Assembly (NCBI RefSeq): GCF_000196615.1
Contig: NC_014306.1
Location: 4,402,001-4,466,000 of the forward strand
Source of the DNA: Erwinia billingiae Eb661
GTDB taxonomy: Bacteria > Pseudomonadota > Gammaproteobacteria > Enterobacterales > Enterobacteriaceae
Length of the DNA stretch: 64,000 bases
Direction of reading: 5' to 3'
Position 1 is the stretch's first letter, and every line of letters begins with the position of its first letter. The notes under the pieces are model-generated. The model was not told where the DNA came from. It worked only from the letters and a program-made list of their open reading frames with translations, and ran no database searches. The position numbers and the translations under genes were made by a program. Of this stretch, positions 1 through 64,000 are shown in pieces.

Positions 1-909
1 CCGGCTTGCGGCACTGGCGGTTTCCTGGCGTGTTCATTCGACCATGTGAAAGAGCATTACGTTAAAACCACAGAAGACCATAAAACGCTGCAAAAGCAGA
101 TTTTCGGCGTCGAAAAAAAGCAGCTTCCACATCTGCTGTGTACCACCAATATGTTGCTGCACGGCATTGAAGTGCCGGTACAAATCCGCCATGACAACAC
201 GCTTAACAAACCACTATCTTCATGGGATGAGCAAGTCGACGTATTTGTTACCAACCCGCCGTTTGGTGGTACCGAAGAAGACGGCATCGAGAAAAATTTC
301 CCGGCAGAAATGCAGACCCGTGAAACTGCCGACCTGTTCTTGCAACTGATTATCGAAGTGCTGGCCGACAAAGGCCGCGCAGCGGTGGTCCTGCCGGACG
401 GCACGCTGTTTGGCGAAGGCGTCAAAACCAAAATCAAAAAGCTGCTCACCGAAGAATGCAACCTGCACACCATCGTGCGTCTGCCGAACGGCGTGTTTAA
501 CCCGTACACCGGCATCAAAACCAATATTTTGTTCTTCACCAAAGGTCAGCCAACCAAAGAGGTATGGTTCTACGAGCACCCGTACCCGGATGGCGTAAAG
601 AACTACAGCAAAACCAAACCGATGAAGTTTGAAGAGTTCCAGGCGGAAATCGACTGGTGGGGCAGCGAAGCCGACGGTTTTGCCAGCCGCGAAGAGAACA
701 ACCAGGCGTGGAAAGTCAGCATTGACGACATCATTGCGCGCAACTTCAACCTTGATATCAAGAACCCGTACCAGGGTGTAACCGTCAGCCACGACCCGGA
801 CGAATTGCTGGCGCAGTATCAGACACAGCAGGCGGAGATCAGCGAACTGCGCAACCAGCTACGCGATATTCTCGGTGCCGCGTTGGCAGGCAACAAGGGG
901 GCGAACTGA
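1..909 (+). CDS. hsdM: Type I DNA methyltransferase subunit HsdM (3' part)
   Basis: This is the C-terminal part of the modification subunit of a type I restriction-modification system, which transfers methyl from S-adenosylmethionine to adenine N6. The frame is open from base 1, so the start lies outside the window. The first visible residues, PACGTGGFL, are the SAM-binding motif, and NPPFGG (about bases 252-269) is the catalytic N-P-P-F motif of N6-adenine methyltransferases. The last residues form a heptad-like helical tail typical of HsdM contacts with HsdS. The stop codon overlaps the hsdS start (TGATG), so the two are translationally coupled. hsdR is not in view; it may lie upstream or be absent. 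Confidence 0.93.
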   Translation, partial: PACGTGGFLACSFDHVKEHYVKTTEDHKTLQKQIFGVEKKQLPHLLCTTNMLLHGIEVPVQIRHDNTLNKPLSSWDEQVDVFVTNPPFGGTEEDGIEKNFPAEMQTRETADLFLQLIIEVLADKGRAAVVLPDGTLFGEGVKTKIKKLLTEECNLHTIVRLPNGVFNPYTGIKTNILFFTKGQPTKEVWFYEHPYPDGVKNYSKTKPMKFEEFQAEIDWWGSEADGFASREENNQAWKVSIDDIIARNFNLDIKNPYQGVTVSHDPDELLAQYQTQQAEISELRNQLRDILGAALAGNKGAN

Positions 910-2639
910 TGGCCGTTGAACAACTGATTACTCAGCATATTGATACCTGGACTTCCGCGCTGAAAACCCGCTCGACCGCCGGGCGTGGCAGCACCGGCAA
1001 AATCGATCTCTACGGCATTAAGAAACTGCGCGAGCTGATTCTGGAGCTGGCGGTGCGCGGCAAACTGGTACCGCAGGACCCGAATGATGAACCGGCGTCT
1101 GAGTTGTTAAAGCGTATTGCTGCTGAGAAAGCGGAACTGTTAAAACAAGGGAAGATTAAAAAGCAGAAGCTGCTGCTGGAAATTAGCGAAGAAGAGAAGC
1201 CGTTTGAATTGCCGGAGGGGTGGGAATGGATGAGGTTAGGTTTTATTACTAACTATGGCGAGTGTGATAAAGCAGAACCAACTGATGCGAATGCAGATAC
1301 TTGGATTGTTGAGCTTGAAGATATTGAAAAGAGTACATCCAAGCTCTTAAATCGAGTTAAGTTCTCTGAGCGTCCATTTAAAAGTTCAAAGAATAAATTT
1401 TATAAAAATGATGTGCTCTACGGGAAGTTACGACCCTATCTGGATAAAGTTTTGGTTGCTGATGATAGTGGTGTATGTACAACCGAAATTATTCCTATAA
1501 AGGGCTACGGTAATATTCTTCCTGATTACATTCGCCTTTTACTTAAATCTCCAAGGTTTATTGCTTACGCAAATAAATCAACGCATGGAATGAACTTACC
1601 AAGGTTAGGAACCGATAAAGCCATCCATGCAGTGGTTGAATTAACATCAATTGCAGAACAAGCAAGGATTGTGAATAAAGTTGACGAACTAATGTCCCTC
1701 TGCGACCAACTGGAACAGCAATCTCTGACCAGTCTGGAAGCCCACCAGCATCTGGTAGGAACCCTGCTGGCAACACTGACCGAAAGCCAAAATGCAGAAG
1801 AATTAGCTGAAAACTGGGCGCGAATTAGCCAGCATTTCGACACGCTATTTACCACCGAAGCGAGTATTGACGCGCTTAAGCAAACCATTCTGCAACTGGC
1901 AGTAATGGGTAAACTGGTGCCGCAAGACCCGAATGATGAACCCGCCTCTGAACTGCTAAAACGTATTGAGCAGGAAAAAGCGCAACTGGTGAAAGAAGGG
2001 AAAATTAAAAAACATCCTCCAGTTGAACCTTTGGGAGAACCTGCCTTATTACCCCGTTCGTGGTTAAATATTGTTGTTCAGGATTTTGCTGACATAAGGT
2101 TGGGAAGTACTCCTGATAGAACTGAAAAAAAATATTGGAATGGAGATATCCCTTGGGTTAGCTCTGGAGAAGTTGCAAATGAAGTTATTTTAGATACAAA
2201 AGAAAAAGTCACATCTGAGGGTTTTAAAAATTCGAGCACCAATATGATTCCAGCAGGTAGCTTACTCATGGCAATTATTGGCCAAGGAAAAACGAGAGGG
2301 CAGACTGCAATTTTAGGTATTGATGCGTGCACTAACCAAAATGTTGCTGCTTTTGTTTTTAACCGGGAGCTTGTAGATCCTGAATATGTTTGGTTCTGGG
2401 CGAAAAGTAAATATTTGTCCCATAGAGGAGATGGGCACGGAGGAGCACAACCCGCACTAAACGGGAAGAAAGTCAGAAGCTTTATCTTTCCTCTGGCTCC
2501 AATCAAAGAACAACAGCGCATCGTTAGCGAAGTGAAGCGATTTAATGATATTTGTGACACTCTAAAATCCCACCTGCAATCCGCCCAGCAAACCCAGCAG
2601 CACCTGGCAGATGCACTCACAGACGCAGCATTAAACTAA
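909..2639 (+). CDS. hsdS: Type I specificity subunit HsdS
   Basis: This is the DNA sequence-recognition subunit of the type I system, 576 residues long. It has the expected two-fold architecture: a helical repeat near residues 35-85 (LAVRGKLVPQDPNDEPASEL) recurs near 325-375 (LAVMGKLVPQDPNDEPASEL). Each copy is followed by a variable target-recognition domain (TRD), at about 95-260 and 380-560. The DNA of the TRDs (about 1200-1690 and 2040-2560) is clearly more AT-rich than the conserved segments, as expected when TRDs are exchanged between strains. The target sequence cannot be read from the protein. The start ATG overlaps the hsdM stop, and the next gene follows after 10 bases. Confidence 0.95.
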   Translation: MAVEQLITQHIDTWTSALKTRSTAGRGSTGKIDLYGIKKLRELILELAVRGKLVPQDPNDEPASELLKRIAAEKAELLKQGKIKKQKLLLEISEEEKPFELPEGWEWMRLGFITNYGECDKAEPTDANADTWIVELEDIEKSTSKLLNRVKFSERPFKSSKNKFYKNDVLYGKLRPYLDKVLVADDSGVCTTEIIPIKGYGNILPDYIRLLLKSPRFIAYANKSTHGMNLPRLGTDKAIHAVVELTSIAEQARIVNKVDELMSLCDQLEQQSLTSLEAHQHLVGTLLATLTESQNAEELAENWARISQHFDTLFTTEASIDALKQTILQLAVMGKLVPQDPNDEPASELLKRIEQEKAQLVKEGKIKKHPPVEPLGEPALLPRSWLNIVVQDFADIRLGSTPDRTEKKYWNGDIPWVSSGEVANEVILDTKEKVTSEGFKNSSTNMIPAGSLLMAIIGQGKTRGQTAILGIDACTNQNVAAFVFNRELVDPEYVWFWAKSKYLSHRGDGHGGAQPALNGKKVRSFIFPLAPIKEQQRIVSEVKRFNDICDTLKSHLQSAQQTQQHLADALTDAALN

Positions 2640-2649
2640 GGAACAGACG

Positions 2650-3756
2650 ATGCCGGTTCATCATGCTATCTGGCGGGTAGGGGACAATCCTCAGCCGCTG
2701 ACCATCAGCAAACTTGCGAGTGAGCAACTGCTGGAGAGGATGATTTTAAACGACCCGACAATCCTCTCCGATCAATGGATGATTATCGGCCATCAGGAAA
2801 ATACGCTCGATAAAGGGCGTATCGATCTGCTGGCTATCGCGCCGGATGCCTCGCTGATCCTGATTGAGCTTAAGCGCGACCGTACGCCGCGTGAAGTGGT
2901 TGCTCAGGCGCTCGATTACGCCTCTTGGGTGGATGACTTAACCGCCGATCGCTTGTCGCAAATTTATGAAAAATTCTCCGGCGGCGGTAACCTGGGCGAC
3001 GCGTACAGACAGCGCTTCAATACTGAGCTGGAAGAAGAGTCGCTCAACCAGTCGCATCAAATCATCATTGTGGCAGCAGAACTGGATCCGTCCACCGAAC
3101 GTATTATCGATTACCTGAGTAAGAACGGCATCTCGATTAACATCCTGTTCTTCAAAGTGTTCCAGCACGGTGACGAGCAGTTCTTAAGCCGCACTTGGCT
3201 TATCGATCCGAGTGAGACACAAACCAATGCCGCACAAGCAGTTACAAGCGTAAATGGCAGCACTAAAGAACCTTGGAACGGAGAGTTTTACGTCTCCTTT
3301 GGTGATCCACAAAGCCGCGTTTGGGAAGAGGCTCGCAATTACGGATTTATCAGCGCAGGCGGTGGCAGTTGGTACAGTCAAACTTTAAAGCAGCTCCAGC
3401 CAGGCGACCGTGTCTGGGTCAATATCCCTAAAACAGGTTATGTGGGCGTAGGTCTGGTACAGAGCGCCGTTGAACCAGCTAGCAGCTATATGGTTAACAC
3501 CGACAATGGCGAAAAACTCGCAATGGACGTGCTCAAATTTGGTGCCTGGTATCGCGATAACGCCGATAATCCTGATAAATCAGAATATTTTGTCTCGGTT
3601 AAATGGCTTGAAACTCGCAGCGAACAAGAAGCGGTGAGCGAGGTCGGCTTCTTCGGTAATCAGAATACCGTGTGTAGGCCGACAGCACCGAGATGGCGTC
3701 ACACTATCGAGAAATTGAAGCGATCTTTCGTAAACTGGAACGCAGAATGTAATTAG
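2650..3756 (+). CDS. NucS-like PD-(D/E)XK nuclease appended to the hsd operon
   Basis: A 368-residue probable DNA endonuclease, co-transcribed with hsdMS (10-base gap; TAAGGA ribosome site overlapping the hsdS stop). The nuclease core is visible: Asp59 in GRIDLLAI, Glu73 and Lys75 in LIELKRD, and a downstream QxxxY (Gln86, Tyr90), as in RecB/NucS-type PD-(D/E)XK enzymes. After a linker at about 195-212, a C-terminal domain (about 213-365) contains WEEARNYGFISAGGG and GDRVWVNIPKTGYVGVG. This pattern suggests a PUA-fold (EVE/ASCH-like) nucleic-acid-binding domain; that assignment is inference. It is not HsdR, because it is too short and has no helicase motifs. Alternatives are a stand-alone repair nuclease or a modification-dependent restriction enzyme. 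Confidence 0.8.
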   Translation: MPVHHAIWRVGDNPQPLTISKLASEQLLERMILNDPTILSDQWMIIGHQENTLDKGRIDLLAIAPDASLILIELKRDRTPREVVAQALDYASWVDDLTADRLSQIYEKFSGGGNLGDAYRQRFNTELEEESLNQSHQIIIVAAELDPSTERIIDYLSKNGISINILFFKVFQHGDEQFLSRTWLIDPSETQTNAAQAVTSVNGSTKEPWNGEFYVSFGDPQSRVWEEARNYGFISAGGGSWYSQTLKQLQPGDRVWVNIPKTGYVGVGLVQSAVEPASSYMVNTDNGEKLAMDVLKFGAWYRDNADNPDKSEYFVSVKWLETRSEQEAVSEVGFFGNQNTVCRPTAPRWRHTIEKLKRSFVNWNAECN

Positions 3757-3821
3757 CTGGTATTAATTTTCCAGATATGTACGAAATTAGTATTTTAGAA
3801 GACTTCTGAAAATGAACAGCA

Positions 3822-3861
3822 GCCGCAGTATCATCTGCGGCGTATGGTTGTTTCATTTTTT
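3822..3861 (+). terminator. Possible terminator after the hsd operon
   Basis: GCCGCAG and CTGCGGC form a 7-bp stem around a 6-base loop (3822-3841), with a T-rich stretch about 13 bases further on. It is a weak match to an intrinsic terminator because the T-run is not adjacent. Confidence 0.35.
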
Positions 3862-4105
3862 TACCTCAACGTATTTTTAAATGGGGATACGACTAGTTCA
3901 CGATTCGCATCCAGATAATACGCCTACCACTTCAACATCTATCTGCGTACTCCAAGATGCTCTGCCTTATGAATATAACCCGCACGTAAAAAGTAAGGTT
4001 CTTAATAACTCATCTGCTTATCTAACGTGTTGATGTGGGGTAACTCAGACTGATGACGGTGGACTACAAAAGCGAGAAAAGCCTTGCAGGTACGGGATTT
4101 TAACC

Positions 4106-4132
4106 AAAAAAAAAGCCACCTCAACGGTGACT
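4106..4132 (-). terminator. Displaced terminator of the tRNA-Leu gene (inferred)
   Basis: On the minus strand GTCACC-GTTGA-GGTGGC (one G-U pair) is followed by nine Ts. It lies 18 bases past the copied tRNA 3' end at 4151-4170, in the same orientation as the tRNA. This suggests it is the tRNA's own terminator, now separated from the gene by the inserted satellite. Confidence 0.6.
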
Positions 4133-4150
4133 TAATTTTTTCATACACTA

Positions 4151-4170
4151 TTGGTGCGAAGGCCGGACTC
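4151..4170 (-). repeat. Distal satellite attachment site (att copy of tRNA 3' end)
   Basis: TTGGTGCGAAGGCCGGACTC matches the 3' end of the tRNA-Leu gene at 16012-16031 (TGGTGCCGAAGGCCGGAATC) except for one deleted base and one substitution, in direct orientation. P4-family integrases recombine at the 3' end of leuX-type tRNA genes, so this marks the far end of the island. The two mismatches suggest an old or drifted junction. Confidence 0.75.
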
Positions 4171-4225
4171 AAACAAACCTTCAATCCATTGTTTAATAAA
4201 GACAAAAATGAAGGTAAATTCTTAT

Positions 4226-4245
4226 ATGCCCCCTTTTGTGCCCCC
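4226..4245. promoter_or_regulatory. Putative Int arm-type sites, left arm
   Basis: ATGCCCCC at 4226 and GTGCCCCC at 4238 are spaced 12 bp start to start. The same octamer occurs at the other end of the island with the same 12-bp spacing (15878 and 15890). Paired arm repeats flanking attP are typical of P4-type integrases. The role is inferred from position and symmetry. Confidence 0.55.
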
Positions 4246-4678
4246 ACATCAATTTTTACAATTCACTTTAAATTCATAAAGTTAACTAGATTGTATGATT
4301 TTTGTTTAAGGTAATCATGATTGACTATTTCACTCAGTCAGGTTCCGTTACACGGAACCAAACCACACTTTATCAAAAAAAGATTTTATGAAAAATCCTT
4401 CACACTCTACACCTTTCATTTATTATCTTTAAATTCAATTAATTAGATGATGAAGCATGGATGTAGAATAGACTGTACTCTACACCACGGATGTACAATA
4501 GGCGTAAAAAACGGCCTTCATTGGTTCCGGGTGAGCAAATCTGAGTAATCTTAACTTTTTGTAAACCGCATGATTTTGTAGCGCCTAAACGTCCAGAATG
4601 CTCACTAACGATGCCCTTGTCAGAAAATAAACTACGCATTAATTATTGCTGATCATTTTCATCCTTATAAGACTTTAG

Positions 4679-5242
4679 CTAAACTTTACTTTTATATAGA
4701 ATTGCCTTTTCTATTTTTTTCAACTCGCCTAACATCTTATTACCTACTGAGTTATCAGAAGCAGAAACCCCTAAAAAAGAGTAGATATCCAAATAAGTTC
4801 TATTTTTAATGGCTTTTGGGTAAAGAGATTTAGGATTTGCTTTGTAGAAAGTAATATCTACCGTTATTTTTTTCTCTTTAAACCACTCGCTTAGTCCCGC
4901 ATAATTCCCAAGCATAGATATCCTTGATACATCGGGCGCAAGAAACGGGATGCCTGATATTAAAGGCCCTTCATACATAACTTTAGATTTTTCACCAAAA
5001 AAAGCTTTTTGGGGTAGCTTCTCACTGGCTTCAAATGTGATATCTTTAGCTGCACTTTTACCTATATTCTTTATAACTAAATTGAGTACCGTTGGTGCGT
5101 GCTTATCCTGCTCAATGTAAACAATAATATCAGGAGAAGAGTTCTCTTTATACACCAAGTAACTAATTAAAGATGAAGCAATGGCGATTATCATCATAAT
5201 TACATTCACCATAAAGCCACCAAACTCCATTTCATCCATCAT
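4679..5242 (-). CDS. Membrane-anchored hypothetical protein (satellite cargo)
   Basis: I do not recognise this 187-residue protein. It has one hydrophobic N-terminal segment (about residues 9-30), then a mostly beta-type region around residues 36-75 (VLNLVIKNIGKSAAKDITF). That region resembles immunoglobulin-like adhesion/CARDB-style folds in pattern only. The C-terminal third is charged and helical. A likely layout is a single-pass membrane protein. It is AT-rich relative to both the chromosome and the satellite core, and it sits between the replication gene and the att site, a usual place for late-acquired cargo. Function is unknown; involvement in phage exclusion would be a guess from location. 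Confidence 0.7.
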   Translation of the reverse strand: MMDEMEFGGFMVNVIMMIIAIASSLISYLVYKENSSPDIIVYIEQDKHAPTVLNLVIKNIGKSAAKDITFEASEKLPQKAFFGEKSKVMYEGPLISGIPFLAPDVSRISMLGNYAGLSEWFKEKKITVDITFYKANPKSLYPKAIKNRTYLDIYSFLGVSASDNSVGNKMLGELKKIEKAILYKSKV

Positions 5243-5401
5243 TTAAACCTCGCTAATTATTAAATTAATCCCTTATATCAAGGAAGCATATTAAAATAAA
5301 TATAGTGCAAACGAAATTATCTACAATCCTTTTCACGCAATCGCTTTAACTATCTATTTTCAAAGAATTTTGTATGAAGTATATCATCACATGCTAAGCA
5401 T

Positions 5402-5424
5402 AAAAAAACCGGCTTTCGCCGGTT
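5402..5424 (-). terminator. Terminator of the satellite replication operon
   Basis: On the minus strand AACCGGC-GAAA-GCCGGTT is followed by a run of Ts, 10 bases past the alpha stop codon. It is a clean intrinsic terminator with a GAAA tetraloop. Confidence 0.9.
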
Positions 5425-5433
5425 CCGTATGTT

Positions 5434-7764
5434 TCAGATGGCTGCCGGGTCATCACATTTTGGCAGCCAGTCGGTGTTGCTCTCCTCCGTCAGATCCAGA
5501 TTGGTCTGGATCCCCTGCTTGGTTCGCCGCTTAAGATAGCTCAGCCCGTATTCCCGTAAAATTCCCTCAAGAGCCAGACCAAACATTTTCATGCTCAGTG
5601 GGTTTTTATAGCCATTGGCTTCCATGTAGCACAGGTAAGCATGATACAGATAGCGGCGTGGCTGTGCGGGACGGATACTGGCATTACCCATATAAAGCGC
5701 GTTCGGCTCCGGTGCGGTAAACAGGTAGCCACAGAAATCCACCATAGGATCGGCGTCGCGTTTGATGCGCATCGCCTCCCCGGAGTTCTGCTGAGACTGA
5801 AGAAGCGCGCGGGCGTCCTGCGGCTGGCTGAACCGCTGCATCAGCTGGCGCACGATAACGGCCATCTCTCCCCGGATTTTCTCTTTCAGCTGCGGATCGC
5901 GTTCACTGGCCGCAACAATTTCTGGAAAGTGCAGAATGACCCGGCGGCGTGACACCCCGCCGCTGCGGTCAGTGAAGCGCATCGGGTTGTTGTTCACCGC
6001 CAGAATAACCGCCGGGATATGTGTTGAATAGGCATCACGGTATTTCGGGTCAACGGATACCGCATCGCCGCCAGTGATGGCCTTGATGCCCGCACCGTCA
6101 CCGCTCCACTTCTCCTGGTCGGGCAGGATAATCAGTGAATAGCCAATCACCGCCGCGCGTTCCCGTGATGACTCCAGCGTCTCGATGGTCGCAGAGGTGG
6201 TGTTATCCGTTCCGGCCAGCATGGTGGCAATTTCGGCCATGATACTTTTACCGCTGCCGCCCGGACCTGTCACCTCAAGAAACAGCTGCCAGTCAAAGCG
6301 GTTTGCGAGCACCATGAACAGCGCGGCCAGAATGATATCGCGCTTCTCTGCACAGCGACCTGCGGCCCGGTCCAGCCACTGCCAGAAGTGCGGCGCGTGG
6401 CTTTCCAGCGTCTCACCCGTCACCGGCGGGGTAAAATCAACGTCACTGACGGTACGAAGCCAGTAGTCTTTTCTGTGCGGGCTGAACGTAGCGGTGCGGG
6501 TATCGAGTACGCCGTTGCGAAAGCCAATGAGGCGGCGGGCAGGTTCTGCCTGCTGCGGCACAATGAGTTTTAGCGTGTCGACGATTCCCGCCACTTTCGT
6601 AGATGAAAAGCTTGCCCCTACCTTAAGGAACAGCGCCGCCACCTCACGGCGAAACTGATTGCCGGGCATCACCTTCCACGCGCCGGATTTGTAGCGGCTG
6701 AGAACTTCACCGCTTGCGTCCACGGCCAGCCGGTCACGATAGTGTTCAGACACGCGCTCCGCCTTGTCGCTGACGCTCATGGCCGAAAATTCCGCCTCGC
6801 TCATGGTGTTAAACGGGCTGGTCCTGACCGGAGCGGCCGCAACGCTCAGCGCGTGTCGGGTTTCATCCGCGCCGTTCAGAACAAAAGCATCGTTCCAGTC
6901 ACCAAATACCGGCGGAAGGGCAACGTCGGCGTTACAGGCTTCAGCTGCTCTGCGTGCTTTCGTCTGTCCGTCGCCGTTCAGGTCACGGTCTGCGGCTATC
7001 AGCAGCGGCAGTGTGGCGTGTTTTTCCCGGACAAGGCCTGCCAGGGAAAGGAGATTAACGGACGACAGCGCCACCCACACCTCATCGCCGGTGAGGTTAT
7101 GCACCGTCAGGCCGGTGGCGTAGCCCTCCGCCAGCCAGATACGCTTTGCCGGTTTACCACTGCTGAGAACGTGGCAGGCACCATTCACCTGCCCGCCCTT
7201 CAGCGTGCGCTTTTCACCTGCGGCGTTAATCAGCTGAACGTTAACCAGTTCCCCGCTCATATCGTACAGCGGCACCACCACGTCACCCGGACGGTAGCTG
7301 ATGGTCGCAACCTTCTGAGGCTTCGCAAGTGTCAGGGCACCATGCTGCGGCCAGCCCTTGCGCGACAGGTAGGCATTACCGGTGACGTCTTTCGCCGTAC
7401 TGACCAGCTGCTGCGCCAGCGTGATGGACGCAGCGCGCGCGGCTTCATCATCAGCCGTGTTTATGGTCAGGGATTCAGGCTGCACCGCGGGCAAAGCGCC
7501 GCTCAGTTCGCTGACGCGCGCGGCGGCCTCGCTGAGCGAAATACTGAGCGCCCTTTCCACCAGGGTGAGGCCGTCACCGGCCCCGCAGTGGTTGCAAATC
7601 CACGTACCTCGCCCATCCTTGTCATCAAAGCGAAAGCGGTCGGTGCCCTGACAGACCGGACAAGGCATATGACGGTTCTTCATCACCTTAAGACCAAGGG
7701 CCGGGAGGATGCGGGGCCACTGGCCCCTTGCGGCGGCAGCCGCTTCTGTTACGGTCATTTTCAT
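5434..7764 (-). CDS. P4 alpha-like primase/helicase
   Basis: This 776-residue replication protein matches the length of phage P4 alpha (777). It combines primase, 3'-5' helicase and origin recognition. Visible parts are an N-terminal zinc-binding motif (Cys35, Cys38, Cys57, Cys60 in CPVCQG...CNHCG), a Toprim-type primase segment with WLAEGYATGLTV, and a superfamily-3 helicase with Walker A GPGGSGKS near residue 500. The C-terminal part should bind origin iterons; candidates lie at 9622-9726. It starts at ATG 7764 behind GGGAGAG and is the last gene of the left operon, which is transcribed leftward. A 453-codon frame antisense to it is a shadow. Confidence 0.93.
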   Translation of the reverse strand: MKMTVTEAAAAARGQWPRILPALGLKVMKNRHMPCPVCQGTDRFRFDDKDGRGTWICNHCGAGDGLTLVERALSISLSEAAARVSELSGALPAVQPESLTINTADDEAARAASITLAQQLVSTAKDVTGNAYLSRKGWPQHGALTLAKPQKVATISYRPGDVVVPLYDMSGELVNVQLINAAGEKRTLKGGQVNGACHVLSSGKPAKRIWLAEGYATGLTVHNLTGDEVWVALSSVNLLSLAGLVREKHATLPLLIAADRDLNGDGQTKARRAAEACNADVALPPVFGDWNDAFVLNGADETRHALSVAAAPVRTSPFNTMSEAEFSAMSVSDKAERVSEHYRDRLAVDASGEVLSRYKSGAWKVMPGNQFRREVAALFLKVGASFSSTKVAGIVDTLKLIVPQQAEPARRLIGFRNGVLDTRTATFSPHRKDYWLRTVSDVDFTPPVTGETLESHAPHFWQWLDRAAGRCAEKRDIILAALFMVLANRFDWQLFLEVTGPGGSGKSIMAEIATMLAGTDNTTSATIETLESSRERAAVIGYSLIILPDQEKWSGDGAGIKAITGGDAVSVDPKYRDAYSTHIPAVILAVNNNPMRFTDRSGGVSRRRVILHFPEIVAASERDPQLKEKIRGEMAVIVRQLMQRFSQPQDARALLQSQQNSGEAMRIKRDADPMVDFCGYLFTAPEPNALYMGNASIRPAQPRRYLYHAYLCYMEANGYKNPLSMKMFGLALEGILREYGLSYLKRRTKQGIQTNLDLTEESNTDWLPKCDDPAAI

Positions 7765-7777
7765 TATTTGCTCTCCC

Positions 7778-8101
7778 TCAGTGCAGTACCGGCACGTCTT
7801 TCAGACGTCCGCACAGTTCATCCATCACCACCTGTCCCAGAAAGGACAGGCACGGGGCGGCTTTCAGCGGCCCGGCGGCCATCAGGTCAGCCAGCAGCGC
7901 ACAGGCAATTTCCTGCCCGCGCTGGCGTCCGTGCTGGCGCAGATAAAACCCCTCAAGCTCGGTTTCAATGGCGTGTTCAAGCCGCGCCAGCGTCAGGGAG
8001 GCATAGCGTTTTTGCTCATGGCACAGGGTCAGCCAGGCACAGGCCACCGCGCGGCGGTAGAGTGCGGCTTTTAATGCGGGCGTCAGGTGACATTCTTTCA
8101 T
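7778..8101 (-). CDS. P4 ORF106/Cnr-like small protein
   Basis: A 107-residue protein directly upstream of alpha, in the position and at the size of P4 ORF106, the copy-number regulator Cnr. The P4 protein acts through alpha to limit over-replication. The sequence ([37 protein letters not shown]) reads like the P4-satellite family as I remember it. Its start overlaps the stop of the preceding gene by 4 bases (ATGA) and alpha starts 13 bases after its stop, so expression is coupled. The functional name is inferred from synteny. Confidence 0.7.
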
Positions 8102-8322
8102 GACTGCACCTCCATGTTCATCCAGCCGTCGCTGCAGCGGGCAACCACGCCGTCCAGCTGGGCGGTCATCAGGTAAATCAGGGAGGCCAGCTGCGCGCGC
8201 TGGTCAGCCGGTGGCACTTCGTGGCAGTCCTGAATCCGGGTCAGGTCAGAAACCAGCTGGCCGACGTTGCGGATATGGTCGAGGCGGAGAATATCTTCAT
8301 GAGAAATGCTGGCGTGGCTCAT
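8098..8322 (-). CDS. Small satellite left-operon protein
   Basis: A 74-residue acidic, mainly helical protein ([21 protein letters not shown]) of unknown function. It overlaps its neighbours by 4 bases on both sides (ATGA at 8319-8322 and 8098-8101), which supports it as a real gene in the tightly packed left operon. Its position resembles that of P4's small regulatory genes, such as epsilon. I see no motif that would justify assigning derepression activity. Confidence 0.65.
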
Positions 8323-8513
8323 GCGCGCACCTCCCTTACAGGCAGGCGGGCGGCCAGAGAGAGAATATAGTCACGGGCAAGCGGCAGGCGCGCGGCGCGC
8401 TCACTTGCAGCCACCGTGCGCAGCATCTGAATACGGGAATGGCGCTCACAGCGGCGAAGGGCGGCAAAAACAAAGACGAACTGAATGTGTGGGGAATGAG
8501 TGACCGTAGCCAT
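8319..8513 (-). CDS. Kil/Icd-like (Ash-family) host-division inhibitor type protein
   Basis: A 64-residue protein starting [18 protein letters not shown], a signature of the Icd-like/Ash group encoded behind antisense-RNA leaders in P4-type satellites and phage P1. In P4 the equivalent gene (kil/eta) blocks cell division and is silenced by the CI RNA. I chose ATG 8513 because AGGAG lies 9 bases upstream. The frame runs open much further upstream (to 9035), but that part is the structured immunity RNA leader and not plausible coding sequence. The stop overlaps the next gene by 4 bases. Confidence 0.7.
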
Positions 8514-8566
8514 GATGGCAGTCTCCTGTGAATAGCGGTTAACGCCACCACCGGAGTTCCTACACT

Positions 8567-8690
8567 CATGGGTGGTAGCCCGGACGGGGGTAGGAATACC
8601 GGCTTCACAGGATACCGGCCAGCCCGAAGGCTGCCCCGCCCAGGCCACCATTACGCGGACGGCACAGCGGTTACAGAACCGCTGCCCGAA
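8567..8690 (-). ncRNA. P4 CI / C4-type antisense immunity RNA
   Basis: The leader contains an antisense block flanked by two target copies, the seqA-seqB-seqC layout of P4 immunity. On the minus strand the targets read GTAGGAAC...ATTCACAGG at 8770-8747 and again at 8563-8525. The middle block carries CCTGTGAA then TTCCTAC (8611-8590), which is complementary to both. A further element GCTACCACC pairs with GGTGGTGGC in the downstream target. Stable hairpins are visible, such as CAGCGGTT-CTGT-AACCGCTG. The downstream target covers the AGGAG site of the Kil/Icd gene. Exact RNA ends are estimates. Confidence 0.75.
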
Positions 8691-8716
8691 AAATGGGTGC
8701 ACTGAGGCTTGGACAC

Positions 8717-8739
8717 AAAAAAAGACGCAAGGCGCGTCT
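8717..8739 (-). terminator. Leader terminator in the immunity region
   Basis: On the minus strand AGACGC-GCCTT-GCGTCT is followed by a run of Ts, between the upstream target copy and the antisense RNA. P4 immunity works by premature termination in the leader, and this hairpin is a good candidate site. Confidence 0.75.
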
Positions 8740-8801
8740 GGTGTCGCCTGTGAATTACTCGGGTTCCTACGCCCGGCTGCCGATTTTGCGACAGCGAAAA
8801 G

Positions 8802-8831
8802 AATGTAGCAGGAAAATGCCCCGGCAGGCAA
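8802..8831 (-). promoter_or_regulatory. Candidate left-operon promoter (PLE-like)
   Basis: On the minus strand TTGCCT (8831-8826) and TACATT (8807-8802) are 18 bp apart, about 30 bases before the first antisense target. The position fits the P4 PLE promoter. The match is moderate and was not tested. Confidence 0.4.
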
Positions 8832-8865
8832 GCCGGGGAAGCAGAAGAAAAATATCATGGATGCC

Positions 8866-9084
8866 TCAGCAGTCGGTGAGGGAAATACCGGCACGGGAAA
8901 GGTTTTCCACATCCGGCTGACCGGATACGGCGCCGGAGCACGCCACGCTGAACGCGATACCGGTGCCCTGAAAACGCTGAGCCTGCCCCGGTTCATCCAC
9001 CTCAGCGGCGACTGCCAGCGCCAGACTTTTGGCATCCTCTACGGAGAGGCGGTGTGTCACGCCGCCGATGGTCAGCATAATCAT
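8866..9084 (-). CDS. Small hypothetical satellite protein
   Basis: A 72-residue protein ([21 protein letters not shown]...) following the AlpA-like regulator, with an ATGA 4-base overlap that indicates translational coupling. It has no motif I can name. It precedes the immunity leader and is probably in one transcript with the regulator. Confidence 0.6.
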
Positions 9085-9347
9085 GACAAGCGCTCCTGAC
9101 CGCGCGCGGCGATACGATCATTCATCCAGCTGCCAACCTCACTGGCAACCCACGCCACGTTTTTGCCGCCCAGTGATATCTGCGCCGGAAATGCATCACG
9201 AGCGATGAGGTCGTAAACGGTGGAGCGGGATAAACCGCAGAGATGCATCACTTCGGGCAGGCGAATAAAGCGTTCCTGTACAGGCAGGGATGCAGGTAAA
9301 GCGGGTGCCGCAGGGGCGGATGAAGATGCGGAAATACTGTTATGCAT
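9081..9347 (-). CDS. AlpA/Vis-family transcriptional regulator
   Basis: An 88-residue DNA-binding protein with the AlpA-type helix-turn-helix FIRLPEVMHLCGLSRSTVYD (about residues 27-46), followed by a basic C-terminal wing. P4 Vis, a member of this family, represses the left promoter and acts as excisionase. The N-terminal 25 residues are an Ala/Pro/Ser-rich low-complexity tail. It starts at ATG 9347 with GAGAGG 6 bases upstream, and TATACT (9420-9415) is a plausible -10 element. It likely switches the satellite between integrated and replicating states. Confidence 0.85.
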   Translation of the reverse strand: MHNSISASSSAPAAPALPASLPVQERFIRLPEVMHLCGLSRSTVYDLIARDAFPAQISLGGKNVAWVASEVGSWMNDRIAARGQERLS

Positions 9348-9489
9348 GGCTACCTCTCAGGGTTCCGTAATGAGCCGGACGGACGTGCCCGGCCTCTGGT
9401 AGCTCTTTATTTTGAGTATATTTCCTATGGAATCAACAAGTGAAAATTGTCTGATGGCTGACAAATATTCCGTTTTTTTTTCCCCATTG

Positions 9490-9529
9490 CCAATGAGTAC
9501 CAATGAGTACCAATGAGTACCAATGAGTG
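9490..9529. repeat. Tandem decamer repeat
   Basis: Four head-to-tail copies of CCAATGAGTA, the last ending in G, followed by a partial CCAAGG. The array sits between the regulator gene and the candidate origin. Possible roles are a regulator-binding array or a replication element. No function can be read directly. Confidence 0.8.
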
Positions 9530-9621
9530 CCAAGGAGCTTTTATCAAATAATAAAAAAGAATTTTAAATAACTTTAATATACCAAACAAGTCTAAACAGG
9601 CTGGCACAGAAGAATTGAGAA

Positions 9622-9726
9622 GGTGAAGGATGGTGTACGGAGGGTGAAGAATCATTTTCTGATTGTTCACCCCTTAATTTACTGTATTTACTCTATTTTT
9701 CTTTAGAGTGAAGAAAGGTGAAGGAT
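9622..9726. other. Candidate satellite replication origin (iterons)
   Basis: AT-rich DNA with repeated GGTGAAGGAT (9622-9631 and 9717-9726), GGTGAAGAAT (9643-9652), GAGTGAAGAA (9706-9715) and an inverted GGTGAACA (TGTTCACC at 9664-9671). P4 alpha binds type I iterons of the form GGTGAACAG at its origin, so these are good candidates for this element's version. The 539-base stretch between alpA and the sid-like gene (9348-9886) otherwise contains the decamer array and the late promoter. Confidence 0.65.
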
Positions 9727-9794
9727 ATATACAAAAGTAAAATCGACATAAGAAGTTTGTGAAGCCTTTTCCTGGCTAGCCAGAAGAAGGGATT

Positions 9795-9853
9795 TTGTCT
9801 GGTCGCTGAGACAACGGTATGTGGTGGTTCGACTGTGTGAGCGTCGGCACAAT
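9795..9853 (+). promoter_or_regulatory. Delta/Ogr-activated late promoter
   Basis: TTGT-N12-ACAA (9795-9814) matches the Ogr/Delta activator site of P2/P4 late promoters, with extended symmetry TTGTC-N10-GACAA. Late promoters carry this site centred near -55. That predicts a start near 9860 and a -10 near CACAAT (9848-9853), just upstream of the sid-like gene. No proper -35 is seen, as expected for an activator-dependent promoter. Confidence 0.7.
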
Positions 9854-9886
9854 TGACTTACCAAAACAAACCTGACAGGGAACACC

Positions 9887-10642
9887 ATGACAGATACAAA
9901 CACACCTGATGATTCAGATATCACCACTTCATTGCCTGCCGCCACCCAGCAGACGCTCAACAAGCTGAACCTCACTAAAGCCACCTGGCTTGATACGCGC
10001 CGCAGACAAAGCGAGGGCGAAGCCATGCTGACCACTATCCGGCAGCGCAGGCAGGAGACTGAAGATGAAGCAAAGGCGCTCAACGACGAATGGCGGCAGC
10101 TGTTCCGGGACAATAACGGCGCAATGACGCCCCGTATGAAGAAGCTGCGCCCTGAGATTGCGTTGGGCCATGAAACACTTAGCGAATTCGATTACCTGAT
10201 AGCCGAACAGGAATACAAAAACAAAGCGCTCATGGCTGATACCGCGAATATGGCAAAGGACTATATCAACGCTCACAACGATTTCACTGAGGGGTATTCG
10301 CTTCATCTGTGGGAGCAGTTTATGGCGGCAAACGGGCAGGAGCTGCTGCAATTACTAGGCCTTATGAAAACCACCCTGGGTCGCAGGGCAAGCGCCGTCA
10401 TCGGCGTGGTGAACTCAGTCAATGACCCTGAATCGATTCTTAAACAGTTTATCGATGAGAAAATCACAAAGCCTGCGCTGGATATGAATTCCGCGCCTGA
10501 AAATGACGCGCTGCTGAAGCAGACGGGAGCATACCCGGCACATGCTGCCTCTGTCAGCGTTCATAACGCCCCCAGCCCGGCAGCGCTACACAAACTTCGT
10601 GTTCAACGTGAACGGGCCGGTGGTAAGGAAAAAGCACAATGA
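9887..10642 (+). CDS. Sid-like capsid size determination protein
   Basis: A 251-residue highly helical, coiled-coil-rich protein, close in length to P4 Sid (244) and first in the late operon behind the Delta-type promoter. Sid forms an external scaffold that makes the P2-like helper build small capsids fitting only the satellite genome. The assignment rests on size, helical composition and operon position, because Sid proteins are poorly conserved. AGGGAAC precedes ATG 9887. The stop overlaps the next gene by 4 bases. Confidence 0.65.
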   Translation: MTDTNTPDDSDITTSLPAATQQTLNKLNLTKATWLDTRRRQSEGEAMLTTIRQRRQETEDEAKALNDEWRQLFRDNNGAMTPRMKKLRPEIALGHETLSEFDYLIAEQEYKNKALMADTANMAKDYINAHNDFTEGYSLHLWEQFMAANGQELLQLLGLMKTTLGRRASAVIGVVNSVNDPESILKQFIDEKITKPALDMNSAPENDALLKQTGAYPAHAASVSVHNAPSPAALHKLRVQRERAGGKEKAQ

Positions 10643-11187
10643 AAAAACCACAGGAAGCTCTGAATCAGTATCTGACCGCCGCGCAGGAATGGCAGACGCT
10701 GCGCAGCAGTCGCGAAGTTGCCAGTCAGCAGCTGGCAGCCTTGCTGGCGTCCGGGGAGAAGCCAGCTGGTTACGCCATTCAGCTGGATAAGGTGCGCGAA
10801 CGGCTGGCGGTGCTGGAGTGGCAGATTAACTGTGCGGCGCGTGAGGGCGTTTATACGCAAGGTATGGTGCTCGATGCCTGCGTGGAAGACGGTCTGAACG
10901 CATTTATGGCTGATAACGGCAGCGCACTGACAACCGCCCTTGCACCCTTCCTCATCGGACGCGGCGGCCTGGAAATGGCAGCGCGGGTCTTACGGACGGC
11001 ACTTGCCCGTCAGGCAGAAGCGAACAGACCGCAACCGGCAGAAGCCTACCGGGACATTATTGCCGGGTCAGGCCTGTTTCCTGACGGAACTATGGCTGAA
11101 GACTGCCAGCAGGGTTATACAACAGCACAACACTTTCGTTTCCAGCGCCGCCTGTCAACGCTGGATACCACTAAGGGAGGCGCGTGA
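10639..11187 (+). CDS. Psu-like polarity suppression / capsid decoration protein
   Basis: A 182-residue helical protein resembling P4 Psu (190) in length and layout: an N-terminal coiled coil, then LNAFMADNGSALTTALAPFL, compared with LNDFMQQHGTALAAALAP as I recall for P4 Psu. Psu inhibits Rho-dependent termination and decorates P4 capsids. It overlaps the sid-like gene by 4 bases and ends 1 base before the delta-like start. The gene order sid-psu-delta is my reading of this locus. Confidence 0.75.
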   Translation: MKKPQEALNQYLTAAQEWQTLRSSREVASQQLAALLASGEKPAGYAIQLDKVRERLAVLEWQINCAAREGVYTQGMVLDACVEDGLNAFMADNGSALTTALAPFLIGRGGLEMAARVLRTALARQAEANRPQPAEAYRDIIAGSGLFPDGTMAEDCQQGYTTAQHFRFQRRLSTLDTTKGGA

Positions 11188-11188
11188 C

Positions 11189-11461
11189 ATGGCGCTGAAA
11201 TGCCCGGAGTGTGGCGCGGTAGCCCACACGCGCACCAGCGCCTATGAATCAGCCACGGTGAAAAGGACCTGGTATCAGTGCCAGAATATTGAGTGCTCAT
11301 GCACCTTCACCGCACTGGAGAGCGTGGAGAAGATAATCATGAAGCCTGGACGGACAAACGACCTGGGCGGGCTGCCTGAACCACCGGAAAGAAAGCCACA
11401 GGTTCTGGGGCGCTATGGTTCAGGAAGTCGCCTTTCAAAGCGCCAGCAGATCCCCGTCTGA
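11189..11461 (+). CDS. Delta/Ogr-family zinc-finger late transcription activator
   Basis: A 90-residue activator with the Ogr/Delta zinc motif: CPECG near the N-terminus, then YQCQNIECSCTF. These proteins contact RNA polymerase alpha and activate late promoters of the satellite and its P2-like helper. Its likely target is the TTGT-N12-ACAA site 1.4 kb upstream, giving autoregulation of the operon. ATG 11189 is chosen because GGGAGG lies 8 bases upstream. The frame remains open further 5' within the psu-like gene, but that part is not coding in this frame. Confidence 0.88.
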   Translation: MALKCPECGAVAHTRTSAYESATVKRTWYQCQNIECSCTFTALESVEKIIMKPGRTNDLGGLPEPPERKPQVLGRYGSGSRLSKRQQIPV

Positions 11462-11482
11462 AAATTTGAAGTTCATACGCAC

Positions 11483-11506
11483 CCCGGCCAGCGCGCCGGG
11501 TTTTTT
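11483..11506 (+). terminator. Late operon terminator
   Basis: CCCGGC-N6-GCCGGG (11483-11500) followed directly by six Ts, 22 bases after the delta-like stop. It is a good intrinsic terminator. Confidence 0.9.
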
Positions 11507-12062
11507 ATGCCCTTTATCTGGCTGGCCTGCCGTTCTGTGTCGGTGCATGACTATGCCGCATGAAAACGCATGACTTTATGCAGTTGGTATTCCCCATCTG
11601 AAGCCTGCAGCAGCTTGCATTCAGAGTGTTCATGCAGGCGCATGAAAACCAGCCCATAAAGTGGGCAGGCGTGGCGGGGGTACGAGCGCGCGCAGTGGAT
11701 ATAGACATGCCTAGTTAGTCTCAATTCTTAGCAAACCTTAGCTTTAGAGATTTATAAGCCACCACAAAGATTACACAATGCATTATCCTTGATCGGGCTA
11801 TTCTTTAGTGCATGAAATTCCATTAGAAGGCGGTTTCTATTGATAAAGTTAAGGGGGTGAGATAAAAAGGTATATCTGCTGGAGTCAACTAACCTTATGA
11901 AAGATAGCATACGAACGTAAACGCATAACTCAGGATATGCTCATGATTAGACTCATCTTCTGAGCTCATCTCTGCTTAGGGGGCTTTAAACCATACAGCA
12001 AAGAAAGCTCACAAGATAAAACTTCCTGGTACTAGTTAAATATTGATATAGAGGGAATTTTA
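11507..12062. other. Non-coding stretch between late operon and TIR gene
   Basis: No gene is supported here. The first part (about 11540-11700) holds short CATGA/GCATG repeats and the candidate cos sequence. After about 11710 the DNA becomes AT-rich, continuous in composition with the TIR gene, and should carry its promoter. GAGGGAATTTTA at 12052-12062 is the TIR gene's ribosome-binding site. Confidence 0.5.
11668..11686 (+). other. Candidate cos (packaging) site
   Basis: GGCGTGGCGGGGGTACGAG resembles the 19-base P2/P4 cohesive end as I remember it (GGCGAGGCGGGGAAAGCAC): 12 of the first 13 bases agree up to the pyrimidine/purine variant at position 5. It is followed by an alternating GCGCGCGC tract. 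It lies next to the late genes, where cos lies in P4. The match comes from memory and was not computed. Confidence 0.45.
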
Positions 12063-14537
12063 ATGATAAAAGCATTCTTATCACATTCAAGTAAAGATAA
12101 AGAACATTACGTGCGTAATGTTGCAAATTGGCTGGGAAAGGAAAACATAATTTATGATGAGTTTACTTTCGAGGAAGGAGAGAAAACACTAGATCAAATT
12201 ATGGAAGGGCTCGGAGAATCAGAACTCTTTGTGCTTTTCATTTCAAATAGCGCGCTAGAGTCAAAATGGGTAAGAAAAGAAATAATAGAATCCAAAGCTC
12301 TTTATGATGCAGGTGTGATTTTAAAAATATTCCCAATAATTATTGATAGCAATATAAACCATGAAGATAAAAGAATACCTGCTTGGTTAAGAAAGCATTA
12401 TAACCTACAGCCAATTACTCGCACAAAAATAGCAGCATCAAGAATAAAGAATCACCTTTATAAAATATCTTGGCAAAAACACCCTAAACTTGAAAAAATA
12501 AACTCTTTATTTGTAGGCAGAAACGAAAAGCTAGAGGAGTTCGAGGAAAGAATTAATGACTATGCAAAGAAAAAACCAACTGTAATTTTTTCTTCCGGGC
12601 TTATAGGCATTGGAAGAAGAACATTCCTTTCCAAAGCATTAATAAAAAGCAACATTCAAAAAAGCCAAATAACCCCTTACGCAATATATCTCGATAGGAA
12701 TGAATCAATTGAGGACTTTATACTTAAACTTAATGACTTGGGGATTATTGACATTAACGAAAGCGCGCTATCACTATCTGAAAAAAGCATTGAAGAAAAA
12801 CAAGAAATTATAATTAAAATATTAAATGAAGCATATAAAGCAAAGGAAACAATATTCTTTCTAGATGATGGATGCATCATAAACTACAAAAGAGAACTAT
12901 CTAGTTGGTTCAGAACAATGGTTGAAAAGTGTAATAATTTCAACTATCCAGTCCTTTGCATTGCATCAAGATATAGAGTTAACTTTTCAAACAGGCCGCG
13001 AGATGACAGATTTTATTTCATTGAACTTTCAGAGCTAAATACAAAAGAAAGAAAAAGATTATTATCTCAACTTCTTGAAATTGAGGAAATCCGTGATTTA
13101 GATACATCAAACTTTAACAATATATGCGACTTACTCACTGGCCTACCTGAACAAGTAAAATTCGCCATTGAATTAATAAAAGACAAAAGCATAATACCTT
13201 TTGAAAATAAATTTCCGATGCTTTCCGACTTTAACAACGATAAAGCATCAATACAGTTACAACGTTATGTTAAAAACGAAACAGTATTGGATTTTGTGAG
13301 ATTACTAGCGCAATTTGAGGTGATAACTTTAGATTTTATTTTTTCCATAATTGATAGGGATGAATGTCTACCTATCCTCGAAGAATTGATTGCAGAAAGC
13401 ATTTGTGAATTAGTTGGCTCGGATGGAGAAATGGTAAGACTAAATGATATCGTCAGAGATTACATAAAAAGGAATAGGCTAAAAATAAATGAAGACCATA
13501 ACAAAAAGTTAAATTCAGTCGTAAGAAATATTGTTAATAATGAAGAACTTATAGAGGCAAACTCATCAGTTTACGTATTCACAATTAAAGAAATGCTGAA
13601 GTCAGAGGAATACATTGACCCTAAATACCTCATACCATCACATTACCTAAGGTGCATGAAAGATCTTTATAACACCAAAGGATCACTAGATAAAGTTATA
13701 TCATTAGCTGATGCTATCCTACAAAAAGAAAACAACATGGAAAGCGGTGTGGTTCAAGATGTCAGATATTACCTCTGTCTTGCCTTAGCTAAAAAGTCAG
13801 ATCGTAGACTATTGGCAGAAGTTCAAAAAATACGCGGAGACGAACATAAGTTTCTATTGGGTTTTTATTTCAGAAAATGCGGAAGATTTTCTGACGCCTT
13901 GAAACAGTTTGAAAGTATAATAAATGCACCTTATGTCGACACACGAGCTAAACGCGAACTTGTACAAGTTTACACGCATCTTGAAGAATACGATAAAGCC
14001 TTAAATTACGCCAAGAAAAACTACGAAGAAAATAGAAGTAATCAATTCCATTGCCAAGCTTATTTCAACTGCCTTATAAATTCTCAGCACAGAGTAGAAA
14101 ACGACAATTCCACGCTTAAGGAAATAATAAACATGTTATTGGCCATAGACTCTGAGCAGTCTAACGAAATGGCAAAAATAGCATCCGCGATGTATGCTGC
14201 AAAAATAGAAAATGATGAAACAAAATCTATTGATGAGATTAATGATTGTATTTCCATGCATCCTGAAAGTCCTTACCCTTTACTCGCAAAGTGTGATGTT
14301 GGACTCAAATTTAAATCAAGTGATATTATCGCTGAAGCATTGCAGTCTTTGGAAAAAATGAGAAGAAGAAAAGTAGTGTCGGAACGAACATTAATAACCT
14401 ATCAAGCTTATCTAGCAGCCTTACAAGGTGATGAGAATGGTGCTAATAAGATTATAGCGGGTGAAATCTCAAGGTATCCTCATGAAGCCAAGGAAAGAAT
14501 ATTTAAAAGAATAAAGGATTGCGCCGGGAAAAATTAA
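12063..14537 (+). CDS. TIR-NTPase-helical repeat protein (putative NLR-like anti-phage protein)
   Basis: An 824-residue three-part protein. Residues 1-135 are a TIR domain: AFLSHSSKDKEHYV opening, and SKWVRKE with Trp69 and Glu73 at the position of the catalytic NADase glutamate. Residues 148-400 look like a STAND/AAA-type NTPase: VGRNEKLEEF entry motif, a degenerate Walker A GLIGIGRRT (179-187, Arg in place of the usual Lys), Walker B FFLDDG (265-270), and CIASRYR as a sensor. The C-terminal half is TPR-like helical repeats (for example FRKCGRFSDALKQFESII). The layout is that of an NLR: sensor repeats, NTPase switch, TIR effector. The gene is very AT-rich, in the P4 cargo position between the late genes and int, with its own ribosome site and terminator. 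Anti-phage function is inferred. Confidence 0.85.
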   Translation: MIKAFLSHSSKDKEHYVRNVANWLGKENIIYDEFTFEEGEKTLDQIMEGLGESELFVLFISNSALESKWVRKEIIESKALYDAGVILKIFPIIIDSNINHEDKRIPAWLRKHYNLQPITRTKIAASRIKNHLYKISWQKHPKLEKINSLFVGRNEKLEEFEERINDYAKKKPTVIFSSGLIGIGRRTFLSKALIKSNIQKSQITPYAIYLDRNESIEDFILKLNDLGIIDINESALSLSEKSIEEKQEIIIKILNEAYKAKETIFFLDDGCIINYKRELSSWFRTMVEKCNNFNYPVLCIASRYRVNFSNRPRDDRFYFIELSELNTKERKRLLSQLLEIEEIRDLDTSNFNNICDLLTGLPEQVKFAIELIKDKSIIPFENKFPMLSDFNNDKASIQLQRYVKNETVLDFVRLLAQFEVITLDFIFSIIDRDECLPILEELIAESICELVGSDGEMVRLNDIVRDYIKRNRLKINEDHNKKLNSVVRNIVNNEELIEANSSVYVFTIKEMLKSEEYIDPKYLIPSHYLRCMKDLYNTKGSLDKVISLADAILQKENNMESGVVQDVRYYLCLALAKKSDRRLLAEVQKIRGDEHKFLLGFYFRKCGRFSDALKQFESIINAPYVDTRAKRELVQVYTHLEEYDKALNYAKKNYEENRSNQFHCQAYFNCLINSQHRVENDNSTLKEIINMLLAIDSEQSNEMAKIASAMYAAKIENDETKSIDEINDCISMHPESPYPLLAKCDVGLKFKSSDIIAEALQSLEKMRRRKVVSERTLITYQAYLAALQGDENGANKIIAGEISRYPHEAKERIFKRIKDCAGKN

Positions 14538-14543
14538 TTTTAA

Positions 14544-14577
14544 ATAAATGAAGGCATCTGATAATGCCTTCATTTAT
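14544..14577. terminator. Convergent terminator between TIR gene and integrase
   Basis: ATAAATGAAGGCAT and its exact complement ATGCCTTCATTTAT form a 14-bp stem around CTGATA, with A/T runs on both sides. It can end transcription of the TIR gene and also of the oppositely oriented integrase gene. Confidence 0.85.
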
Positions 14578-14593
14578 ATGATTTTTTATTCAA

Positions 14594-15847
14594 TCATTTT
14601 TTTGCATAGTCAAATGGTGAGATATAGCATTCCCTATTTATTGAAAGATAGTCTGCCCACCATTGGACCATTAAGCATCTTTCATCCAAATGCTCTGAAG
14701 TATGAATGTAAGCAGCGCGTACGTTATTACGCTCAGAGTGGCTCAACTGCCGCTCAATCGCGTCATCACTCCATAAGCCTGACTCACCCAGCGCGCCTCG
14801 TGCCATTGTCCTGAAGCCATGCCCGCAAACCTCGGTCTTCGTGTCATATCCCATAGCACGCAGGGCATTGTTAACCGTGTTTTCGCTCATGACTTTTTTA
14901 GGATCGTGATCGCCGGGGAAAAGTCTCTCGTTGTCACCGCTTAATTGCTTCAACTTTTCCAGGAGGGCTAAAACCTGACTGCTTAGCGGTACAAGATGCT
15001 CCTCTTTCATTTTCATACCACGGTGGGAGTAACGAACTCCTTCAATCTCTTTGCGTTGTGCAGGAACACGCCACAAGGCCCTTTCAAAATCGAACTCATC
15101 CCACCGGGCAAAGCGGAGCTCACTGGAGCGGACAAAAGTCAGTAATGAAAGCTCGACGGCTATGCGCGTCATGATACGCCCACGGTATGCGGCAAGGCGC
15201 TCAAGAAATTCAGGAAAACCGCTGAAGGGTAATGCGGGGTAATGACGAGCCTTGACCGTAGAAAGTGCCCCGGCCATATCAACAGCAGGATTAGATTCAA
15301 TGTAATCGTTCTGCACGGCATAGCGCATTATCGCCGTAACACGCTGCTGAAGACGCTGAGCGACATCGTGCCTGCCACTGGCATCAACGGATTTAATAGG
15401 AGCTAACAGCTGACTGGTTTTCAGCCTACGAACGTCCGCCAAACCGATATGAGGGAAAATATACAGTTCAAGGTATCGCATAATCCGTGAACGATGGTCA
15501 TCACTCCAGCGCTTATTACTGGCATGCCATTCGCGGGCGATTGTTTCAAAAGTGTAAGCCCCCGCATTTTCAGCCTGGGCTTCTTTCTGTTCAGCTTTGG
15601 GGTCTATCCCCTGCCCTAACATCTTTTTAGCTTCATCACGCTTAGCACGTGCCTCAGCAAGCGTTACTGTCGGCCAGACGCCAAAGGCAAGCCGGTCTTC
15701 TTTTTTATCGGCTGGCCGTCGGTACTTCATACGCCAGTACTTTGATCCTTTTGTCGTGACCTCAAGATACAAACCGCCGCCATCAGCCATTTTATAGGTT
15801 TTTTCCTTAGGCTTTGCAGTGTCGACCAGGCGGGCATTCAGCTTCAT
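14594..15847 (-). CDS. int: P4-type tyrosine integrase
   Basis: A site-specific recombinase of the P4/phage-integrase family, 417 residues from ATG 15847. It begins MKLNARLVDTAKPKEKTYK, the typical N-terminal arm-binding segment of these integrases. Catalytic motifs are visible: Arg in LLTFVRSSELRFARWDEF, HxxR in GHGFRTMARG, a later LSHSE, and the Tyr nucleophile in AAYIHTSEHLDER. The frame stays open to 15961, but that upstream part crosses the arm repeats. It is transcribed toward the satellite interior, starting 165 bases from the tRNA 3' end, which is the standard arrangement for P4-like elements at leuX. No ribosome site is obvious, so the exact start is uncertain. Confidence 0.93.
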   Translation of the reverse strand: MKLNARLVDTAKPKEKTYKMADGGGLYLEVTTKGSKYWRMKYRRPADKKEDRLAFGVWPTVTLAEARAKRDEAKKMLGQGIDPKAEQKEAQAENAGAYTFETIAREWHASNKRWSDDHRSRIMRYLELYIFPHIGLADVRRLKTSQLLAPIKSVDASGRHDVAQRLQQRVTAIMRYAVQNDYIESNPAVDMAGALSTVKARHYPALPFSGFPEFLERLAAYRGRIMTRIAVELSLLTFVRSSELRFARWDEFDFERALWRVPAQRKEIEGVRYSHRGMKMKEEHLVPLSSQVLALLEKLKQLSGDNERLFPGDHDPKKVMSENTVNNALRAMGYDTKTEVCGHGFRTMARGALGESGLWSDDAIERQLSHSERNNVRAAYIHTSEHLDERCLMVQWWADYLSINRECYISPFDYAKK

Positions 15848-15850
15848 TTT

Positions 15851-15897
15851 GGGGGCACATTTCTTATCGAAGTGGGGATGCCCCCAATTATGCCCCC
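15851..15897. promoter_or_regulatory. Putative Int arm-type sites, right arm
   Basis: ATGCCCCC occurs at 15878 and 15890 (12-bp spacing), and GGGGGCAC at 15851 in the opposite orientation, all between the integrase start and the attachment site. The pair mirrors the left-arm pair at 4226 and 4238. Confidence 0.55.
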
Positions 15898-16011
15898 AGC
15901 GGGGTCTGGATTGCAACGGATATGCTCGGACGATGCCGGATGATAAAATCATCCTACACAATGATTTTTAAGGTTTTTTTTGACTTCCCCGGACGGGGAT
16001 GGACAGGATAC

Positions 16012-16031
16012 TGGTGCCGAAGGCCGGAATC
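16012..16031 (-). repeat. tRNA-proximal satellite attachment site
   Basis: TGGTGCCGAAGGCCGGAATC is the 3' end of the tRNA-Leu gene and is repeated with two differences at 4151-4170. Integration here leaves an intact tRNA gene. Confidence 0.75.
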
Positions 16032-16096
16032 GAACCGGCACGCCTCGCGGCGGTTGATTTTGAATCAACTGCGTCTACCGATTTCGCCACTTCGGC
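16012..16096 (-). tRNA. leuX: tRNA-Leu (anticodon CAA), leuX-type
   Basis: An 85-nt tRNA read from the minus strand: acceptor GCCGAAG/CTTCGGC with encoded ACCA; D-arm GGCGAAATCGGTAGACG; anticodon arm GTTGA-TTCAAAA-TCAAC (anticodon CAA); a long class II variable arm CCGCCGCGAGGCG; and T-arm GCCGG-TTCGATT-CCGGC. The long variable arm and CAA anticodon identify leucine. Homologous leuX genes are common integration sites for P4-type elements, as here. A promoter precedes it at 16125-16152. Confidence 0.97.
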
Positions 16097-16124
16097 ACTG
16101 AAGGGTATGCGGAAAACGTTGGGG

Positions 16125-16152
16125 ATTATACCGTTACCGACTCTGCGCGCAA
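16125..16152 (-). promoter_or_regulatory. tRNA-Leu promoter
   Basis: On the minus strand TTGCGC (16152-16147) and a perfect TATAAT (16130-16125) are 16 bp apart, about 30 bases before the tRNA 5' end, with a C-rich discriminator as usual for stable-RNA promoters. Confidence 0.75.
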
Positions 16153-16475
16153 CTACTATCCGCCCTGTTGTGATGCAAGTGCTGAAAAAATCGGCGGTCG
16201 CGAGGAAAAATAGGACTCAGCCTCTCCCCAAACGATCCTGCACATCAATAGCCTCAAATCATCAGTCCCCCTCTCCACCCCGTCAGGCACTCTGCAGCCA
16301 ACCCACCAGCTCCACTCTCCGCCCTCCCTTCCCTTAGGACTAATCTCAAAGGCCAGCACCAAATGCTTTCCACATTCACAATGCGGAACTCCCCCGCAAT
16401 CCGGCAGTCCCAAAGGGGAGATACGGTGTGACGCCCGAAGGGCGTCGTGCTGGAAAACATACTAAAAGGTCTATT
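16153..16475. other. Intergenic region before the DUF2501 gene
   Basis: No gene is supported. It includes a C-rich, pyrimidine-biased stretch (about 16220-16340) and a short hairpin ACGCCC-GAAG-GGCGT near 16431-16445, just upstream of the AAAGGT ribosome site of the next gene. Confidence 0.5.
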
Positions 16476-16988
16476 ATGAAATTTTCTAAGATGGTTTTGG
16501 CAGTAACGGTTTCTACTTCCTTGTTCGCAGGCGTGGCTTCTGCAGCCAGCTGGCAGGATCAGCTGAGCAGCGCAGCGTCTACGCTCAGCCAGAACTCAAA
16601 TTCTTCCACTGCGGCTTCAGGCACCACGCCTCAGCCTGCGGGAACGTCGCTTAGCTCGCTGACCAGCCTGTTGGGCGGCGGCAATCAGGCACTCAGCTCC
16701 AGCACCATGACCAATGCCACTGGCGTGCTGCAATACTGCGTGAAGAACAATCTGGTGGATAACAACGTCAGCTCGGTGAAAGACCAGCTGATGGGCAAAC
16801 TGGGTCTGACCGACACGGCGAAGCAGCAGGAAACTACCGATTACAAACAGGGCCTGATGGGTCTGCTGAACACCGGTAACAATCAGCAGGTGAACCTCAG
16901 CAGCCTGGGCGATACCGCGATGGGCAAGAAGGTGAAAACCAAAGCCTGTGACCTGGTTCTGAAGCAGGGCAAACAGTTTATCTCTTAA
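16476..16988 (+). CDS. DUF2501 periplasmic protein (YjjA-like)
   Basis: A 170-residue exported protein. The signal peptide MKFSKMVLAVTVSTSLFAGV ends with ASAA at about residue 25. A Ser/Thr/Gln-rich low-complexity segment follows (about 27-75), and then a conserved domain with ATGVLQYCVKNNLV and KTKACDLVLKQGKQF, whose two cysteines may pair. E. coli YjjA is of this family; its function is unknown. I chose ATG 16476 because it begins a clean signal peptide behind AAAGGT; an in-frame ATG-less extension to 16428 is basic and unlikely. A terminator follows, so the gene stands alone. Confidence 0.85.
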   Translation: MKFSKMVLAVTVSTSLFAGVASAASWQDQLSSAASTLSQNSNSSTAASGTTPQPAGTSLSSLTSLLGGGNQALSSSTMTNATGVLQYCVKNNLVDNNVSSVKDQLMGKLGLTDTAKQQETTDYKQGLMGLLNTGNNQQVNLSSLGDTAMGKKVKTKACDLVLKQGKQFIS

Positions 16989-17021
16989 AACGGCGAGGCT
17001 GTCCCCTCACCGTCCTTCCCG

Positions 17022-17048
17022 GAGCCGCCATTGCGCGGCTCTTTTTTT
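17022..17048 (+). terminator. Terminator of the DUF2501 gene
   Basis: GAGCCGC-N6-GCGGCTC (17022-17041) is followed by seven Ts. It is a strong intrinsic terminator. Confidence 0.93.
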
Positions 17049-17190
17049 ATTTATCCTGCAACTGAAACCGTTAAAGTCATCATTCCGCGCTGAAAAAGGA
17101 CAGTGGCCTTCTCGCTTCGCTGCGTGTCGGCCTGCTACGCTTAGTGTATGACTTCACCCACTTCTTTCGCTTACTTCAGGAACCATACCG

Positions 17191-18693
17191 ATGACTGAAC
17201 CGTTGCTGATTGCTAAAACCACCGACCTGTCGCTGAGCCTGTTGCCTGGCATGGCCAATCGTCACGGGCTGATTACCGGCGCAACCGGCACCGGGAAAAC
17301 CGTCACCCTGCAAAAGCTGGCGGAAAGCTTCTCTGCCATCGGCGTCCCGGTGTTTATGGCCGATGTGAAGGGCGATCTGACCGGGATAGCGAAAGAAGGC
17401 ACGGCATCTGAGAAGCTGTTAGCGCGACTCGCGAAGATTGGCGTGACCGACTGGTCGCCGCAGGGCAATCCGGTGGTGCTGTGGGATATCTTCGGCGAGA
17501 AAGGCCATCCCATTCGCGCCACGGTCTCCGATCTCGGCCCGTTGCTGTTGGCGCGTCTGCTGGATCTGAATGAAGTCCAGAGCGGCGTGCTGCAGATTAT
17601 CTTCCGCGTGGCGGACGATCAGGGTTTGCTGCTACTCGACTTTAAAGACCTGCGGGCGATGACCCAGTACATCGGCGAGAACGCCAAAGCATTCCAGACG
17701 CAGTACGGCAATATCAACAGCGCGTCGGTGGGGGCGATCCAGCGCGGGCTGCTGTCGCTGGAGCAACAGGGTGCCGAGTACTTTTTCGGTGAGCCGATGC
17801 TCGACATCAAAGACTGGATGCGCACCGACAGCAGCGGCAAAGGGGTGATCAATATCCTCTCGGCAGAGAAGCTCTATCAGATGCCGAAACTCTACGCCAC
17901 CAGCCTGCTGTGGATGCTTTCAGAGCTCTATGAGCAACTGCCGGAAGCTGGCGATCAAGAGAAGCCAAAACTGGTGTTCTTCTTCGATGAAGCCCATTTG
18001 CTGTTCAGCGATGCGCCGCAGGTGCTGCTGGATAAGATTGAGCAGGTGATACGCTTAATCCGTTCGAAAGCCGTTGGCGTCTATTTTGTCTCGCAGAATC
18101 CGGCGGATATCCCGGATACGGTGCTCGGCCAGCTCGGCAACCGTGTTCAGCACGCACTCAGGGCGTTTACGCCGAAGGATCAGAAGGCGGTTAAAGTGGC
18201 CGCGCAGACCATGCGTGCCAACCCGGCGTTCGATACCGTCGCCGCCATTCAGGAACTCGGCACCGGCGAGGCGTTAATCTCCTTCCTGGATGAGAAAGGC
18301 AGCCCGTCAATGGTTCAGCGTGCGTCAGTGATCGCGCCCTTCTCAAGAATGGGACCGGTCACCGACGATGAGCGCAACGGGCTGATCAATCACTCTCCGC
18401 TCTCCGGCAAATACGAAGAAGCGGTCGATCGCGAATCGGCCTACGAGATGCTGAGCAAAGGCGTGCAGGCCGCCAGCGACAAAGCCAACGCGCCGCCGGC
18501 CAAAGGGCAAAAGGTTGAGGTCGATGACGGCATCCTCGGCGGACTGAAGGATATCCTGTTCGGCAGCACCGGCCCGCGCGGCGGCAAGCGAGATGGCGTG
18601 GTGCAAAGCGTCACCAAAAGCGCCGCGCGTCAGATTACCAATCAGATTATCCGTGGCGTGCTGGGCAGCATTATGGGCGGCCGTAAACGCTAA
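17191..18693 (+). CDS. yjgR: DUF853 HerA/FtsK-like ATPase YjgR
   Basis: A 500-residue cytoplasmic P-loop ATPase of the YjgR/DUF853 family. Walker A is GATGTGKT (about residues 30-37), Walker [13 protein letters not shown] (about 260-271), followed by a QNPADIPD segment typical of HerA-type folds. The C-terminal tail is Gly/Lys-rich ([15 protein letters not shown]). The family is related to DNA-translocating ATPases, but the substrate of YjgR is unknown. It sits near leuX and lptG, as in E. coli. yjiN follows after 55 bases and may share its transcript. Confidence 0.93.
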
Positions 18694-18748
18694 GCGACTG
18701 GAGTAAGGCAAGGCCGTCAACACACCATAAATTGTAAGATAAGGGTCA

Positions 18749-20044
18749 ATGGACAAAGAACTCGAACTCACCAGAGCTAAACGTACGCCGTTGCTGCTGT
18801 TATGCGGCGCGGCAGGGGTCTTTATCGGCACCGTGCTTTACCCGCTGTGGTTTCCGAATAATCATTGGGTCGGTGCGCTGAAGGCCATTTCTGAAGCGTC
18901 GATGGTCGGCGGACTGGCCGACTGGTTTGCGGTCAGCGCGCTGTTCAGCCGCGTGCCGATCCCGCTGGTTGGGCGCCATACCGCCATCATCCCGCGCAAT
19001 AAAGACCGCATCGCCGATAACCTCGCGCTGTTTGTGCAGGACAAATTCCTTAACACCACCTCGCTGCTGACGCTGATACGTCGTCACGATCCGGCGCAAA
19101 TGATTGCCAACTGGCTGAGCAGCCCGGAGAACGCGGCACGGCTGGGCGGCTATCTGCTGAAGATCGTGCGCGGTTTCCTCGATCTGGCAGATGACCAGCG
19201 CATTCAGGCATTTATGCGTCGCGCGATTCATAAAGCGATCGATAAGGTCGATTTGTCGCAGTCGGCGGCGATGGTGCTGGAAAGTCTGACCAAGAATAAC
19301 CGTCACCAGACGCTGCTGGACGATGCCATCGCGCAGCTGCTGCATCTGGTGAACAAGCCGGGCACCCACGAGTTTATCGCCCAGCAGGTGATGCGTTATC
19401 TCAAGCGCGAGCATCCACTGAAAGAGAAGATGCTGCCAACCGAATGGGTTGGCGATAAAAGTGCGGAGATGGCCGCCAATGCGGTGCGATCGATCCTCAA
19501 CGATATCGAGCAGGATGGCGCGCATGAGATCCGTCAGGGCTTTAACCGTGCGGTGCAACGGCTGATCGAGCGGCTGCGCAACGATCCGGAAATGCAGCTG
19601 AAGGCCGAAGAGATTAAAGAGTACCTGAAGCAGGATGACGCGCTGAATACCTATATCAGCCAGCTGTGGGGCGACCTGCGGAACTGGCTGAAAGCGGATC
19701 TGGATAAGGAAGATTCTGTGCTGCACAGCAAAGTCAGCGCCGCCGGACAGTGGCTGGGGGAAACCCTGATGCAGGATGCCAACTTACGCGCCTCGCTCAA
19801 CCAGCATATGGAAGAGGCTGCGACCAGCGCTGCACCAGAGTTTTCGGCGTTCTTAAGCCGCCATATCAGCGACACGGTGAAAAGCTGGGATGCGAAGGAT
19901 ATGTCGCATCAGGTTGAGCTGAATATCGGCAAGGATCTACAGCGCATTCGCATTAACGGCACGGTGGTGGGTGGCGTGATTGGGCTGATCCTGTGGGGAC
20001 TCTCGCAGGTTCCCGCCCTGCTCGCCTGGGCACAACTCACATAG
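18749..20044 (+). CDS. yjiN: DUF445 inner-membrane protein YjiN
   Basis: A 431-residue protein of the DUF445/YjiN family (E. coli YjiN is about the same size). It has an N-terminal membrane segment ([20 protein letters not shown]), the family motif [18 protein letters not shown] (about 48-65), a long amphipathic helical middle, and a C-terminal membrane segment ([20 protein letters not shown]). The two ends would anchor it with the helical part on one side. The molecular role is not established. In E. coli it lies elsewhere, so this pairing with yjgR is lineage-specific. Confidence 0.92.
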
Positions 20045-20089
20045 CCGTCGAATAATAAGATTATTCCTGTCAGCATCCCCGATAATAAC

Positions 20090-20122
20090 ATTCCCTTCCC
20101 ACAAGGGAATATTATTATTTTT
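20090..20122 (+). terminator. Terminator after yjiN
   Basis: ATTCCCTT-CCCAC-AAGGGAAT (20090-20110) is followed by an A/T stretch ending in five Ts. The rest of the 338-base gap to the autotransporter (to 20382) is AT-rich promoter-type DNA with no other gene seen. Confidence 0.7.
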
Positions 20123-20382
20123 AAGCGTATTTTAATAAAATCCTCATACTTTTCTGAGCGAAAATTTAACATCCTCCTAATAAGATATCTCATCATTACT
20201 GCGGGTATTCAGACGGTTGAATACTATCGCAGATCAATCATTATTCATTAGTGCGTTTACAATCCAATTATTATCATTTTTAATACCCGATTAATGTGTT
20301 CGTAAATTGTTTAAAAAATAAGGCGAGATAACTCATTGCTAATGCGCAATGCAAAATAAAATAAATGCGAAGGAATATTATC

Positions 20383-23300
20383 GTGAGAAAAAGGACCGCT
20401 GCGTGTTACTGCACACTGTTCGCGTGCGTAACGTCTTATGCAGGCATCATGAGACAGGATGTTGATCTCCAAGACTATCGTGATTTTGGCGAAAACCTCG
20501 GCAAGTATGCTGTGGGCAATACCGACGTTAATGTCTACACCACCGATGGCCTGCTTGCGGGGACGTTGAATTTCCCTATGCCAGATTTTGGGGTCTCCGC
20601 TTCCCAGGGTTACGCGACATTAATTTCCCCTTCCTATGTGGCCGGCGTACAACATAACGGTGGCTATAAAACGGTAAGTTTTGGTAATGGTGCCAAATAC
20701 GGCGCCAGCTATAAATTAATTAACCGTAATGAAATGAGCTCGCTGGATTTTCATGTCCCACGCTTAAACAAAGTGGTGACGGATACCGCGACAATTCCCT
20801 ATGTCACCGGCACAGAATTAACAGATACCAGCCGCTACACCTGGTACGTCCGTGTCGGTACCGGCGTCCAGAAACAGGTCGATGCCGACACTCAAACCGT
20901 CGTTAAGTTGGCCGATGCGTACACTTACCGCACCGGCGGCACGATTCTTAATCCCAGCTTCTCCAGCGATTCTCTCTCCTGGACCACCTATGCGCCGACG
21001 GATGCCCGCGTCACGCCGCTGGATATTGGTGCGCAGACTGGCGACAGCGGCAGTCCGGTGCTGGTTTATGACAACGTTGAGAAAATCTGGAAACTCGCCG
21101 CCGTCACCGCAACGATATCAGGCCGCTATCCCTACGGCCTGAACACCAATTCAATCTATATCCAGGATGCGTTTGTTCAACAAATCATCGCCAACAATAC
21201 CGATGCGGATGTTACCGACAGCAGTGCAGATGGCACGCTGCACTGGGGCTCAGACAGCATCACCCAGGGAAGCAACAGCTGGTCATGGCATGGTGTCGAC
21301 GCCGCGTTACCCGCCAACGCCACAAACGAGGAGCTGGATGCGTCCAAAGATCTGCGCTTTAACGGTGACGGCGGCACGCTGGTGCTGGATCAGGCGGTCA
21401 ACCTCGGCGCAGGAAAGCTGCAATTTTCCAGTGACTACTTCGTTAAATCGGCCGATGGCGCAAACAGCAGTTGGGTTGGCGGCGGTGTTGAGGTTGATAC
21501 CGGTAAAACCGTGCGCTGGCAGGTTAACGGGCTGGCCGGTGATGCCCTGCATAAAATTGGTGCAGGTACGCTGTACGTCAATGCCAGCGGGAGCAATGGC
21601 GGCAGCCTGAATACCGGCGACGGTACGGTGGTGCTCGATCAACAGGCGGACGCAGAGGGCAACAAGCAGGCGTTCTCCTCGGTGACCCTCGTCAGCGGAC
21701 GCCCGACGGTGATTCTGAAGGATGCCGATCAGGTGGCGGCAGATAATATCTTCTTCGGTTATCGCGGCGGCACGCTCGACCTTAACGGCAACAGCCTGAC
21801 GTTCAAAAACATCAATCATACCGACAGCGGTGCCACGGTGGTGAACCATCATTCCGCCAGCCCGGCCTCGATCACTCTGACCGGATACAGCCGTGATGAC
21901 GTGCCTTTTTACCGGTTCAACGGAAGCAATCACACCGGAACCATCGGGTCGCTCTATGTTTACAACAACCCTTACACCAAAGACACCGAATATTTCCAGC
22001 TTAACAAGACGTCCTACTGGTATTTCCCGACCGATAAAACCAGCACCGATACCTGGATCTATTTAGGTACCGATGGCGACGCCCTGATCGAAAGCCGGCT
22101 GTTACAGATGAACCAGATGGTTTTTCGCGGCTTTCTGGGTGGCGGTGGCGACCAGCAAGGCGAGTTGAACGTCAATGTCAGTGTACCCGGCTCCTCTGCC
22201 GTAACCGCGTTCACTGGCGGCATGGATCTGAAGGGAAATCTGAACGTCTCGCAGGGTACCGTCCTGCTCTCGGGCCAGCCGGTTCCTCATGCGGCCGGCC
22301 TGGTGGTTAATGACGACTGGACAACCTCCCGCTTCAGCGCCGACCTTATTTCCGTTAGCAAAGACAGCACGTTGCAGGTCGGCGAGTATGCCCAGGTTGA
22401 GGCGAATATCGCTGCGGACGACTCATCTAAAGTAATGCTGGGCTATAACGCCAGCTCATCTGAGGCGGACCGTGTCTGGCGCTGTTATGCGGTGATCAAT
22501 GCCGACATCTCCACCTGCAGCCAGCCACTGCGCAGCGCGACTGAACTGGCTGCGCTGGCTGCCAGCACCGTCACTGGCGATATCACGCTGGGCGAAAACA
22601 GCCTGCTGACGCTCGGTAAAGTGAACTATCAGGGAACGATTGCGGCGGCCACCAGCAGCAATATGACTATGGACAGCGGCGCGTTCTGGCAGTTGAGCGG
22701 CAACAGCCGCATTGGGTCTTTGAAAGCCGCCTCCGGCTCCACTATTTCTCTGCTGGCTGCGGATGGCGTGGCCTGGTCGCCAACCCTCTTTAATCTGGCA
22801 TCGCTGGATGCCAACGGGCTGACGATTAGCCTCGCGGCTTCGCCTGCCACCGAGCAGGGCGACAAAGTGACCATTGAGGATGCCGCAACGGGCAGTAATA
22901 ACATTCTGGATATCATCGTGCTGGCCGATTCGGCAGAACCGGTGAGGTTGTTGAATGACATTGTGTTGCTGGATGCCCCAGCCGGCACGGCGCATGATTA
23001 CTTTACCGTTCCCTCAGTTGCCCGCGGCTTCAGCCTGTATACACCGGACTATCAGGTGGTCGACAAAGATAACCGCGTGCAATGGTTGCTGGCGCATAAC
23101 GCCGTGGCAGAGCCGGAAGGGGTTGATGAGGTTGAAACACCGGTTGAACCTGAAGTGCCGGTGGTTCCGGTAACTCCGGTTGAACCTGTAACACCAGTGA
23201 TTCCAGTTGAACCTGAAACGCCTGCTGAACCTGAAACGCCAGTGGTTCCGGTAACTCCGGTTGAACCTGAAACACCAGTGGTGCCGGTAACACCAGCGGA

Positions 23301-24714
23301 ACCTGAAACGCCTGCTGAACCTGAAACACCAGTGGTTCCGGTAACTCCGGTTGAACCTGTAACACCAGTGATTCCAGTTGAACCTGAAACGCCTGCTGAA
23401 TCTGAAACGCCAGTCAATCCGGTAACACCTTCAGAACCTGAAACCTCGGTTGAACCTGACGCACCAACTGAAGCCGAAACACCGGCAGAATCTGAAGCGC
23501 CAGTGGTTCCTGAAACCCCAGCCGAACCTGAAGCATCTGCGGATCCCGCAACACCTTCAGAACCTGAAGCATCTGCGGACCCCGTAACACCTTCAGAACC
23601 TGAAACCTCGGTTGAACCTGACGCACCAGCAGAAGCCGAAACACCGGCAGAATCTGAAGCGCCAGTGGTTCCTGAAACCCCAGCCGAAACTGAAGCATCT
23701 GCTGATGCAGAAACCCCTGCCGAACCTGAAGCGGCGAAGTCCTCATCGCCAGAAGAAGCGGCTAAACCCGAAGCACCTGCCGACCCGACTCCCGACAAGC
23801 CTGCCAGCTGGTTTACCGTCGAGGATAACAAGCCGTTGATCCGCGATACCCGTGCGTTACTGGCTTCCCGCCAGTATGTCTTCAGCGAAGCAATAAGCCA
23901 GCTGCATGGACGCGCCTCGCTGCTGCGCAATGCGCCGCAAAAAAGCGGTGAATGGGTGTCGATTGAGCAGAACAAGGGCAGCTTCGAAGGATTCACGGTG
24001 AATCAGCAGTCTCTGAACCTCGGCTGGGACAGCGTGCAGGGGCAGACGATGTTCGGCTTTAATGCCGGCTACACCCAGGGCACCACCAAGGGTAACGGGC
24101 AGGAAACTCACCGTATGGCGAGCGTTGGCGCTGACTACTCCTGGTCGTCTCCGGCTGGCTGGTTTGTTGATGCCGCGGTGCGCTATATGCACCTCAGCCA
24201 GGATCTGACCTTCGATCCGGTGCTGGATATTCACCACGGTAAAGCGAGAAGCCATATCCTGGCCGGCAGCGTTAAAAGCGGCTATCAGTTCACTGCCGAT
24301 CGCGGCTCGCTGTTTATCTCGCCGTACGTAGGTTTGAGTGGCGGCAGCCTGTCTGGCTTCAGCCTGAAGAGCGACAGCGCGCAGGTTGGCCTCAGCGCCA
24401 GCACGCCTTATATGGCTACCGCCGGGCTGGAGTTGAAGAAGCGTGGCCTGTGGAAGACGAATCCGGATGTGATGTTAACGGCGGGGGTTGAATATCAGTA
24501 TTCGCCGGGCAAAGCCGGTTCCAGCCTGACGCTTTCAGACAGCCAGCAGCAACGCAAATTCGGCGCGTTATCGGATAACCGCTACCGTGTGCATATGGGT
24601 GCCGAAGGCAAGATTGCCGATAACTGGTCGCTGGAAGGGAAATCCAGAAGCAGCATGGGTGGCACCTTCCGCACCGACTACAGCGGCATCGCAGGCATCA
24701 ATTACCACTTCTGA
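20383..24714 (+). CDS. Autotransporter with S6 serine protease domain
   Basis: A type Va secreted protein of 1443 residues. I chose GTG 20383 because AAGGA lies 8 bases upstream; the ATG at 20365 has no ribosome site. After a short signal peptide ([19 protein letters not shown]), the passenger begins with a peptidase S6 domain. The candidate triad is His91 (GVQHNGG), Asp122 ([10 protein letters not shown]) and Ser222 (GDSGSP), as in SPATE/IgA proteases. A long beta-helix-like passenger follows, then a Pro/Glu/Thr/Val repeat linker (about 908-1140), and a C-terminal 12-strand beta-barrel ending in the outer-membrane signature Phe (INYHF). It is probably an adhesin/protease; the substrate is unknown. 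The short signal differs from the extended signals of classical SPATEs. Confidence 0.93.
23104..23800 (+). repeat. Coding repeats in the autotransporter linker
   Basis: Imperfect tandem units encode variants of EPETPxxPVTPVEP. Larger duplications are visible: a segment near 23431-23545 recurs 162 bp later (23593-23706), and one near 23155-23220 recurs near 23330-23400. The unit lengths are multiples of three, so copy changes would keep the frame and alter the linker length. Confidence 0.85.
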
Positions 24715-24730
24715 TCGCTTCTGTAAAAAC

Positions 24731-24760
24731 AAAGACCCCGCCAACTGGCGGGGTCTTTTT
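24731..24760. terminator. Bidirectional terminator between autotransporter and lptG
   Basis: GACCCCGCC-AACT-GGCGGGGTC (24734-24755) is flanked by A and T runs, so it can serve both converging genes. Confidence 0.92.
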
Positions 24761-24794
24761 GCTGTCAGGTCAGCTTTTAACAACCGGGCTGCGG

Positions 24795-25871
24795 TTATCG
24801 CCGCTTCAGCAACATATAGACGCTGATCGCGAAGAACGCACCGCTTGGCAACAGGGCGCCCATAATCGGCGGAATGTTGTAAACCAGGCTTAGCGGACCG
24901 AAAATCTGGTCAAGCACGTAGAAGATAAAGCCAAAGCTGATCCCGGTGACCACGCGCATCCCCATCGATACGCTGCGCAGCGGACCAAAGATAAACGACA
25001 GCGCCATCAGCATCATCACCGCCACCGACAACGGCTGGAAGATTTTACTCCACATATTCAGCTGATAACGGCTGGACACCTGGCCACTCTGCTTCAGGTA
25101 CTTCACGTAATTGTAGAGGCCGCTGATCGACAGCGCATCCGGATCCAGCGCCACCACGCCCAGCTTGTCTGGCGTTAAGGTGGTTTTCCATTCGCCGCTC
25201 AGCGTCTGGCTACCGGTCACCTGTTTTGGATCGGTCAGATTCGACTGATCCACTTCCGCCAGATCCCAGCGTTTTTTATCCACGTTGTACTTGGCCGATG
25301 CCGCATAACGCACGGTCTCCAGACGACGCTCTTTGTTGAAGCTGTAGATGCTGATACCACTGAGTTCGCTGTTATCTTTGATCTGTTCGATAAAGATAAA
25401 GTTATCGCCATCTTTCGCCCACAGACCATTTTGCGTCGACAGCAGCGAGCCGCCCACCAGCTGTTGAGCACGGTAGTTACGCGCCATCTGCTCGCCCTGC
25501 GGCGCAACAAATTCGCCGATGGCCATGGTCAACAGCACCAGCGGAATGGCGGTTTTCATTACCGAGGCGGCAATCTGCATACGGGTGAAGCCCGACGCCT
25601 GCATCACCACCAGCTCACTGCGCTGCGCCAGCGTGCCCAGTCCCAACAACGCGCCTAACAGCGCCGCCATCGGGAAGAAGATTTCGATATCTTTCGGCAC
25701 GCTCAGCACGGTGTACAAACCGGCACCCAGCGCAGTGTATTCGCCCTGGCCCGTTTTGCGCAGCTGGTCGACAAACTTGATGATGCCGGACAGCGACACC
25801 AGCATAAACAGCGTTGCCATGATGGTGTTGAAGATGGTTTTACCGATATATCTGTCGAGTACGCCAAACAT
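24795..25871 (-). CDS. lptG: LPS export ABC permease LptG
   Basis: A 358-residue inner-membrane permease. With LptF and the ATPase LptB it extracts lipopolysaccharide from the inner membrane and passes it to the LptC-LptA bridge. It has N-terminal membrane helices (FNTIMATLFMLVSLSGIIKF; IFFPMAALLGALLGLGTLA), a periplasmic beta-jellyroll middle, and C-terminal helices ending MLLKRR. Its ATG overlaps the lptF stop (TGATG), so it is the second gene of the lptFG operon. Both are essential in E. coli. Confidence 0.97.
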   Translation of the reverse strand: MFGVLDRYIGKTIFNTIMATLFMLVSLSGIIKFVDQLRKTGQGEYTALGAGLYTVLSVPKDIEIFFPMAALLGALLGLGTLAQRSELVVMQASGFTRMQIAASVMKTAIPLVLLTMAIGEFVAPQGEQMARNYRAQQLVGGSLLSTQNGLWAKDGDNFIFIEQIKDNSELSGISIYSFNKERRLETVRYAASAKYNVDKKRWDLAEVDQSNLTDPKQVTGSQTLSGEWKTTLTPDKLGVVALDPDALSISGLYNYVKYLKQSGQVSSRYQLNMWSKIFQPLSVAVMMLMALSFIFGPLRSVSMGMRVVTGISFGFIFYVLDQIFGPLSLVYNIPPIMGALLPSGAFFAISVYMLLKRR

Positions 25872-26971
25872 CAGTAGGCTCCTCCCTTGCTAAAGCGGGC
25901 ACGGAAACGCCGCATCGGCACCGTATCCCACACGTTAAGCAACACGGCCAGCCCCAGATAAGACAGGTTCACCACCCACATCCACAAGGCCGGATCGAGG
26001 CGTGCCTTTTGTCCGCTGGAGCGCAGGGAGCTCTGCAGCAGGAAGAAGATCAGGTACAGCAGCATGGCAGGCAGCATCGACAGCACGCGGCCCTGACGTG
26101 GGTTGACCACGCTGAGCGGCACCACCATCAGCGCCATCACCAGCACCGAGAACACCAGCGTCAGGCGCCAGTGGAACTCGCTTCTGAACTCCGGCTTGTC
26201 GGACTGTGCAAGGGTTTTGAAATCCATCTGCTCGGCATCGTTCGGATCCAGCACCACGTCCTGGTGCCCCACGATCGCCTGATAGTTCTCGAAATCCGTA
26301 ATGCGGAAGTCGCGCAGCATCGCCGTGCCCTCAAAGCGCGTGCCCTTATCAAGGGTCACAATCTGAGAACCGTCCGGCCCCTGGGTCATATGGCCTTTAT
26401 CCGCCAGCACCACCGACGGACGCGCGTTGCCTTTCGGCCGCAGCTGCGCCAGGAACACGTTGCCAAAGTTGTTGCCCTTAACGTTCTCAATGAACATCAC
26501 CGACTGACCATCTCCAGACTGCTGGAACTGGCCCGCCGCCAGCGCAGCAGCGCCAGGGTTAGCTTTAGCATTTTGTGTCACTTCGCTTTGATAGCGCGAA
26601 GACCAGGGCCCGAGCCAGGCAACGTTGACCGCCGCAACAATGGCGGTGAACAGCATCAGCACCATCGCTGCCTTCACCAGTACGGCTTTACTCAAGCCGC
26701 AGGCGTGCATCACCGTGATTTCGCTTTCGGTGTATAACCGGCCAAGCGTCATCAAAATGGCTAAAAACAGGCTCAGTGGCAGGATAAGCTGCGCCATTTC
26801 TGGCACGCCAAGGCCTAATAATGTCAGGACTAAATTTGTTGGGATCTCACCGTCCACCGCCGCGCCTAAAATCCTGACTAACTTCTGACAAAAGAAGATC
26901 AGTAGCAGGATGAAGAGGATAGCCAGCTGGCTTTTGAGTGTTTCCCTTACCAGATATCTAATGATGATCAC
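25871..26971 (-). CDS. lptF: LPS export ABC permease LptF
   Basis: A 366-residue partner of LptG in the LptB2FG transporter. The reading frame is open upstream to 27148, but the homologous start is the GTG at 26971 (VIIIRYLVRETLKSQ), which gives exactly the E. coli length. The sequence follows E. coli LptF closely (FCQKLVRILGAAVDGEIP; VPLSVVNPRQGRVLSMLPA). It is divergent from pepA, and the two share a 290-base promoter region. Confidence 0.97.
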   Translation of the reverse strand: MIIIRYLVRETLKSQLAILFILLLIFFCQKLVRILGAAVDGEIPTNLVLTLLGLGVPEMAQLILPLSLFLAILMTLGRLYTESEITVMHACGLSKAVLVKAAMVLMLFTAIVAAVNVAWLGPWSSRYQSEVTQNAKANPGAAALAAGQFQQSGDGQSVMFIENVKGNNFGNVFLAQLRPKGNARPSVVLADKGHMTQGPDGSQIVTLDKGTRFEGTAMLRDFRITDFENYQAIVGHQDVVLDPNDAEQMDFKTLAQSDKPEFRSEFHWRLTLVFSVLVMALMVVPLSVVNPRQGRVLSMLPAMLLYLIFFLLQSSLRSSGQKARLDPALWMWVVNLSYLGLAVLLNVWDTVPMRRFRARFSKGGAY

Positions 26972-27246
26972 GCTGAGTACGCCTGTGAAAACTTGTCTTT
27001 TTGCAGGAAAATCGCTAGTTTCATCGCTTATACGCCATTTTTTCTCATCAATGGCCTCCGTCATAGCTAAACTAGTATGACAACAATCGCGTTCTGGTGA
27101 TGCAAAAAAATGATGTAACCCAAAATAATTGGGACTAATCATCACCAAAACTAAATCTGACGTCCGTTACTTTAACGGCGTAATGCCTGGCACCGAGCTT
27201 GACGAAAGCGCTACATTCTAGCCGCAGCAAGCGCCGTTGTCTTTAA

Positions 27247-28773
<1,527 letters not shown>

Positions 28774-28778
28774 ATCTG

Positions 28779-29237
28779 ATGAAAAACGCAACCTTCTATC
28801 TGCTGGAAACCGACACCCCGGTTGACGGGATCAGCGCCCTTGAGGCGCTGGTCTGCGATATAGCAGAAGCGCGCTGGCGCGAGGGAAAACGCGTGTTGGT
28901 TGCCTGCGAGGATGAAGCGCAGGCCATCCGGCTGGACGAAGCCTTATGGCAACGTCCAGCCAGCGCCTTTGTGCCGCACAATCTGGCGGGCGAAGGGCCA
29001 AAATACGGTGCACCGGTCGAACTCGCCTGGCCGCAACGTCGGGGAAATTCTCCGCGTGACCTGCTGATCAGCCTGCTGCCGCACTTTGCAGATTTTGCCA
29101 CCGCTTTCCATGAAGTGGTAGACTTCGTCCCTTATGAAGAATCTTTGAAACAGCTGGCGCGCGACCGCTATAAAGCGTATCGCAGCGTTGGATTCCACTT
29201 GAATACGGCAACGCCGCCCGTGCCGCCAACGACATAG
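28779..29237 (+). CDS. holC: DNA polymerase III chi subunit HolC
   Basis: A 152-residue chi subunit of the clamp loader complex, which links DNA polymerase III to single-strand-binding protein through psi. The sequence begins [14 protein letters not shown] and contains the family segment [21 protein letters not shown]. It starts 5 bases after the pepA stop and ends 5 bases before valS, so the three genes form an operon, as in E. coli. Confidence 0.96.
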
Positions 29238-29242
29238 TAGAA

Positions 29243-32098
29243 ATGGAAAAGACATATAACCCGCAAGATATCGAACAGCCGCTTTACGAGCACTGGGAAC
29301 AGCAGGGCTACTTTAAACCTCATGGCGATACCCGCCAGGAGAGCTTCTGCATCATGATCCCGCCGCCGAACGTCACCGGTAGCTTGCATATGGGTCACGC
29401 GTTCCAGCAAACCATCATGGATACCATGATCCGCTACCAGCGCATGCAGGGTAAAAATACCCTGTGGCAGGCAGGTACGGACCATGCCGGTATCGCCACG
29501 CAGATGGTTGTCGAGCGCAAAATCGCCGCTGAAGAAGGCAAAACGCGCAAAGACTACGGTCGCGATGCGTTCATCGAAAAAATCTGGGAATGGAAAGCAG
29601 AATCAGGCGGCACCATCACCCGCCAGATGCGCCGCCTGGGTAACTCTGTGGACTGGGAGCGTGAGCGCTTCACCATGGACGATGGCCTGTCTGACGCGGT
29701 AAAAGAAGTGTTCGTGCGCCTGTACAAAGAGAACCTGATTTACCGTGGCAAGCGCCTGGTCAACTGGGATCCAAAACTGCGCACCGCAATTTCTGACCTG
29801 GAAGTGGAAAACCGCGAGTCGAAAGGCTCGATGTGGCATATCCGCTATCCGCTGGCCGACGGCGCGAAAACCGCCGATGGCAAAGATTACCTGGTGGTTG
29901 CCACCACCCGTCCTGAGACGGTGCTGGGCGACACCGGCGTTGCCGTTAACCCGGAAGATCCGCGCTACAAAGATCTGATCGGCAAATTTATCGTGCTGCC
30001 GTTTGTAAATCGTCGCATCCCCATCGTTGGCGATGAGCACGCGGACATGGAAAAAGGCACCGGCTGCGTGAAAATCACCCCGGCGCACGACTTCAATGAC
30101 TATGAAGTTGGCCGTCGTCACCAGTTGCCGATGATCAACATCCTGACCTTTGATGGCGATATCCGTGAGCTGGCGCAGGTGTATGACTGCAACGGCGAAG
30201 AATCTGACGTTTACAGCGCGGCTATCCCGGCAGAATTCCAGAACCTGGAACGTTTCGCGGCGCGTAAAGCGATCGTTGCTGCGGTCGACGCGTTGGGCCT
30301 GCTGGAAGAGGTGAAGCCTCACGATTTGACCGTGCCTTACGGCGATCGTGGCGGCGTGGTTATCGAACCGATGCTGACCGATCAGTGGTACGTGCGTACT
30401 GCACCGCTGGCGAAAGTCGCGGTTGAAGCGGTTGAGCAAGGCGATATCCAGTTCGTGCCTAAACAGTACGAAAACATGTACTTCTCGTGGATGCGCGATA
30501 TTCAGGACTGGTGTATTTCCCGTCAGCTGTGGTGGGGTCACCGCATCCCGGCCTGGTATGATGCGGAAGGCAACGTCTACGTCGGTCGCACCGAAGAAGA
30601 AGTGCGTAGCGAAAACAGCCTGGGTGCCGAAGTGGCGCTGAACCAGGATGAAGACGTGCTGGATACATGGTTCTCTTCCGGCCTGTGGACCTTCTCTACC
30701 CTTGGATGGCCTGAGAACACCGAGGCGCTGCGTACCTTCCACCCGACCAGCGTGCTGGTCAGCGGCTTCGACATCATCTTCTTCTGGATCGCCCGCATGA
30801 TCATGCTGACCATGCACTTCATCAAAGATGAAGACGGCAAGCCGCAGGTTCCGTTTAAGACGGTCTATATGACCGGCCTGATCCGTGACGACGAAGGCCA
30901 GAAGATGTCCAAGTCGAAAGGCAACGTCATCGATCCGCTGGATATGGTTGACGGCATTTCGCTGGAAGACCTGCTGGAGAAACGTACCGGCAACATGATG
31001 CAGCCGCAGCTGGCCGAGAAAATCCGCAAGCGCACCGAGAAGCAGTTCCCGAACGGCATTGAGCCACACGGTACCGATGCCCTGCGTTTCACCCTGGCGG
31101 CACTGGCCTCAACCGGCCGTGACATCAACTGGGATATGAAGCGCCTGGAAGGCTACCGCAACTTCTGTAACAAGCTGTGGAACGCCAGCCGCTTTGTGCT
31201 GATGAACACCGAAGACCAGGATTGTGGCTTCAACGGTGGCGAAATGGAGCTGTCTCTGGCCGATCGCTGGATCATCGCTGAATTCAACCAGACGGTGAAA
31301 GCCTACCGCGACGCGCTGGATAACTATCGTTTCGATATCGCCGCCAACATTCTGTATGAATTCACCTGGAACCAGTTCTGTGACTGGTACCTGGAGCTGG
31401 CGAAACCGGTAATGACCGGCGGAACGGAAGTCCAGCTGCGCGGTACGCGTAATACGCTGGTGAACGTGCTGGAAGCCTTGCTGCGCCTGGCGCACCCAAT
31501 CATTCCGTTTATCACTGAAACCATCTGGCAGCGCGTGAAAGTGCTGAAAAACATCAGCGACGACACCATCATGTTGCAGCCGATGCCCGCTTTCGATACC
31601 GCGAAGGTTGATGAAGCCGCACTGAACGACACCGAGTGGCTGAAACAGGCTATCGTTGCCATCCGTAATATTCGGGCGGAAATGAACCTGTCTCCTTCTA
31701 AAAAGCTCGATGTACTGCTGCGTGGCGCAAGCCCGGCTGTGGTGCAGCGCGTTACCGACAACCACAGCTTCCTGAAAACGCTGGCACGTCTGGACAGCAT
31801 TACCTGTCTGGCCGCCGATGACAAAGGGCCGGTGTCGGTTACCAAGATCATCGACGGTGCCGAGCTGCTGATCCCCATGGCTGACCTGGTCGACAAGACC
31901 GCTGAGCTGGAGCGTCTGGCGAAGGAAGTCACCAAGCTGGATGTGGAAATCGGTAAGATTGAGAGCAAACTGTCGAACGAAGGTTTTGTGTCCCGCGCCC
32001 CTGAAGCTGTTGTGGCGAAAGAGCGTGAGCGCATTGCCGACTTTGAACAGGCTAAAGCGAAACTGATTGAACAGCAGGCGGTAATTGCCGCACTGTAA
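29243..32098 (+). CDS. valS: Valyl-tRNA synthetase
   Basis: A 951-residue class I aminoacyl-tRNA synthetase charging tRNA-Val, with editing of mischarged threonine. The HIGH-type motif is HMGH (residues 49-52) within [14 protein letters not shown], and KMSKS is at about 554-558. The CP1 editing domain lies between them ([12 protein letters not shown]), followed by the anticodon-binding domain. The C-terminal coiled coil ([19 protein letters not shown]) is typical of ValRS. It is full length and follows holC. Confidence 0.98.
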
Positions 32099-32135
32099 AG
32101 TGCAACGGGCGTCCAGCCCGTTGCCCACCGATCAG

Positions 32136-32157
32136 AGCCGGGCTTGCCCGGCTTTTT
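32136..32157 (+). terminator. Terminator after valS
   Basis: AGCCGGG-CTTG-CCCGGCT (32136-32153) is followed by Ts. A second hairpin, GCAACGGGC-N5-GCCCGTTGC, lies just upstream (32102-32124). Confidence 0.88.
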
Positions 32158-32182
32158 TGGCATGGTTAAACGAGTGAGTCTT

Positions 32183-32686
32183 ATGACAACTGCAACGCAG
32201 CTCAATTTACACGTGCGTCCCATCACGCTGGACGATAACCCGCAGATTGCGCAGGTCATCCGCGATGTCTCCGCCGAGTTTGGCCTGACGGCCGATAAAG
32301 GCTTCACCGTGGCGGACCCGAACCTCGACCATCTTTTTGAGCTCTACAGCGAGCCTGACAGCGCCTACTGGGTAATTGAGCTGGAAGGTAAGATTGTTGG
32401 CGGCGGTGGCGTAGCGCCGCTGCAGTGCAGCGAGGAAGGGGTTTGCGAACTGCAGAAGATGTACTTTATGCCTGCGGTGCGCGGTTTGGGGCTGGCACGC
32501 GAGCTGGCGATGCAGGCGATGGACTTTGCGCGCGAGCGCGGCTTCAAACGTTGCTACCTTGAAACCACCGCTTCACTGACGCGTGCCGTGCGTCTGTATG
32601 AGCATCTGGGCTTTGAACATATTCCAGGCCCGATGGGCTGCACCGGCCACGTTGACTGCGAAGTCACCATGCTAAAAACGCTGTGA
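32183..32686 (+). CDS. yjgM: GNAT acetyltransferase YjgM
   Basis: A 167-residue N-acetyltransferase of the GNAT fold, in the same place downstream of valS as E. coli yjgM and of the same length. Visible segments are [19 protein letters not shown] near the N-terminus, and [20 protein letters not shown], which contains the acetyl-CoA pyrophosphate loop (R/Q-x-x-G-x-G/A type). CTGHVDCEV is near the end. The substrate is not known to me. I chose ATG 32183; upstream codons to 32144 belong to the terminator region. Confidence 0.93.
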
Positions 32687-32694
32687 TTTGAACC

Positions 32695-32716
32695 GGACGG
32701 AACTCCCCTTCCGTCC
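32695..32716 (+). terminator. Possible terminator after yjgM
   Basis: GGACGGAA-N6-TTCCGTCC forms an 8-bp stem, followed by only a weak T-rich stretch. It lies between convergent genes yjgM and miaE. Confidence 0.4.
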
Positions 32717-32747
32717 TGATCCCTTTCTGACTCAACCTTCTCTTAGG

Positions 32748-33512
32748 CTAGCCGAAATCCGGTAATCCACTGTGGAATCGCAGCTGGCTGTCCGGTTCCT
32801 GGATCAACTTCGCTTCCGTCTCGCCAATGATCTGCACGCGCGCACTGATATCGGTTTTCGATATCTCGGCTGCCAGCGCCAGATAATCCTGATAGTGCCG
32901 GGCTTCTGAGCGCAATAACGACACGTAAAACGACGCCAGCTCGTCATCCAGATGCGGCGCCAGGCTGGCGAACCGTTCGCAGGAACGCGCTTCGATATAG
33001 GCGCCACAAATCAGCTTATCCACCAGCGTCTGCGGTTCATGATTGGTGATTTCCCGCAGCAGGCCTTTGGCATAGCGGCTGGCGGTGATTTTCACATAGG
33101 GAATATTGCGCGCCTGCATAATCTCCAGCACCTGGTAAAAATGGTGCAGCTCCTCTTTGATCAGCAGCACCATTTTATCCACCAGCACATCGCCATATTT
33201 CGCGTCGACGCGGCTGATCACCGTCTTCGATAAGGTTTTATGCTGCTCGAGAAACGCCAGGTCAGCGTTCTCACAATGCACAAACTGCTCCCACGGCTTC
33301 AGCCAGGCCAGCAGCGCATCGCCGCTCTCTTTGTCCGCGACATATCGGCGGATCAGCCACATGGCGGTCTGTGCCGCTTTCAGTTCGCACACCAGATGGT
33401 CGGTGAGCAGCAGCGGCAGGTTCTCCGGCTTACGGGCCTGCTCAATCCATGCCTGCGGCGTGCGGCAATGCAAAAAAGCGTGAATGGGAGCAAGGAGGTG
33501 TTCAGTGTTCAT
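32748..33512 (-). CDS. miaE: tRNA ms2io6A hydroxylase MiaE
   Basis: A 254-residue di-iron, oxygen-dependent monooxygenase that hydroxylates the isopentenyl group of ms2i6A at position 37 of tRNAs reading UNN codons. Helices carry the ferritin-like ligands: LVCELKAAQTA, IKEELHHFYQVLEIM and ARSCERFASLAP, with a late LRSEARHYQDYL. The gene is known from Salmonella and relatives but missing from E. coli K-12, so it helps place the host. It converges with yjgM. Confidence 0.93.
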   Translation of the reverse strand: MNTEHLLAPIHAFLHCRTPQAWIEQARKPENLPLLLTDHLVCELKAAQTAMWLIRRYVADKESGDALLAWLKPWEQFVHCENADLAFLEQHKTLSKTVISRVDAKYGDVLVDKMVLLIKEELHHFYQVLEIMQARNIPYVKITASRYAKGLLREITNHEPQTLVDKLICGAYIEARSCERFASLAPHLDDELASFYVSLLRSEARHYQDYLALAAEISKTDISARVQIIGETEAKLIQEPDSQLRFHSGLPDFG

Positions 33513-33589
33513 GCGGGTCCGAAAAGTGGTGAAGGTGAACCGGCGTTCCCTTCATAAAAGTCGATGGCAGCGCAATTCTGCCCGGTCAG

Positions 33590-33622
33590 AAATAAACAGG
33601 CCCGGAGCAATGTCCGGGCCTG
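33590..33622 (-). terminator. Terminator after rraB
   Basis: On the minus strand CAGGCCCGGA-CATTGC-TCCGGGCCTG is a 10-bp perfect stem followed by TTTATTT, 18 bases beyond the rraB stop. Confidence 0.85.
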
Positions 33623-33639
33623 GTAACGCTTAAGCTGAA

Positions 33640-34059
33640 TCAGTGACGGATGCCGTCATCTTCTTCATCGGCTTCGTCGCCTTCTTCATCTTCGTCCTGC
33701 GCATCAGGATCTTCGAAGTAGGTGCCCCAGCCATCGTAATCAACGTTGAACTTCGCCGCCAGATCGACCAGCTGTTCAACCTGCGTATCAATCAGTTCGG
33801 CATTCAGCGCGCCTTCGCTCAGAATATCGCAGCACATCACTTTGCTGCCATCTTCCAGTTCCAGCTCTTCTGGCTCGGTCACTTCGTAACCCAGCTTAAA
33901 GGCTTCAACCGCCGCTTTTTCCAGCGCGTCAAAACTGTCGCAAGAGAGGTGGTGTTCGATGGTGTAAAGCGCGTCCGGGTCGCTGCCATCGTCTAACAGC
34001 TCTTCAATAATCAGCCGCGTTTCTTCACGCTGCTCTTCCAGCAAGGCTTCATTTGCCAT
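33640..34059 (-). CDS. rraB: Ribonuclease E inhibitor RraB
   Basis: A 139-residue acidic protein that binds RNase E and modulates RNA decay. The start [20 protein letters not shown] at ATG 34059 follows AGGAACGGATC; codons upstream to 34083 are not part of the family. The C-terminus is a run of Asp/Glu ([14 protein letters not shown]), usual for RraB. It is divergent from argI, as in E. coli. Confidence 0.96.
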
Positions 34060-34158
34060 GATCCGTTCCTCTGTGTGTGGCATCTATAATGAGTATTTTC
34101 CCACAGTGCCGTTCCCGCCACTACCTTTAAACAAAAGTTTCTGCACGCCGGGGTTGAA

Positions 34159-34197
34159 AATGCATATTCATACGGTTAAATTGAATTTTAATTCAAT
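34159..34197 (+). promoter_or_regulatory. Tandem ARG boxes (ArgR operator) upstream of argI
   Basis: Two 18-bp boxes are separated by 3 bp, the canonical ArgR arrangement. The downstream box contains TGAATTTTAATTCA (34182-34195), a perfect match to TGAAT-N4-ATTCA. The upstream one (TGCATATTCATACG) is weaker. Arginine-bound ArgR hexamer should repress argI here. Confidence 0.85.
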
Positions 34198-34218
34198 AAT
34201 TGTCACCTGGAGTGCTTT

Positions 34219-35229
34219 ATGAGTCATTTATATAAACGCCATTTTCTCAGGCTGCTGGATTTTACCCCCGCTGAACTGACCGGATTACTGGCGCTGGCGT
34301 CCACGCTGAAAACCGATAAGAAAAATGGCGAGGAAATTCAGCACCTGAAAGGCAAAAATATTGCGCTCATCTTCGAAAAAGACTCGACCCGTACACGATG
34401 CTCTTTCGAAGTTGCCGCTTACGATCAGGGCGCAAACGTCACCTACCTCGGCCCGAGTGGCAGCCAGATCGGCCATAAAGAATCGATGAAAGACACGGCG
34501 CGCGTGCTGGGCCGGATGTATGACGGTATTCAGTATCGCGGTCACGGCCAGGCGCTGGTTGAGTCGCTGGCGGAGCATGCCGGCGTGCCGGTGTGGAACG
34601 GCCTGACCAACGAGTTCCACCCGACCCAGCTGCTGGCAGACCTGCTGACCATGGAAGAGCACCTGCCGGAGAAAGCCTTCAGCCAGATGGCCCTCGCCTA
34701 CATCGGCGACGCGCATAACAATATGGGCAATACCCTGATGGAAGCCGCCGCGCTGGTCGGGCTGGATTTGCGTCTGGTGGCACCCAAAGGCTGCTGGCCG
34801 GATGAGGCGCTGGTCGCCGAGTGCCGTAAGGCGGCAGAGAAAACCGGCGGCAAAATCACCCTGACCGAAGATATTGCGGAAGGCGTGAACGGCGCAGATT
34901 TCATCTACACTGATGTCTGGGTGTCGATGGGCGAACCGAAAGAAGTGTGGCAGGAACGTATCGCGCTGCTGCGCAAATACCAGGTCAACAATGAGATGCT
35001 GGCGCTGACCGGCAACCCAAAAGTGAAGTTCCTGCACTGCCTGCCGGCTTTCCACGACGACCAGACCACGCTGGGCCAGCAGATGACCGAGCAATACAAT
35101 CTGCAGGGCGGCATGGAAGTGACCAACGACGTGTTTGAATCCGCGCACAGCGTGGTGTTTGATCAGGCGGAAAACCGTCTGCACACCATTAAAGCGGTGA
35201 TGGTCGCGACGTTGGCAAAACTGCATTAA
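34219..35229 (+). CDS. argI: Ornithine carbamoyltransferase
   Basis: A 336-residue enzyme of arginine biosynthesis: carbamoyl phosphate plus ornithine gives citrulline. The carbamoyl-phosphate motif STRTR is at residues 56-60, and HCLPAFHD (about 272-279) carries the ornithine-side Cys. Position between rraB and pyrB matches E. coli argI; other annotations may call it argF. The start ATG follows CTGGAG. It is controlled by the ARG boxes just upstream. Confidence 0.97.
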
Positions 35230-35268
35230 GTTGCCAGGGGCAAACGGTTTCGGCGCTGCGGTTTTTGC

Positions 35269-35296
35269 TTGCCGCAGCGAGCCGATTGCGTATAAT
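35269..35296 (+). promoter_or_regulatory. pyrLBI promoter
   Basis: TTGCCG (35269-35274) and a perfect TATAAT (35291-35296) are 16 bp apart, upstream of the pyrL leader. The initially transcribed region that follows is C/T-rich, as in the E. coli pyrBI promoter, where UTP level controls start and reiteration. Confidence 0.75.
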
Positions 35297-35320
35297 GCCC
35301 CCCGTTTGCCGGGAGGAAGC

Positions 35321-35473
35321 ATGAAACTGAGTCGCGTTAACATTGCTGGACTGACAAGCCTGAACCCAGGCTGGCAGCGCCGTTTTTCCTTCCATGGCAC
35401 CATCGATCATAAAAAGAAGCCCCTCATTGAGGGGCTTTTTTTTGCCCGTTTTTCAGCTAACCGGCACGCGTAA
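35321..35473 (+). CDS. pyrL: pyrBI operon leader peptide PyrL
   Basis: A 50-codon leader starting MKLSRVNIAGLTSLNPGW behind GGGAGG. Its sequence differs from E. coli PyrL (44 residues), but the design is the same: its reading frame runs through the attenuator hairpin, and a T-rich stretch (CGTTTTTCCTTCC at about 35380-35392) can make RNA polymerase pause when UTP is low. Coupled translation then disrupts the terminator and lets pyrBI be expressed. Function is inferred from position and layout. Confidence 0.85.
   Translation: MKLSRVNIAGLTSLNPGWQRRFSFHGTIDHKKKPLIEGLFFARFSANRHA
35419..35443 (+). terminator. pyrBI attenuator
   Basis: GCCCCTC-ATT-GAGGGGC (35419-35435) followed by eight Ts lies inside the pyrL frame, 43 bases before pyrB. 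Confidence 0.95.
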
Positions 35474-35485
35474 AGGAGAGAGATA

Positions 35486-36421
35486 ATGGCAAACCCGTTG
35501 TTTCACAAGCATATCATTTCAATTAACGACCTCAATCGTGAAGAGCTGGAGCTGGTGCTGCACACCGCCGCCAGCCTGAAGGCCACGCCGCAGCCGGAAC
35601 TGCTGAAGCATATCGTGGTGGCGAGCTGCTTCTTTGAAGCCTCCACCCGCACGCGCCTCTCCTTCGAGACCGCCATGCACCGCCTGGGCGCGTCGGTAGT
35701 CGGCTTCGCCGATGGCAGCAACACCTCACTGGGCAAGAAAGGCGAAACCCTCGCCGACACCATTTCGGTGATTGGCACCTACGTCGATGCGATTGTGATG
35801 CGCCATCCGCAGGAAGGTGCCGCGCGCCTGGCAACGGAATTCTCCAACGGGGTGCCGATCCTCAATGCCGGTGACGGCGCGAATCAGCACCCGACGCAGA
35901 CCCTGCTGGACCTGTTCACCATTCAGGAAACCCAGGGCCGTCTGAACAACCTTAAGGTGGCAATGGTCGGCGACCTGAAATATGGCCGTACCGTGCACTC
36001 ACTGGCACAGGCGCTGGCGAAGTTCGACGGCAACCGTTTCTACTTTATCGCCCCGGATGCGCTGGCGATGCCGGCTTACATCACCGATGTGCTGGACGAA
36101 AAAGGCATTGTCTGGAGCCGCCACGACAGCATTGAAGAAGTGGTGCCGCAGGTCGACATTCTGTATATGACCCGCGTGCAGAAAGAGCGTCTGGACCCGT
36201 CCGAATACGCTAACGTCAAAGCGCAGTTTGTGCTGCGTGCGGCTGACCTCGCCGGTGCCCGCGACAATATGAAAGTGCTGCACCCGCTGCCGCGCATCGA
36301 CGAGATCACCACCGATGTCGACAAAACGCCGTATGCCTGGTACTTCCAGCAGGCGGGAAATGGCATCTATGCACGCCAGGCGCTTCTGGCGCTGGTGCTG
36401 AGTAGCGAACTGGCTCTGTAA
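35486..36421 (+). CDS. pyrB: Aspartate carbamoyltransferase catalytic subunit
   Basis: A 311-residue enzyme for the committed step of pyrimidine synthesis: carbamoyl phosphate plus aspartate. STRTR is at residues 53-57 ([10 protein letters not shown]), and HPLPR (about 266-270) closes the active site. AAAGGAGAGA precedes ATG 35486. It is followed after 11 bases by pyrI, and together they form the allosteric holoenzyme regulated by CTP and ATP. Confidence 0.98.
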
Positions 36422-36432
36422 GGGGAATTGAG

Positions 36433-36897
36433 ATGACGCACGATAATAAACTGCAGGTCGAAGCGATTAAACGCGGCACGGTAATCGACCACATTCCGGC
36501 ACAGATTGGCTTTAAGCTGCTGTCGCTGTTCCGCCTGACCGAAACCGATCAGCGCATTACCATCGGTCTGAACCTGCCGTCTGGCGAGATGGGCCGCAAA
36601 GATTTGATCAAGATTGAGAACACCTTCCTGACCGACGATCAGATCAACCAGCTGGCGGTCTATGCCCCGCACGCTACGGTTAACCGCATCGATAATTATG
36701 AAGTGGTCGGCAAAATTGCGCCGGCGCTGCCGGATCGTATCGAGCACGTGCTGACCTGCCCGAACAGCAACTGCATCAGCCGCAGCGAGCCGGTCACCTC
36801 CAGCTTCGCGGTGAAAAAACGTCAGGATGACGTGCGCTTAACCTGCAAATATTGCGAGAAGTCGTTCGCCCACCACGTGGTGCTGGCAAACTGGTAA
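36433..36897 (+). CDS. pyrI: Aspartate carbamoyltransferase regulatory subunit
   Basis: A 154-residue allosteric subunit. The N-terminal half binds CTP/ATP. The C-terminal zinc site is complete (Cys109, Cys114, Cys138, Cys141), matching E. coli numbering, and it docks the regulatory dimer onto PyrB. It is the second gene of the pyrBI pair. Confidence 0.97.
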
Positions 36898-37000
36898 TCA
36901 GCATCCAGCGGCCTATAATGGGCCGCGGGTGAACGCCAAACCCGGCCGGAGCGACCGCCGTTGCTCCGCTAACGCAGCATCTCATTATCAGGGAGAAAGT

Positions 37001-37387
37001 ATGTCTCGCGAAATCAGCACTGAAAACGCACCCGCCGCTATCGGTCCTTACGTGCAGGGCGTCGATCTGGGTAGCATGATCATCACTTCTGGCCAGATCC
37101 CGGTCGATCCTAAAACCGGCACCGTGGCCGACGACGTGACCGCTCAGGCACGCCAGTCGCTGGAAAACGTGAAGGCGATCGTCGAAGCCGCCGGTCTGAA
37201 AGTCGGTGACATCGTTAAAACCACGGTGTTCGTTAAGGATCTGAATGACTTCGCGACGGTGAATGCCGCGTATGAAGCGTTTTTCACCGAGCATCAGGCC
37301 AGCTTCCCGGCGCGTTCTTGCGTGGAAGTGGCCCGTCTGCCAAAAGATGTGAAAATCGAAATCGAAGCGATCGCCGTTCGTCGCTAA
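37001..37387 (+). CDS. ridA: Enamine/imine deaminase RidA
   Basis: A 128-residue YjgF/YER057c/UK114 protein that hydrolyses reactive 2-aminoacrylate and related imines from PLP enzymes. The family segments GPYVQGV, TSGQIPVDP and the late RSCVEVARLPKDVKIEIEA (with the catalytic Arg and Cys) are present. ATG 37001 follows GGGAGAAAGT; the upstream in-frame extension is not conserved. The position after pyrBI matches E. coli. Confidence 0.97.
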   Translation: MSREISTENAPAAIGPYVQGVDLGSMIITSGQIPVDPKTGTVADDVTAQARQSLENVKAIVEAAGLKVGDIVKTTVFVKDLNDFATVNAAYEAFFTEHQASFPARSCVEVARLPKDVKIEIEAIAVRR

Positions 37388-37395
37388 CCGGTTCA

Positions 37396-37422
37396 CCCTC
37401 TCCCCGCCGCGGGAGAGGGTTT
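37396..37422 (+). terminator. Terminator after ridA
   Basis: CCCTCTCCC-N6-GGGAGAGGG (37396-37419) is followed by four Ts, between convergent ridA and the hexosaminidase gene. Confidence 0.8.
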
Positions 37423-37427
37423 TCGTC

Positions 37428-39818
37428 CTACCGTTCCGCCCGCAATAACCGCTCAATCGGATAAACCAGCGCCAGCACCACTTCATCCTGGGTGGCCGCC
37501 GCTTTATCCAGCGTCGCCTGCATTTTTGCCACTTCATCCGACCCGAACGCCCGGTTATCCTCAATGGCATCCAGCAATGACAGGCCGATGCGGCTTATCG
37601 CTTCCAGCTGCTGCGCCACCGGCTGAAGCGGCTGTAGCGCATAATTTTGCGCCAGCAGCGGCATTACCTCCGGCACGTTTTGCTGCCACAGGCGCAGCTG
37701 ATGACGTATAGCCTGCAGTGCCTGGCGGTCGCTCCGGTTGGCAATCAATGCCCCGACCTGCTGGTTAAGCTCGCGCACCTTATCGCTCTCAGCGGGTAAC
37801 ACATCGGCAAGCCGGTTTAGCGGTTCGTTCAGGTCATAATGTCCGGCCTGGAATTTCAGGTGCTGACGGGTGTAATACTGGGCCGGCTCCAGCGCTTCCG
37901 CGAAGATTTGCAGCGGCACGGTATTGCTGCTGTTCGCCAGCCGGATCATCTGGGTCTGCGTCTGGGCATGCTGCTGCAAGCCCACCGAGACGGCTGACCA
38001 GCTGTCCACCGCCGCCAGCCGCCGGTACATGTTCTGCTCATTGGTCACATCCTTCGCCGACCACAGACGCTCCGCGACGACATAGGCGCGCGGCCACAGG
38101 CGCACATCAATCACCTGCGGATTGACGATTTCTGCCCACAGCGCCGCTTCGCCGCCCAGCAGGTTATCTTTCATCTGCTGCTCACTGGGTACCGCAGGCT
38201 GGATACCGATCGGCACCGCATTCAGCTTAGTGCCCTGAGCAGGATAGCGGGCGTTGCCCACCCGCATATAGCCGCTGAGCCTGTCGCCATCCAGCGAGAC
38301 CACCGGCTGGAAATCACCCATCCAGGTATCCACGCTGAAAGTCACTTGATGCGGTGACAGCCACTCGACGTCGCGTACCATCCGCCGCGATTTCCCGGCA
38401 AAATCGATAAAGCCGCGCCATTCGCCGCCATGCTCGATAAGCGTAAAGCTGCCCTTCACCGCGCTGCCTTTCAGCCTTGGCATGCTGAACTGCCAGCTCT
38501 GCGCCGTATCGCCCTGCTGCAGCCGATCGTGCCCGTCCAGACCCACGGGATAGACTTCGTTGCGGTAGTGATAAGAGGCCGGCTGCGCTTGATCCAGATA
38601 GAAACCGGCGGAGAGAATGCCGTGATAATCCTGCTTGCTGACCTCGCCCAACGCATCCTGCCCCTGCCAGGATTGGATCAGAATGCTTTTTGGCAGATCC
38701 GGATGGGCGATCTCATCCCAGCCCATCATCTGGCGATGATGCTGCTCAAGGATCTTCTCCACCCGCTGGTTGAAATACGCCTGCAGCGCATGCTCATCCT
38801 TCAGCCCTTTTTCCCGCATAAAGTCCTGAACAGGTTTGGATTCCTTCCACTGCGTGGCATCCACTTCGTCGCCACCGATATGCAGCCACGGATCGGGGAA
38901 CACCGCCGCCACTTCCCCGACCAGGGTGTCGATAAACTGATAAACCTGCTCGTTGCTGGGATCGAGCAGCGGTTTGAACACGCCCCAGCCACGTTCGATC
39001 TGATACGGCCCCGGCGCGCTGATCAATTCGGGCATCGCTACTGCCAGCGCCGTCGCATGACCCGGAAGATCGATCTCCGGCACCACGCGTACGCCACGAT
39101 CCGCTGCGTACTGCACGATCGATCTCATCTGATCCTGGGTGTAGAACAGGCCGTCACTGCCCTTTTCCTGCAGCTGTGGATAATGACTGGAGGCGAATCG
39201 CCAGCCCTGATCGTCGGTCAGGTGCCAGTGGAAGACGTTCATTCTGGCCGAGGCAATGCCATCAATCTGGCGGCGGAGTGTGTCGAGCGGCATAAAATGA
39301 CGGGCGGAATCGATCAGGATGCCACGCCAGGGAAAGCGCGGGCTGTCGTGGATAGTGACATAAGGGATCTCGCTAGCCTGCCGGGTGTTCTGCACCAGTT
39401 GCAGCACGGTTTCCATGCCACGCATCGCACCAAAACGCGTGGCGGCATTCAGCACCACGCCGTCACCGCTGACCTGCAGGCTGTAGCTTTCATCGCTGTC
39501 CGGCTGCGGGATCGGATCGACGCGTTTGGCGATGATAATGCGGATGGTCGGCTGCGCCACCTCAGCGGTTTGCGGCATCATCTGCCAGCCGGTTTGCAGG
39601 CCAATACGCTGACGCCAGCGATCTACCGATCCCGGCAGATCGTCGCCCTCAATGCGGATCGAAAGCCGGTTATCCAGCCGCAAACTGCCGCCGCTGGCGG
39701 GCTGCTCAACCTGTTGTGGCCAGGGCATCAACGGCAGGTTGCCAGCGGGGGTTGCCTGAGCATAGAGTGAGACAAACAGGGCGCTGGCAAGTAACGACAA
39801 ACGCAAAAACTGAGGCAT
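37428..39818 (-). CDS. Secreted GH20 beta-N-acetylhexosaminidase
   Basis: A 796-residue exported glycosidase. The signal peptide MPQFLRLSLLASALFVSLYA is followed by a GH20b-type alpha/beta domain and the catalytic barrel. The Asp-Glu pair of substrate-assisted catalysis is in HIGGDEVDATQW, and earlier segments RGILIDSARHFMP and NVFHWHLTDDQGWR are GH20 hallmarks. It should release terminal GlcNAc/GalNAc, for example from chitin oligomers or glycans, in the periplasm or outside. I chose ATG 39818 (GGAGACC upstream), not the longer open frame to 39992, because the signal peptide starts there. The 210-base gap upstream is shared with divergent treC. Confidence 0.93.
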   Translation of the reverse strand: MPQFLRLSLLASALFVSLYAQATPAGNLPLMPWPQQVEQPASGGSLRLDNRLSIRIEGDDLPGSVDRWRQRIGLQTGWQMMPQTAEVAQPTIRIIIAKRVDPIPQPDSDESYSLQVSGDGVVLNAATRFGAMRGMETVLQLVQNTRQASEIPYVTIHDSPRFPWRGILIDSARHFMPLDTLRRQIDGIASARMNVFHWHLTDDQGWRFASSHYPQLQEKGSDGLFYTQDQMRSIVQYAADRGVRVVPEIDLPGHATALAVAMPELISAPGPYQIERGWGVFKPLLDPSNEQVYQFIDTLVGEVAAVFPDPWLHIGGDEVDATQWKESKPVQDFMREKGLKDEHALQAYFNQRVEKILEQHHRQMMGWDEIAHPDLPKSILIQSWQGQDALGEVSKQDYHGILSAGFYLDQAQPASYHYRNEVYPVGLDGHDRLQQGDTAQSWQFSMPRLKGSAVKGSFTLIEHGGEWRGFIDFAGKSRRMVRDVEWLSPHQVTFSVDTWMGDFQPVVSLDGDRLSGYMRVGNARYPAQGTKLNAVPIGIQPAVPSEQQMKDNLLGGEAALWAEIVNPQVIDVRLWPRAYVVAERLWSAKDVTNEQNMYRRLAAVDSWSAVSVGLQQHAQTQTQMIRLANSSNTVPLQIFAEALEPAQYYTRQHLKFQAGHYDLNEPLNRLADVLPAESDKVRELNQQVGALIANRSDRQALQAIRHQLRLWQQNVPEVMPLLAQNYALQPLQPVAQQLEAISRIGLSLLDAIEDNRAFGSDEVAKMQATLDKAAATQDEVVLALVYPIERLLRAER

Positions 39819-40028
39819 CAAAAGGTCTCCATAAGTATGACGGGCCAAAAAAGGCAAAAAACCCATAAAACATATTTCGCAATGCGCAGCAAGTGAGTTG
39901 TGACTAATCCCCCAGGCACTGTCTTGTTTTGTGACGCCTTGCCAGATAATGGCTAATCTTAGGGAATAAGAACGGATTACAGCAATCAACACAGCCAGAC
40001 CCTTTCACCTGAGAATCAGGATTGAGCG

Positions 40029-41687
40029 ATGACCAAAATTCCCCCGTGGTGGCAAAACGGCGTTATTTATCAAATTTATCCCAAGAGTTTTCAGGACACG
40101 ACCGGCAGCGGAACGGGCGATCTGGCAGGCGTGATCCAGCGGCTCGACTATTTAAAACAGCTCGGCGTGGATGCAATCTGGCTGACGCCGTTCTATATCT
40201 CCCCGCAGGTCGACAACGGCTATGACGTGGCGAACTATATCGCCATCGATCCGATTTTTGGCACCCTGAACGACTTCGACAGGCTGGTCGAAGAGACGCA
40301 TCGGCGCGGCATGCGCATTATTCTGGATATGGTGTTTAACCACAGTTCGACCCAGCATCACTGGTTCCATGAGGCGCTGGATCGCGAGAGTCCCTATCGT
40401 TCCTATTATATCTGGCGTGACGGCACGCCAACTCAGCCGCCGAACAACTGGCTGTCGAAGTTTGGTGGCAACGCCTGGCGCTGGCATCCGGAAAGCGCCC
40501 AGTACTATATGCACCTGTGGGCACCGGAGCAGGCCGAGCTTAACTGGGAGAATGATAATCTGCGCGCCGAGCTGAAGCAGATCGTCAACTTCTGGGCCGA
40601 TCGCGGCATCGACGGGCTGCGGCTGGATGTGGTGAACCTGGTGTCCAAGCATCAGGATTTCCCGGACGATCCCGGTGGCGACGGGCTGCGGCTGTATACC
40701 GATGGTCCGCGCATCCATGAGTTTATGCAGGAAATGAGCCGCGACGTGTTTCGCCCCCGTGAGCTGATGACCGTAGGCGAGATGTCTTCCGCCACCCTTG
40801 AGCACTGCCAGCGCTATGGCGCGCTGGATGGCGAAGAGCTGTCGATGGTATTCAGCTTCGATCATGTTGAGGTGGATTTTTACAACGGCCAGAAATGGAC
40901 GCTGACGCCGCTGGATCTGGTGGCGCAAAAGGCGATCTTCAGCCACTGGCAGCATGGCATGCACAATCAGGCGTGGAACGCGCTGTTCTGGTGTAACCAC
41001 GATCAGCCACGGGTGGTGTCGCGCTGGGGAGATGAAGATCGCTACCGCGTGCAGTCGGCCAAAATGCTGGCGCTGGTGCTGCACGGGATGCAGGGCACGC
41101 CGTATATCTTCCAGGGTGAAGAGCTGGGGATGACCAATCCCCACTTCACCCGCATCATCGATTACCGCGATATCGAAAGCCACAATATGTACGCCGAGCT
41201 GCGCTCTCAGGGTCGTGACAGCGATAACCTGCTGGCGATTCTGGCCAGTAAATCCCGCGATAACGGCCGCACGCCAATCCCCTGGAACGCGGGCGAGAAT
41301 GGCGGCTTCACCAGCGGCACGCCGTGGATCGGTATGTGCGACAACCTGGAAACAATCAACGCCGAGGCGGCACTGGCCGACAAGGGATCGGTGTTTTACA
41401 CCTATCAGCGGTTGATCCAGCTGCGCAAAGAGTTCGCGATCCTCACCTGGGGCGATTACCTCGATCTGCTGCCGGATCATCCTTATCTGTGGTGTTACTG
41501 TCGACGCATGGACAACGAGACGCTGGTGGTGGCAACCAACTTCAGTGCCGAAACCCAGGTCTGGCACCCACCGGCCTACAGCGGTCAGTGGGACGTGCTG
41601 ATCAGCAACTATCCCGATACCCACGTCACGCCCGGTGAAGTGATGCTGCGCCCGTGGGAAGCGGTCTGGTGGTATCAGAAGCGCTGA
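40029..41687 (+). CDS. treC: Trehalose-6-phosphate hydrolase TreC
   Basis: A 552-residue GH13 enzyme splitting trehalose-6-phosphate into glucose and glucose-6-phosphate. It follows E. coli TreC almost word for word in many segments (WWQNGVIYQIYPKSFQDTTG, MHNQAWNALFWCNHDQPR). Catalytic residues are in DGLRLDVVN (nucleophile Asp), TVGEMSS (acid/base Glu) and CNHDQPR. The PTS permease treB and regulator treR, which flank treC in E. coli, are not in this window, so it depends on a transporter encoded elsewhere. Confidence 0.95.
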   Translation: MTKIPPWWQNGVIYQIYPKSFQDTTGSGTGDLAGVIQRLDYLKQLGVDAIWLTPFYISPQVDNGYDVANYIAIDPIFGTLNDFDRLVEETHRRGMRIILDMVFNHSSTQHHWFHEALDRESPYRSYYIWRDGTPTQPPNNWLSKFGGNAWRWHPESAQYYMHLWAPEQAELNWENDNLRAELKQIVNFWADRGIDGLRLDVVNLVSKHQDFPDDPGGDGLRLYTDGPRIHEFMQEMSRDVFRPRELMTVGEMSSATLEHCQRYGALDGEELSMVFSFDHVEVDFYNGQKWTLTPLDLVAQKAIFSHWQHGMHNQAWNALFWCNHDQPRVVSRWGDEDRYRVQSAKMLALVLHGMQGTPYIFQGEELGMTNPHFTRIIDYRDIESHNMYAELRSQGRDSDNLLAILASKSRDNGRTPIPWNAGENGGFTSGTPWIGMCDNLETINAEAALADKGSVFYTYQRLIQLRKEFAILTWGDYLDLLPDHPYLWCYCRRMDNETLVVATNFSAETQVWHPPAYSGQWDVLISNYPDTHVTPGEVMLRPWEAVWWYQKR

Positions 41688-41723
41688 TTGCGCCTGGCGG
41701 CAATCGACCGCAGAGACGAGACG

Positions 41724-44300
41724 TCAGAGCGGCGCAAACAGCGTCGCCAGATCGTCACTGGTGAAGCTGGCGGGTTCGCTCAGTTCATCCTCAAGGATGC
41801 TGTCGGCCAGTTCGGCTTTCTGCCCCTGCAGCGCGACGATCTTCTCTTCAATGCTGCCCGCGGCAATCAGTTTATAGACGAACACCGGCTTGTCCTGACC
41901 GAGGCGATACGCGCGGTCGGTGGCCTGATTCTCTGCCGCCGGATTCCACCAGGGATCGTAATGGATCACCGTGTCCGCCGCGGTGAGATTGAGCCCCACA
42001 CCACCGGCCTTCAGGCTGATCAAAAATACCGGGACCTCACCTTCCTGAAAACGCCTCACCGGCTCAATACGATCCCGCGTGCTGCCGGTCAGCGTCACAA
42101 ACGGAATGCGGGCTTTTTGCAGCTCTTCCGCGATCAGCGACAGCATGGTGGTGAACTGCGAGAAGATCAGGATCCGGCGATCCTCCGCCAGCAGATCGTC
42201 CAGCATCTCCCGCAGCAGCGCCAGCTTGGCGGAATGCTTCACTTTCGCGGCCTTATCGGTTTTGACCAGCCGCGGATCGCAGCATATCTGTCGCAGCTTG
42301 AGTAACGCATCCAGCACCAGCAGATGGCTGCGCCCGGCGCCTTGCTGCTCAACCGCCAGCCGCACACGATCCTGCATCGCACTGCGCACGGATTCGTACA
42401 GCTCGCGCTGGCTGCCTTCCATCTCGACCGAACGCACGATGGTGTTCTTCGGCGGCAGTTCTTTTGCCACTTCCTGCTTGCGTCGGCGCAGCATAAACGG
42501 CCTGACGCGTCGCGCTAACAGCTCTCTGCGCACCCGGTCACCGTTGCGCTCAATCGGCACGCGCCAGTCCTGCGTAAACTGTTTTTCGCTGCCGAGGAAG
42601 CCCGGCAGCAGGAAATCGAACTGTGACCACAGCTCGCCGAGGTGGTTTTCCAGCGGCGTACCGGTCAGGCACAAGCGGTGGCGGGATTTCAGCGAGCGGA
42701 TCACCGACGCCGCGCGTGAGGCGCTGTTCTTGACGTACTGCGCTTCATCGAGGATCAACAGATGATAGCTGTGGCCAATCAGCTGCGGCTGGTCACGCCA
42801 TAACAGGGAATAGGTGGTGAGCACCACATCGTACTTTTCGATGTCATCATAAAAGGCTTTGCGATCCGGCCCGGTCAGCGCCAGCACCTTCAGCTCTGGC
42901 GTAAAGCGGCTGGCTTCCTGCGTCCAGTTATAGACCAGCGTGGTCGGCACCACGATCAGCGCCGGACGGTCCAGCCTGCCCGCCTCTTTTTCCAGCTGAA
43001 GATGCGCCAGCGTCTGCACGGTCTTGCCCAGTCCCATATCATCCGCCAGCACGCCGGAGAGGTCATGGGCGCGCAGGAACTGCATCCAGTTCAGCCCTTG
43101 CTGCTGATAGTCACGCAGCTGGGCATGCAGCCCTTTTGGTGGCTCAACCGGCAGGATGCCTTCGCTGGACCTCAGGCGTTCCGCCAGCTGACAGACACCG
43201 CTGTCGCCGTGAAACTGCCAGCGACCGGTGTCATTCAGCGCGGTTAAGCGCCCTGCCTCGTAAGGCGCAATCCGCAGCGGCGTATGGGCCCCTAACGCAA
43301 ACAGATCGATAAGATTGCCGACCAACGGCTTCATGATGCTGGCGCTGATATGCAGACGTTCGTTGCGATCGCTTCGGAGTTCGATCACTTCCTCGTCGGG
43401 GATTTGATTGAGGTTGCCGGAGAACCAGCGGCGATCTTTCTGGAACAGCGCGGAGAGTAACGGCTGCATCCGCACCTGGCGTTTGCCGACGTTGACTTCC
43501 AGCTCAAGGTTGAACCAGCCGTCCTGCCCCTGCACCGCTTTGCCTTCGATGCCGGCAATGTCGGTGACGTTCCAGGTGAAGTCATCGTCCATGCTGACCT
43601 TCCAGCCGCGCTTGCGCAGTTTCGGCAGCTGTTTGCGGATAAACGTCCGCCACGCAGCCGGGGTTTCCGGGGCAAAGATCACCGGTGGCAATGGCGTGGA
43701 TTCAGGCGTGTAGATGTGCCCGGCCGGGATGGTTTCCAGCCCGGCGGCATTCAGCTCCTGCAACCAGCTCTCCTCCAGCGCCGGCTGACGCTGAATCAAA
43801 AAAGGCGCGCCCTGACGGTCTTCAAAGCGTTCACCGCTGCTGCCCGCCGGGACGGCGATGCCCGAGTAGTCAAAATGCACCGCAGCGAAGTCCAGCTTCT
43901 TCTGCCGGTGGCCATAGCGACCAAAGCCACTGACAAATTTTGCGCGTGATTCAAGCCGCAGCGTTGGCACTGGCGTGGTGGAGATTCGGTGTAATGTGGG
44001 TTCTTCTGACGCTTTTTCAGGCTGCTGTTGCAGATAAGCCAGCATCACCGCCGCAACATGGCGGCAGTTGTTTTTTACCGGACAGGTGCATTCGCCATTG
44101 GCCAGCAGCTTGCCCTGCGGCGTGCTGAAATGCACCATCACCTGGAAGGGTTCGATTTTTCTGCCCGGCACTTCGCCGGTCAGCAGGTTGTTTTGCCACT
44201 GAATATTCTGCGCTTTTTCCACCAGGCTTCTTCCCCTGGCAACGGTGCGCGCACCGATCCATCGGCTAACCTGTTTTTCATTGTACGTCACAGAAGGCAT
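41724..44300 (-). CDS. SWIM zinc-finger SNF2-family helicase
   Basis: A roughly 858-residue Snf2/Rad54-type ATPase. The N-terminal SWIM zinc motif is CTCPVKNNCRH (about residues 71-81). A family-specific beta-rich middle follows, then the helicase core with Walker A DDMGLGKTVQTL, DEAQ in LILDEAQYVKN, TGTPLENHLGELW, and the C-lobe signatures SLKAGGVGLNLT and ATDRAYRLGQ. Such proteins are widespread in bacteria and probably remodel nucleoprotein complexes; the cellular role is not settled. I favour ATG 44300 because the conserved MPSVTYNEKQVSRW begins there; codons further upstream use a TTG start. It converges with treC. Confidence 0.9.
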   Translation of the reverse strand: MPSVTYNEKQVSRWIGARTVARGRSLVEKAQNIQWQNNLLTGEVPGRKIEPFQVMVHFSTPQGKLLANGECTCPVKNNCRHVAAVMLAYLQQQPEKASEEPTLHRISTTPVPTLRLESRAKFVSGFGRYGHRQKKLDFAAVHFDYSGIAVPAGSSGERFEDRQGAPFLIQRQPALEESWLQELNAAGLETIPAGHIYTPESTPLPPVIFAPETPAAWRTFIRKQLPKLRKRGWKVSMDDDFTWNVTDIAGIEGKAVQGQDGWFNLELEVNVGKRQVRMQPLLSALFQKDRRWFSGNLNQIPDEEVIELRSDRNERLHISASIMKPLVGNLIDLFALGAHTPLRIAPYEAGRLTALNDTGRWQFHGDSGVCQLAERLRSSEGILPVEPPKGLHAQLRDYQQQGLNWMQFLRAHDLSGVLADDMGLGKTVQTLAHLQLEKEAGRLDRPALIVVPTTLVYNWTQEASRFTPELKVLALTGPDRKAFYDDIEKYDVVLTTYSLLWRDQPQLIGHSYHLLILDEAQYVKNSASRAASVIRSLKSRHRLCLTGTPLENHLGELWSQFDFLLPGFLGSEKQFTQDWRVPIERNGDRVRRELLARRVRPFMLRRRKQEVAKELPPKNTIVRSVEMEGSQRELYESVRSAMQDRVRLAVEQQGAGRSHLLVLDALLKLRQICCDPRLVKTDKAAKVKHSAKLALLREMLDDLLAEDRRILIFSQFTTMLSLIAEELQKARIPFVTLTGSTRDRIEPVRRFQEGEVPVFLISLKAGGVGLNLTAADTVIHYDPWWNPAAENQATDRAYRLGQDKPVFVYKLIAAGSIEEKIVALQGQKAELADSILEDELSEPASFTSDDLATLFAPL

Positions 44301-44480
44301 CAGACAGTATCCCGGGATGACCTGAGCAAAGACATGTTTGCTCCGCATAACAGGCAATAATATGAATTCCTCTGCTATGAATGCAACTGAAGCGCGTCAT
44401 TCAGGCGCCAAAAAATACTTTCAGCTGCGATGTTGCCCGTTCCCCGGCCAAAGTTTCAGCGCCGTGCGCGTTGACAACCC

Positions 44481-44519
44481 GCACGCCACCACCCAGGCAC
44501 AATGCGGGTGGTGGCGTGC
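44481..44519. other. Strong intergenic hairpin
   Basis: GCACGCCACCACCC and its exact complement enclose an 11-base loop: a 14-bp perfect stem 33 bases downstream of the PTS operon's last stop. There is no T-tract on either side, so it may stabilise the transcript end or act with Rho. Confidence 0.5.
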
Positions 44520-44551
44520 TGAGGTAAAAAGACTGAAGTCGATTAACGCAC

Positions 44552-45949
44552 TTACACGGCGGGCTGTGAAGCGGCGGCGGCTTCCACACTTTGCTGCCTG
44601 GCCTGTAGCTCCTCACGGGCTTTCAGGTTGTCCCACGCGCGGAAGAACGGGTAATAGACCACCAGCGAGATCCCCAGATTCACCACCTGCAGAATGGTTC
44701 CGGAAATGTGCCCGCCGGTTGCCAGATAGCCGCTAACGAAGATCGGCGTGGTGAACGGCAGCGCAATCCCGGCGGGCGGTGCCACCAGCCCGGTAGACAT
44801 TGAGAAATAGGAAACCAGCACCAGCAGCACCGGCGTCAGGATAAACGGCAGGAAGAAGTACGGGTTCATCACCAGCGGAATGCCAAACACCATCGGTTCG
44901 CTGATATTAAACAGCGCGCCCGGTGCGGCGATTTTACCCAGTTGGCGCATCTGTGCGCTGCGGCTGCTGACAACCATAAAGATCACCAGTCCCAGCAATG
45001 CCCCGGTCCCGCCCGGCGCGATCCACAGGTCGTAAAACTGCTGGGTAATAATGTGTGGTATCGGCAGGTTATGTTGAAACGCGTTCAGGTTTTCGGTCAT
45101 ATTAGACAGCCACACCGGCTGAATAAACACCAGCACGATGGCATCGCCATGCAGCCCCAACGTCCACAACACGCCAATCAGGATCACCGAGAAAATCATC
45201 CCCGGCAGCGTGCCGCCGACATGATGCATCGGAATGCCGATGATGGTGGCGATCATGTTATTTACGTCACCAAAGGAGGAGGCTTCCACCGCCAGCCTGA
45301 TCGCCAGCACCACCGCCAGTACGCAGAAGCCGGGAACCAGCGCCAGGAACGATTTGGCCACCGCTGGCGGCACCCCTTCCGGCATGCGGATCACCAGATT
45401 TCGCCCGCTGACAAAGCGGTAAATTTCGGTGGAGAGTAACGAGATAATGATCGCCACAAACAGCCCCTGACTGCCCACCAGGTTAACCGGGATCACGCCA
45501 TCAATCACTTTCTGCGCCGCGCCTTCTACTGGCGCAAACAAGGTGTGCTGCGGGATGGTCATCATAAAGGCCACCAGCGACATCGCACCGCTGGTGAGGG
45601 GATCGATAGTGCGGTATTTTTCCGCCAGCCGGTAAGCGATGCCGAAGCTGGAGAGGATCGCCATGATGTCGTAAGTGGCTTTCACCGGATACAACAGCTT
45701 GTCCCGCCAGCTATCGCCAAACAGGTCAGCCATCAGATGCCCCCAGGCGGGGATCGGCAGATAGGCAAAAATCAGGAAGAAAGAGCCAATCAGCATAAAC
45801 GGCATATTCAAAATGATGCCGTCACGCACCGACAGCACATGCTTTTGCCCGGCGACTTTCAGCGCTACGGGCAGGACATAACGCTCAATGAATGTTTTTT
45901 TCACAGTCACAGACACCCCCATCACCGGTTCGTCGCCGGTGTTTTTCAC
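44552..45949 (-). CDS. PTS cellobiose-type permease IIC
   Basis: A 465-residue membrane component of a lactose/cellobiose-family PTS. Many hydrophobic helices are visible (GIILNMPFMLIGSFFLIFAYL; MVFGIPLVMNPYFFLPFILTPVLL), with the family segment ALGxKISEP replaced here by LGKIAAPGALFNISEP. It imports a beta-glucoside while IIA and IIB, encoded upstream, supply the phosphate. The start is uncertain: GTG 45949 follows the GH4 stop immediately, and ATG 45922 is an alternative. It is the last gene of the operon. Confidence 0.93.
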   Translation of the reverse strand: MKNTGDEPVMGVSVTVKKTFIERYVLPVALKVAGQKHVLSVRDGIILNMPFMLIGSFFLIFAYLPIPAWGHLMADLFGDSWRDKLLYPVKATYDIMAILSSFGIAYRLAEKYRTIDPLTSGAMSLVAFMMTIPQHTLFAPVEGAAQKVIDGVIPVNLVGSQGLFVAIIISLLSTEIYRFVSGRNLVIRMPEGVPPAVAKSFLALVPGFCVLAVVLAIRLAVEASSFGDVNNMIATIIGIPMHHVGGTLPGMIFSVILIGVLWTLGLHGDAIVLVFIQPVWLSNMTENLNAFQHNLPIPHIITQQFYDLWIAPGGTGALLGLVIFMVVSSRSAQMRQLGKIAAPGALFNISEPMVFGIPLVMNPYFFLPFILTPVLLVLVSYFSMSTGLVAPPAGIALPFTTPIFVSGYLATGGHISGTILQVVNLGISLVVYYPFFRAWDNLKAREELQARQQSVEAAAASQPAV

Positions 45950-45950
45950 A

Positions 45951-47252
45951 TCAGTTAAATTGCGGCAGATACGGTTTGTTTAGCGTCAGCACGTCTTCCA
46001 GCAACGCTTCAGCACTGGCGAGATTTCCAATCAGTGGATTGGTCACCAGCGCCAGCAGCGCGCTCTGACGATCGCCTTTGACCGCGGCTTCGATGGTCAG
46101 CCTTTCAAAGTCTTTTACCTGTTGCGTCAGGCCATTCATGGCCGGCGGCAGGCGGCCAAACGCCAGCGGATGCGCGCCCTGGGCGTCAATCAGGCAGTTG
46201 GTTTCAACCACCGCATCATCCGCCAGTCCCTGAATCGCCCCGTTATTGCGGCAGTTCACCACCAGCTCTTTGCCGGCGTTGGTATAGATTGCGCTGATAA
46301 GTTCCACGGCCACTTCCGAATAGTGCGCGCCGCCACGGAAGCTAAGCTGCTCGGGCTTGGTGTCCAGCTGCGGATCGGCATACAGCGCAAAGAGCTCGGC
46401 TTCGACTTTCATCACCTGTTCGGCTCGGGTACCGCGAGATTTTGCTGCCTCAACTTCTTCTTCGATCATCGCGGCGGTTTGATAAAAGTAGCGATGGTAA
46501 GGACAGGGAATTGCGCCCAGCGCTTTCAGGAACGCCGGCGGCCACGGTAAATCCTTGATGTTGTTCATCGACAGGGCGTTGCCATCACACAGCAGGTCGA
46601 TCGCCTTCGCCGTCAGGTCTTCACCCAACCGGCTGACCTTGTGCACCCAGACCATATGATTCAGCCCGGCAAAGCGCAGCGACAGTTCCTGATAAGGCAC
46701 CGCAAGCATATCGGCAATCATGTGGTGCATGGTAATGGGGACGTTGCACAGGCCGATGATTTTTGCCCGGCTGTAGCGAGACACGGCTTCGGTAACAATC
46801 CCCGCCGGGTTGGTGAAGTTGATGATAAAGGCGTCCGGCGCCAGCTCTTCCACCTTGCGCGCCACGTTCAGCATGACCGGAATGGTCCGCAGCGCTTTGG
46901 CAAAGCCGCCAACGCCGGTGGTTTCCTGTCCCAGCAAACCATATTTCAGCCCCAACCGCTCATCGGCCGCGCGGGCGGCTAACTGCCCAACCCGCAGCTG
47001 CGTCAGCACAAAGCTGGCACCCCGGATGGCGTCATCCAGCTCGAAGTGAACGCTGACGTTGACCTGCTCCAGCCCTTTGTGCCTGAGCATCCGGCGGGCG
47101 AGTGCGGCGATCGCTTCCACCTTCTCGCGCCCGGCTTCCACATCAACCAGCGCCAGTTCGGTGATCGGCACCTGTTGATAGCGCTGGATCAGACCTTCCA
47201 TCAATTCGGGCGTATAGCTGCTGCCACCGCCAACGACTGCGATCTTAAGCAT
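45951..47252 (-). CDS. GH4 6-phospho-beta-glucosidase
   Basis: A 433-residue NAD+- and metal-dependent glycosidase of family GH4 (ChbF/LicH/CelF group). The N-terminal Rossmann motif is KIAVVGGGSSYTPEL. The metal and redox site lies in NFTNPAGIVTEA and GLCNVPITMHH (Cys and His ligands). It hydrolyses phosphorylated cellobiose or chitobiose-like sugars delivered by the PTS. It starts within the end of the IIA gene (8-base overlap) and ends next to IIC. Confidence 0.93.
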   Translation of the reverse strand: MLKIAVVGGGSSYTPELMEGLIQRYQQVPITELALVDVEAGREKVEAIAALARRMLRHKGLEQVNVSVHFELDDAIRGASFVLTQLRVGQLAARAADERLGLKYGLLGQETTGVGGFAKALRTIPVMLNVARKVEELAPDAFIINFTNPAGIVTEAVSRYSRAKIIGLCNVPITMHHMIADMLAVPYQELSLRFAGLNHMVWVHKVSRLGEDLTAKAIDLLCDGNALSMNNIKDLPWPPAFLKALGAIPCPYHRYFYQTAAMIEEEVEAAKSRGTRAEQVMKVEAELFALYADPQLDTKPEQLSFRGGAHYSEVAVELISAIYTNAGKELVVNCRNNGAIQGLADDAVVETNCLIDAQGAHPLAFGRLPPAMNGLTQQVKDFERLTIEAAVKGDRQSALLALVTNPLIGNLASAEALLEDVLTLNKPYLPQFN

Positions 47253-47568
47253 GACTGACCTCCTGCGGTAAACGGCGATAGAGGGTGATGAAATCCGTCG
47301 CCAGATCCTGGATCAGCATCGCATTCATCAGGTGATCCTGAGCGTGGACGGTGATTAAGGTCACCGGCACTTTGCCGCAGCCTTCATCCATGCCGATCAG
47401 TTCGGTCTGGATGTGGTGGGCTTCGTTGACCGACTCTTTGGCGGCCGCCATCGCGAGATCGGCGGCGATAAAATCCCCGCTTCGGGCATTTTGCAGAGCG
47501 CAAAGCGCATGGCTTCGGGCGCTTCCAGCCCTGACCAGCAACTCCATGATCAGATTTTCCAGTGACAT
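47245..47568 (-). CDS. PTS lactose/cellobiose-type IIA
   Basis: A 107-residue phosphocarrier. ATG 47568 is preceded by AGAGGAATTTTT; the open frame to 47610 upstream lacks support. The phosphorylated histidine is His75 in LITVHAQDHLMNA, the family active site, and an earlier HHIQTEL is also typical. It passes phosphate from HPr to the IIB encoded just upstream. Confidence 0.94.
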   Translation of the reverse strand: MSLENLIMELLVRAGSARSHALCALQNARSGDFIAADLAMAAAKESVNEAHHIQTELIGMDEGCGKVPVTLITVHAQDHLMNAMLIQDLATDFITLYRRLPQEVSHA

Positions 47569-47659
47569 AAAAATTCCTCTTTGACGAAAAAAAAGTGCAG
47601 TAAGCCGCACGCTGCAAAGGCAGCGCGTAACAGCGATAAATAAAAAGGGAAGTGAGGGA

Positions 47660-47965
47660 TTAGGCTCCCATCAGCGCCAGAGCTTTATCCAGTACGTTGT
47701 CACCGCGCATCATGCCGTAATCCAGCATATCGATAACGGCGACCTGCTTGCCCTGTGGAGCAGCCAGCGCCTGAAGTCGTGCGGCTTCATACTGAACCTG
47801 CGGGCCGAGCAGAACGATATCCGCGCCAGCCAGTTCCTGTTCGAAACTGGCCACCGGGACGGCTTCGATCTCAATCTGCAGCGCGCGCTTTTGCGCTTCG
47901 GCTTTCATCTTAGTGACCAGCATGCTGGTGGACATTCCAGCGGCACAACACAATACGATTCGCAT
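47660..47965 (-). CDS. PTS cellobiose-type IIB
   Basis: A 101-residue cytoplasmic IIB beginning MRIVLCCAAGMSTSMLVTKM; the phospho-cysteine is in the C-C-A-A-G-M-S-T-S loop (Cys6/Cys7). GPQVQYE is the second family motif. It is the first gene of the operon, reading leftward, with AGGAGG-type ribosome site upstream. A divergent RpiR-family regulator and two palindromic sites lie beyond it. Confidence 0.94.
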   Translation of the reverse strand: MRIVLCCAAGMSTSMLVTKMKAEAQKRALQIEIEAVPVASFEQELAGADIVLLGPQVQYEAARLQALAAPQGKQVAVIDMLDYGMMRGDNVLDKALALMGA

Positions 47966-48097
47966 CAGCTTTCCTCCTGTGATGGCGTGGAAGAATATAA
48001 GCCTGAAGCCGATCGTTCTGTAAATACCCCCGGGACATAGGATTTGCTGATGTTTTTTGAAAGCCGTTAATAATCATCAGGATAGAATAAATGCCTT

Positions 48098-48114
48098 ATG
48101 AAAATAATTTTCAT
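48098..48114. promoter_or_regulatory. Putative operator palindrome (PTS-proximal)
   Basis: ATGAAAATAATTTTCAT has perfect 8-bp arms around a single base. It shares TGAAAA-N3-TTTTCA with the palindrome at 48230-48244. It lies in the 308-base divergent region between the PTS operon and the RpiR-type regulator, which otherwise holds both promoters. RpiR-family SIS regulators commonly bind TGAAA-type inverted repeats. Confidence 0.6.
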
Positions 48115-48229
48115 GAATGTGATCTGGATAGATTTTCACAGATCGCGATCGGAGTGGGTATATTTAATAATCGATAAAAATCATCACCTTAATTGAAAAG
48201 CCCTCCCTTTCACGCTAAAAACCCCCTTG

Positions 48230-48244
48230 TGAAAAAGTTTTTCA
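48230..48244. promoter_or_regulatory. Putative operator palindrome (regulator-proximal)
   Basis: TGAAAAAGTTTTTCA, 7-bp arms around one base, 30 bases upstream of the regulator's start. Its similarity to the 48098 site suggests that one protein binds both and also controls its own gene. Confidence 0.6.
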
Positions 48245-48273
48245 TTGGCATATGATGGTAAAACAGTTCTCTG

Positions 48274-49419
48274 GTGTTAAACGTCAAAGGCATAACGGTT
48301 CTGGATATTCTCTGGCAGTTGCAAACAGCACAGGCTCGCTTTCCCGCCCCACAGTCGCGGGTCGCGCGCTTTGTGCTGGATAACTTAACGTTTACTTCTC
48401 AGGCCAGTATTGAACAGCTGGCCACGAAGGCAGGGGTAAGTGCTGAGACGCTGACGGCTTTCGCACGCTCGGTAGGATGCAAAGATTTGAATGATTTTAT
48501 GGCGCAGTTGCGGGCCCTGAACAGCAAACAGGTCGACGAGAATAGCGTTGCGCCTGCCGTCACCGGGGATATCGATTTTTCGACCACCACCGCGCTGGAG
48601 AAGCTCGCCGCTAAGGCCGGCATCGGCCCGGATATGCTCAAGCGGTTTGCGCGCTCGATTGGCCGGGAAGACTTCAGCGATATTCTGTTCCAGATCCGCC
48701 GCCGCCTGAACGAGCTGAGCCAGCAGGAAGCGAAGGTTGCCCGTGCGGTGCTGGAAGATGTCGACTTCGCCTCGTCCGCCTCGATTGAACAGCTTGCGAC
48801 CCGCTCCGGCGTCAGCCCGGCGACGATCACGCGCTTTGCCAAATCGGTGGGCTGTGAAGATATCCGTGAGTTGAGGATGAAGCTGGCTCAGGCCAGCACC
48901 AGCCATTCACGCTATCTGCCGGCCAGAGAGGCCACGAATCTGCCTGCCGCATGGCAGCAGACGCTTGCAGGCGTTGAGCAGGCGCTGCAAACGCAGCTGC
49001 AGACCAGCGATACCCACGCCTTCAGCCAGGCCGCTGCCTGTCTTAAAAAAGCCCGCAGCGTGACGCTATTTGCGATGGGCAATCAGGATGCGCCGTTTGC
49101 CAGTGAGCTACAGCATCGTCTGCTGGAAGCGGGCATCATGACCACCCTTTGCCAGGAAAGTAATCTGATGCGGATGACGGCCGCCACGCTAAGCGACGAT
49201 CACGCGCTGCTGGTGCTGACCACCGATGAAGCCGATATCATGCTGCAAGCGGCGGTGTTACAGGCGCGCGAGCACGGTTTGCCGATCGTCACCCTTGCCC
49301 CAGCCTCCAGCCCGCTGGCGGCAATGTCACAGCATCTGATTGCCCTGCCTGCCGGGCAGAAACTGGCGCGTTATGGTGTGTTAATGGCGATTGATTTACT
49401 GCTGGCGGAGTGGCAATAA
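48274..49419 (+). CDS. RpiR-family regulator with three HTH repeats
   Basis: A 381-residue transcription regulator. The usual RpiR family member is about 280-300 residues with one N-terminal HTH; here the segment SIEQLATKAGVSAETLTAFA appears three times (residues about 45-80, 107-142, 170-205), each ending in a K/R-rich R-S-x-G-x-x-D helix. The C-terminal SIS domain (about 225-381) should bind a sugar phosphate. It diverges from the cellobiose-type PTS operon, its likely target. The start is GTG 48274, with no good ribosome site and no in-frame ATG nearby. Confidence 0.88.
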   Translation: MLNVKGITVLDILWQLQTAQARFPAPQSRVARFVLDNLTFTSQASIEQLATKAGVSAETLTAFARSVGCKDLNDFMAQLRALNSKQVDENSVAPAVTGDIDFSTTTALEKLAAKAGIGPDMLKRFARSIGREDFSDILFQIRRRLNELSQQEAKVARAVLEDVDFASSASIEQLATRSGVSPATITRFAKSVGCEDIRELRMKLAQASTSHSRYLPAREATNLPAAWQQTLAGVEQALQTQLQTSDTHAFSQAAACLKKARSVTLFAMGNQDAPFASELQHRLLEAGIMTTLCQESNLMRMTAATLSDDHALLVLTTDEADIMLQAAVLQAREHGLPIVTLAPASSPLAAMSQHLIALPAGQKLARYGVLMAIDLLLAEWQ

Positions 49420-49515
49420 ACCGGCTGACATCCCGCTAACGTCTCCCTGCATCAGGCATGGTCCGCGCCCCTTTCCGGGACGCTAACCGTGCGTTCTTAA
49501 GACTTTGCTGAACAC

Positions 49516-49529
49516 TTGCGCCAGGTCAA
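49516..49529. promoter_or_regulatory. Possible FNR site upstream of nrdDG
   Basis: TTGCGCCAGGTCAA resembles the FNR consensus TTGAT-N4-ATCAA with three mismatches. nrdDG is FNR-activated in E. coli, so the placement is sensible, but the match is weak. Confidence 0.35.
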
Positions 49530-49555
49530 CAAACTGGCAGTTAAACTCCAAAAAT

Positions 49556-49603
49556 CACTACATATAGCGTTTATCATGCCTGCATAAATCCATATATAGA
49601 TTT
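49556..49603. promoter_or_regulatory. Paired NrdR-like boxes upstream of nrdD
   Basis: CTACATATAGCG (49558-49569) and TCCATATATAGATT (49589-49602) both resemble the NrdR box ACACTATATATAGTGT. Their ATATAG cores are 32 bp apart, three helical turns, which is the known arrangement for NrdR-ATP/dATP repression of ribonucleotide reductase operons. Confidence 0.6.
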
Positions 49604-49619
49604 TTGCGAGGGATGATAC

Positions 49620-51752
49620 GTGGTGAGGGTGATTAAACGTGATGGCTGCAGTATGCCGTTTGATGCAACGCGCATCGGCGATGCAATCAAAGGCGCGGCG
49701 CACGCGGCAGGGATTGAGGATCAGGGATATTGCGCTGAGGTAACGGTGCAGATTTGCCAGCAGCTTCAGCAACAGGACTGTCTGGATATTCATGATATCC
49801 AGCGCGCGGTTGAAAACCAGCTGATGGCCGGGCGCTATCCCGAACTGGCCCGGACCTACATCGAATATCGCCACGATCGCGACATCGCCCGCGAACTGCG
49901 GGGCAAACTGAATACCGCCATTCGCGGCCTGGTTGAGCAAAGTAACCCCGCCCTGTTGAACGAAAACGCCAACAAAGACAGCAAGGTGATCCCAACGCAG
50001 CGCGATCTGCTGGCGGGGATCGTGGCTAAGCATTATGCCTCACAGCATATTTTGCCGCGTGATGTGGTGATGGCGCATGAACGTGGCGAACTCCATTACC
50101 ATGACCTGGATTACTCGCCGTTCTTTCCGATGTTCAACTGTATGCTGATCGACCTGAAAGGGATGCTGACGCACGGCTTTAAGATGGGCAATGCCGAGAT
50201 TGAACCCCCAAAATCCATTTCCACCGCGACAGCCGTTACGGCGCAAATCATCGCGCAGGTTGCCAGCCATATTTACGGCGGCACCACCATCAACCGCATT
50301 GATGAAGTGCTGGCGCCGTTTGTCGAGGCCAGCCAGGCTAAGCACCTGAAAACCGCACAACAGTGGCAGATCGCCGATGCCGAAGCCTATGCCCGCGACC
50401 GTACCGAAAAAGAGTGTTATGACGCTTTTCAGTCGCTTGAGTACGAAGTGAATACCCTGCATACCGCTAACGGTCAGACGCCTTTTGTCACCTTTGGTTT
50501 TGGCCTTGGTACCTGTTGGTCGGCGCGATTGGTGCAGCAATCCATTTTGCGCAACCGCATTGCCGGTTTGGGTAAAAACCGTAAAACCGCGGTGTTCCCA
50601 AAACTGGTGTTCGCCATCAAAGAAGGCCTTAACCGCCGCGCCGGTGACGTCAATTACGATATCAAACAGCTGGCCCTTGAGTGCGCCAGTAAGCGCATGT
50701 ACCCGGATATTCTCAACTATGAGCAGGTGGTCAGCGTCACCGGTTCCTTCAAAACCCCCATGGGCTGCCGCAGCTTCCTCGGAACCTGGGAAGAGAACGG
50801 TGAACTGGTGCATGAAGGCCGCAATAATATCGGCGTCATCAGCCTGAATCTGCCGCGCATCGCGCTTGAAGCCAAAGGCAACGAACAGCACTTCTGGACG
50901 CTGCTCGACCAGCGTCTGGCGCTGGCGAAAAAAGCGCTGATGACCCGTATCGCCAGGCTGGCGAACGTCAAAGCCCGGGTCGCACCGATCCTGTATATGG
51001 AAGGCGCCTGTGGCGTCAGGTTGAATGCCGACGATGACGTGGCGGAGATCTTCAAACATGGCCGCGCCTCCATTTCGCTGGGTTATATCGGGCTGCACGA
51101 AACCATTAACGCATTGAGCGGCGGCGAAACGCATCTCTACGACGATCAACAGCTGCGGGACAAAGCGGTGGCGATTGTCAGCCATTTGCGTCAGGCCACC
51201 GATCGCTGGAAAGCCGAAACCGGTTACGGCTTCAGTCTGTACAGCACGCCGAGTGAGAACCTGTGCGATCGCTTCTGCCGTCTGGATGCAGCGGAGTTTG
51301 GCGTGGTGCCTGGCGTCACCGACAAAGGCTATTACACCAACAGCTTCCACCTCGACGTGGAGAAAAAGGTGAACCCCTACGACAAAATTGATTTCGAAGC
51401 GGCCTACCCGCCGGTCGCCAATGGCGGCTTCATCTGTTACGGCGAATATCCCAATATTCAGCACAACCTGAAAGCGCTGGAAGACGTCTGGGATTACAGC
51501 TACAGCCGCGTGCCCTATTACGGCACCAATACGCCAATTGATGAATGCTATGCGTGCGGCTTTACCGGCGAATTCGCCTGTACCAGCAAGGGGTTTACCT
51601 GCCCGAAATGCGGCAATCACGATGCGGCCAGAGTGTCGGTTACCCGTCGCGTTTGCGGTTATCTTGGCAGCCCGGATGCCCGTCCATTTAACGCCGGAAA
51701 ACAGGAAGAGGTGAAGCGACGCGTTAAGCACTTGAATGGCCCGCTGGGGTGA
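49620..51752 (+). CDS. nrdD: Anaerobic ribonucleoside-triphosphate reductase
   Basis: A 710-residue class III reductase making dNTPs without oxygen. The N-terminal ATP-cone (VIKRDGCSMPFDATRI) provides allosteric control. The catalytic barrel is highly conserved (NENANKDSKVIPTQRDLLAG). Near the C-terminus are a zinc site with four cysteines (CYACG, CPKCG) and the glycyl-radical segment RRVCGYLGSPDARPFN. The start is GTG 49620, or the next codon GTG 49623, behind GAGGGATG. The stop overlaps nrdG by 4 bases. Confidence 0.98.
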   Translation: MVRVIKRDGCSMPFDATRIGDAIKGAAHAAGIEDQGYCAEVTVQICQQLQQQDCLDIHDIQRAVENQLMAGRYPELARTYIEYRHDRDIARELRGKLNTAIRGLVEQSNPALLNENANKDSKVIPTQRDLLAGIVAKHYASQHILPRDVVMAHERGELHYHDLDYSPFFPMFNCMLIDLKGMLTHGFKMGNAEIEPPKSISTATAVTAQIIAQVASHIYGGTTINRIDEVLAPFVEASQAKHLKTAQQWQIADAEAYARDRTEKECYDAFQSLEYEVNTLHTANGQTPFVTFGFGLGTCWSARLVQQSILRNRIAGLGKNRKTAVFPKLVFAIKEGLNRRAGDVNYDIKQLALECASKRMYPDILNYEQVVSVTGSFKTPMGCRSFLGTWEENGELVHEGRNNIGVISLNLPRIALEAKGNEQHFWTLLDQRLALAKKALMTRIARLANVKARVAPILYMEGACGVRLNADDDVAEIFKHGRASISLGYIGLHETINALSGGETHLYDDQQLRDKAVAIVSHLRQATDRWKAETGYGFSLYSTPSENLCDRFCRLDAAEFGVVPGVTDKGYYTNSFHLDVEKKVNPYDKIDFEAAYPPVANGGFICYGEYPNIQHNLKALEDVWDYSYSRVPYYGTNTPIDECYACGFTGEFACTSKGFTCPKCGNHDAARVSVTRRVCGYLGSPDARPFNAGKQEEVKRRVKHLNGPLG

Positions 51753-52225
51753 ATATCCATCAGTATTACCCGGTCGACATCATTAACGGGCCGGGCACGC
51801 GTTGCACGCTGTTTGTTGCCGGGTGTGAGCATCAGTGCAAGGGTTGCTATAACAAAAGTACCTGGCGGCTCACTTCCGGCCATCCTTTCACCGTGCAGCA
51901 GGAAGAGCAGCTGATTGCTGACCTGAACGATACGCGCATTCCCCGCCAGGGGTTATCCCTGTCGGGAGGCGATCCCTTGCATCCGGCTAACGTCGCGGAT
52001 GTGCTGAGGCTGGTGAAGCGCGTGCGTCGTGATTGCCCGGGCAAGGATATCTGGCTGTGGACCGGTTACCTGCTGGCTGAGCTGACCGCCAGGCAAATGC
52101 AGATTGTTGAGCAGATTGATGTGTTAATCGATGGGAAGTTTATCGCGGCTTTAAAAGACCCGGCACTGCTGTGGCGTGGCAGCAGTAATCAGGTCATTCA
52201 CTACCTGCGGAAAGCCGATGGCTAA
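51749..52225 (+). CDS. nrdG: Anaerobic ribonucleotide reductase activating protein
   Basis: A 158-residue radical-SAM activase that installs the glycyl radical in NrdD. The [4Fe-4S] motif CxxxCxxC is Cys26, Cys30 and Cys33 (GCEHQCKGC). SLSGGDPLHP and WTGYLL are conserved. It starts at GTG 51749 inside the nrdD stop (GTGA), as expected for a coupled pair. Confidence 0.97.
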   Translation: MNIHQYYPVDIINGPGTRCTLFVAGCEHQCKGCYNKSTWRLTSGHPFTVQQEEQLIADLNDTRIPRQGLSLSGGDPLHPANVADVLRLVKRVRRDCPGKDIWLWTGYLLAELTARQMQIVEQIDVLIDGKFIAALKDPALLWRGSSNQVIHYLRKADG

Positions 52226-52267
52226 GCCCGTTATTCTGGCGGGCTGACATCGAACGCTCGTATCGTG

Positions 52268-53311
52268 CTAAAGCAGTAACAGACTCACCCCGCCAACCAG
52301 CATTCCGCTTAATGCCACCAACGCGCCGGTAAGCCACAACGAACGGGCCGGCAGCGCGCCATGCAGCATCAGCAACGACGGCACGCTCACCGCAGGCAAG
52401 GTCATCAACAGCGCCAGCGCCGGTGCCATCCCCATGCCAGCCAGCATCATGGTCTGAACAATCGGGATTTCTGCCGCCGTTGGGATCACAAACAGGCAAC
52501 CGGTAATCGCCATCGCCACCACCCAGAACAGCGTATTGCTGACCAGGCCATCCGCATGAGGGAACAGCCAGACTCGCGCCGCGCCGAGCAGGAGCACAGC
52601 GAGGATATACAGCGGGATGGTATTCCAGAACAGCGTCCACAGCGCGCGAAACCAGCGTCGCAAAAACGGCGTGTTATCGGTTTTAGGCCTCAGCGGAACC
52701 ACGTTAGACACCTGCGCGTCTGGCGTCATTTTTTGTACCAGCCGCGCAATGCCCAACACCATCAGCAACCCGGCCACCAGCCGGATTGCCGCAAACTGCC
52801 AGCCCAGCACAAATCCCATAAATACCAGCGTGGCCGGGTTCAGGATCGGATTACCCAACCAGAACGCCAGCGTTCCCCCTACCGAGGCTGAAGATTTCCG
52901 CAGCCCTGCGGCAACCGGCGCGGCACAGCAGGTACACATCATGCCTGGCAGGGAAAGCAGTGTGCCAAACAGCGTGCCGGAAAAACGGGGCTGCCCTAAC
53001 GTGCGTAATAACCAGTTTCTCGGGATCAGTACCTGTACCAGAGAACCGAGGATCACGCCCAGCACGGCGGCTTTCCATACCGCAAGAAAATAGACCTGCG
53101 CGTAGTCCCAGGCGGCCTGTAAAGGATGCTCGCTGGGGTTGGCCAACAGGGATTTACCGATGCTGTGCGTATCCGCCGCGAGGAAGGTTTTCAGGTAATA
53201 AGGCTGCCACTTGACGACCCACAGCCCGATGACCACCACAGCCAAAAACAGCAGCGGTTTCCACCTGGCAAACACAGGAAGAGCAAGGCGTGACGAGGTT
53301 ATATGGGACAT
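52268..53311 (-). CDS. yraQ: UPF0718/DUF318 permease YraQ
   Basis: A 347-residue polytopic inner-membrane protein with about eight to ten hydrophobic segments. Family motifs are PGMMCTCCAAPVAAGLRKSSAS (split by the CTCC cysteines) and FWLGNPILNPATLVF; the related second-half motif is PTAAEIPIVQ. E. coli yraQ (346 residues) lies in the same place before yhbO. The family is proposed to export metals or organo-metal compounds, but the substrate is unproven. Cys-Thr-Cys-Cys in a membrane loop would suit soft-metal binding (inference). Confidence 0.9.
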   Translation of the reverse strand: MSHITSSRLALPVFARWKPLLFLAVVVIGLWVVKWQPYYLKTFLAADTHSIGKSLLANPSEHPLQAAWDYAQVYFLAVWKAAVLGVILGSLVQVLIPRNWLLRTLGQPRFSGTLFGTLLSLPGMMCTCCAAPVAAGLRKSSASVGGTLAFWLGNPILNPATLVFMGFVLGWQFAAIRLVAGLLMVLGIARLVQKMTPDAQVSNVVPLRPKTDNTPFLRRWFRALWTLFWNTIPLYILAVLLLGAARVWLFPHADGLVSNTLFWVVAMAITGCLFVIPTAAEIPIVQTMMLAGMGMAPALALLMTLPAVSVPSLLMLHGALPARSLWLTGALVALSGMLVGGVSLLLL

Positions 53312-53553
53312 GGCGAAGGCTCCGGATCACTGCGGGCTACGCCCGACAGCGCATAGTACTCAGAATTCAATATCCACAATTTGATCGGGGTTCCGTTTTG
53401 AATTTTCGTCTGCACGGGCAGAATGACCGCTTCACCGGCATTACCCTCTGCCTTAATAGTGGTCAATTAGCGCATTCACCCTTACTGGCTTGATTTATCA
53501 GCATGATGAACCACACTTAAGGATGTTAATGATTTTAATCACCGGAGGAAAAC

Positions 53554-54075
53554 ATGAGCAAGAAGATTGCGGTACTGATCACCGATGAATTTGAAGACTC
53601 AGAATTTACTTCTCCTGCCGACGCTTTCATCAAGGCTGGCCATCAGGTAATCACCATTGAGAAAAAAGCCGGCGTGACCGTTAAGGGCAAGCAAGGCAAA
53701 GCTGAAGTGAAGATTGATAAATCTATCGACGACGTGAAGCCAGGCGACTTCGATGCGCTGCTGTTACCGGGCGGCCATTCGCCGGACAGCCTGAGAGGCG
53801 ATGACCGTTTCGTTGACTTCACCAAGCAGTTTGTGGCGCTGGGCAAACCGATATTTGCCATCTGCCATGGCCCACAGCTGCTTATCAGCGCCGATGCGGT
53901 CCGCGGCCGTAAAATGACCTCCGTGAAGGCCATTGCGATTGATTTGAAAAATGCCGGTGCCGATTTCTACGATAAAGAAGTGGTCGTCGATAACGACACG
54001 CTGGTCAGTAGCCGCACCCCTGAGGATTTACCCGCGTTTAACCGTGAATCCCTGCGTCTGCTCGAAACGGCCTGA
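53554..54075 (+). CDS. yhbO: DJ-1/PfpI family protein YhbO
   Basis: A 173-residue stress protein of the PfpI class. The nucleophile elbow is Cys104-His105 in AICHGPQLL, with the acidic partner near Glu12/Glu15. Family members are reported as protein/DNA deglycases or chaperones, and the exact activity is debated. CACCGGAGGAAAAC precedes ATG 53554. It stands alone with a hairpin after it. Confidence 0.95.
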   Translation: MSKKIAVLITDEFEDSEFTSPADAFIKAGHQVITIEKKAGVTVKGKQGKAEVKIDKSIDDVKPGDFDALLLPGGHSPDSLRGDDRFVDFTKQFVALGKPIFAICHGPQLLISADAVRGRKMTSVKAIAIDLKNAGADFYDKEVVVDNDTLVSSRTPEDLPAFNRESLRLLETA

Positions 54076-54083
54076 CAGGTCTA

Positions 54084-54104
54084 AGGCCGGGTATTACCCG
54101 GCCT
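54084..54104. terminator. Hairpin between yhbO and yhbP
   Basis: AGGCCGGG-TATTA-CCCGGCCT, an 8-bp stem between convergent genes, with no T-run on either side. It could end transcripts weakly. Confidence 0.4.
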
Positions 54105-54105
54105 G

Positions 54106-54582
<477 letters not shown>

Positions 54583-54607
54583 CTATGCTGCGGGCAGAGG
54601 AATCGTG

Positions 54608-54925
54608 ATGACTGAAATAATGAGTGAATGTGAGCGTGCGCCCTGGCGCCTGTATATCCTGCGCACCGCCAGCGGCATGCTGTATACCGGGATCACTAAT
54701 GACGTGGCCAGACGCTTCTTACAGCATCAGGCGGGGAAAGGGGCGAAAGCATTACGCGGGAAAGGTCCGCTGGAGCTGCTGTTTCACTGTGAGGCCGGGG
54801 ATCGTTCTTCTGCCTCCAGGCTGGAATATCAGGTGAAACAGTTGAAGCGGCTGGAGAAGATCAGGCTGGTAGAGCACCAGCCTGTCTCATTAAGCGCCTG
54901 GCTGGAGGGGCTTAAAAACGGTTAA
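54608..54925 (+). CDS. yhbQ: GIY-YIG nuclease-fold protein YhbQ
   Basis: A 105-residue protein that is essentially one GIY-YIG domain: [23 protein letters not shown] places the two motif tyrosines, the following Arg and the helix, and a later Glu ([14 protein letters not shown]) is the metal ligand. The E. coli relative has nuclease activity on DNA in vitro by report; the biological role is open. GAGG precedes ATG 54608; GTG 54605 is possible. Its last 14 bases overlap convergent yhbS. Confidence 0.93.
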
Positions 54926-55415
54926 AGGGCGCCGAATAGTCAATATGCCCTTCTGCACCGGTAAACGCATTATCAGCCAGCTTGTAGACCTGAAAAGCGG
55001 CCTCCGCGCCCAGCGTGCGGCAACGGAGCTGATGCCTGGCCGCCGGTTCAAAACCGTATCGTTCGTAGTAGGCCGGATCGCCGAGCACGACTACTGCGGC
55101 ATAGCCAAACTCATTCAGCGTATCCAGCCCTTCGTAAATCAGCTTTTTGCCCAGTTCCTGCCCGCGAAAATCGGCATCTACGGCCAGCGGCGCAAGGCCG
55201 ACCCACTGATTATCTTCGCCATTCAAGGTTACCGGACTGAATGCCGCGTAGCCCAGTACCTGGCCTTCCTCATCTGTGGCGACCACGCCCAGGGTGAGTA
55301 AACCATCTTCACGCAGTTGCTGAACCAGTTCGGCTTCCGCGGAGGTTTCAAAGCAACGGCGCAACAAACTGTCTATGCTGGCCGCATCCATTCCTATTTC
55401 ACTACGAATCAACAT
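54912..55415 (-). CDS. yhbS: GNAT acetyltransferase YhbS
   Basis: A 167-residue GNAT-fold acyltransferase: [23 protein letters not shown] carries the acetyl-CoA loop, and [18 protein letters not shown] is the conserved GNAT C-terminal segment. The substrate is unknown. Its start overlaps the end of ubiT by 7 bases on the same strand, so it belongs to the ubiT transcript. The 3' end overlaps yhbQ. Confidence 0.93.
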
Positions 55416-55936
55416 GGTGCACCCGCGCGATCCGCTGGGGAATTCGCGTCCTCAGTCAGTCCAGCCTCAACCAGATCAGCCAGTTGCATAAGACCAAAGC
55501 GCAACGGCGCCGGCATGAATTCAAGCTCAATCGCATCCATCAGATTTTTCACTTCAAGCCCCAGTTCTGTATCCCCTTCAATCACCAAACGGCGCTGGAA
55601 AAACAGCGTATCGGGATCCAACCTGCGAGCGGCTACCAGTAGCAAATCGTTGGCGTCGCCGCGAAACCAGACGTCCGCTTCAACCCGATCGGCTACCCGT
55701 AATTTTCCCTGTTCAACAGTCGTTGCCCAGCTCAGCCCGAGGTCACGGATCTCAATCCCTAACCAACGCCCCTGCAGAAAGTTTAACTCACCTTCAGCCA
55801 AAGCATGGTGAAATTGCCAGTTCAGGATCTGCTGCAGCATCTGCTTCTTGATCATGAACGGTGCAAACTGTAGCGGGATCCGCAACATTTGCGGGCCTTT
55901 TCGAACCAATTGAGCGCGAAATGGGTTCAACACCAT
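55409..55936 (-). CDS. ubiT: SCP2-domain ubiquinone accessory factor UbiT
   Basis: A 175-residue protein with an SCP2 lipid-binding domain. UbiT carries quinone intermediates for the oxygen-independent ubiquinone pathway together with UbiU and UbiV. The conserved segments are LRIPLQFAPFMIKKQML at the N-terminus and VIEGDTELGLEVKNLMDAIE. I chose ATG 55936 (MVLNPFRAQLVRKG) by family start. It is divergent from ubiUV, with an FNR-like site between them. Confidence 0.95.
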   Translation of the reverse strand: MVLNPFRAQLVRKGPQMLRIPLQFAPFMIKKQMLQQILNWQFHHALAEGELNFLQGRWLGIEIRDLGLSWATTVEQGKLRVADRVEADVWFRGDANDLLLVAARRLDPDTLFFQRRLVIEGDTELGLEVKNLMDAIELEFMPAPLRFGLMQLADLVEAGLTEDANSPADRAGAPC

Positions 55937-56065
55937 CGTGACTCCTTTTGAGTAAATTTCGACTATTTTGCCATATCGACAAAATGCATCAGGCAGTTGG
56001 ATCAACAAAGTGAGCGAACTTTGAGGAATTTGCCGGCAAATCTCTTCCCATCAATACGCCATTAG

Positions 56066-56107
56066 CTGCCTTAAATCAAAAATTGTCCGCTTCATGCTGA
56101 CTAAACT
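56066..56107 (+). promoter_or_regulatory. FNR-like site and promoter upstream of ubiUV
   Basis: CTGCCTTAAATCAA (56066-56079) is the reverse complement of TTGATTTAAGGCAG, which I recall as the E. coli ubiUV FNR site. A possible -10, TAAACT (56102-56107), lies at the distance expected of a class II FNR promoter. This would tie ubiUV to anaerobic growth. Confidence 0.6.
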
Positions 56108-56141
56108 CAACGCCTCTTCTGTTTATCCGGAATGTTTTGAT

Positions 56142-57137
56142 ATGGAATTGCTATGTCCTGCAGGTAACTTACCTGCCCTGAAGGCAGCGATAGAGAATGG
56201 TGCTGATGCCGTATATATCGGCTTGAAAGATGACACCAATGCGCGCCATTTTGCCGGGCTCAATTTTACCGATAAGCGTCTGCAGGAAGCGTCCCGCTAC
56301 GTTCATCAGCATAGACGTAAACTGCATGTGGCGATCAATACTTTTGCCCATCCTGACGGCTACCAGCGCTGGGAACGGGCGGTGGATATGGCAGCAGAAG
56401 CCGGCGTCGATGCGCTGATCCTCGCTGATATCGCAATGCTGGAATACGCCGCCGAGCGCTATCCGCAGATTGAGCGCCACGTTTCGGTGCAGGCATCCGC
56501 CACTAACGCTGAGGCGATTAAGTTCTATCAACGCAACTTTGCGGTTTCACGGGTGGTTCTTCCGCGCGTGCTGTCCATTCATCAGGTTCGCCAGCTGGCG
56601 CGCGCGACAACCGTTCCGCTTGAAGTCTTTGCCTTTGGCAGCCTGTGCATCATGGCTGAAGGTCGCTGTTACCTCTCCTCCTATCTGACAGGCGAATCGC
56701 CGAACACCGTGGGTGCCTGCTCACCGGCGAAATATGTCCGTTGGCAGCAAACCTCCGCCGGACTTGAGTCACGCTTAAATGAAGTGCTGATCGACCGTTA
56801 CGACGCCGGTCAAAATGCCGGTTATCCGACGCTGTGTAAGGGCCGTTATAAGGTGGGCGATGTGCCGTATCACGCCATGGAGGAACCGACCAGCCTGAAT
56901 ACTCTCGAGCTGCTTCCCACCCTTTTGTCGGCAAATATCGCCTCAGTGAAAATTGAGGGACGCCAGAGAAGTCCGGCCTATGTGGCGCAAATCGCGCGTA
57001 TCTGGCGACAAGCCATCGATCGCTGCAAGGCTGATCCGCAGAATTTCCGCGCACAACAAAGTTGGATGACCGCATTAAGTTCGCTTAGCGAAGGCACTCA
57101 AACCACGCTCGGTGCCTATCACCGTGAATGGCAGTAA
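56142..57137 (+). CDS. ubiU: Oxygen-independent ubiquinone hydroxylation factor UbiU
   Basis: A 331-residue U32-family protein that with UbiV forms the complex hydroxylating ubiquinone precursors without oxygen. All four [4Fe-4S] ligands are present at the E. coli positions: Cys169, Cys176, Cys193, Cys232. I chose ATG 56142 (MELLCPAGNLPALKAAIENG) because it is the family start; the open frame reaches 56094. It overlaps nothing, and ubiV begins 8 bases after the stop. Confidence 0.97.
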   Translation: MELLCPAGNLPALKAAIENGADAVYIGLKDDTNARHFAGLNFTDKRLQEASRYVHQHRRKLHVAINTFAHPDGYQRWERAVDMAAEAGVDALILADIAMLEYAAERYPQIERHVSVQASATNAEAIKFYQRNFAVSRVVLPRVLSIHQVRQLARATTVPLEVFAFGSLCIMAEGRCYLSSYLTGESPNTVGACSPAKYVRWQQTSAGLESRLNEVLIDRYDAGQNAGYPTLCKGRYKVGDVPYHAMEEPTSLNTLELLPTLLSANIASVKIEGRQRSPAYVAQIARIWRQAIDRCKADPQNFRAQQSWMTALSSLSEGTQTTLGAYHREWQ

Positions 57138-57145
57138 GGATCAGC

Positions 57146-58024
57146 ATGAAATACGCAATAGGCCCGGTACTCTGGTACTGGCCAACAGAGACGTTGCAGG
57201 CTTTTTATCAGGCAGCCGCTGCCAGCTCGGCTGACATTATTTATCTGGGCGAAGCCGTTTGCAGCAAGCGTCGGGCAACCAGGCACGCCGACTGGCTGGG
57301 GATGGCAAAAGACCTGGCGGGCAGCGGAAAACAGGTGGTGCTCACTACGCTGGCATTGCTGCAATCACCCTCTGAACTGACCGAGCTGAAAAGGTACGTT
57401 GATAACGGCGAGTTCCTGATCGAAGCTAACGATATGGGCACGGTGAATATGGCCTCAGAGGCCGGTTTGCCTTTCGTCGCCGGACATGCGCTCAACTGTT
57501 ATAACGCCGTGACCCTGCGCCTGCTGCATAAAATGGGCATGATGCGCTGGTGCATGCCGGTTGAGCTTTCCCGTGAATGGCTGGTCAATTTACTCACCCA
57601 GTGTGAGGCGCTGGGGATCAGAAATCAGTTTGAGGTTGAGGTGCTGAGCTACGGCCATTTGCCGCTGGCTTATTCCGCCCGCTGCTTTACGGCCAGAGCG
57701 GAAAACCGCGGGAAAGATGATTGTCAGACCTGCTGTATTGACTATCCCCAGGGCAGAGCCTTGCGCTCGCAGGAAGATCAGCAGGTGTTTGTGCTTAACG
57801 GCATCCAGACCATGAGCGGCTACTGCTATAACCTCGGCAATGAACTGATTTCGATGCAGGGCCTGGTCGACATTGTGCGGCTGTCACCGGAAGGCAGCGA
57901 TACCCTGCCGATGCTTGAAGCGTTCCGCAATAATGAAACCGGAAAACAGCCTCTGACCTTGATATCCCGCCAGCAGTGCAATGGCTACTGGTGGAAAGTG
58001 GCCGGGCTGGAATTGGTCAACTAA
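57146..58024 (+). CDS. ubiV: Oxygen-independent ubiquinone hydroxylation factor UbiV
   Basis: A 292-residue partner of UbiU, also U32 family. The cluster ligands are Cys39 (GEAVCSKRR), Cys180, Cys193 and Cys197 in RCFTARAENRGKDDCQTCC. GHALNCYNAVTLRLL and MSGYCYNLGNELISMQG are conserved. It starts at ATG 57146 with AAGGATC upstream. A hairpin, GCGGGC-GTAAA-GCCCGC, follows at 58029-58045 without a T-run. Confidence 0.97.
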   Translation: MKYAIGPVLWYWPTETLQAFYQAAAASSADIIYLGEAVCSKRRATRHADWLGMAKDLAGSGKQVVLTTLALLQSPSELTELKRYVDNGEFLIEANDMGTVNMASEAGLPFVAGHALNCYNAVTLRLLHKMGMMRWCMPVELSREWLVNLLTQCEALGIRNQFEVEVLSYGHLPLAYSARCFTARAENRGKDDCQTCCIDYPQGRALRSQEDQQVFVLNGIQTMSGYCYNLGNELISMQGLVDIVRLSPEGSDTLPMLEAFRNNETGKQPLTLISRQQCNGYWWKVAGLELVN

Positions 58025-58259
58025 CGCGGCGGGCGTAAAGCCCGCATCATCGTACTACCAATAAAGGCTGTTCAATATGGGTAACGATGGAGGATACTGG
58101 TCAGACTAGCCTGTCCTGAGCGCGAGCCATTGGGTTGGCGTTTTTTTAATCGCGGCCTTGCACTGCTGAAAAGTGCTGCAAACTGCCAATCCTTTTAAGA
58201 AGAAATCGTCCAGGATAGATATTTGTATTGGCTTACGCCCTTCGAATAAGTGAGCACCT

Positions 58260-59267
58260 ATGTCTGATAAAAAAAATGTCCCACTTTCGGTTCTCGATCT
58301 GGCGCCGATCCCGCAAGGCGCCACCGCGCGCGATGCGTTTCATTCTTCACTGGCTCTCGCACAGCAAGCGGAAAAGTCAGGTTATAACCGTTACTGGCTG
58401 GCTGAACACCACAACATGACCGGCATTGCCAGTGCGGCGACGTCGGTGTTGATTGGCTATCTGGCCGCCAATACCACCACGCTGCGTCTGGGCTCTGGCG
58501 GCGTCATGTTGCCAAACCATTCACCGCTGGTGATTGCCGAACAGTTCGGAACCCTCGAATCGCTTTACCCTGGCCGTATCGATTTGGGACTGGGCCGCGC
58601 GCCGGGTTCGGATCAGCGCACAATGATGGCACTTCGCCGACATATGGGCGGCCATGTTGATAACTTCCCGTCTGATGTCGCCGAGATGATTGCCTGGTTT
58701 GATGCGGAGCCAGACGCGCAACCCGCCGTCCAGCCGGTGCCAGGGCTGGGGCTGAAAATTCCGGTCTGGCTGCTCGGTTCCAGCTTATACAGCGCGCAAC
58801 TTTCCGCCCAGCTAGGCATCCCATTTGCCTTTGCGTCGCATTTTGCGCCGGACATGTTGTTCCAGGCCCTGCATATTTATCGTGAAAACTTTAAGCCGTC
58901 CGCGCGTCTTGAGAAGCCGCATGCGATGGTGTGTGTGAATGTGGTTGCTGCGGATAGCGAACGGGATGCCCGCTATATGTTCACCTCGATGCAGCAGCAG
59001 TTCATCAATCTCCGCCGGGGTAAGCCAGGCCCGCTGCCTGCTCCGGTTGAGAATATGGATAACCTGTGGTCACCTTCAGAGCAGTACGGTGTGCAGCAGG
59101 CGCTGAGTATGTCAATTGTCGGCGATCTGGATAAAGTCCGTCAGGGACTGGCTTCACTGATCCGTGAAACGCAGGCTGACGAAATCATGGTGAATGGTCA
59201 GATACACAACCAGCAGGCGCGTTTGCGCTCGTTTGAACTGGCTATGGAAGCGCATAACACGCTGTAA
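58260..59267 (+). CDS. yhbW: Luciferase-like monooxygenase YhbW
   Basis: A 335-residue TIM-barrel protein of the bacterial luciferase/F420 superfamily, single-component type. Segments [47 protein letters not shown] and [14 protein letters not shown] are typical of the LLM group that binds flavin. The substrate is unknown. Its place after ubiV matches E. coli. The 235-base gap before it contains nothing further that I can identify. Confidence 0.95.
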
Positions 59268-59332
59268 TCCGCACGCAGCAGGGCAGGATTTCGCTGCCCT
59301 TATCGCTGATGCAGCGTCCGCGAATTGCAGGC

Positions 59333-59364
59333 AAAAAAAAACCAGCCCGAAGGCTGGTTTTTTT
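59333..59364. terminator. Bidirectional terminator between yhbW and deaD
   Basis: ACCAGCC-CGAA-GGCTGGT (59341-59358) flanked by eight As and seven Ts serves both converging genes. Confidence 0.95.
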
Positions 59365-59380
59365 ATGGGTCAGTCAGTGA

Positions 59381-61318
59381 TTATGCATCACGACGACGAG
59401 TGGGTGCGTTGCCACCTTCGGTACGAGGACCGCGGTTGCCACCGTCACGGCTGAAACCGCCGCCACGACGCTCTCCACCAGCAGCTGGACCGTTACGGTC
59501 ATTGCTGAAGCGACGACCACCTTCAGGACGATCGCTACGACCGCCTTCACGGTTGCCAGCGCCGAAGCCGCCACGGGCTGGAGCTGGACCACGACGCTCA
59601 CCGCCACCAGTACGCTCTTTGCTGTGTGGCACTGCATCGCCAATCAGCTGCATATTCATTGGTTTGTTCAGAATACGCGTACGAGTGAAGTGCTGCAGGA
59701 TGTCACCCGGCATGCCTTTCGGCAGCTCGATAGTTGAGTGAGTACCAAACAGTTTGATGTTACCGATGTAACGGCTGCTGATGTCGCCTTCGTTAGCGAT
59801 AGCACCAACGATGTGACGAACTTCAACGCCGTCATCGCGGCCAACTTCAATGCGGTAAACTTCCATATCGCCAACGTCACGACGTTCGCGACGGGCTGGA
59901 CGCTCGCCACCTTCACTTTTTTCACGAGGACCACGCTCTGGACGGTCACCACGACGATCGTCACGCTCTTTGAACTCACGACGAGGACGCTGAGGTGCAT
60001 CGGCAGGAACGATCAGAGGACGTTCACCCTGAGCCATTTTCAGCAGAGCAGCGGCCAGCGTTTCGATATCCAGCTCATCTTCTGCAGGCTGCATTTTGCT
60101 CAGCAGTGCGCGGTACTGTTCCAGATCGCTGCTTTCCAGCTGCTGCTGAACTTTAGCGGCGAACTTAGCCAGACGACGCTCACCCAGCAGTTCTGCGTTA
60201 GGCAGTTCAACTTCTGGAATGGTCAGCTTCATGGTGCGTTCAATGTTACGCAGCAGACGACGCTCACGGTTCTCAACGAACAACAGCGCACGGCCAGCAC
60301 GACCCGCACGACCGGTACGGCCGATACGGTGAACGTAAGATTCTGCATCCATAGGGATGTCGAAGTTTACCACCAGGCTGATACGCTCAACGTCCAGGCC
60401 ACGGGCCGCAACGTCGGTCGCAATCAGGATGTCCAGACGACCATCTTTCAGGCGTTCCAGAGTCTGCTCACGCAGGGCCTGGTTCATGTCACCGTTCAGG
60501 GCAGCACTGTTGTAACCGCTACGCTCCAGCGCTTCAGCAACTTCCAGCGTCGCGTTTTTGGTACGCACGAAGATGATAGCAGCATCAAAATCTTCAGCTT
60601 CAAGGAAGCGAGTCAGTGCATCAGTCTTACGACCAAAAGCCGTCCAGTAGCTCTGAGAAATATCAGGGCGAGTGGTCATGCTTGACTGGATACGCACTTC
60701 CTGCGGATCTTTCATAAAGCGTTTAGTAATACGACGAATCGCTTCTGGCATGGTTGCAGAGAACAGAGCAGTCTGATGATTGTCTGGGATCTGAGCCATG
60801 ATAGTTTCAACGTCTTCGATGAAGCCCATACGCAGCATTTCATCGGCTTCGTCCAACACCAGGCCGCGCAGGTTAGACAGATCTAACGTGCCACGCTTCA
60901 GGTGATCCAGCAGGCGACCAGGCGTACCCACAACAACTTGTGGACCCTGGCGCAAAGCGCGCAGCTGAACGTCATAACGCTGGCCGCCGTAAAGGGCAAC
61001 CACGTTCAGACCTTTCATGTGTTTGGAGAAGTCGGTAATCGCTTCACCCACCTGAACCGCCAACTCACGCGTTGGTGCCAGCACCAGGATCTGAGGTGCT
61101 TTCAGGGAGCTATCAATGTTGTTTAGCAGTGGCAGCGAGAACGCTGCAGTTTTTCCGCTACCGGTCTGTGCCATACCCAGAACATCACGGCCTGCCAACA
61201 GGTGAGGAATACACTCAGCCTGGATTGGAGAAGGCTTCACGTAGCCCATACCGTTCAGAGATTCAAGGAGTTCGGCGTTCAGGCCAAGGTCAGCAAAAGT
61301 GGTTTCAATATCAGTCAT
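59381..61318 (-). CDS. deaD: Cold-shock DEAD-box RNA helicase DeaD
   Basis: A 645-residue ATP-dependent RNA helicase (CsdA) acting in ribosome assembly and mRNA decay in the cold. The Q motif, AQTGSGKT (Walker A), [13 protein letters not shown] (DEAD), SAT and [11 protein letters not shown] are all present, followed by the DbpA-like RNA-binding domain and a long Arg/Gly-rich tail. I chose ATG 61318 ([13 protein letters not shown]), matching the family N-terminus; GTG 61327 is an alternative. yrbN sits just upstream with a 16-base gap. Confidence 0.96.
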
Positions 61319-61334
61319 GTAGTACACGTGCCTC

Positions 61335-61391
61335 TTAGATTGCGGCGGCCAGTCTACATAACTCGTCGTGAAAACATTCAGTAATTTTCAT
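61335..61391 (-). CDS. yrbN: Small protein YrbN
   Basis: An 18-codon frame on the minus strand, between nlpI and dea[19 protein letters not shown]. It carries the [10 protein letters not shown] core I recall for E. coli YrbN, which is encoded in the same place directly before deaD. The ribosome site is weak. It probably acts as a translated leader affecting deaD (inference). It is shorter than the E. coli version, which I recall as 26 residues. Confidence 0.65.
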
Positions 61392-61494
61392 CAAAAAGTG
61401 TGAACCGGCTCAAATTAGTGGTTTCGACGAACAAGAAAGCCCTCATCCGCTAAGATGATGACATTTCGAAAAAAGGGCGATAGTAGTTCGTCAG

Positions 61495-62379
61495 CTATTG
61501 CTGGTCAGATTCTGATAAATCGTCTTGTGTCTGGCCGAGTAGGGCCAGCTCCAACAATGCATATCGGTGCTCAACGAAGTTGTGAACGTTGTTTGCGACC
61601 GTCAGCTTGAACAACGCTTCTGCGTCGTCCTTCTCCCCCAGACTTAGGTAATGTTTACCTAAATAGAAGTTGGTTTCACTGAGATGTTCAGCGAGCGAGG
61701 TGTTATCCGTTGCGTCTGCCTTGAGACTGTCCATCAGTGTACTTTCACTGATATTTCCCAGGTAGAACTCGACAATTTTCCATCCCCATTGGTCTCTGAC
61801 CGCTTTGTCGTAACGCTGTTGAAGCGCTACTTTAGCCTTGTCTGCGTCCATCTCTCTTTCATCGAGATAGAGCCACAAGCTGCGGAAAGGATCGTTAGGA
61901 TCGTCTTGATAAAACGCCAGCAGATCATCTTGCGCTAATTTATACCTTCCGCCGTAGTATAAGGCGATACCGCGGTTTAAATGCGCATAATTGTAAGTTG
62001 GATCAAGCTCAAGTACAGAATCGAACGCTTCATAGGCAGCATCAAAATTGCCTGCCTGCGTTAAGTATATGCCTAAGTAATTGAATACTTCAGGCATATC
62101 AGGTCTGACAGATAACGCTAATGAAAAATCATTTCGCGCCAGTGCTCTCAAACCTAAACTATCATACAACACTCCGCGCTCATATAACAGCTGTGCGCGT
62201 TCATCATCGCTAAGGGATCGACTGGCAAGAATTTGTTCCATACGTGCCAGAATCACTTCCTGTTGCAGCGTAGGCTGCAGCGGAACAGCCAGAACCTCGT
62301 TCTTACGCCAATCCGAGTTGCTGCATCCTGCCAGCGTTAAAGCTGTCGCAACGAAACACCAGCGTAAAAAAGGCTTCAT
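61495..62379 (-). CDS. nlpI: TPR lipoprotein NlpI
   Basis: A 294-residue outer-membrane lipoprotein. The lipobox is LAGC with Cys19 after [15 protein letters not shown]. Tetratricopeptide repeats follow ([60 protein letters not shown]). NlpI is an adaptor bringing the protease Prc to the endopeptidase MepS and organising peptidoglycan hydrolases. It lies downstream of pnp, as in E. coli, and deaD expression may depend partly on this transcript. Confidence 0.97.
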
Positions 62380-62467
62380 TTCCCACTCCCAAAGACAAAC
62401 AATGGGATGAATATCCTTTCATCCGCCTGCCGTGCACAAGGTGTCGTCCTGTCCTCGCGATGATACC

Positions 62468-62491
62468 GCTCTCCCTGTTCGCAGGGAGAGC
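62468..62491 (-). other. Hairpin in the pnp-nlpI intergenic region
   Basis: GCTCTCCCTG-CGAA-CAGGGAGAGC on the minus strand, a 10-bp stem 14 bases past the pnp stop, without a T-run. It likely protects or processes the pnp transcript 3' end and may partly terminate. Confidence 0.55.
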
Positions 62492-62505
62492 TTAAGGGTC
62501 TGACT

Positions 62506-64000
62506 TTATTCTGCTTCAGGAGCTTCAGGCGCTGCTGGAGTCACGGCTGCTTCAGGCTCTGCAGCCTGCTCAGTCGCTTCTTTGATGCTCAGACGTACGC
62601 GGCCCTGGCGATCAACTTCCAGAACTTTCACCGGCACTTCCTGGCCCATCTGCAGATAGTCGGTCACTTTCTCTACACGCTTATCAGCGATCTGAGAGAT
62701 GTGAACCAGACCTTCTTTGCCACCACCGATAGCAACGAAGGCACCGAAGTCAACGATGCGGGTAACCTTACCGTTGTAGATACGGCCCACTTCGATTTCT
62801 GCAGTGATCTCTTCGATACGACGGATAGCATATTTCGCTTTCTCACCGTCGGTCGCTGCGATTTTCACCGTGCCATCATCTTCGATTTCGATGGTGGTGC
62901 CGGTTTCTTCGGTCAGCGCACGAATCACAGAACCGCCTTTCCCGATCACGTCTTTGATCTTGTCCGGGCTGATTTTAATCGTGTGAATACGTGGTGCGAA
63001 CTGAGAGATGTCGCCACGCGGCGTGCTGATAGCCTGTTCCATCACGCCCAGAATGTGCAGACGCGCACCCTTAGCCTGGTTCAGAGCCACCTGCATGATT
63101 TCGCGGGTGATACCTTCAATTTTGATGTCCATCTGCAGCGCGGTGATACCTTCACGGCTACCGGCTACTTTGAAGTCCATGTCGCCCAGATGATCTTCGT
63201 CACCCAGGATGTCAGACAGAACCACAAAGTTCTCGCCTTCTTTTACCAGACCCATCGCAATACCGGCTACGGCTGCTTTGATTGGTACGCCTGCGTCCAT
63301 CAGTGCCAGTGAAGCACCACAGACGGAAGCCATTGAAGAAGAGCCGTTTGATTCAGTGATTTCTGACACCACACGCACGGTATAAGGGAACGCGTCAGCT
63401 TTAGGCATTACTGCCAGTACGCCACGCTTAGCCAGACGACCGTGACCAATCTCACGACGCTTAGGCGACCCAACCATGCCAGTTTCACCTACGCAGTACG
63501 GAGGGAAGTTGTAGTGGAACAGGAAGCTGTCGGTCTTCTCACCCATCAGCTCATCCAGGTTCTGCGCATCACGGGCGGTGCCCAGCGTTGCGGTAACCAG
63601 TGCCTGAGTTTCACCACGGGTGAACAGCGCGGAACCGTGAGTACGTGGCAGAACGCCAGTGCGCACATCCAGACCACGGATCATGTCTTTTTCGCGACCA
63701 TCGATACGCGGAGCGCCGCTCAGGATACGACTACGAACCACGTTTTTCTCAAGCGCATGCAGGAGATCGCCGATTTCGTTGTCATCAAGGCTAGCGTCTT
63801 CCGCCAGCAGTGCTGCGGTAGTTTCAGACTTGATCACGCCAACCTGAGCATAACGCTCTTGTTTTTCAGTGATCTGGTAAGCTTCGCTCAGGCGAGATTC
63901 AGCCAGCGCAGCAATACGGGTCTGTAATGATTCGTTGACAGCTTCTGGCTTCCAGTCCCAACGCGGTTTACCTGCTTCGGCAACCAGCGCGTTGATTTGG
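62506..64000 (-). CDS. pnp: Polynucleotide phosphorylase (3' part)
   Basis: The C-terminal 497 residues of PNPase, a 3'-5' exoribonuclease and degradosome component; the gene runs off the right edge of the window and has no start here. The frame is open to base 64000, upstream of an internal GTG at 63837. Visible parts are the second RNase PH core ([37 protein letters not shown]), a KH domain ([20 protein letters not shown]) and an S1 domain ([17 protein letters not shown]), ending in an Ala/Glu/Pro-rich tail. E. coli PNPase autoregulates through its 5' leader, which is out of view. Confidence 0.97.

Follow-up and report, generated by a model that had tools for sequence, protein, structure and literature searches.

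The P4-type locus of Erwinia billingiae

The window analysed here, a stretch of 64,000 nucleotides of Erwinia billingiae Eb661 (contig NC_014306.1), carries an intact open reading frame in surroundings of the P4 type, where the genes run in the order sid-like gene, psu, Ogr/Delta, TIR-NLR gene, integrase and tRNA-Leu. The reading frame begins with ATG and encodes 824 amino acids, and the features that define the locus are as follows.

5434..7764, minus strand: P4 alpha-type primase-helicase (phrog_2249, 8.7e-195; Pfam Zn_Ribbon_Prim, Toprim_3, D5_N)
9081-9347: AlpA-like regulator
9887..10642, plus strand: late gene that we take to be sid-like from its position; PHROGs labels it 'Psu-like' (phrog_6165, 9.9e-69)
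10639..11187, plus strand: psu, polarity suppression (Pfam Psu, 3.8e-64)
11189..11461, plus strand: Ogr/Delta zinc-finger gene (Pfam Ogr_Delta, 3.8e-19)
12050..12055, plus strand: ribosome binding site AGAGGG, read by eye, 7 bases 5' of the TIR-NLR ATG
12063..14537, plus strand: TIR-NLR gene, 824 aa (PADLOC PDLC03015, 1737 bits over residues 1-824 of 824; PDB 9m0n_A, 1546 bits over 1-824)
14544..14577, plus strand: intrinsic terminator, 14-pair stem (4 pairs G-C) followed by a T-rich tail
14594..15961, minus strand: P4-type integrase (Pfam Phage_integrase, Phage_int_M, Arm-DNA-bind_3)
16012..16096, minus strand: tRNA-Leu (CAA), presumed attachment-site gene (ARAGORN), adjoining int as it does in E. 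coli

The original prediction, made from the letters alone, had placed a single 824-residue chain between the satellite late genes and int, in the P4 cargo slot, and had described its gene as strongly AT-rich and furnished with its own ribosome site and a 14-bp-stem terminator; our analysis bore out each of these points. The GC content of the gene is 33.3%, while the window as a whole has 54.0%, psu 59.4% and the primase 59.8%. The segment 14538-14600 is predicted to fold at -20.2 kcal/mol (z -5.4), and none of 200 shuffled sequences was equally stable; a pattern scan for terminator-like sites returned 3 where 2.4 were expected, and such a scan alone is weak evidence. No promoter stood out upstream of the gene in a pattern scan that gave 11 promoter-like sites with 11.5 expected.

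Among reading frames of at least 80 aa, the slot between ogr/delta and int holds just one other, of 88 aa and overlapping the integrase gene, and no separate ThsA effector gene of the kind that defines Thoeris was found beside the TIR gene. The left end of the satellite was not found by exact repeats of at least 13 bases of 15941-16100, nor did 20-mers starting at 16005-16039 match at up to 3 mismatches, both searches covering the window and 16 kb upstream. Elsewhere in the host genome the P2 proteins GPO and GPA each occur at two places, in pairs 6.4 and 9.2 kb apart (L012, L013, L017, L018), and therefore two P2-like prophages, possible helpers of the satellite, are likely to be present.

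Several observations were made on the neighbouring genes. Here psu precedes ogr/delta (10639-11461), the reverse of the order in the E. coli loci L008, L019 and L020, and an AT-rich minus-strand reading frame of 187 aa (4679-5242) beside the primase resembles nothing but PHROGs of unknown function, and those weakly. Genes for type I restriction-modification (window 46-3756 and L010 12912-15362) comprise hsdM, hsdS and, upstream of the window, hsdR; the gene after this set matches the PADLOC candidate defence family PDC-S11 and has a weak NucS-like region, and reading frames that by eye resemble type VI secretion genes (L010 1063-10707) lie upstream of the restriction genes. Further along the window, a 1449-aa protein (20365-24714) with Peptidase_S6 and beta-solenoid domains is by Pfam an autotransporter of the IgA-protease type, and it lies near yjgR-like (HerA_C) and DUF445 genes.

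Identity and relatives of the TIR-NLR protein

The search of known defence-family catalogues that had been proposed as a check gave a match of the protein, over its full length, to the PADLOC model TIR-NLR, which scores 1879 bits against the E. coli member. The gene is a further member of TIR-NLR, a system that already has a name, experimental tests and a solved structure, and is as such already known. Rousset et al. (2022, PMC9122126) describe the psu-int locus of P4-like satellites as a hotspot of anti-phage systems, as had been supposed for this slot, and count TIR-NLR among seven validated systems, a single gene whose product joins a TIR domain, a STAND NTPase in the middle and TPRs at the C-terminus. 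A TIR-NLR under its own promoter protects laboratory E. coli against several phages, P2-like phages included, and of the 18 P4-encoded systems compared in E. coli C in the experiments described there it was the only one to give protection from P2 and from four further P2-like phages (PMC9122126). The anti-phage role predicted for an NLR-like TIR protein in this slot has thus been demonstrated for proteins of this type in the data presented there, and we consider it very probable (roughly 0.9), as regards both identity and defence role, that the Erwinia gene belongs to the TIR-NLR anti-phage system and is the single-gene cargo of a P4-like satellite.

E. coli PMV-1 has a protein identical at 686 of 824 residues (83%), the gene for which lies in the order psu, gene, int, tRNA-Leu. 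With the E. coli satellite TIR-NLR as described in PMC9122126 (PDLC03015) the Erwinia protein shares a full-length match, length, domain order and the psu-int slot at tRNA-Leu, and differs in sequence (83% protein and 77% DNA identity). A sensitive search found copies, at about 77% DNA identity, in 26 of 5426 complete E. coli genomes; Megablast detected no E. coli copy. The slot was the same in all four of the E. coli loci opened (of the 26 found); in one of them psu carries a partial annotation, and in another int is marked as frameshifted. Residues 1-67 (12063-12263) are identical to the E. coli protein despite the overall 83%, and there are silent DNA differences at the start of the gene. 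In four of the 26 E. coli copies the annotation splits the gene into two or more pieces (L020; hits H23, H24, H25 and H31); some copies therefore look broken, and the gene appears to be lost at times.

Other relatives include proteins of Cronobacter malonaticus (84%), Klebsiella pneumoniae (83%) and Pectobacterium (79%). The gene is rare in the genomes sampled: 2 of 196 relatives matched at E 1e-10 (the gene itself and one at 27%) and 2 of 394 genomes across the sampled order at E 1e-30 (the gene itself and one at 55%), while a scan of genome contigs gave five relatives at 37-57%, of which L004 alone entered the analysis. Phage records held no match to the gene, and plasmid records held five, including H1 (47% identity) and H5 (22% coverage).

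A solved relative of 824 aa, deposited as 'Tetratricopeptide repeat protein' (PDB 9m0n and 9umd, 10 chains in 2 entries), matches over the full length with 1546 bits and has the same GRR P-loop, although it is a different family member. Neither entry was among the 50 matches listed by either fold search, and neither code was found in the mostly open-access literature searched.

Domain architecture and the arginine P-loop

Within the protein we assigned the following features, all on the plus strand; counts refer to an alignment of 75 proteins, drawn from 120 listed among 659 matches and thinned by hand for size, from which truncated entries (P0008, P0092 and P0094 among others) were left out.

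12063..12467: TIR domain, about residues 1-135
12279..12281: E73, counterpart of Cat1 E74 by alignment (75/75)
12489..13487: NB-ARC/STAND-like NTPase and winged-helix region, about residues 143-475
12597..12623: Walker A position GLIGIGRRT, residues 179-187, between strand 174-179 and helix 185-195 of the model
12855..12872: Walker B position FFLDDG, residues 265-270, at the end of strand 264-268 in the model (D268 74/75)
13140..13148: GLP, residues 360-362, presumably an NB-ARC-like motif (G360 and P362 75/75)
13440..13448: LND, residues 460-462, which we take to be the place of the NLR MHD motif (D462 75/75, N461 64/75)
13635..14528: TPR-like helical repeats, about residues 525-822

In the predicted model (mean pLDDT 86) a TIR fold is followed by a core like that of NB-ARC/Apaf-1 proteins and then by helical repeats, so that structure prediction, which had been named as a check, returned both a TIR and an NTPase fold. 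The TIR domain is also supported by two Pfam families over cut-off (TIR_2, E 1.3e-11; ThsB_TIR, 9.4e-6), and the SKWVRKE motif, singled out from the start for its catalytic Glu, spans residues 67-73. An NTPase core with FFLDDG had likewise been proposed, and although Pfam matched the 824-aa protein to no NTPase family, fold searches with the predicted model found NB-ARC, Apaf-1 and MalT-type STAND domains, with a winged helix. The C-terminus resembles TPR proteins, as expected, by its helical-repeat fold, the Pfam TPR matches all falling below cut-off; the order TIR, STAND NTPase, TPR is thus present in one chain, with the latter two assigned by fold. When the NTPase part alone was used as query, 113 of the 120 proteins listed among 340 matches carried a TIR Pfam domain, and seven, of 633-802 aa, had no listed TIR domain.

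The NADase site can be compared with that of the CARF-TIR protein Cat1, whose E74 lines the site and in which the alanine mutants described, at six of the nine site positions, were defective in growth arrest, D33A lowering in vitro activity only partly (PMC12162218). Of the nine positions, which include K121 and Y122 from the partner TIR, the comparison covers the first seven, and five of the seven are identical (S7, H8, D32, S67 and E73), with Ser for Asn at S9 and S10. The same seven positions, S7, H8, S9, S10, D32, S67 and E73, are kept in 75, 75, 74, 75, 75, 75 and 75 of the 75 relatives, and because they are conserved the sequence supports a working NADase. Cat1 differs in that cyclic oligoadenylate activates it through CARF and that, as described there, it is without a STAND core (PMC12162218).

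In the P-loop, R185 replaces the Walker A Lys and R186 the Ser/Thr, and the canonical GxxxxGK[ST] does not fit. The original prediction had taken this Arg to set the protein apart; the Arg is real, but it is common to the relatives examined. The alignment shows R185 in all 75 proteins and R186 in 72, and across 130 relatives Arg occupies the Lys position in 129. A pattern with the Lys position left free fits 122 of these 130, with Arg in all 122; seven of the other eight have GRR, and the one without a readable P-loop is P0122 (633 aa). Among the plasmid matches, P-loops were read in H2, H3 and H4, with H1 and H5 left out. All four distant homologues examined, at 24-27% identity, also have Arg, in P-loops that read GRRT in Zymomonas, GRRS in Enterococcus, GRTR in Phocaeicola, where Thr is retained after Arg, and GRRT in a relative from the host's family; by alignment the counterpart of D268 is Asp in three of the four. 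A gene-specific Walker A was therefore rejected on the strength of the 75-protein alignment, the 129 of 130 relatives and the four distant homologues. Since the Arg recurs in relatives and in all four distant homologues, the altered P-loop, judged by sequence, is old and kept rather than decayed, and is not distinctive of this gene.

In the main texts searched, mostly open-access and exclusive of supplements, we did not find an Arg P-loop described as common to the TIR-NLR family; in the main text of PMC9122126 the word Walker is absent and P-loop occurs once, in a reference title.

Two further systems place the domain arrangement in context. The sensor of the plant TIR-NLR RPP1 is an LRR rather than a TPR. 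RPP1 (7dfv, 7crc) resembles the Erwinia protein in having a TIR followed by an NB-ARC, with a fold match over residues 1-393, at an identity of about 10% in the fold alignment. Avs5, a SIR2-STAND protein, is alike in its N-terminal NADase, STAND core and C-terminal repeat sensor, but is described as having SIR2 in place of TIR and a canonical Walker A (GPAGSGKT) in which immunity depends on the Gly and the Lys (PMC12931631).

Proposed mechanism and alternatives

In the scheme proposed for TIR-NLR, infection is sensed by the TPRs, oligomerisation falls to the STAND domain and NAD+ is degraded by the TIR, this last step too having the status of a proposal in PMC9122126, and a table in PMC10952713 places TIR-NLR among the TIR systems under 'Depletion of NAD+'. 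The most likely mechanism for the Erwinia protein follows the same path, from phage sensing through oligomerisation and NAD+ loss to abortive infection: the C-terminal TPR-like array would meet a phage component, the NB-ARC-like core would open and oligomerise, the clustered TIR domains would cleave NAD+, and the infected cell would stop growing or die before phage is released. We infer sensing, assembly, NAD+ loss and cell death for this gene; it is reasonable to expect NAD+ cleavage and abortive infection of it, and that NAD+ depletion is the effector step we hold to be probable.

A different output of the same domain has also to be considered, in which the TIR, instead of depleting NAD+ itself, would produce a nucleotide signal that switches on a separate effector, as happens in Thoeris. 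Plant TIR-NLRs signal through a nucleotide made by their TIR domain, and in the Erwinia protein Pfam ThsB_TIR is over cut-off and PADLOC ThsB models match weakly. On the other hand, the published TIR-NLR is described as one gene that works in E. coli K-12 (PMC9122126), and the 88-aa frame overlapping the integrase is the sole other reading frame in the ogr/delta-int slot at the 80-aa threshold; we think such signalling improbable. That the gene is decayed or of an addiction type, with no defence role in its Erwinia billingiae host, might be argued from its AT-rich, foreign character and the E. coli copies annotated in pieces, but a full-length protein 83% identical to its E. coli relative, with seven TIR site positions kept and its own ribosome site and terminator, makes this very improbable indeed.

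As to how the core works, its Arg-Arg P-loop suggests a way of holding nucleotide unlike that of the Lys P-loop NLRs, perhaps binding without turnover, and the altered Walker A could mean that there is no nucleotide switch. We tentatively raise the possibility that Arg in the P-loop characterises a wide branch of bacterial NLR-like sensors, represented in our small sample by Gammaproteobacteria, Alphaproteobacteria, Bacillota and Bacteroidota, whose activation would bypass the Lys-dependent ATP switch of plant and animal NLRs; nucleotide would be permanently bound or absent, and ligand binding alone would drive TIR assembly. A neighbouring proposal, that the NTPase core is a dead scaffold which binds no nucleotide while ligand on the TPR alone brings about oligomerisation, overlaps the preferred reading and differs from it solely in how the core works. 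It draws on the replacement of the Walker A Lys and Ser/Thr by R185 and R186 in nearly every relative examined and on a distant homologue (L002) that has lost the Walker B acid, but the retention of D268 (74/75), of G360, P362 and D462 (75 each) and of S302 (72/75) suggests that the pocket is still used, a distant homologue (L014) retains Thr after Arg, and the predicted fold is that of a full NB-ARC-like core. A dead scaffold seems to us rather doubtful.

For the satellite, carrying TIR-NLR has a cost, in that the system restricts P2 and lowers P4 titres, while 186cIts was not blocked in the experiments reported (PMC9122126). Since the published TIR-NLR blocks several P2-like phages and not 186cIts, whether the prophages of the Erwinia host escape it is a fair question. 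The published TIR-NLR cargo is thus seen in a further bacterial genome, at the corresponding position of the satellite, with two P2-like prophages likely in the host. Its NLR-like core, with Arg where Walker A would have Lys, raises a specific question of mechanism that can be put directly to the test in the E. coli relative and the solved structure.
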